Source: a virus
Direction: 5' to 3' (one strand)
Virus record (IMG/VR): IMGVR_UViG_3300036766_000116
Location: 1-25,006 of that record
DNA: 25,006 nt
Shown here in pieces: positions 1-25,006 of this stretch. Position 1 is the stretch's first letter, and each line of letters opens with the position of its first letter. A program made the position numbers and the translations under genes. The notes under the pieces were generated by a model. That model made no database searches and was not told the origin of the DNA. It saw nothing but the letters and a program-made list of their open reading frames with translations.

Positions 1-297
1 TGTATTCTGCCAACGCCTGAGCCTTGACCTTCTTGTATTCTGCCAACGCCTGAGCCGTGACCTTCTTGTATTCTGCCAACGCCGGAGCCGTGACCTTCTC
101 GTATTCTGCCCACGTCTGAGCCGTGACCTTCTTGTATTCTGCCAACGCCTGAGCCTTGACCTTCTTGTATTCTGCCAACGCCTGAGCCGTGACCTTCTTG
201 TATTCTGCCAACGCCTGAGCCTTGACCTTCTTGTATTCTGCCAACGCCTGAGCCTTGACCTTCTCGTATTCTGCCAACGCCGGAGCCGTGAGTAATC
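1..297 (-). repeat. Nine tandem copies of a 33-bp coding repeat
   Basis: Units of exactly 33 bp begin at 1, 34, 67, 100, 133, 166, 199, 232 and 265; the array probably continues past the left edge. On the minus strand each unit encodes 11 residues. Copies differ at only five sites: K/E, K/T, Q/P, L/W and A/T. Every one of these changes alters the amino acid; I see no silent difference. The last unit (265-297) joins the unique N-terminal region. Near-identity points to recent expansion. Confidence 0.97.
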
Positions 298-631
298 TCA
301 AAAGCGCATCGTCAATCTTGCCACATCGCTTGACGTGACGGATCAACGCAGACGCACTACCGGCGATCCCCTTGTATGCAGACTTGAGCAGTTTCAATTC
401 CTTCTTGTCCGGTTCGCCCGAAACGAGAGTAAACTTGTTCCAAGCGGAAAAGTCTGATTCAATGGAAAAGACTTTCTGACCGGGCAGGTTCTCGTTCCAG
501 CCAACCTTTTCGAGTTCTGTCTTGTTGTCTTTGACAAGCTGCGAGTGTGAACCGATGCCCGTCAGAACGATGTTCTTCGTCCGCTTTCCGGGCTTGAACT
601 GTATGAGTGATACAATGGCTCCTTGACACAT
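1..631 (-). CDS. Unknown protein with C-terminal 11-residue tandem repeats (partial)
   Basis: The frame starts at an ATG at 631 behind AGGAGGT and stays open to the left edge, so the C-terminus is missing. The first ~110 residues form a non-repeated domain beginning MCQGAIVSLIQFKPG, with several Lys and Trp residues and no motif I can name. From about residue 112 it becomes a tandem array of an 11-residue unit close to KVKAQALAEYK. Eleven-residue (hendecad) periodicity with Ala/Leu and regular charged residues fits a long alpha-helix or coiled coil. Proteins with repeats of the APALAEYEKV kind are, to my recollection, common in phages and lack an assigned function. The Met-Cys start would expose an N-terminal Cys after Met removal; a catalytic or modified Cys is only speculation. 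It is the last visible gene of the operon starting near 2265. Confidence 0.85.
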   Translation of the reverse strand, partial: MCQGAIVSLIQFKPGKRTKNIVLTGIGSHSQLVKDNKTELEKVGWNENLPGQKVFSIESDFSAWNKFTLVSGEPDKKELKLLKSAYKGIAGSASALIRHVKRCGKIDDALLRLLTAPALAEYEKVKAQALAEYKKVKAQALAEYKKVTAQALAEYKKVKAQALAEYKKVTAQTWAEYEKVTAPALAEYKKVTAQALAEYKKVKAQALAEY

Positions 632-655
632 AATACCTCCTGCTGGTTAGAAAAA

Positions 656-1063
656 TTATTGTCTTGCTCCTGATACTGACAGCATCTGATTGTTAAGTGT
701 AGCACCGATCAGCTTCGGGTGAGTTTTGAACAGCCTCGAAACAGACTCACCAAACGGGGACTGATAGAACAGCACCATCCGGCGAATGACAAGCAAGTCC
801 ATAAAGAACCAACGAGCATCACCCCCGAACAACGGATCGTCGCTATGCAGTCGTGCGTAGGCAACTTCCAACCTCGCAACCGCCGTGAATGTCTGGCAGC
901 GCAGGGCTTTTCTCATCGCAGAACGAGCGACCATCAGGAGTGCGGATTGGGTCGTTGACAGTGTTCCATTGAGTTCGGCAAGGTTTGCTTCTCTGCGAGC
1001 GTCCAGCAACTCAATCGCTGACGTTGCCTTCTTTGTCATTTGGTATAGTTCTCGGTAGGTCAT
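656..1063 (-). CDS. Unknown 135-residue phage protein
   Basis: I chose the ATG at 1063 because AGGTGAG lies just upstream, and because it lets the gene begin 5 nt after the previous gene's stop; a longer in-frame extension would overlap that gene. The protein begins MTYRELYQMTKKATSAIELL and is largely helical in character, with a basic central part (SAMRKALRCQTFTAVARLEV), an aromatic stretch (ARWFFMDLLVIRRMVLFY) and a C-terminus without a recognisable motif. There is no signal peptide or convincing membrane helix. I do not recognise a family. It lies in the left operon with a methyltransferase-like gene, so a role in DNA or host interaction is possible but not shown. Confidence 0.75.
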   Translation of the reverse strand: MTYRELYQMTKKATSAIELLDARREANLAELNGTLSTTQSALLMVARSAMRKALRCQTFTAVARLEVAYARLHSDDPLFGGDARWFFMDLLVIRRMVLFYQSPFGESVSRLFKTHPKLIGATLNNQMLSVSGARQ

Positions 1064-1067
1064 TGTC

Positions 1068-1391
1068 TCACCTTTCTTCGAGTCGTGAATCGTCTTCGTC
1101 CTGGATGTCCGGGCTGATGTGTTCGCCGGATTCAAGGAAATCGGTCTTTGGAACAAATTCAGTTATCGGAGCAAGGTAAATGATTTTCAGGCCGTCAACT
1201 ACTGTGTGAAAATGCATCCAGCTACCGTCCGGGCCATCATTTACAATCTTGTTATCCCCAGCCAATCGCTTGAAATCCGAAGGGTATTGGATGTGCACAC
1301 TGTCTGACTGGATTCCCGTCAATCCGTTACCGTAGCGGGCTGCAAAAAGTGCTTGTAGGTCTTTGAGTTCTTTGAGCGTGATGGGTTCCAT
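1068..1391 (-). CDS. Unknown 107-residue protein with acidic tail
   Basis: It starts at the ATG at 1391, preceded by GGAGGACGCA, one of several starts here that share the GGAGGACA-type site. The protein opens MEPITLKELKDLQALFAARYG, followed by a likely mixed alpha/beta part (SVHIQYPSDFKRL, MHFHTVVDGLKIIYLAP) and ends in an acidic and charged tail (PDIQDEDDSRLEER). It is soluble and has no recognised motif. Its start lies about 30 nt downstream of the imperfect multi-stem element at 1420-1490, which may affect its expression. Function unknown. Confidence 0.75.
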   Translation of the reverse strand: MEPITLKELKDLQALFAARYGNGLTGIQSDSVHIQYPSDFKRLAGDNKIVNDGPDGSWMHFHTVVDGLKIIYLAPITEFVPKTDFLESGEHISPDIQDEDDSRLEER

Positions 1392-1419
1392 TGCGTCCTC
1401 CGTTTGCGGTTAAATGAAT

Positions 1420-1490
1420 CGGCGTAGTCTCGGTTGAGAACCGATACCCATCGGCACCGCTGACAATGGGAGCAGGAAGCAACTACGCCG
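1420..1490 (-). other. Inverted-repeat element, possible structured leader
   Basis: CGGCGTAGT (1420-1428) and ACTACGCCG (1482-1490) form a perfect 9-bp closing stem around 53 nt. Inside, on the minus strand, CCGAT/ATCGG can form one hairpin and TCGGTT/AACCGA another. The two share the TCGG segment, so they exclude each other. The element fills the gap between the methyltransferase-like gene (stop 1497) and the gene starting at 1391. No T-tract follows, so it is not an intrinsic terminator. It may be a cis-regulatory RNA. Confidence 0.45.
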
Positions 1491-1496
1491 AAAGTG

Positions 1497-2048
1497 TCAT
1501 AAGTTTCCCCATTGTTCCGCCATTGCTTGAGCGATGCCTTGATACGTGCGCGATCTGTTCTTCCATCTGTCAGGCCCCGGCGGCTCTCTATGCACCCTTG
1601 CCACGCGTCCCTCAACGATATTCGTCGGTTTCAATGCTGGTAGGTTTTTGAGCCATAGACAGGTCGCCTTTGTTTCCCCGTGTCCGAATTGCCAAGGCTG
1701 AATGATTTGATCTGGCTTTCGGAACCGTGTCGATAAAACGCCTATTGGGTTCTCCCCTGCAATCTTCGGTATGTGGCAACCCATAAGCCGTTTGAATGAT
1801 TGAATGTCTCTCTTCTGCGCTTCCAGCTTGTCCTTGAACCAACGTGCCCCACTTACCGCCATATTGGTGCAAGGCCAGAAGAAAATCATCATATCCCATC
1901 CATTGCAAAGATGAATAAATATATCATCCTGAATATGCGGCCCCGGTCTTTCGCTTGGCAGGTAATCACAGGAGACCGCATCGTGTCCACGTTTCAAAAA
2001 TTCATCCCTGACTATCCCTGAAAATTCACAAGCTACAAGCACTCTCAT
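1497..2048 (-). CDS. Short DNA cytosine-methyltransferase-like protein
   Basis: The 183-residue protein carries the landmarks of phage short C5-cytosine methyltransferase-like proteins. A cofactor-binding start, VLVACEFSGIVRDEF (residues 3-17), is followed by GHDAVSCDYLPSERPGPHIQ. A Pro-Cys catalytic-type motif (FWPCT, 57-61) is followed by GARWF, and an ENP motif sits at 99-101. It is far shorter than bacterial C5 enzymes of more than 300 residues, and no separate target-recognition domain is visible. Trp-Pro-Cys replaces the usual Pro-Pro-Cys. The likely role is protecting phage DNA from host restriction, but activity is uncertain. The ATG at 2048 overlaps the stop of the 57-residue gene (TAATG), so translation is probably coupled; GGAG lies upstream. 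Confidence 0.8.
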   Translation of the reverse strand: MRVLVACEFSGIVRDEFLKRGHDAVSCDYLPSERPGPHIQDDIFIHLCNGWDMMIFFWPCTNMAVSGARWFKDKLEAQKRDIQSFKRLMGCHIPKIAGENPIGVLSTRFRKPDQIIQPWQFGHGETKATCLWLKNLPALKPTNIVEGRVARVHREPPGPDRWKNRSRTYQGIAQAMAEQWGNL

Positions 2049-2221
2049 TACTCATTTTCTCCATTATGGATGTTCTTTCCCATTGCTTGCCGTTTTGCAA
2101 TAACGGAGACAACGGCACGAACATTGAGAAAGCGAAAATCCCACTGTCTCAGAAGTTCTGTTTTCTCTTCTTTGGTCATTCTCATTTTGTCGATTGCGTT
2201 TTTTGCTTGATCGTGGGTCAT
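2048..2221 (-). CDS. Small 57-residue protein, first gene of the left operon
   Basis: It starts at the ATG at 2221 behind AAGGAGCACCGCA and ends in TAA overlapping the methyltransferase start. The product begins MTHDQAKNAIDKMRMTKEEK and is charged and probably helical (TELLRQWDFRFLNVRAVVSV), ending GKNIHNGENE. The good ribosome-binding site, coupled overlap and nearby promoter support it over the longer overlapping frame here, which has no such features. Function unknown. It could be a small DNA-binding or accessory protein, but no helix-turn-helix is evident. Confidence 0.75.
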   Translation of the reverse strand: MTHDQAKNAIDKMRMTKEEKTELLRQWDFRFLNVRAVVSVIAKRQAMGKNIHNGENE

Positions 2222-2250
2222 TGCGGTGCTCCTTGCGGTGGTGGAGGTTT

Positions 2251-2265
2251 GTCGCTATCTGCGAC
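2251..2265 (-). promoter_or_regulatory. Start-proximal hairpin or operator
   Basis: GTCGC-AGATA-GCGAC is a perfect 5-bp inverted repeat with a 5-nt spacer, located exactly where transcription from the 2272-2300 promoter would begin. It could be an operator half-site pair or a 5' stem that stabilises the message. Confidence 0.4.
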
Positions 2266-2271
2266 TGGTAT

Positions 2272-2300
2272 AAGATAGACCTTTCAGCCGTTAATGTCAA
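2272..2300 (-). promoter_or_regulatory. Sigma70-like promoter of the left operon
   Basis: On the minus strand TTGACA (2300-2295) is followed after 17 bp by TATCTT (2277-2272). Transcription would start near 2265, about 44 nt before the 57-residue gene. It sits just after the lysis-gene terminator, so the left operon is an independent transcription unit. It has the same architecture as the plus-strand promoter at 5141-5169. Confidence 0.75.
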
Positions 2301-2379
2301 GGATTATTTTATTTATTTTAAGTCATAACACCCTTGTAAACATTGGCTATTTTGACCATAAACAGGCCAGTATATAAGC

Positions 2380-2412
2380 AAAAACCCCGCCCCAACTTGC
2401 GTCAGGACGGGG
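2380..2412 (-). terminator. Intrinsic terminator of the late/lysis operon
   Basis: Minus-strand RNA forms a stem of CCCCGUCCU with GGGGCGGGG (nine pairs including two G-U wobbles) around a 10-nt loop, followed directly by five U (2384-2380). The wobbles pair only in minus-strand RNA. It lies 44 nt past the stop of the last lysis gene. Confidence 0.88.
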
Positions 2413-2455
2413 CAGGAAGGACATCAGGACGATGCCAGCAACATCGGCCCGAAGC

Positions 2456-3091
2456 CTATTTGAGAAAGTATATCCCCAGCTTAATCAGTATCGCAGTCCA
2501 CCCACCAATGGCTGCGTACTTCCAATAGGGAGAAAGTTTGTCGATAAATTGCGATGCGTCAATCTGAAAATCAGCGTTGTGAATGAGAGTGTAAGGAGAG
2601 TGATTTTGAACGTAACCGTAGAGGATGTCATTCTTTGCCTGCGTGATAGCGACCGTGATTGAATCCCGGCCTGCTATCGTCGCAATCGTGACCGACGATG
2701 AATCGAAAAACCCTTGAATCGTCATCCAGGTATCAGTCGTGTCAAAGTATGAAACGACTCCATCCCGATACCTCACCGGAATCCGCACCGTATCTGTCTT
2801 GATTTCCATCTTTGCGCTGATGAGCGTCAGTATCTTTTGGTCTTTCGCTTCGATTGCCTTGCGTAATTGAGATGACTTGGCGACGGATTGCATCAAATCG
2901 TTATTGATGCTGACCACCTTCGTTGACAGCGAGTCGTTGATCCGCTTCAACGGAAAGAGTGATGCGAGTTCGTTGTTTGCCTGGATGAGATCATTGCGGT
3001 GTTCTGCGCTGGAAATTTTCCACCATATGCCTCCGGTGACAATAATTGCCACAAGCAAGGCAATGATAAACAGGAGCATCTTGCTGGTCAT
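2456..3091 (-). CDS. Membrane-anchored coiled-coil protein of the lysis region
   Basis: The ATG at 3091 behind GAGGACACT was chosen; a longer frame upstream lacks a ribosome-binding site and overlaps the transglycosylase. The 211 residues contain an N-terminal membrane helix (about 5-24, LLFIIALLVAIIVTGG), a helical heptad-like part (about 28-90), a beta-rich middle (TDTVRIPVRYRDGVVSYF and DTTDTW) and a second hydrophobic helix at the C-terminus (about 190-209). It is last in the lysis cassette, just before the terminator. Position and topology resemble accessory lysis or spanin-like proteins, but no spanin motif is seen. Similar small anchored proteins with a DTVRIP-like stretch occur in phages of Bacteroidota; that is recollection, not a search result. 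Confidence 0.72.
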   Translation of the reverse strand: MTSKMLLFIIALLVAIIVTGGIWWKISSAEHRNDLIQANNELASLFPLKRINDSLSTKVVSINNDLMQSVAKSSQLRKAIEAKDQKILTLISAKMEIKTDTVRIPVRYRDGVVSYFDTTDTWMTIQGFFDSSSVTIATIAGRDSITVAITQAKNDILYGYVQNHSPYTLIHNADFQIDASQFIDKLSPYWKYAAIGGWTAILIKLGIYFLK

Positions 3092-3098
3092 AGTGTCC

Positions 3099-3590
3099 TC
3101 AGATAGAATAAAGTTGAGTAGCTTCAAATCTGTGTTTGAGCACCGAAGATGGGTAGGCGACGTTCGAGCCGCCATTCCAATACAATAGCCCTTTCTCAAT
3201 ACTACCGTGTGCAAGGTCTATTTTCTTCTTGATCCACTTGCAGCCCGTCTCTATTTGCAGACCGGGGTTGATACAGTAACCGAGAATGAATGTCGTTGAG
3301 TGATACTCCTCTGACGGCAAGGCTCCAAGTTCCCGCAATGATTCACCCATCATTTGCATCACTCCCCAACTCGAGGAGAGAATGACTTTCGTCACTGGGT
3401 CATAGTTGCCCTTGTCGATGTATTTGTAGAAAAATCCCTGCTCAAGTCTGATTGAATCGCAGACATAAAGACCTTCACGAGTCCGGCGGGCTTCTTGACG
3501 GCACAAGGCAATCAAAAGAAACGGGTCAATATCCTGAGCTTGTCCTTCTTTCTTGCAGAGTGTCCAGAGATCGGCTTCTGAGATATTCAT
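3099..3590 (-). CDS. Lytic transglycosylase-type endolysin (SLT/goose-lysozyme fold)
   Basis: This 163-residue enzyme would cleave peptidoglycan glycan strands for host lysis. LLIALCRQEA (25-34) holds the likely catalytic Glu33. SSWGVMQMMGESL (73-85) is the typical SxGxxQ region of lytic transglycosylases. IETGCKWIKKKI (113-124) and YWNGG (137-141) match the late motifs of the SLT fold. No signal peptide is present, so it needs holin-type help to reach the periplasm. The ATG at 3590 has GGAGG upstream and overlaps the preceding gene's stop by four bases. A structural, virion-associated lysozyme is less likely given the membrane-protein neighbours. Confidence 0.85.
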   Translation of the reverse strand: MNISEADLWTLCKKEGQAQDIDPFLLIALCRQEARRTREGLYVCDSIRLEQGFFYKYIDKGNYDPVTKVILSSSWGVMQMMGESLRELGALPSEEYHSTTFILGYCINPGLQIETGCKWIKKKIDLAHGSIEKGLLYWNGGSNVAYPSSVLKHRFEATQLYSI

Positions 3591-4006
3591 AGCAACCTCC
3601 ACCAAACTATCAGACAAGTGTAGAACAGCCCGACTATCCAAACGACCGGGATGACCCCGATGAACCCGAGTGCATCTGTGATTGACTCTGATGTGTCGGG
3701 TTTGTCAAAAGGATTGTCCACGTAGTAGAACATATCCTCAGCGATTGCAGCACTTGGAAGAAAGAATATCACACCGAGAAAGCGGTTCGTGAAATTCCAT
3801 ACCAAAGCGTCTGCACAAAAAGCGTAGAGAACAAACGTGAGGAACATCGGAATATGATACCCCGCAACGAACACCCACAAGTCCGGCGGGCCGATATGAA
3901 AATCCCTGTCACCGAAGATGAACTTCTCCCATCGTGCGATTGCTATGGCAAAGAGGAAGAACCCACCGAGAGCGATCAGCGTGGCAAAGTTCCATTCACT
4001 TTCCAT
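3587..4006 (-). CDS. Four-helix membrane protein of the lysis region
   Basis: The 139-residue protein has about four hydrophobic helices: ATLIALGGFFLFAIAIA near residue 10, LWVFVAGYHIPMFLTFVLY near 45, FLGVIFFLPSAAIAEDMF near 80, and a C-terminal FIGVIPVVWIVGLFYTCLIV. I chose the ATG at 4006, with AGGT seven bases before it; a GTG three bases further upstream is possible. The start overlaps the preceding stop by one base (TGATG), and the end overlaps the transglycosylase start. Function unknown; a holin or holin-modulating role is inferred only from position. Confidence 0.7.
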   Translation of the reverse strand: MESEWNFATLIALGGFFLFAIAIARWEKFIFGDRDFHIGPPDLWVFVAGYHIPMFLTFVLYAFCADALVWNFTNRFLGVIFFLPSAAIAEDMFYYVDNPFDKPDTSESITDALGFIGVIPVVWIVGLFYTCLIVWWRLL

Positions 4007-4335
4007 CACTTTACCTGTTGGCTGTTGGGAGTCGTTGACAGTTCGTCCTTGTGCATCTGCTCAAACTTGCGGATGATTCCGGTGTTGTTGAGCACCGTGT
4101 TGATGACGAAAAGGAGGACTGGAATGATGACGACAAGGGCCCCGCCAGCCATCCATCTGAATCGTTCAAGCACTCCGATACGACCGTTTGTTATCTTTGC
4201 CAGTTCTTCGATTTTGCCCAATGTAACGGCCATTCCATCCAGTTTGTTTGTGATGGTTAAGTGTTCCATCTCATTCTGAACGAAGGCAGACGAAAGAACG
4301 AATCGGGTTTTGTTTCCTTTTGTAGTCTGATTCAT
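4006..4335 (-). CDS. Single-helix membrane protein, XhlA-like layout
   Basis: The protein has a helical N-terminal part with repeated hydrophobic spacing (NEMEHLTITNKLDGMAVTLG), an Asn-Gly-Arg turn before a charged stretch (TNGRIGVLERFRW), then one membrane helix (MAGGALVVIIPVLLFVINTV) and a short polar tail. This layout resembles the XhlA/phage hemolysin-type accessory lysis proteins, though similarity is general. The start at the ATG at 4335 gives 109 residues; a GTG at 4347 in the same frame would add four. Neither has a strong ribosome-binding site, so coupling to the upstream gene ending at 4351 is likely. Confidence 0.65.
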   Translation of the reverse strand: MNQTTKGNKTRFVLSSAFVQNEMEHLTITNKLDGMAVTLGKIEELAKITNGRIGVLERFRWMAGGALVVIIPVLLFVINTVLNNTGIIRKFEQMHKDELSTTPNSQQVK

Positions 4336-4350
4336 GGCCGTTCTCACGTT

Positions 4351-4674
4351 TTAAGGTTGAGGTGTGAATTTGTCCATCAGTTTCTTTTTCACCCACGCAA
4401 AGAACGGGTCAATGATAAACTTTCCGACATAGTTCCAGAATAGAACCGAGAACGCCATCGTCAGCAGGAAACCTGTCAAGAGTGCCTGCCAATCGGCGAA
4501 TGACATACCAGGTAGAAATGAAGTCTTGAGCAACGTAACAACGAACGCCGTGATTGCCAATAACCAGTTGCTCGACAATCTCGCCTGTAGTTGATTGAAT
4601 GCTGAGACGATGAACGACGTAATAATTGCAACGACAAGCAACGTCTGTAACTGTTCACTTGTGAATATGTCCAT
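4351..4674 (-). CDS. Putative holin (three membrane helices)
   Basis: The 107-residue protein has three predicted membrane helices: LLVVAIITSFIVSAFN (12-27), WLLAITAFVVTLLKTSFL (37-54) and LLTGFLLTMAFSVLFWNYVG (65-84). A basic C-terminal tail, WVKKKLMDKFTPQP, follows. Size, three helices and charged tail match class I holins, which make the membrane lesion that lets the endolysin out. Family membership cannot be proven by eye. The ATG at 4674 has a very strong site (GGAGGAGGACACA). Confidence 0.7.
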   Translation of the reverse strand: MDIFTSEQLQTLLVVAIITSFIVSAFNQLQARLSSNWLLAITAFVVTLLKTSFLPGMSFADWQALLTGFLLTMAFSVLFWNYVGKFIIDPFFAWVKKKLMDKFTPQP

Positions 4675-4793
4675 TGTGTCCTCCTCCTATTTTTTAGCGT
4701 TGACCTCATCCAGTTTGCGGTTGATGTCCCGAATAGTAGTTCTCCAATGTTGTTCCGATTGTTCGTCTCAAGTCATCCTGAGCACGAATTTGA
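4675..4793 (-). other. Gene-free gap with possible coding remnant
   Basis: No complete gene is seen. One minus-strand frame ends KLDEVNAKK followed by TAG just before the holin's ribosome-binding site and reads like a coiled-coil C-terminus (EQSEQHWRTTIRDIN before it). It is interrupted upstream by an in-frame TGA and lacks a start. This may be the tail of a decayed gene. Confidence 0.3.
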
Positions 4794-5120
4794 CTACTTT
4801 TTGAGCTTTGTTGAGTCCATTGGGGCAAGCGTCGGATCACCCACCGCTGTGGCGAGTCCGTTGTAAAGCCCAATCATTTCCCTGAGTTGACCGTCATTGT
4901 CCAGTATTTCCTGTTGCCGCTTCTGAATGGCATTCTTGATCTGTGCCATTCTCTCCGAGACTTTGGATTTATCCAGTGTGACAGATTGAGCTTTCAGACT
5001 GTCCGGCCTTGACTGTCCAAAAGCCAATGAAAAGCACCCGTGAATCATTAGGCCCAAAATGGCGAAGAAAATCAGGGCTTTCAAATGGCTCGTGAGCATT
5101 TCTTTCGTTGCTGGTTTCAT
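4794..5120 (-). CDS. Small exported or membrane-anchored protein
   Basis: It starts at the ATG at 5120 behind GGGAGGACACA. The 108-residue product has an N-terminal hydrophobic helix (about 13-34, LKALIFFAILGLMIHGCFSL) that could be a membrane anchor or a signal peptide cut near AFG-QS. A mostly helical charged region follows (KVSERMAQIKNAIQKRQQEI). The Cys in IHGC weakly resembles a lipobox. It is the first gene of the lysis cassette. A spanin subunit is possible but the sequence does not show it. Confidence 0.7.
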   Translation of the reverse strand: MKPATKEMLTSHLKALIFFAILGLMIHGCFSLAFGQSRPDSLKAQSVTLDKSKVSERMAQIKNAIQKRQQEILDNDGQLREMIGLYNGLATAVGDPTLAPMDSTKLKK

Positions 5121-5140
5121 TGTGTCCTCCCAAAATTAAC

Positions 5141-5169
5141 TTGACAAACATCTGTGAATTAGCTACCTT
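5141..5169 (+). promoter_or_regulatory. Plus-strand sigma70-like promoter
   Basis: TTGACA (5141-5146), 17-bp spacer, TACCTT (5164-5169). The predicted start is near 5176-5177, exactly where GGACGTAA begins, the segment that can pair with the terminator loop downstream. It is the only clear plus-strand promoter in the window. Confidence 0.7.
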
Positions 5170-5175
5170 GCCTAT

Positions 5176-5273
5176 GGACGTAAGCAGAACAACATAGGCT
5201 TTTGTTTCATCAACCCGCCATCGCTGGCTTTTCTGTTACGTCCAAGTTGCAACAGCGTTGAGCGGGTTTTTTG
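5176..5273 (+). ncRNA. Structured short RNA or transcription attenuator with pseudoknot potential
   Basis: A transcript from the promoter at 5141-5169 would be about 97 nt and end at the terminator at 5212-5272. Its first bases, GGACGTAA-g-CAG (5176-5187), pair with CTGTTACGTCC (5233-5243) in 11 base pairs with one bulged G. The second strand lies inside the terminator loop, so the two helices interleave as an H-type pseudoknot or compete as alternatives. A small hairpin (GAACAA with TTGTTT, about 5187-5207) and GCCA-TCGC-TGGC (5217-5228) are further options. It matches no known riboswitch class I can recall. It may be a stand-alone small RNA or an attenuator of the lipoprotein gene. Confidence 0.55.
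5212..5272 (+). terminator. Intrinsic terminator within the short RNA
   Basis: AACCCGC-CA-T-CGCTG pairs with CAGCG-T-TG-A-GCGGGTT, 14 base pairs with a T-T mismatch and one bulged A around a 26-nt loop. The stem runs into TTTTTT (5267-5272). There is no T-tract on the other strand, so it acts on plus-strand transcripts. Confidence 0.75.
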
Positions 5274-5529
5274 TTCGGATAGTCCGCCGCCAAACTTGTG
5301 CGCCAGCAAGCGCTTGGAACAGGTAAGTTGTTTTTTGTTCACAAGATTCATCGGAGCAATAGAGTATCCCACCGAGCATCTCAATAGGGCCTCTCCGGGG
5401 GGAATCAAAAACCACCGCGAAGATGAAAAGACTCTTTCCGGGCTGGCAGTGAAAAACAAAGAGCACACGGCAAGCGAAGCGAGCCGTCGGCGCTGTTCAG
5501 CCGGTCTTTCAATATCTGAGAGGTTCATT
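5273..5529 (+). other. Non-coding leader before the lipoprotein gene
   Basis: No convincing gene is present on either strand. CAAACTT (5291-5297) can pair imperfectly with AAGTTG (5325-5330), followed by TTTTTT (5331-5336), which might be a weak second terminator. CAAGCGCTTG (5307-5316) is a 10-bp palindrome. Further on are hairpins CGGC-aagcgaagcga-GCCG (about 5468-5486) and CTG-TT-CAG just before the ribosome-binding site. An open plus-strand frame crosses the region, but it lacks a ribosome-binding site and has a low-complexity, unprotein-like composition. Confidence 0.45.
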
Positions 5530-5859
5530 ATGAAAACCTTATCCTTCATCCTACTCGCTCTCTTAGTCGTTGGATGCTCACTTGAGAATCCGGTGGAATC
5601 AGTGCCGGAATGGACACCGACAACGAGCTACTACCTCTCAATAAGTCAAACCGATTTTCCGAGTCTCACAAAGATCGACGTGTATCTCAACTACGTTCTC
5701 CCCCAACCAAAAGCCGTGCGCCTTGATGTCGGGCAATTGTCATTCAGTACAGACAACCTCATCATAGTCAACCCCGCCCGTGACGTGAAATATTTTCTGT
5801 CCTCGTTTCTGTTTGACAAATCCGTAACGGGACAAATCAGGGTTTTCGTTAAAGATTAG
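5530..5859 (+). CDS. Small lipoprotein, moron-like
   Basis: The only convincing plus-strand gene. It starts at the ATG at 5530 behind GAGAGG and encodes 109 residues. MKTLSFILLALLVVGCS is a clear lipoprotein signal peptide with lipobox VVGC (Cys16), followed by Ser, which usually sends lipoproteins to the outer membrane. The mature part is about 94 residues and beta-rich (TSYYLSISQTDFPSLTKIDV, VGQLSFSTDNLIIVN, QIRVFVKD), suggesting a small beta-sandwich. Its stop overlaps the fibre gene's stop by four bases, tail to tail. Late transcription would run antisense through it, so it is probably made when late genes are off. Phage lipoproteins often block superinfection (for example T5 Llp), but the target here is unknown. 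Confidence 0.8.
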   Translation: MKTLSFILLALLVVGCSLENPVESVPEWTPTTSYYLSISQTDFPSLTKIDVYLNYVLPQPKAVRLDVGQLSFSTDNLIIVNPARDVKYFLSSFLFDKSVTGQIRVFVKD

Positions 5860-8735
5860 TCCACCACTAATACATTGACCGTTACACCGTTGATTGTGAT
5901 TGCCCGCTTGTAAACCTGCACATCGTGTACATCTGCGATTGTCGTGAGATATTGTGCATTGGGTGAAAAAGCCGTCTTCGTTCCATAGGCAGATGTGACG
6001 TAACCGTTCGCCGCAGACCAAATAGTATTACCGTTAAATGTGTGCGTAGCACCCGTGAACGCTATCGCAGCGTAAGCGCCCGTGCTTCCAGCGGTGAGGG
6101 ATATGTTTTGATTCGCACCCGATGAAAAAGTAATCGAACCGCTTATAGCTGTTGCATTCCAGTTGGCACAAGAAAAAGACAACTCATCGTTTGAAGAGAT
6201 GCTCAGGCTTGGATATGACCCAGCAAACGCGTTCACGCTCCCACCATATCCTCCGGCAGTATAGAAATCTACGTAACCATAACCAGTCCCTGACCCAACA
6301 AGCACCCTTGCCCCGCTTGCTGTTGTTGTGATCGTTCCTGTTATCGTCGCACTCGACGCCGTCAACACCCCCGCCTCTGTCACCCTGAACGCTGCACTCG
6401 AAGGCGTTGCGTGTCCAGCCCAAAAACGAATATCATCCCCTCCCGTTACTGCTGAGGATATTCCAACCGTTCCAGTGGAGGCGGTTAGATTTGTTGCAGC
6501 AAGCGTCCAACCACCGATTGTGCCAGAGGTTGCCGTGATTGCGCCTGCCTTTGTAACGCTGAAAGGTGCGCTTGCCGCCGTAGCATTGCCTGCCCAGATG
6601 CGGTAGGTTGCGTCTGCGCCACTTAAGATAGCTACGTCGTTTCCAGTGCCTGCGGTAATGGAGGTTGAAGCGGATATTTGCGTTCCCGTGATTGTTGCCG
6701 ATGCGATTTGAGTTGCTGTAATAGTATTCGCCGCTATCTCAGAGGCCGTGATTGTGTTCGCAACGATGTTACCTGCTGCAATAGTATTCGCCGCTATTTT
6801 CGCACCCGTGATTGTTGTGGCCGCGATTTCTGATGCCGTGATTGTCAATGCAGCGATGTTGGCAGCCCTGACCGTGTGTGCTGCGATATCTGGCCCAGAA
6901 ATACTTCCATCTTTGAGCTTGGTACTGTCCAGCGTCTCGCTTGTTATCTTTGTTCCGTTGATTGTCAGGTTGGCAATTTGAGCCGCGGTGATCGTGAGGT
7001 TCGCAATGTTGCCCGCCTGAATTGTTGCGAGGTCTATATTCCCGCCCGTTACCGTATTAGCTGCAATGTTCCCGCCTGCAATCGTGGCTGATGCAATCAA
7101 ACCACCCGTGATTGTACCAGAAACAATATTCGTTCCCGTGATCGTGGCTGATGCAATCTTTGATCCAGTAACCGTCGCGTTAACGAGATTTGATCCCGCA
7201 ATTGTAGCTGATGCGATGTTTGAACCCGCGATAGTAGCCGCGGCGATGTCGGTTCCCGTTATTGTAGCGTTCTGAATTTCATTTGAAGTTATAGTCCCCG
7301 CCGCTATCTTGGCCGCGGTTATACTGACGTTGGCGATATTTGATCCGTCCAGGGCCATCGTGATTCCACCCGTTGCGGTAAGCGTAGCCACGCCGGACGA
7401 ATTTACATCGATTGTAAACTTCTGCCCTGAATTATATCCAAATGTCGCCTGAGTCCCGCCTATATTCAAAACGGATAACACGCCGGTTGAAGTGACATTC
7501 CCCGCCGTGTTGATCCCACCGCTCCCAGTGAAAAAGGAAGCGCCGTCGATAGTCTTATTACTCAAGCGCGACCCGATGTATGCAGATTCTACGGTATCGC
7601 CTTTCCACGCCGCGTTGATGAAAGACGTGTCCGAGTTCTCAAATATCTTCGTTGCTTGATAATACCAATCGGTGAAAAAAGTCACGTCATTGCCAAAGGC
7701 AGAGGTTCCCCCAACGTTGAATAGGGCTGAGTAGGTTGTGGTATCGCTCAAAGCCGATGGAATATAAACCTTGACCCCAGCCGTATCGGTGCGAATGAAA
7801 GTAGTCCTCACCCATCCGCCAGCTGTGCCCCCCGCGCCACCTCCAGATCCGCCTTGAGCCAAAGAAACGCGTACGCCTGAATTGCGTGTGAAGTAGAGTG
7901 AGTCACCCGACATTTCCAATGCGCCGACTTCGGGAGAGGTAAGGAGTGTTCCGTTGGTAAATTTCATCGGGCCCGTGCCTGCCGTTGCCGTGCCCGCTGG
8001 GAGTTCAAGCCATGCAGTAGGAGCCGAGATACTTGCGGCTGTCCCAAGTTTTAATCCAGTCCCCCACAAGGCGAGCGGAATGGTCGCGGTTACTGTTCCT
8101 ATTGGCGTTACTCTAATTTGCACTCTTGTTCCGGAAGCCGTAGTTGTGAAGGTCTCGGCTGCAACCAGCTCGATGGAAGCGTTGGTTACAGACGAGATGG
8201 TTGAATTGTTTTGTCCGCGGAATCCGAGTTGAACCTGGTCACCCGCAAGCACCTGAGTTGGCGAGGCAATGCTTCCGCGCGCCACTCTCCATATCTGCCG
8301 AGTCACCGCCAGGCCTGAGCCGGTATAGGTGGAAAACTGAGTCAAGACATTTGCGGCTCCGGGAGCCGTGTATTCCTTTGTTATTTGAACCGTGGCAGTA
8401 TTGTTTACGCCGCCCAAAGATACCGTCCCGTTTGCCAAAGCCCTCACGTGAGATTTTACCGTATCAAGCCCCTTTGACATTGCCTCAATGCCTGAGTAGA
8501 TATCAGTCTCAGAGCGTCCGAGTGAACGGGCACGGAGCAACAGGCTGAAAGCATCGCCGGACTTCCCACGATAAAGACTCAGCAAGATAGAATCGCCGCG
8601 AGTAAGTGCCTGAAGCGAAGTGTAGTTTGTCGTTGTGTCTTTGAGATGTTGTGGTGTTGTCCATTCTGCGCGCGGCCTGATAGTCTGACCTGAAAGACTA
8701 CTGACAAAGAGAAGCAAGAGAATGAATTTTTTCAT
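5856..8735 (-). CDS. Long tail fibre with decapeptide repeats and N-terminal signal peptide
   Basis: This 959-residue protein is the last tail gene. Residues 1-17 (MKKFILLLLFVSSLSGQ) look like a cleavable Sec signal, unusual for a virion fibre. Residues 20-100 are helical and polar. Residues 100-460 are beta-rich and Gly/Ser/Thr-rich, with a Gly-rich hinge (GGSGGGAGGTAGG, 295-307). Residues 461-690 are 23 consecutive decapeptides. The C-terminal ~260 residues repeat TATSGTIGGW- and TASSATITGT-type segments and end in a short beta domain (AITINGVTVNVLVVD). Repeated beta stretches fit a trimeric, shaft-like receptor-binding fibre. The ATG overlaps the preceding stop (ATGA), with GGTGG upstream, so the start with the signal peptide is well supported. 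No chaperone or peptidase tail domain is recognised. Confidence 0.85.
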   Translation of the reverse strand: MKKFILLLLFVSSLSGQTIRPRAEWTTPQHLKDTTTNYTSLQALTRGDSILLSLYRGKSGDAFSLLLRARSLGRSETDIYSGIEAMSKGLDTVKSHVRALANGTVSLGGVNNTATVQITKEYTAPGAANVLTQFSTYTGSGLAVTRQIWRVARGSIASPTQVLAGDQVQLGFRGQNNSTISSVTNASIELVAAETFTTTASGTRVQIRVTPIGTVTATIPLALWGTGLKLGTAASISAPTAWLELPAGTATAGTGPMKFTNGTLLTSPEVGALEMSGDSLYFTRNSGVRVSLAQGGSGGGAGGTAGGWVRTTFIRTDTAGVKVYIPSALSDTTTYSALFNVGGTSAFGNDVTFFTDWYYQATKIFENSDTSFINAAWKGDTVESAYIGSRLSNKTIDGASFFTGSGGINTAGNVTSTGVLSVLNIGGTQATFGYNSGQKFTIDVNSSGVATLTATGGITMALDGSNIANVSITAAKIAAGTITSNEIQNATITGTDIAAATIAGSNIASATIAGSNLVNATVTGSKIASATITGTNIVSGTITGGLIASATIAGGNIAANTVTGGNIDLATIQAGNIANLTITAAQIANLTINGTKITSETLDSTKLKDGSISGPDIAAHTVRAANIAALTITASEIAATTITGAKIAANTIAAGNIVANTITASEIAANTITATQIASATITGTQISASTSITAGTGNDVAILSGADATYRIWAGNATAASAPFSVTKAGAITATSGTIGGWTLAATNLTASTGTVGISSAVTGGDDIRFWAGHATPSSAAFRVTEAGVLTASSATITGTITTTASGARVLVGSGTGYGYVDFYTAGGYGGSVNAFAGSYPSLSISSNDELSFSCANWNATAISGSITFSSGANQNISLTAGSTGAYAAIAFTGATHTFNGNTIWSAANGYVTSAYGTKTAFSPNAQYLTTIADVHDVQVYKRAITINGVTVNVLVVD
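6666..7355 (-). repeat. 23 degenerate 30-bp repeats encoding decapeptides
   Basis: Residues 461-690 of the fibre align as back-to-back units of ten, consensus T-I-[TA]-[GA]-x-x-I-A-x-[ANT], such as TIAGSNIASA and TITASEIAAN. Period is strict with no insertions. Hydrophobic Ile at positions 2 and 7 and small residues between fit a beta-solenoid or triple beta-spiral. The DNA has diverged much more than the protein, so the array is old and under selection. Confidence 0.9.
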
Positions 8736-9448
8736 TTCGCCACCGCGTAGATTGCAAAGTTTGCCCAGAGTTTCCCATCTGATGAAGTCACATATCCGCT
8801 TTCTGGAAAAGTTGAGAATGTCAGGTCACCCGCCGAGACTGTGGAAGAACCAACCGGATAGATAGCCCCCGAACCGCTGGAAGCCAAGATGGAAATATAG
8901 AAATCGTGAGTTACCGAATTGAACGAAGGGAACGATTCTCCGTTTTCCATTAAGACAAGTTTCCCTGAATTGGTAGTAAAGGATTCCGGGCTTGCCTCGG
9001 TTGCATCCTGTGACATCTCAACTGCTAACTTGATATACATATCGCCCTCTGCCGAGATTCCATCCTGCCATTCATAAAACTTGTGCTCATCCCAAAACTT
9101 GACCGTGAAGGCTCGGTTGTGTTCGCAGTCATAAAGCCATTCTGAGATGAGAGTCTCATCGGTTTTCCCTTGAGAAATGTAGGCCCCGTAGACAAACAGT
9201 TTGACCGAAGCGATGAACCAGGAAGTAAGAAACCGCATCGAAAGATCGTCCATCGTCGGGTTAAATGTAATCTCAATCGGCTCTTTGAAAAATCCGTCAA
9301 CCTGTTGGTCAAGATTGCCATTGAGATAATCATGAGTGATCGCATTGAGCCGGAGTCTATCTGGTTCATCAATTCCTTTGAAACTGAGAGCCTCGAATGT
9401 CTTTGAGTAGGTAAGACCTGATTCGGTATATAAGAGGGTGACTTGCAC
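8732..9448 (-). CDS. Tail protein B, paralogue of the 10097-10813 product
   Basis: It starts at a GTG at 9448, with GAGAGTAAG upstream, right after the homing endonuclease stop. The 238 residues begin MQVTLLYTESGLTYSKTFEA. The stretch from about 27 to 75 (EPDRLRLNAITHDYLNG, DQQVDGFFKEPIEITFNPTM) matches the corresponding part of the other 238-residue protein: EPDRL, THxxLxGxL, xQxxxxxxxxIxIxFxxM. The C-terminal half differs and is beta-rich. It ends in an ATGA overlap with the fibre gene. Likely a distal-tail or fibre-attachment protein; exact role unknown. Confidence 0.7.
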   Translation of the reverse strand: MQVTLLYTESGLTYSKTFEALSFKGIDEPDRLRLNAITHDYLNGNLDQQVDGFFKEPIEITFNPTMDDLSMRFLTSWFIASVKLFVYGAYISQGKTDETLISEWLYDCEHNRAFTVKFWDEHKFYEWQDGISAEGDMYIKLAVEMSQDATEASPESFTTNSGKLVLMENGESFPSFNSVTHDFYISILASSGSGAIYPVGSSTVSAGDLTFSTFPESGYVTSSDGKLWANFAIYAVAK

Positions 9449-9451
9449 ATC

Positions 9452-9937
9452 TTACTCTCTTGTACCAAAATTCAAAAAGGCAAATTCACCAAATAGCTTT
9501 TGGGCTTCTTCATCATAAACCCGGGCCGCCTCTTTTTCATCACAAAAAACGCCAAGATGAATTTGCTCCCCATTATGCTGGACGGCTACTTTCCATTTAT
9601 GTGCTGCTCGACTCCATGATACTCCCTTGTATTGGCTTGATCCACCTTTTGAATTTCTCATATTTTGGAGATTTTGACTTGGACTACAAATTCTAAGATT
9701 ATCTCTACGGTTATCTAATCCATTGTGATTTTTATGATCTACACAATTTCCTTCTCTGGCATTCATAATCCTGCGATGCATCCGTTCTCGCCAATGACTT
9801 CCATTTTTATATATATCGCGCACCGCATAAGAACAGTATCTCCCGGTAGATGCTTGCCATTGATATTGCGATAAATCTTCAAAGTCTTCATCGTCAACGA
9901 GCGCGACCATCCCGCGAGTTAAAGGAATCGTTTTCAT
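9452..9937 (-). CDS. HNH homing endonuclease with AP2 DNA-binding domain
   Basis: The ATG at 9937 follows TGAGGCATGAT; upstream codons in the same frame are not protein-like. Of 161 residues, 1-50 form an N-terminal beta-rich part seen in phage HNH proteins (PLTRGMVALVDDEDF, QYQWQA). The HNH_3-type core spans about 52-92: MHRRIMNA, then VDHKNHNGLDNRRDNLRICS with the His-Asn metal-site residues. An AP2 domain follows (102-157: YKGVSW, WKVAVQ, HLGVF, EAARVYDEEAQKLFGEFAFLNF). This is a free-standing homing enzyme that nicks or cuts a cognate allele and copies itself in. The region looks AT-richer than its neighbours, consistent with separate origin. It sits exactly between two related tail genes. 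Confidence 0.93.
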   Translation of the reverse strand: MKTIPLTRGMVALVDDEDFEDLSQYQWQASTGRYCSYAVRDIYKNGSHWRERMHRRIMNAREGNCVDHKNHNGLDNRRDNLRICSPSQNLQNMRNSKGGSSQYKGVSWSRAAHKWKVAVQHNGEQIHLGVFCDEKEAARVYDEEAQKLFGEFAFLNFGTRE

Positions 9938-9976
9938 ATCATGCCTCACAAAATGGAAATGCCCAAAACCGCGTTG

Positions 9977-10055
9977 AGTCGTCAGTGAAGGAACGAGTCC
10001 CACGCTGCAACGGGCTTCGGGCAATCCATAAAAAGAAAATCCTTCACCAACGACT
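9977..10055 (-). promoter_or_regulatory. Long stem-loop in the endonuclease leader
   Basis: Minus-strand AGTCGTTGGTGAAGGA (10055-10040) pairs over all 16 bases with TCCTTCACTGACGACT (9992-9977). Two positions are G-U wobbles in minus-strand RNA but would be mismatches on the plus strand, favouring a minus-strand RNA structure. The 47-nt loop holds GCCC/GGG-rich segments. It fills most of the 159-nt gap before the HNH gene and may limit read-through translation or be part of the mobile unit. Confidence 0.6.
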
Positions 10056-10096
10056 GAGAACATGATAAGCCTTTTTGTTCTAATTATCAAATATCG

Positions 10097-10813
10097 TCAC
10101 ACCGGGAATCCAGCCGCAGCCGTGAATATCGAAGCCTCACGCAACTCAAGCGTCAGCATTCGAGCGAGTTCAGTTTCAAACGCCCACGTAAACTCAAGTT
10201 CGTTTGTCGAGATGACGTGAATGTGAGAAGCGGCGGCGGGTGCAGTTTCCACCCGATATGCCGTCACAGTCCCGCTATCAAGATACGTCACATCGGTTGT
10301 GTAGTCATACAAATAGTATGTCCCGCCTACCGCAACCTTACGATAGATTTTGTAGCCCCTCGCCCCTGATACCGCAGCCCAAGAAATTCGTATCTGGAGA
10401 TTGGGTTCTTCTCCACCCGCCCCAGCTTCTCTGCTTACTTCGTTTGAGCGTTCACTGTGTCCAATGACATCGATAGCACAAACGCGGTAGTAATAAGTGA
10501 CGCCACCCGTTAGTGAACCACCTGCCCCGCCAGTTGCTACCGAAACCGTTCCGATGGTTGCAAGTGAACGCAATTCTCTATCCGGATCAAGCCACCAATC
10601 TACAACCTTACGCCGTTGCAGCACTGTCATCGTCTGGAAGTCAATGCTAATCTCCCGACGACCGCCTGCGATCTGTTCCGCAAGCGAGCCGTCGAGAAGT
10701 TCGTGAGTCACGCCAAACTTGGACAACCTGTCCGGCTCTGATGCACCGTGAACAGCCAGCACGTCAAGCGAGATTGCTCTGGTTGCCGTATAGAGACTTG
10801 CTTGGTCTGCCAT
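10097..10813 (-). CDS. Tail protein A with FN3-like insert
   Basis: The ATG at 10813 was chosen, 3 bases after the preceding stop; a longer upstream frame overlaps that gene. The 238-residue protein starts MADQASLYTATRAISLDVLA, then EPDRLSKFGVTHELLDG and REISIDFQTM, the part shared with the 8732-9448 product. Residues about 87-185 look like a fibronectin-type or Ig-like domain (TYYYRVCAIDVIGHSERSNE, ISWAAVSGARGYKIYRKV, TTDVTYLDSGTVTAY). The C-terminus is FTWAFETELARMLTLELREA. FN3 domains in tail proteins often bind cell-surface sugar weakly. Likely a distal-tail or baseplate part. Confidence 0.75.
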   Translation of the reverse strand: MADQASLYTATRAISLDVLAVHGASEPDRLSKFGVTHELLDGSLAEQIAGGRREISIDFQTMTVLQRRKVVDWWLDPDRELRSLATIGTVSVATGGAGGSLTGGVTYYYRVCAIDVIGHSERSNEVSREAGAGGEEPNLQIRISWAAVSGARGYKIYRKVAVGGTYYLYDYTTDVTYLDSGTVTAYRVETAPAAASHIHVISTNELEFTWAFETELARMLTLELREASIFTAAAGFPV

Positions 10814-10815
10814 CG

Positions 10816-11808
10816 TTACGCCTGAGTGACTACTGCAGCAAAGGATGAATTGAGAATCTTGCCCTTGTGTGTGAATCTCAAAACTCTCGGCTTGTCCATA
10901 TCGCCGTTCGTCTCGAAATTGGTGTGAATACCAACCTGATTGTCGAGCGTGAACGTCACCCCGTCGATCATCGCAATTATCAACTTGATCGCGATGGGAG
11001 TCATGTTGTCTTGCGAAAGTAAGTCGGCGTTGAGCGTTGCCATACAATCAGCGTCGATTGATATGTCCATTGTCTTCGGCAAGAAGCGTCTGATGCTATC
11101 AACGAATGGGAGCATATTGAACGACATTTTGATATTAGTCACCGGGGCGATCGTAACAGGGGAAGCCCCACCAGCCAAGTCAAGGGTCATCGTTGAAACA
11201 CCGCAAGAGCGAATCTGCGCCATTTGAGGATTGCCGCCGTCCTTCGTTGCCGTGTAAAGTCCAATTCCGCCGACTCCAAGCGTCCCCATGTAAGTTCCAC
11301 TAACAGCCGTTGATGCGAAATCGGTGTCGATCAAGCTTGGCGTGTAAAGCTGTATGATTGCCGCAGTTGAACGGAGGATCGTCCCTTGGAATGACAACTC
11401 AATGTATCGGTTGTCTTCCGGGGTTCCGTCTGCCATAAGATTTGACGTGCATCCTACCTGAGCATTGGTAACGTAAACCCACCCTGCGCTTGCGACCGAT
11501 CCGGTTGTTATGGCCACAGCGTCAGCGAGTTTGAACAGGAATGAATTTGACCCGTTGCAGATGCTGTCGATCAAGTCCAATTCAGTGTTCGATGATTGCA
11601 TCATCCGGCACTTTGCCGTGAAATCCAAAGACCCGATCGCTAAATTCCGTGTGAGGGAATCCGGCGAATTGAAATCCTCGACGTTAAGAACCCCCTGAGC
11701 GATTGCTCCGAGCGTCTGCCATTTCTCCGAGCCTGTCTTGATATAGACCGACAGAAAAACAGCAGGATTGATATTGGCGACACCGCCAGTAAAAGCAGGA
11801 AATGGCAT
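10816..11808 (-). CDS. Tail protein with internally duplicated tube-like segment
   Basis: It starts at the ATG at 11808 behind AAGGAG. The 330 residues contain two similar segments: 116-151 (AQVGCTSNLMADG, then RYIELSFQGTIL) and 290-325 (NQVGIHTNFETNG, then RVLRFTHKGKIL). The parts before each also show similar helix-strand order. Two fused copies of one fold occur in tail-tube proteins such as T5 pb6, which forms three-subunit rings. No other tube candidate lies in the usual place between the connectors and the chaperone, which supports a tube role. Its position after the tape measure is unusual, so a distal-tail structural protein is the alternative. Confidence 0.65.
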   Translation of the reverse strand: MPFPAFTGGVANINPAVFLSVYIKTGSEKWQTLGAIAQGVLNVEDFNSPDSLTRNLAIGSLDFTAKCRMMQSSNTELDLIDSICNGSNSFLFKLADAVAITTGSVASAGWVYVTNAQVGCTSNLMADGTPEDNRYIELSFQGTILRSTAAIIQLYTPSLIDTDFASTAVSGTYMGTLGVGGIGLYTATKDGGNPQMAQIRSCGVSTMTLDLAGGASPVTIAPVTNIKMSFNMLPFVDSIRRFLPKTMDISIDADCMATLNADLLSQDNMTPIAIKLIIAMIDGVTFTLDNQVGIHTNFETNGDMDKPRVLRFTHKGKILNSSFAAVVTQA

Positions 11809-11825
11809 GATTGTTTCTCCTTATG

Positions 11826-13376
11826 TTAATCCTCTTGCTGCCACTCTATTGTCACCTCGGCACTCATTGCCTTTTTAGTGACTGAGTTTGCGAAATAGTA
11901 AACATCTGAGCCAAGGGTATTTATCTTTGTGCGTTTCATTATGATAAGATGAGCAAATGAAGTCGTTGCACCATCATTTGCCTCCATCCGTCCGTAGGTT
12001 CTCATAATCGTCGTGAAGTAGCGAATGAACCTCTCGTATTGATACGAACAAACCGCCCGTTGCATATTTAAGTCATCAGCCACGGCGTAACCCGACATTG
12101 CCGGTGGTTCCGCCGCCGTGCTGTAATACTCCACACCATCAACGTATTCTACGTCCTCGCCCGCCACTCCTGACCAAGCAGCAACGGAACGGTTTGCTTT
12201 CCCGTTCGGGGCAGCTACAACACCGGGATTAGCAATGAAGATGCACTTTGCGTCTAAATCAAAATTGACCCGTGCATCGGCTTCACTTGTTATGACAAGA
12301 GGATCATAAGTTGTAAGAACTGGTCGGTATTTCTTTGACACCCATGCATATTTTGTACTGTCAATTAGGTCTGTTGCTTTTGCTGCATCACCAATCACTT
12401 GTTGCGAGAAGCTTATCTCTGATGTTTTCTCACGACTTGCGAACGTCAATTCGCCCGTGTAAACGTCGTGACGATACATTAGTTTGATTAGATGCCGTGT
12501 AGTGACAGCATCGTATTCCATCCGCATTATGAGTCCGAGATTCGTCAATAGATCGGAGATAAGTGCCTGCATTGATCCATAATACCCCGTTCCGTCAGCC
12601 TGCTGTGCAAGACAATTTGTCCCTGCTGTATCGAAGTATTGACAAAGCGAATAAACTGGGCCGATAGGATTCGAACAATACTTTACCGGAACATATATCT
12701 CATCCACGTTGTAATGAGCTGCCACGACGACGTAATTCATCTCCGGTTGTGTTCCGTAAAGCAACTCCACGTTTGCATCCCACGGTGGCACGAGTGTCCC
12801 GTAATCGGCGTTGAGTCCAGAAGCTTTCAGGATACAGGCGAACAACTCTGTGACTTTGATAACGTGAGTCGCAACATCGACCGTAGGTGCTGCAAGTTCA
12901 AGGTCGTAGCATTTTGCCACGACCTCTGCAACGAAATCATCGATTGGGGTATCGAATAGCTTCTTAGACATCGTGATAAGAGAGAACGAAGCTGTGCGTA
13001 TTCTCGTTGTGCTTACGATTGCAGACTCCGACCAAGCGACCGTTGGCTTGTCAACCGTGCCGAAGAAAAAGTAAGTGCTGTCAAGGTATAGCTTAATCCA
13101 GCACTCACCTTGTAAGACTTTGAACCAGAAACCCTCTGGCGTTCCGGCTGCTGAATGATCGTCTCTAACACTAAGTGTCAAGTTCTCAATCTCTGACACT
13201 CCAACCGTTACGTTGGCTTTCTCCGTCAAGTCACCGATCTCAAGAATCGTCTGTATTGTCGGAGCGACCACACCGTCAACGGCAAAGTCATACTCAGAGT
13301 AAACTGTCACCGCAAATGTTCCGTTTACCGTAACGACGCTTGGAAGTGAATAGGTATGTGCATCTGCTGTTGTCAC
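11826..13376 (-). CDS. Putative tail hub or baseplate protein
   Basis: The start is a GTG at 13376 that overlaps the tape-measure stop (GTGA), with a purine-rich GGGGGCGGT before it. The 516 residues are beta-rich: an N-terminal part (TYSLPSVVTVNGTFAVTVYS, EIGDLTEKANVTVGVSEIEN, CWIKLYLDSTYFFFGTVDKP) resembles the barrel start of tail hub proteins. Then comes a helical segment (SKKLFDTPIDDFVAEVVAKC) and a C-terminal region rich in Tyr and Val. The position right after the tape measure is typical of distal-tail and hub genes. No catalytic motif is recognised, so the call rests on position and composition. Confidence 0.6.
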   Translation of the reverse strand: MTTADAHTYSLPSVVTVNGTFAVTVYSEYDFAVDGVVAPTIQTILEIGDLTEKANVTVGVSEIENLTLSVRDDHSAAGTPEGFWFKVLQGECWIKLYLDSTYFFFGTVDKPTVAWSESAIVSTTRIRTASFSLITMSKKLFDTPIDDFVAEVVAKCYDLELAAPTVDVATHVIKVTELFACILKASGLNADYGTLVPPWDANVELLYGTQPEMNYVVVAAHYNVDEIYVPVKYCSNPIGPVYSLCQYFDTAGTNCLAQQADGTGYYGSMQALISDLLTNLGLIMRMEYDAVTTRHLIKLMYRHDVYTGELTFASREKTSEISFSQQVIGDAAKATDLIDSTKYAWVSKKYRPVLTTYDPLVITSEADARVNFDLDAKCIFIANPGVVAAPNGKANRSVAAWSGVAGEDVEYVDGVEYYSTAAEPPAMSGYAVADDLNMQRAVCSYQYERFIRYFTTIMRTYGRMEANDGATTSFAHLIIMKRTKINTLGSDVYYFANSVTKKAMSAEVTIEWQQED

Positions 13377-15400
13377 GCTATACCGCCCCCGATACGTTTT
13401 CTACTATTCGTCCTGTTCCCGATCTCCACTCTCACCGCAAGCCCTGAGTTTGATTCTATCGGATGCACAGAGACTGAGGGATTGATTGACATAGACTGAG
13501 AACCGTAACGCCCGGCCTGACCCACTGAATTGATGGGTGAGATTCGTTCCGGTTGCCCGTTCCAAGCAATCTGATATGGACGACCACTTTTCATACCTAC
13601 GCCTGCCACTGGTTCCGTGATTGTCCCACCGCTGTCGAAAATCAGAGCACCTAAAGCCGTGAAGATATTCCCCGTTGCCCCGGCTGTCAGAAGATTGGCA
13701 ATCATTCCAGGTAATGCCGTCAGGGCAGAAGTTGCAAATGTTGAGATCATTCTATCGAGCAAACTGTTACCAAGCCCAAATGCCTGTGCAAATCCCTGAG
13801 CAAGATATGAAGTCGCTTCTTGAAAACCGTTCTGCATCGAATCCGTCAGACTATTGACAGCTATTTGAGCTTGAGAAATCCCTGCGGTCATCGGTTCAAT
13901 AAGTCCGACGTTGGCTGCCTTTTCAATTCCAGCGACTTTCCCCGGTTTGGTTTCTTTCCCCAGCCACCGCTTACTCAATCCTTCGGCTATTTTCTGTTCC
14001 CCGGTCTTTTGGAATAAATCCCAATACTTCTGTAACCAAACGACTCGCTCCTTTTCATAGTCTGCAAGCTCCTTTGCTACTTTGGCTTGGTCTTCCATCT
14101 CCTTTGTAAAGGGTGGAACCATTGCACCGCTTGCGAACCATTCTGTTGTACTTGTCAGTTCCGGTCTCTTGGCACCCCCAGGAAGTCCCCCCTTGATGAA
14201 CCCCTTCTCCTTCGGCGGGCTGAAAAGAAGTGTAAGAGGATTTGTCAGAGCGCCGAGCAACTTCACAGCATCAGTCCATGAAATGCTTGCATCCTTCAGC
14301 GAGTTGGTAAGATTATTGACGGCAAACGTCATCGTATCCCAGACAGGAGCAAGAATACCGGCCCCGCTTGAGAGAGTATTGAAAAGATTATCAATCGAAG
14401 TATTGAGTCTGTCGATCGAATCCTGAGTCTTTGCCGTTGCCCCTGCAAATTGATCCTGTTGCATCCCCGCCTTTTCGAGAAGCATCGTCATAAAGGCAAC
14501 ACGCTTCTCGTTCTCGCTCAGTTTGTCGGAAGTCTTTCCAAGTGTCCGGGCGTAACTTGCCTCGGCGTCTTCCATCGAAAAGCTATAACCAAGCGCCAAT
14601 GCCGCTCGTTTTCCAGCTCCAAGTTCTGCACGGAGAATCAAATGCAATACTTCTTCGACCTTCATTCCAAGCAAGTCAGCCCGTGCCTCTGCAAGTTTGA
14701 AAATCTCAGGCATCTTTGCGAAGTCAGTTCCGGCAAGTTTGAATTGGACGGCATTTTGCAGAAGTATGAGTTCAGAGACTTGATTGCCTGTTGCTTCCGT
14801 CAGTTGTCCAAGAATACTGACTGCGTTCTTGCCTTCTTTTGACGCAAGTACTTCGAGTTGATTGCGGAGCATTTCGACCCTTGCCCCAGCGACGGCGAAA
14901 TCTTTGAGCTTGTAGATTGCAGCAGTCAAGCCAACAACAAGACCGGCAACACCTAATCCTGCGGCAGCTATATTGAGATTAAACAGTCGTGAAGCACTTG
15001 CCCCGGAATCTGCAGCATCTTTATATCTCGTCGCAATCATATTCGACAAGTGATTGAGCTGTTGCCCGGTTTTTGTTGCTGCAAGACCACCCATTTCCAT
15101 CACCGAATGGAAACTCCGCAATCGTTCACCAAGAGTGAAGTAGGAAGTCATCATCTTGGCGTGAGTCGATTGGGCAAGTTTTGCAGCTTCATTATTGTAA
15201 TCTCTCATTGTCGCGATGTTCTTGCCCAATTCATCACGAAGCTTACCGGGATCGGTAGCTTTGAAAGCCGCATTCATTGCCTTTGTGACTTTAGCAACCT
15301 CATCAATCGATCCGCCCGTTGTATTGAGCTTCTTAATGAGGTCGTTGATGTCCTTCTGACCGGCAAGCGTTATCGAAATATGGAGGTCATTATCAGCCAT
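13373..15400 (-). CDS. Tail tape-measure protein
   Basis: The 675-residue protein is helical with repeated Ala/Lys/Asp-rich coiled-coil-like stretches (1-130), and a hydrophobic segment at about 141-163 (NLNIAAAGLGVAGLVVGLTA) that may insert in the host membrane. The C-terminus has the usual tape-measure ending: a hydrophobic region, then FDSGGTITEPVAGVGMKSGR and ERISPINSVG. If 0.15 nm per helical residue holds, the tail is about 100 nm. The ATG at 15400 overlaps the stop of the frameshifted chaperone extension (TAATG). It sets tail length and is ejected with the DNA. Confidence 0.93.
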   Translation of the reverse strand: MADNDLHISITLAGQKDINDLIKKLNTTGGSIDEVAKVTKAMNAAFKATDPGKLRDELGKNIATMRDYNNEAAKLAQSTHAKMMTSYFTLGERLRSFHSVMEMGGLAATKTGQQLNHLSNMIATRYKDAADSGASASRLFNLNIAAAGLGVAGLVVGLTAAIYKLKDFAVAGARVEMLRNQLEVLASKEGKNAVSILGQLTEATGNQVSELILLQNAVQFKLAGTDFAKMPEIFKLAEARADLLGMKVEEVLHLILRAELGAGKRAALALGYSFSMEDAEASYARTLGKTSDKLSENEKRVAFMTMLLEKAGMQQDQFAGATAKTQDSIDRLNTSIDNLFNTLSSGAGILAPVWDTMTFAVNNLTNSLKDASISWTDAVKLLGALTNPLTLLFSPPKEKGFIKGGLPGGAKRPELTSTTEWFASGAMVPPFTKEMEDQAKVAKELADYEKERVVWLQKYWDLFQKTGEQKIAEGLSKRWLGKETKPGKVAGIEKAANVGLIEPMTAGISQAQIAVNSLTDSMQNGFQEATSYLAQGFAQAFGLGNSLLDRMISTFATSALTALPGMIANLLTAGATGNIFTALGALIFDSGGTITEPVAGVGMKSGRPYQIAWNGQPERISPINSVGQAGRYGSQSMSINPSVSVHPIESNSGLAVRVEIGNRTNSRKRIGGGIA

Positions 15401-15962
15401 TACTTTGTCTCAAATTGTTTTGCCTTTGCCCAAGCATCATATTGACTAAGATAGAACCACATCAAAGCATCTTCCACTGTCCACTCCTTCAAAAACTTGT
15501 CCCGTTTCGTTCCGTCACCGTCTGAGAGTTGATAAAGCAAGAACTCAATACTATATGCGCTTGGTATAGGATCGACTTTCTTCCCCGTCTTGAATCTTAG
15601 GAAGTCTCGTTGGGCTTTTCTTGTCCTTTTTGTGTCTCCCCTTCCCAGACGAAAAAACTTTGTATAATCCCGACGATCTCAACCATCGTAACCGCATTAA
15701 ACCTGAGAGCCTTTGGCAGATAGCCGAACCATCCCAAGAACTTCCACAGAAAAGACTTCTCGAATATGCTATTGCAGAAATCCCGCCACAATGTTTTGAA
15801 TTTCTTATACTCCGCATCCCCTTCGAGCATTTTCTTGAAGTCCAATGCTGCGAACTGTTTTTCATAGTCGTGTTTCAGCAGTCCGATGTAGGCTTCAATG
15901 GTTGGCTTAACGAACTGAAACTCCTTGCCTCCGACTGTGATTGTTCCCTCTTTGCTGGTCAT
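15400..15962 (-). CDS. Tail assembly chaperone, -1 frameshift product (GT-like)
   Basis: Joined product: zero frame from 15962 to the slippery site at 15651-15657, then the -1 frame to the TAA at 15400, 187 residues in all. The 83-residue -1 extension is clearly coding: RLGRGDTKRTRKAQRDFLRF, then IPSAYSIEFLLYQLSDGDGT, FLKEWTVEDALMWFYLSQYD. It has no start codon with a ribosome-binding site. This is the arrangement of lambda G/GT and many tailed phages: a short chaperone made in excess and a minor longer form, which coat the tape measure and recruit tube subunits. The frame pair, position just before the tape measure and slippery heptamer agree. Confidence 0.83.
15597..15962 (-). CDS. Tail assembly chaperone, short form (G-like)
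   Basis: The 121-residue zero-frame product starts at the ATG at 15962 with AGGAAACG before it, overlapping the previous stop. It begins MTSKEGTITVGGKEFQFVKP, a beta-hairpin start typical of tail chaperones, followed by helices (TIEAYIGLLKHDYEKQFAAL, FKTLWRDFCNSIFEKSFLWK). It ends at a TAA at 15597-15599 if no shift occurs. It shares the first 104 residues with the frameshifted form. Confidence 0.83.
   Translation of the reverse strand: MTSKEGTITVGGKEFQFVKPTIEAYIGLLKHDYEKQFAALDFKKMLEGDAEYKKFKTLWRDFCNSIFEKSFLWKFLGWFGYLPKALRFNAVTMVEIVGIIQSFFVWEGETQKGQEKPNETS
15651..15657 (-). promoter_or_regulatory. -1 frameshift slippery heptamer T TTT TTC
   Basis: In the zero frame the codons are AGT TTT TTC GTC, giving X XXY YYZ as T TTT TTC. 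After a -1 slip both anticodons can still pair. From there the -1 frame has no stop until 15400, 84 codons later. No strong downstream stem is obvious. Confidence 0.75.
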
Positions 15963-16474
15963 CGTTTCCTCGCTGGTATGGTTGTTTTGTAAATGAACCC
16001 GCTGAGCATCTCTTTCAGCTTTGATTTGTCCTCTTCCTGAAAAATAAAAGCCCTACGTGCAGGGATAGTCGGTTTCAAAGTCCTACCGACTTTCATCAAG
16101 GCCATAAATTTCCACATCTCATTGCCGGTTAGAAAAAACATACGCCAGAAAAAGAGCTTTGACTTCTCTGTAACCTTCGGCCTCGGTTTTGCACCAAACT
16201 CATTTGCATAGTCATAGATTTTCGGATTATCAATACCCGCCTTAGCCCAATCTGTCCCGCTTGACTTGCGGATTCTTGATACCGTGCTGCCTCGGAATGA
16301 CGGGATATAGTTTCCTACTGGAGTTACTTTCTTCGGCCACTTCTTCGGTCTGCCGCCTTCGTTGAAATTCCGAATCAACGAGTTATACATCAACTCGCTT
16401 GCCTGTTTCATAATCTCAGGCCAACTTACTTCTTTGAAAGCCCCAAAGTTATGTTCGATCTTAATGTCGATCAC
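15959..16474 (-). CDS. Phage virion morphogenesis protein (Mu gpG-like)
   Basis: The start is a GTG at 16474 overlapping the upstream stop (GTGA). The 171-residue basic protein has helical and loop parts typical of the phage virion morphogenesis family: LMYNSLIRNFNEGGRPKKWP, KSSGTDWAKAGIDNPKIYDY, ANEFGAKP, ending AFIFQEEDKSKLKEMLSGFI. In Mu, gpG acts in head-tail joining or tail completion. It overlaps the chaperone start at its end. The central WPKK and NEFGA stretches support the call. Confidence 0.7.
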   Translation of the reverse strand: MIDIKIEHNFGAFKEVSWPEIMKQASELMYNSLIRNFNEGGRPKKWPKKVTPVGNYIPSFRGSTVSRIRKSSGTDWAKAGIDNPKIYDYANEFGAKPRPKVTEKSKLFFWRMFFLTGNEMWKFMALMKVGRTLKPTIPARRAFIFQEEDKSKLKEMLSGFIYKTTIPARKR

Positions 16475-17004
16475 GCAAGTAGCCTTATAGCATAGTCAGA
16501 TTGATAAATCACAATCCCGGGAAGGTTGACAATAAGAATCTCATCCTGTCCACCTGTTTCGTAAAGCGGAGACAATGGATTAAATTCTGACGTTGAGATT
16601 GCCGTCCCTGACATTGCAGTATAGCCGGGCAAAAGCTGTGAGGTCATATACGGGACTTTGCCGTGCAGGTCGTCAAAGCAAGCTGCCAGCATATCGTAGG
16701 CACTTCTGACGGCCTCCTCAGTTTTTCTCAAAGACTTTGCTCCGGTGAATATCCTGAACGTCAGCGTATGGATGTATGTCTTGCCGCTCGAGTCTCTGTT
16801 GGCTTTCTCTCCCACCCGGCCTTGATACGAGACATAACAAAACGGCAACAACCGGACAAAGCCCTGCATATATTCCGGGTCAAAGAACATTTCCGGACTG
16901 ACTTGTCCGGCGTAGGTATCGACTGCTACGCTTGAGAAGTTCGTCGTATCGGCTTCAAGCGTTGCAATAATTTGGTCTTCAATCTCAGATACTTTGTATC
17001 TCAT
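16471..17004 (-). CDS. DUF1834 (Mu gp37-like) structural protein
   Basis: The 177-residue protein starts MRYKVSEIEDQIIATLEADT, the characteristic opening of the Mu gp37/DUF1834 family, and continues with FCYVSYQGRVG and a TYIHTLTFRIFTGAKSL strand-helix section. It ends EILIVNLPGIVIYQS. Members sit between the head connector and tail genes and probably help join head and tail. The ATG overlaps the upstream gene's stop (ATGA), and its own end overlaps the gpG-like gene. Confidence 0.8.
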   Translation of the reverse strand: MRYKVSEIEDQIIATLEADTTNFSSVAVDTYAGQVSPEMFFDPEYMQGFVRLLPFCYVSYQGRVGEKANRDSSGKTYIHTLTFRIFTGAKSLRKTEEAVRSAYDMLAACFDDLHGKVPYMTSQLLPGYTAMSGTAISTSEFNPLSPLYETGGQDEILIVNLPGIVIYQSDYAIRLLA

Positions 17005-17360
17005 TTGATTCTCACGTAATAGGCAAACATCTCTTTGGACTTGTCACCCTCTGGATTCCCCGCCTCTTCATTCCAAACGCTAATCCGCCGTTTTAATCTT
17101 GGCAACCACCAATCGATTCCCTCACTTGCATCGTAGTCGATCAATTCTCCGCTTTGATTTTTTTTCCCGCACCGGAATTTCATCTGCCATAGAGGCCAGA
17201 AACTTTGTAACCAAGCGATAACGTTTCTTATAGGCTTTCTCAAAATATCAACCATCGATTTCTGTAACGGGGGAAGTAATTCGTAATATGACGGAATCGG
17301 TCCTTCCTGCCATTCACTAATAACTTTATTCGGTGGGCATATTGGTTTGGCTGGTTTCAC
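17001..17360 (-). CDS. Unknown 119-residue protein in the head-tail joining cluster
   Basis: The start is a GTG at 17360 preceded by GGGAGGACAAA, a good ribosome-binding site. The product is basic and Trp/Pro-rich: MKPAKPICPPNKVISEW, then IPSYYELLPPLQKSMVDIL, NVIAWLQSFWPLWQMKF and WWLPRLKRRISVWNEEAGNP. No membrane helix or known motif is clear. It is followed by an ATGA overlap into the DUF1834 gene. Function unknown; location suggests a minor structural or assembly factor. Confidence 0.7.
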   Translation of the reverse strand: MKPAKPICPPNKVISEWQEGPIPSYYELLPPLQKSMVDILRKPIRNVIAWLQSFWPLWQMKFRCGKKNQSGELIDYDASEGIDWWLPRLKRRISVWNEEAGNPEGDKSKEMFAYYVRIK

Positions 17361-17372
17361 TTTGTCCTCCCA

Positions 17373-18101
17373 TTAGTATTCATACATTCCGTTGTCGGTG
17401 TCGTTGAAATCCACAAGCGGCGTAGTCTCTGCATTAGTGAAGTCTGCTACCGTCGTCGCAAGCGTAGCCGTTGTGGGTAGATTGACCTTCCCCTCTCCGA
17501 TATCCTGAAGCTGTTGCATTGCGTCCTTGTTTATCTCAGTCCATGCTTTCGGTATTTCCATATTGACCGGGCGTCGTTGCATTGCCTTGAAACAGGCGAG
17601 GTCTGTAGCGATGTCCTTGATTAAGTCCGGGACGGTCGTAAAGGGAACGGTATAGAGTATTCCGCATTTAGAATCTATCAAAGTATCAACGTCAGTCAGT
17701 ATCGAGTCCAGCACAACGGCATCACCGATTGTAGCATTTGCCGTGTCGTTGGTCAACTGCGCCATCATCGTGCGGGAAATCTTGCGCTCAATGTCTGTGA
17801 AGGTGCAATAGTGAGTCTGGACGATAATATCGACTTCTCTTGCCGTTAGCACTGCATCGCCGCTTGCAGTTATCGTCACTGCATTGATGCTTGTAACAAC
17901 CGCCGAGACGATATTGGTCATTGTCGGAATCAAGATACTTGAACTTGCCACAGGGCTAAAGGCACTTGCCAGCGTCCCGACATAGACGCCTGACCCGGTG
18001 CGTGTCCAGACCAAAGCACCAAGAGAATTAACCAGTTCCGTCGCTACGGGTGCATTCGTACTCGTCTGTGTCAGTGTTGCGATATAGATTTTATCAGCCA
18101 T
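17373..18101 (-). CDS. DUF1320 (Mu gp36-like) connector with extra N-terminal beta domain
   Basis: I chose the ATG at 18101 with GAGGAAGTG upstream; a GTG one codon before is possible. The 242 residues fall into two parts. Residues about 1-90 are a beta-rich domain (KIYIATLTQTSTNAPVATEL, VWTRTGSGVYVGTLASAF). Residues about 95-200 match the gp36/DUF1320 head-tail connector: YCTFTDIERKISRTMMAQLT, ILTDVDTLIDSKCGILYTVP, LIKDIATDLACFKAMQRRP. A tail of Thr and Asp follows. DUF1320 proteins are normally about 140 residues, so the N-terminal domain is an addition, perhaps an exposed decoration at the neck. Confidence 0.78.
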   Translation of the reverse strand: MADKIYIATLTQTSTNAPVATELVNSLGALVWTRTGSGVYVGTLASAFSPVASSSILIPTMTNIVSAVVTSINAVTITASGDAVLTAREVDIIVQTHYCTFTDIERKISRTMMAQLTNDTANATIGDAVVLDSILTDVDTLIDSKCGILYTVPFTTVPDLIKDIATDLACFKAMQRRPVNMEIPKAWTEINKDAMQQLQDIGEGKVNLPTTATLATTVADFTNAETTPLVDFNDTDNGMYEY

Positions 18102-18137
18102 CACTTCCTCACTTGGACAACAGCGATAGTATTCGTT

Positions 18138-18860
18138 TCATAGGGCTATCTTCCAGAATTGATCTTGACGTTCGTCTTTTTCATCATTAGGATTGAGACC
18201 TTGAATAAGTCTGCTCATTGCTTTCGCTTTCTGTTCGATTGTCAGCGTATATTCGTGATACAATGACTTTCTGAATCCTCGTTCCTTGAATATGTCCTCG
18301 AATGACTTGAACGCCAGTCCGAAACGTGCGATGTTCTGCGTCAAAGCAAAATCGTCTACCAGGTGCTCTGCTGTCATTCCGAAAGACTTCTCTGCGGGTG
18401 TCGGGGTGATTCTTGCCATCGCTTGAGCCGGAGTCATATCCAATGGCCTCCACAAGTCCAGACACAGTTTCGATGCGACCATAAACCAGTTGCCCGGTGC
18501 AATGTATCGTCCGTTTCTGAGGTTGTATTCGTCCGGCCTGAAGCGGATATGAGACACGTCCGATGAGTGAAAGGCAACCGTCCCCATTGGCAGGTAGATC
18601 GTGAAGTCCGGGCACTCGGGATGAATAAGACAGTCGGAATCCACATACAAATTCCAATCCGCCTTGTGTTCCTGTGCGAGGTCGTGAATCTGGAGCTTCT
18701 CGTATGTCACCGGCCAATCGGGAAACTTGCGCTCTGTGATTGTGTGAATCTCCGCCCCGATCCGCTTTGCATAGAGGTTGATATATGGGTAGGTGATTCG
18801 TGTAACCTCCGGTGCATACTGACCGATGTTCAAGAGGTAAATCATTTTGCTGGTTTTCAC
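18138..18860 (-). CDS. GT-A-like glycosyltransferase
   Basis: It starts at a GTG at 18860 with GGAGGACAAC upstream. The 240 residues begin with a beta strand (KMIYLLNIGQYAPEVTRITY), a helix, and IGAEIHTITERKFPDWPVTYEKL. A DSD motif at 74-76 (WNLYVDSDCLIHP) is the metal and nucleotide-sugar site of GT-A glycosyltransferases. A later GNWFMVASKLCLDLW fits the acceptor region, and AEHLVDDFALTQNI the usual late helix. It would transfer sugar from a nucleotide-sugar. The target is unknown: capsid proteins, host glycans or DNA. No GT family is assigned. Its place between two head genes is unusual. Confidence 0.7.
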   Translation of the reverse strand: MKTSKMIYLLNIGQYAPEVTRITYPYINLYAKRIGAEIHTITERKFPDWPVTYEKLQIHDLAQEHKADWNLYVDSDCLIHPECPDFTIYLPMGTVAFHSSDVSHIRFRPDEYNLRNGRYIAPGNWFMVASKLCLDLWRPLDMTPAQAMARITPTPAEKSFGMTAEHLVDDFALTQNIARFGLAFKSFEDIFKERGFRKSLYHEYTLTIEQKAKAMSRLIQGLNPNDEKDERQDQFWKIAL

Positions 18861-18913
18861 GTTGTCCTCCGTTAGTGAATGGGGAAACCCTCCGGCTTCC
18901 CCATCCGAAAAGA

Positions 18914-19900
18914 TTATACGATAGACAATGCCATAGTCCCCGTGCCAGCAGCCGAAGCTGCAGCGGTCGTGAACCACGTATCGTTGTTCGCACCAACAGC
19001 GGAATAGCCGACCGAAGCACACCGGTCAAGCAACAGTCCGAGGTTGTTCGGTGTCGCACCGATGATGATGGTCGCAATCGCCGTCTGTGCCCCTGAGTTC
19101 CAGTTAAGGAACTTGCAACGGTCGAAGACGATAAAGCCTCCAAGCGTTGCGGCGTTGGTAATCAGAATCGCGCCTCTGGTCGTTGTGGCAGAATACGAGA
19201 TGAAGTAGCAATCCGTAAAGAAGTTCTGCCCAATCTGAGTCGTTGTGATTCCAAGCACCAAGTTGCCATTCGTCGCTGCACGGATGATACCGTTCGTTCC
19301 GAAGTAACACCGGTCGAAGGTGCATTCCGAAGCCGATAGCGTTAGGTCGTTCGCTGTCGCTGCCGCCGCCGGGGTTGCATGATTCGCACCCAAGAAGTGA
19401 CAGTTGACAAACGAATTTCTGTTGGCTGTGACTTTGACGCATCCAACCGCCGCCACATCCGAGCCGCCATTGACGAAATAGACGTTCTCGAAATGGTTGT
19501 TCTCTCCCTGGATGTCAACCAGATATGTCAGAGCGAGCGATGCCGTAGCGTTCGCTATCCTTGCACGGCTGTTGTATCCGGTGCGAGAAGCGACACCAAA
19601 GACCGTAATGCAGGTCTTTGTCCATGCAAGGGCCGCCGTGAGGTAAGAGGTTGTTGCGGCTGACGTGGCCCCTCGGCTGATGAGAGCGATACCGTCACCG
19701 GCCCCGGTCGTGCAGGCCGTGTAAGCAGTTAAGAAATTCGCAAACGCAGTATCAGGCGTCAACCCGTCATTCGATGCACTTCCTGACGTAGGGTCGACAA
19801 AGAACCACACGCCCCTGATGAATGGAAGACCTATTGCGAGTTGTTTTGCTTCTGCCGCCGATTGAAGATCGACAGCAGCAGTTGTATTGAGAGTTCCCAT
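18914..19900 (-). CDS. Beta-helix-like virion protein in the head cluster
   Basis: The 328-residue protein starts at the ATG at 19900 (GGGGAGGGAC upstream). After ~30 residues comes GVWFFVDPTSGSASNDGLTP and DTAFANF, the usual lead-in of parallel right-handed beta-helix proteins of the pectate-lyase fold. Repeated strand-turn units follow: NHFENVYFVNGG, NSFVNCHFLGANHA, CTFDRCYFGTNGI, NFFTDCYFIS, IVFDRCKFLNW. The repeated F-x-x-C-x-F pattern stacks aromatic and Cys residues. No catalytic acids are evident, so it is probably structural. Placed next to the capsid gene, it may be a head decoration or fibre. Confidence 0.7.
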   Translation of the reverse strand: MGTLNTTAAVDLQSAAEAKQLAIGLPFIRGVWFFVDPTSGSASNDGLTPDTAFANFLTAYTACTTGAGDGIALISRGATSAATTSYLTAALAWTKTCITVFGVASRTGYNSRARIANATASLALTYLVDIQGENNHFENVYFVNGGSDVAAVGCVKVTANRNSFVNCHFLGANHATPAAAATANDLTLSASECTFDRCYFGTNGIIRAATNGNLVLGITTTQIGQNFFTDCYFISYSATTTRGAILITNAATLGGFIVFDRCKFLNWNSGAQTAIATIIIGATPNNLGLLLDRCASVGYSAVGANNDTWFTTAAASAAGTGTMALSIV

Positions 19901-19918
19901 TGTATTTGTCCCTCCCCG

Positions 19919-20947
19919 TTAGGCGATTGAATAAATAAGGACGCCCGCTTCATTGGCCGTTACCGCTGGCGTGAAGAAGTGCTGTTGGTCGTAGACCATT
20001 GACTTCGTCTGATTCTCGAAGTAAGACTCCACGATAGGAGAGTTCATACGAACCCAGGTATAACCAAATGCTGGCTCAATACCACTGCCTGCGCCACGAA
20101 TCAAGATTCCGAAGTTGTTCGACTGCACGGAATCCCACAAGAAAGCCTTCGTCAGTGAAGACTTTCCAACTCCGCCATCAGAACCAACCGCAGAGCCGAC
20201 ACCGTAGACCGCTCCGCCGATTAAGACTTCATCGACGTGGAGCAACTGCGCTGCGGCTTGTGGCGTCAACTGTGACGGCGCAATCGGAGATCCGCCGTAT
20301 TTGATGCGCTTGAGGACTGAAGCATTGTTGATGAACAGTGTCCACGCACCCCAGGAGAAAAAGGCCACGTTACCGAAGCGTCCGTTTTTCTTGAGGATAA
20401 GTTCCTGTGCGTCCCACGCTTTCTTGACCGGATCGCCCGTTGTTCCCCACGCATAAGCAGCACCGGAAATGTAATGACCCGATGCGTAGTTCGTCGTGGT
20501 CGTGCAAGCTACTGCTTGGAGGTATTCACGATAGAGATTGATCCGGGCCGTCACGGTGAGAATCTTGCCGTTGACCAACATCTCAGGAGCACCGGCCCAT
20601 TCGTTCAAGTCTTCTTGCGGAATCGCTACGCCCTCGGCGTATTGATCGATAGAAGCTGTGACATATCCGGTTTGCATATTCAGGCGTGCGATCTTGCCGC
20701 CTGCCATACGCTTCATGTCACCGGAGATAACAAAAGCCTCTTGACCGAACGCAGGGAATCTCCCTGTTTGTTTCGGCATTGTAACTGGAGTTAGAAGTTT
20801 GTCACCGATTAGCTCGGCATTGGTATAGCCTTTGACCAGGTTCGTTGAAACGGGGTCACTTATTCGCAGAAGTGCTTGCGTCGAGTCCGATGCGAACTCT
20901 TTCACTTCCAGAGCGCCTTGAGGATTGCGGGCATAATAGATACTCAT
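19919..20947 (-). CDS. Major capsid protein
   Basis: The 342-residue protein starts at the ATG at 20947 behind AAAGGAGAACGAAC. It reads as an HK97-fold capsid protein: an N-terminal part (SIYYARNPQGALEVKEFASD), a regular beta/alpha body (FPAFGQEAFVISGDMKRMAG, ASIDQYAEGVAIPQEDLNEW), a helical middle (PVKKAWDAQELILKKNGRFG), and a late segment (AFLWDSVQSNNFGILIRGAG, EPAFGYTWVRMNSPIVESYF). Its place after the scaffold and decoration genes supports the call. No long N-terminal delta-domain is present, which fits a separate scaffold. Confidence 0.88.
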   Translation of the reverse strand: MSIYYARNPQGALEVKEFASDSTQALLRISDPVSTNLVKGYTNAELIGDKLLTPVTMPKQTGRFPAFGQEAFVISGDMKRMAGGKIARLNMQTGYVTASIDQYAEGVAIPQEDLNEWAGAPEMLVNGKILTVTARINLYREYLQAVACTTTTNYASGHYISGAAYAWGTTGDPVKKAWDAQELILKKNGRFGNVAFFSWGAWTLFINNASVLKRIKYGGSPIAPSQLTPQAAAQLLHVDEVLIGGAVYGVGSAVGSDGGVGKSSLTKAFLWDSVQSNNFGILIRGAGSGIEPAFGYTWVRMNSPIVESYFENQTKSMVYDQQHFFTPAVTANEAGVLIYSIA

Positions 20948-20959
20948 GTTCGTTCTCCT

Positions 20960-21376
20960 TTAGGCCGTTTTGCCATCGTTGAGGAAAAGGCTTACCAACA
21001 CGGTGTCGTTAACGACTCCCCCCGTGATTGCTTTTCCGATAGGATAACCTGTAGAGAGGTTTGTAACGCCTGCGCTTGTCGTTGCTGTCGAAGTTCCATC
21101 GATGTTCGCATAGACCGCCGTTGAACAAAGAACCTCAACCTTGCCGCCCTTTGTGACTGTTCCGGTCGCAATGATTTCTACGATCCCCGGAGGAAGTTTC
21201 ACCGTCGCATTGTCGCCTGACTTGGTGTCGGATTCAATGACTCCGAATACCGAGTTCGCGGCATTAGAAACGGCTGCACCGGCTGCGGTAATGAGACTCT
21301 TGCCCGCAAGATTTGCGGTCGTAGTCACAGAAACCGTAGCAGGCACCCAAAGATCACCACCTACGTTGTTGCCCAT
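20960..21376 (-). CDS. Capsid decoration-type protein (DUF2190-like)
   Basis: The 138-residue protein starts at the ATG at 21376 behind AAGGAG and is Ala/Gly/Thr/Val-rich and beta-type: WVPATVSVTTTANLAGKSLI, GVIESDTKSGDNATVKLPPG, VEIIATGTVTKGGKVEVLCS, and PIGKAITGGVVNDTVLVSLF. Size, composition and position between the protease/scaffold and capsid genes match small decoration proteins of the DUF2190 kind, which stabilise the capsid shell. Confidence 0.75.
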   Translation of the reverse strand: MGNNVGGDLWVPATVSVTTTANLAGKSLITAAGAAVSNAANSVFGVIESDTKSGDNATVKLPPGIVEIIATGTVTKGGKVEVLCSTAVYANIDGTSTATTSAGVTNLSTGYPIGKAITGGVVNDTVLVSLFLNDGKTA

Positions 21377-21475
21377 GATTGGACTCCTTGATGAATTGTG
21401 AATTGATTCTGTGTCTCTGTCGATTGCTCGGATGCTGGAGTCCGTTCAAAGACGATACAGAGTTACAGCGTGATA

Positions 21476-21970
21476 CTAAAACTTGACTTGTCCCATTCCT
21501 TCGAGATATACCGCACGAGCGACCTTGTCGCCTTCGGTTCGGCAATCTGCAAACTCTTTGTCCGTTCCGTGTGCCTTGACATAGGCGGCCGCCTTTTCGA
21601 GCTTGCCCTCTGGAAGTTTCGGCTGTTCGTTCAACTCCTTCACCTCGCCCAACGGGACGATACCTGCCACATACTTTTGCTGGAATGACTTCAATGCTCC
21701 CGGCGTTGTCTTCGCAAGGTCGAGCATAATCTTCTCGTCAACCTCTCGCATCGCCGGGGTCATTCGGTTCTCCTTGATTGCTGTTTCACAAAATTGTTTA
21801 ACCTCTGCTACCTGTGCCTCTGTTGTTGCTGTGGCTTCTGCTGCAAGTCGTGCCGTCTCTGCTGCTGCCTTTGCAGTAGTTTCGGCGGCTTCCTTGTCCT
21901 GGAACTCTTTGAGCAAAGCATCAAGAGTGGTTATTTTGTCTTGATACTCTTTCTCTTTCAGGGCATCCAT
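21476..21970 (-). CDS. Nested in-frame scaffold protein
   Basis: Within the protease gene an ATG at 21970 (MDALKEKEYQDKITTLDALL) is preceded by AAAGGAAACAGAT, a good ribosome-binding site at proper spacing. It would yield a 164-residue protein equal to the C-terminal scaffold, as with Mu gpZ and lambda Nu3. The product is helical, Ala/Glu-rich, with a C-terminal EGKLEKAAAYVKAHGTDKEF. Confidence 0.65.
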   Translation of the reverse strand: MDALKEKEYQDKITTLDALLKEFQDKEAAETTAKAAAETARLAAEATATTEAQVAEVKQFCETAIKENRMTPAMREVDEKIMLDLAKTTPGALKSFQQKYVAGIVPLGEVKELNEQPKLPEGKLEKAAAYVKAHGTDKEFADCRTEGDKVARAVYLEGMGQVKF

Positions 21971-22705
21971 ATCTGTTTCCTTTCGTTTGTTGAATAAACC
22001 TGTGAGTTTTTCCTTGAATTGCTTCCATCCTCGTTTCTCGGACATCTCGCCCTTCGATTCAATCTGTTCGATTTTCTTCAAAAACTGCTCATGCAGGTTA
22101 AGGGCTTGACACATATCAGCCTGCATTTCCCACAACTCTGAGGCCATCTTGTCCGGCTCCGTTCCGTCAACTAACATTTTCTCAATCGTCTCCAAGAACT
22201 TCATACAGACTTTTGAGAGAGAGTCGAAGGTATCGTCAACCGCAAGGGCTTCGATACCGTCAAGCGAGAACTCAACTACCTTTGATTCCTTCATCTCGGA
22301 GAACTGGAGAGCAATCTCCCGCAAGGCTTCATCGTTGCCCGGTAGTCCCTTGACAGCAGGGGGAGCGGCTCCTAACATTCCAACAGCGAGAACCCGTTTG
22401 TTGTCCTTTGTCAGTTCTATGCTGCGTTGGGGATAGAAGCCTTCCCTTATCCATTCAGCCAGTTTGTCGTTGAACTCGACTCCCATTGCGATGAGGTCGT
22501 GACCGACACGCTTGAGACCTCCCATAATCCGACCAAACACCGGAATGCGTGTGTGCCCTTTGTAGTCCGATGAATGTCCGATGATGAAAGGTATCGGCTC
22601 ATCAGCGTTGAATGACCGGGCCATATTGTCAAGGTCGGACTCGGTATAGGTCTCACCGTTCCACGTCCCGGCTTTGAATATCACAAGGTCTTTAGCTCTG
22701 TTCAT
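21476..22705 (-). CDS. Prohead protease with scaffold (Mu gpI-like)
   Basis: The ATG at 22705 follows AAAGGAGAACGAAG and overlaps the portal stop. Of 409 residues, the first ~150 match the phage I-like prohead protease: GHSSDYKGH (43-51) holds the His, and YPQRSIEL (91-98) the Ser of the catalytic site. The rest is a scaffold: helical and charged, Ala-rich at about 260-310, with coiled-coil-like KETDMDALKEKEYQDKITT. In Mu, gpI makes both protease and scaffold; the protease cuts the scaffold during head maturation. A nested scaffold start lies at 21970. Confidence 0.88.
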   Translation of the reverse strand: MNRAKDLVIFKAGTWNGETYTESDLDNMARSFNADEPIPFIIGHSSDYKGHTRIPVFGRIMGGLKRVGHDLIAMGVEFNDKLAEWIREGFYPQRSIELTKDNKRVLAVGMLGAAPPAVKGLPGNDEALREIALQFSEMKESKVVEFSLDGIEALAVDDTFDSLSKVCMKFLETIEKMLVDGTEPDKMASELWEMQADMCQALNLHEQFLKKIEQIESKGEMSEKRGWKQFKEKLTGLFNKRKETDMDALKEKEYQDKITTLDALLKEFQDKEAAETTAKAAAETARLAAEATATTEAQVAEVKQFCETAIKENRMTPAMREVDEKIMLDLAKTTPGALKSFQQKYVAGIVPLGEVKELNEQPKLPEGKLEKAAAYVKAHGTDKEFADCRTEGDKVARAVYLEGMGQVKF

Positions 22706-24110
22706 CTTCGTTCTCCTTTGGTTCAATCTCTGGTTTCTTTCCAGCCTTTACACCGGCCTTTACAGCTATGGCCAAACCGTTATTTGAGATGCTTGGCGTA
22801 ATTGTCGGATTGAGATTCAACGGCTTCTTTCTCGTTATCGTGTAGTTGAACTTCGCTGACAATTCATCTTCGGGTATCTCATATCCGGCGCTTGAGAGCT
22901 TTGAAACAATCTCTGCCTCTTGCAGCAAGTCCTCCGGGTCTTCAAGGTCAAAGCGGAATCTCGGATACCCGTCTACATTTGCAAAGTTAAAATCCACCAG
23001 CCACGGGATGAGCGTCTGATTGAGCGTTGACTCAAGTCCGTGTGCTCTGAATACGTCCCTTGCGTTCTGTGTTGCCTGATGGACAGTCCCTAAAGCCTGA
23101 GTGCCCTTGCCTGAGTCCGAGCCTGACTCTGAGGTAAGAGTTTGACCGTTGTAAGCCTTTGCAATCTGATCATCGACAGTCCTGATGAAGTTCTGATATG
23201 TCTCTGCATTTCGAGCGCCTTGTTGTGCTTCAGCCCAAATGATTTTGAAGTTCTCAGGAATGCGACCAAAACAACCACTGCGAATCTGTTTGGCTATCGC
23301 AAGAGCTTCTGCTTTAGTTTCTTTGTTCGCTCCTACCGGGTGTTGAACTATGGGACTGCTCGAAGATGCAACTTGAAGATTCTGTAACCAGAACTTCATC
23401 GCCGTTCGCTTGAATATCCACATCCAGTATACGGACTGATCAATAGCATCACCGAAAGGATTTTCCCATTGAGCAGAACAACGGTGAACGATGAACTTCT
23501 TATCCGGTAACAAATGACCGTAGAACGGATTTGTGATGTCTCTGATCTTCGGCTCACGTGTCGATGCGTCAAACTGGAAACGTCTCTGAGGACGGTTCAG
23601 TATCTTGTCAACGAGCACGCCTTCGGGTGTGATCTTCCAGACAATTTCAGAAGCAGCGAACCCCATCCCAATAGCACCCAGAAGATTGTAAAGGTGCTGC
23701 GAGAAGTATCCTGTATTGAGCAAGGCATCACGGACGAATGCGGCTATTGCTTCGTCTCTTGACGTTGCCTTCTTTGATCCTGGAACGAGATGTGATTCAA
23801 TGTCCCAAGCCATTCCAGCAACATTCAACTTTGAAGAACCTAATACAGCGACAATGTGAGGGTCTCGCTCAAGCTCTGCATACAGGTCATACCAAGCAAG
23901 TTCTTGATAGACCTGAGAATTGAGCACCCGATCAAAATTTGTAAATACACCCTCTCCCGGCTTGTTGACTGATGCTTGTCCGATATACTGACGGATGTAA
24001 TCAGTAAGAGCCGAGGCCGTTTCGGACTGCATAATCGATACCAGCTCACCGTATTCCGGGAGCGGTTCGGGTTTCTCAAGCTGGTTAGATGGAGAGCGTC
24101 GTTTGGCCAT
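22692..24110 (-). CDS. Portal protein (DUF935, Mu gp29-like)
   Basis: The 472-residue protein shows the DUF935 portal signature: AWYDLYAELERDPHIVAVLG, LNVAGMAWDIES, GMGFAASEIVWKITPEGV, PFGDAIDQSVYWMWIFKRTA, and GQTLTSESGSDSGKGTQALG. Twelve copies would form the ring at the head vertex for DNA passage and tail attachment. The ATG at 24110 has only GAGA upstream and lies 8 nt after the terminase stop. A basic C-terminal tail ends EPKENEDEQS. No MuF-type minor head gene follows it, unlike Mu. Confidence 0.92.
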   Translation of the reverse strand: MAKRRSPSNQLEKPEPLPEYGELVSIMQSETASALTDYIRQYIGQASVNKPGEGVFTNFDRVLNSQVYQELAWYDLYAELERDPHIVAVLGSSKLNVAGMAWDIESHLVPGSKKATSRDEAIAAFVRDALLNTGYFSQHLYNLLGAIGMGFAASEIVWKITPEGVLVDKILNRPQRRFQFDASTREPKIRDITNPFYGHLLPDKKFIVHRCSAQWENPFGDAIDQSVYWMWIFKRTAMKFWLQNLQVASSSSPIVQHPVGANKETKAEALAIAKQIRSGCFGRIPENFKIIWAEAQQGARNAETYQNFIRTVDDQIAKAYNGQTLTSESGSDSGKGTQALGTVHQATQNARDVFRAHGLESTLNQTLIPWLVDFNFANVDGYPRFRFDLEDPEDLLQEAEIVSKLSSAGYEIPEDELSAKFNYTITRKKPLNLNPTITPSISNNGLAIAVKAGVKAGKKPEIEPKENEDEQS

Positions 24111-24118
24111 TTTATTTC

Positions 24119-25006
24119 TCAGTAGTTACTCGCTATCGTGACAGCTTCTGATTCTTCAAACTCAACATTCCTTACGTCTTCATTCGTCAAGTGCTGGTAT
24201 GCCTTGCCCCAATGAGTGAACATCGGATACCTGACCGCATCAGGTGCATGAGAGAATGAGTGTATTGGCTCATCCAAAGTCTTCCCGTTCTTGTCCACTT
24301 TCCATTTGTAGTTTTTGAAGTCCTTAATCACGTTGACCGAGCGAGCCGTGATGTGCAAGTGATAGCCCTTGACAGTCTCAATGCCGAACATCACCGAGTC
24401 CTTCGACTTGTCAGCCGGATGAATGTTAAAACCCTCACGGTAGATGACTTCGATTGACTCAGGGTCTGCGCTGTCTGCATACTGCTCTTTCGTCCTCTGT
24501 TCTTCAGGTATCAACTTCTTGAGCACCGGGATGAAGTCCTCTCGTATCATTCCCCGCTCATAGAGCATTTCATCCAGGTATACATCACGACCAATGCGTC
24601 CGAGCTTCACGACTACCTTCGGATCGTTGAAACCAAAGTCCAGTCCAAAGAGAATATCCGAGCAATCAGGGAAGTCCGGCACGATGTCCCAGTTCTGGTA
24701 GATGAGTCCGATTCGTTTACCCCTCAGTCCGAGGCCATAGATTTTCCAGTATTCCGGGTCGTCTTGCTCAAGGCTTTCGATTTCATCAATGATTGACTGC
24801 TCAAGGAAGGGATTGTCTTTGTATGTCGAATGGATGAAGGCGCAATCTTCTCTCGGTATCACGTGGTCGTATATCCAGTGTTCTTCCTCCGAGGGGTTGT
24901 AGTCCATCACGATCTGCTCGGTAGTCCTCATCGCAACCTGACGATAGGTTTCAAGCGACAATTCATTTGCCTCGTTCAAAAGTATCTTGTGTCGCTTACG
25001 GCCTCG
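24119..25006 (-). CDS. Terminase large subunit (C-terminal part)
   Basis: The frame is open to the right edge, so the ATPase N-terminus is outside. The visible 295 residues begin RGRKRHKILLNEANEL, the end of the ATPase domain as in phage large terminases, then VMDYNPSEEEHWIYDHV. The nuclease domain has the three acidic sites of an RNase H-like fold: ILFGLDFGFNDPKVVVKLG, EQYADSADPESIEVIYREG, and HSFSHAPDAVRYPMF. It pumps and cuts concatemeric DNA for packaging. The small subunit is not in the window. Confidence 0.93.
   Translation of the reverse strand, partial: RGRKRHKILLNEANELSLETYRQVAMRTTEQIVMDYNPSEEEHWIYDHVIPREDCAFIHSTYKDNPFLEQSIIDEIESLEQDDPEYWKIYGLGLRGKRIGLIYQNWDIVPDFPDCSDILFGLDFGFNDPKVVVKLGRIGRDVYLDEMLYERGMIREDFIPVLKKLIPEEQRTKEQYADSADPESIEVIYREGFNIHPADKSKDSVMFGIETVKGYHLHITARSVNVIKDFKNYKWKVDKNGKTLDEPIHSFSHAPDAVRYPMFTHWGKAYQHLTNEDVRNVEFEESEAVTIASNY

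Follow-up and report, generated by a model that had tools for sequence, protein, structure and literature searches.

A candidate structured RNA of about 335 nt conserved between late genes of two Mu-like phages

Main

A segment at positions 5141–5273 of a phage genome was originally predicted to carry a compact RNA, running from a sigma-70-like promoter to an intrinsic terminator through interleaved helices, that would act either on its own or as an attenuator of the lipoprotein gene downstream. Is this segment a self-contained unit, or part of a larger one? We addressed this question in the window, by which we mean the whole stretch of 25,006 nucleotides analysed, a 25-kb virus record of a Mu-like phage (terminase, phrog_113 portal, and homologues of gp36 and gp37). 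The minus strand carries almost all genes of the window and is the direction of the late operon, and the locus occupies a 736-base gap between a tail-fibre gene (5856–8735, minus strand) and a gene for a 108-aa secreted protein (4794–5120, minus strand). The element described below and a lipoprotein open reading frame (ORF) lie opposite, on the plus strand. Our preferred reading, to which we give a probability of roughly 0.48, is that a structured RNA of about 335 nt with a 5′ pseudoknot serves as leader to a small accessory-gene cassette that is read in the direction opposite to the late genes.

Elsewhere on the minus strand, the tail-fibre protein contains long runs of imperfect IA-(A/G)-T-I-T repeats, 33-nt tandem repeats at 1–330, within a gene truncated at the contig end, encode an 11-residue repeat (ALAEYKKV-K/T-AQ), and an HNH/AP2-type homing endonuclease gene with foreign codon usage (score −0.046) sits amid tail genes at 9452–10090.

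Candidate promoter and predicted start

The candidate promoter occupies 5141–5169 on the plus strand, with a −35 element TTGACA (5141–5146) and a −10 element TACCTT (5164–5169) separated by a 17-bp spacer; these positions put the predicted +1 at G5176, in keeping with the RNA start proposed at about 5176. As the −10 element matches at just 3 of 6 positions, a generic sigma-70 scan missed this promoter. A second copy of TTGACA-N17-TA(C/T)CTT occurs in the window at 2300–2272 (minus strand; TTGACA-N17-TATCTT), between a terminator and the next gene. That terminator, a strong one at about 2415–2375 (minus strand), ends the late operon, and the second promoter copy lies directly downstream of it. 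Across 61 genomes of the class holding the closest terminase relative, TTGACA-N17-TAYCTTG gave about 50 matches, against about 10 for the reversed control. Judged by its sequence, the promoter at 5141–5169 is credible. In genome G020, TTGACA-N17-TAYCTTG occurs 12 times and several of the occurrences have almost the same spacer (TTGACAATCCTAGAATTGCAGCGTATCTTG), which suggests a putative repeated promoter-bearing element in that genome.

Conservation in a distant homologue

Patterns back-translated from a minus-strand reading of 5172–5549, used purely as a DNA search device, recovered a sole homologue, L109 (IMG/VR contig 3300035564_000013, 41 kb), from a Mu-like phage syntenic with the window across the structural region. 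A protein-coding interpretation of 5172–5549 on the minus strand was rejected, as the indels that separate the two phages have lengths not divisible by three and leave no reading frame intact, and neither strand scores as coding. Positions 5109–5509 of the window align with L109 at 80% DNA identity over 417 bases, whereas 12 orthologous genes are 41–62% identical in DNA and 30–59% in protein. The retention of 80% identity, compared with approximately 40–60% in the surrounding genes, points to an undescribed structured phage RNA.

Identity by 30-base block is 40% at 5130–5159 and 97% at 5220–5249. Upstream of G5176 the two phages have diverged, yet TTGAC and A-CTTG are kept at exact spacing to GGACG; the L109 counterpart of the promoter reads TTGACT-N17-GAACTT, at the same 35-base distance to GGACG, and its −10 element (GAACTT) is a poor match. 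Because the upstream sequence has diverged except for these motifs, strong conservation spans the predicted start (G5176, GGACGTAA) to about 5510, delimiting an element of about 335 nt on the plus strand (5176–5510; 80% nucleotide identity to L109 5343–5002). Its most conserved part is a central block at 5340–5429 (87–97% identical per 30 bases).

The element lies at the edge of a variable tail-fibre gene, and conservation by itself is no proof of transcription; a DNA-level element might therefore be considered, be it a recombination boundary at the tail-fibre gene, a site of replication or of packaging, or else a mobile element. The promoter motifs TTGAC and A-CTTG at the exact boundary spacing argue against this, as do the position of the sole homologue at the same place in a syntenic phage and the compensatory changes, which favour one strand (see below). 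Nor was a reverse transcriptase, the mark of diversity-generating retroelements, detected, and that candidate was rejected after no PF00078 match appeared in the record of the window or of L109, both possibly incomplete. We regard a DNA-level explanation as quite improbable.

Crossing helices at the 5′ end

The predicted 5′ end of the RNA falls within a helix, S1, in which GGACGTAA-G-CAGAA (5176–5189, plus strand, G5184 bulged) pairs with TTCTGTTACGTCC (5231–5243, plus strand). The original prediction gave this helix 11 bp; the pairing and its single bulged G stand, and two more A–U pairs bring the length to 13 bp (14 bp at the DNA level with 5175/5244). Nowhere in the window does another one-bulge inverted repeat within 110 bases reach the length of S1, and helices of at least 14 bp arose 17 times in 200 simulated 25-kb windows (approximately 0.085 per window). 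The coincidence of its start with the predicted +1 would make a chance origin much less likely, though the feature was picked post hoc. The second helix, S2, joins 5212–5226 to 5253–5268 (plus strand) through 14 bp (7 + 2 + 5) with one bulged A, a U·U mismatch and a 26-nt loop. The S1 3′ arm lies in this loop and in neither arm of the terminator stem, and alternative pairings of 5262–5272 exist.

S1 and S2 thus cross in an H-type arrangement, and both are kept in L109, our one homologue; the two helices were expected to interleave, and uncompensated change in their arms is not what the distant homologue displays. Taken alone, S2 has a computed energy of −21.4 kcal/mol and S1 of −14.5 kcal/mol, values so near each other that the two helices could compete or coexist as a pseudoknot. 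The loops, at 22, 4 and 9 nt, would probably accommodate S1 and S2 simultaneously. In a nested cotranscriptional ensemble, S1 comes first (chain to about 5263) and S2 follows after 5268 has been made.

S2 is followed by TTTTTT (5267–5272, plus strand), read as a terminator tail and tentatively paired with 5426–5429. The window therefore presents, at 5212–5272, a GC-rich stem and T-run as in an attenuator, and this tail, together with the formation of S1 before S2 during transcription, speaks for a promoter-to-terminator RNA of about 97 nt (5176–5272) or an S1/S2 attenuator ahead of the lipoprotein gene. In L109, however, the run reads TCTTCT although the stem is kept by compensation, conservation goes on for about 240 nt further, and a 26-nt loop is unusually long for a terminator. 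The predicted terminator accordingly retains its 14-bp stem in both phages and its T-run in the window, and the idea of a compact RNA ending at 5273 gives way to an element running to about 5510. With the stem compensated, the T-run lost and the element continuing for about 240 bases, S2 makes more sense as one limb of a longer folded RNA; in the window phage alone, transcripts might still terminate at 5272. We consider the short RNA or attenuator rather improbable, and the absence of the lipoprotein gene from L109 makes an attenuator dedicated to that gene unlikely.

Compensatory changes and strand

All 27 pairs of S1 and S2 are standard in both the window and L109. In L109 the S1 bulge is lost and one C–G pair becomes U·G, and in S2 the pair A5212–U5268 becomes G–C. 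Two hairpins lie near the 3′ end of the element on the plus strand, hairpin A at 5467–5487 (ACGGC/GCCGU; GCGGC/GCCGC in L109) and hairpin B at 5488–5503 (CGGC/GCCG; CGGU/ACCG in L109), each with a compensatory change, and the region 5440–5512 has a z-score of −4.1. Together, S1, S2 and both hairpins comprise 36 pairs, and every one of them is standard in the window as well as in L109; the pairs differ by three compensatory double changes and a single C–G to U·G change. When partners were slid as a control, 32–49% were paired; a letter-shuffle control gave 61 of 500, which is not decisive with only two sequences. Within 5176–5268, substitutions fall at 3 of 54 paired and 9 of 39 unpaired positions (P = 0.025), and all pairs remained intact in 2% of trials that placed the substitutions at random.

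RNAalifold column-shuffle z-scores were −4.07 on the plus strand and −2.28 on the minus strand. Among conserved helices of 7 bp or longer, four on the plus strand carried a compensatory change, against a null mean of 0.24 (0 of 400 shuffles), with the caveat that two of the four share the change at 5268 and that several candidates are mutually exclusive; the minus strand had two, against a null mean of 0.35. These statistics on predicted structure favour the plus strand. A conserved intergenic structure of the minus-strand late mRNA, between the tail-fibre gene and the next late gene, would suit the direction of the late operon, and S1, S2 and both 3′ hairpins are Watson–Crick on either strand bar the one U·G. 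That pair would be an A·C mismatch in L109 S1 if read on the minus strand, where the structure signal is also weaker, and the conservation boundary coincides with the start given by the plus-strand promoter; this reading seems improbable.

Further candidate helices, partly exclusive of one another, surround the central block: 5264–5272/5426–5434, 5262–5268/5281–5287, 5394–5403/5433–5442 and a tentative long-range helix of 5280–5286 with 5439–5445 (plus strand), in which an A–U pair is G–C in L109. The covariation rests on single events, as there is one homologue only. For a two-sequence comparison the structure of the element is fairly well supported; its function is inferred.

A putatively exchangeable downstream gene

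The lipoprotein ORF (5530–5859, plus strand; 109 aa, lipobox LLVVGC) had no protein family match and is absent from L109, in which an unannotated and unrelated 39-aa single-pass membrane ORF (4993–4877, minus strand of that record) takes its place. In both phages the element stands before an ORF, on the same strand as itself, that has an upstream GAG(A)GG and starts 9–20 bases past the element, and the stop of this ORF overlaps the tail-fibre stop. The Shine–Dalgarno sequence of the lipoprotein ORF, GAGAGG (5518–5523, plus strand), is predicted to be paired, and that of the downstream ORF mostly so in both phages, a weak signal. Codon usage of the lipoprotein ORF is weakly native-like (0.087 versus about 0.2–0.3 for most genes). 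The replacement of the lipoprotein by a 39-aa membrane ORF suggests a cassette of promoter, conserved RNA and exchangeable small membrane gene, and the locus has the traits of a moron cassette: its own promoter (by motif only), opposite orientation and foreign codon usage (a weak signal).

That a different small membrane ORF stands at the same place in L109 makes a leader role possible. Under our preferred reading, an RNA would be transcribed from the promoter at 5141–5169 through 5176 to about 5510 on the plus strand, opposite the late operon. Its 5′ end would be locked in S1, and S1 crossing S2 would build an H-type pseudoknot domain, followed by the very conserved central block and then by the two 3′ hairpins. 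The 3′ end would fall just ahead of the Shine–Dalgarno sequence of a small, membrane-associated and phage-variable ORF. The element would thus be the leader (5′ UTR) of a reverse-oriented, ‘moron’-like cassette between the tail-fibre gene and the next late gene, and its fold may control the read-through, stability or translation of whichever gene is plugged in.

Unrelated downstream ORFs are explained equally well by a trans-acting RNA or a DNA site. Since the RNA is conserved and the gene is not, the main rival is that the same RNA of about 335 nt stands alone and acts in trans, by binding protein or RNA or in a virion or lysogeny role, with the ORF a mere neighbour. The RNA is far more conserved than any phage protein, a locked 5′ end and a pseudoknot suit a stable RNA, and a weak T-rich stretch follows hairpin B in both phages. 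However, the element stops immediately before the ribosome-binding site in both phages, and its 3′ end is without a strong terminator; we therefore hold the rival to be unlikely, if a serious contender. Likewise doubtful is that the element founds a new class of trans-acting phage RNAs about 335 nt in length, with a near-invariant core behind the 5′ pseudoknot, in Mu-like phages of a Bacteroidota-related clade, kept more strictly than any protein.

Database searches

The original prediction recognized no known riboswitch class, and the Rfam covariance models bear this out: none of 4,227 matched at gathering score, with chance-level matches only, up to E = 10. The element gave short chance matches only in 50,697 phage records and 72,556 plasmids, and likewise in 391 genomes of the class, 98 of one order and 395 of the phylum, sets that contained no positive control. 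Proteins of neighbouring genes (8732, 3099, 5530, 4351 and 11826) retrieved no related viral contig. Scanning IMG/VR with the S1 5′ arm gave 55 matches, 0 of which had a paired second arm, and a terminase profile found distantly related genomes only, whose examined prophage regions were without the element. The one weak match to a covariance model of the 5′ domain was a plain terminator in an AT-rich stretch, which we judged to be chance.

Comparison with known systems

Few long structured RNAs are known from phages, and most of these await an explanation. A phage RNA kept at 80% identity, against 40–60% for terminase, portal and tail proteins, probably has a function that the phage can hardly lose. 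The element offers a candidate family open to testing, in which the start, the two crossing helices and a central core are all specified. It also illustrates that the terminator-like hairpin of one genome can be a limb of a larger conserved fold.

Intrinsic-terminator attenuators and riboswitch leaders share with this locus a long 5′ leader whose helices compete or interleave and, in the window, a stem with a T-run; here, however, L109 does not keep the tail, none of the known aptamers was detected and the genes that follow in the two phages are unrelated. GOLLD and ROOL are long structured non-coding RNAs of phages and prophages with pseudoknots and unexplained function; both are larger than this element, with many GOLLD RNAs exceeding 800 nt, and are often near tRNA islands (PMC12286853). 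The element resembles them in being phage-encoded, long and strongly structured, with a predicted pseudoknot, but differs in its length of about 335 nt, its position, with the tail-fibre gene on one side and the next late gene on the other, and the lack of an Rfam match. Phage morons are accessory genes whose transcription does not depend on that of the other phage genes (PMC7067206, PMC6469090). The likeness is a small lipoprotein or membrane gene that lies in reverse orientation within the late region, behind a predicted promoter of its own; the difference is that what is conserved here is a long structured RNA, and what varies is the protein gene. GOLLD/ROOL and moron cassettes are thus the nearest kinds, and neither fits fully.
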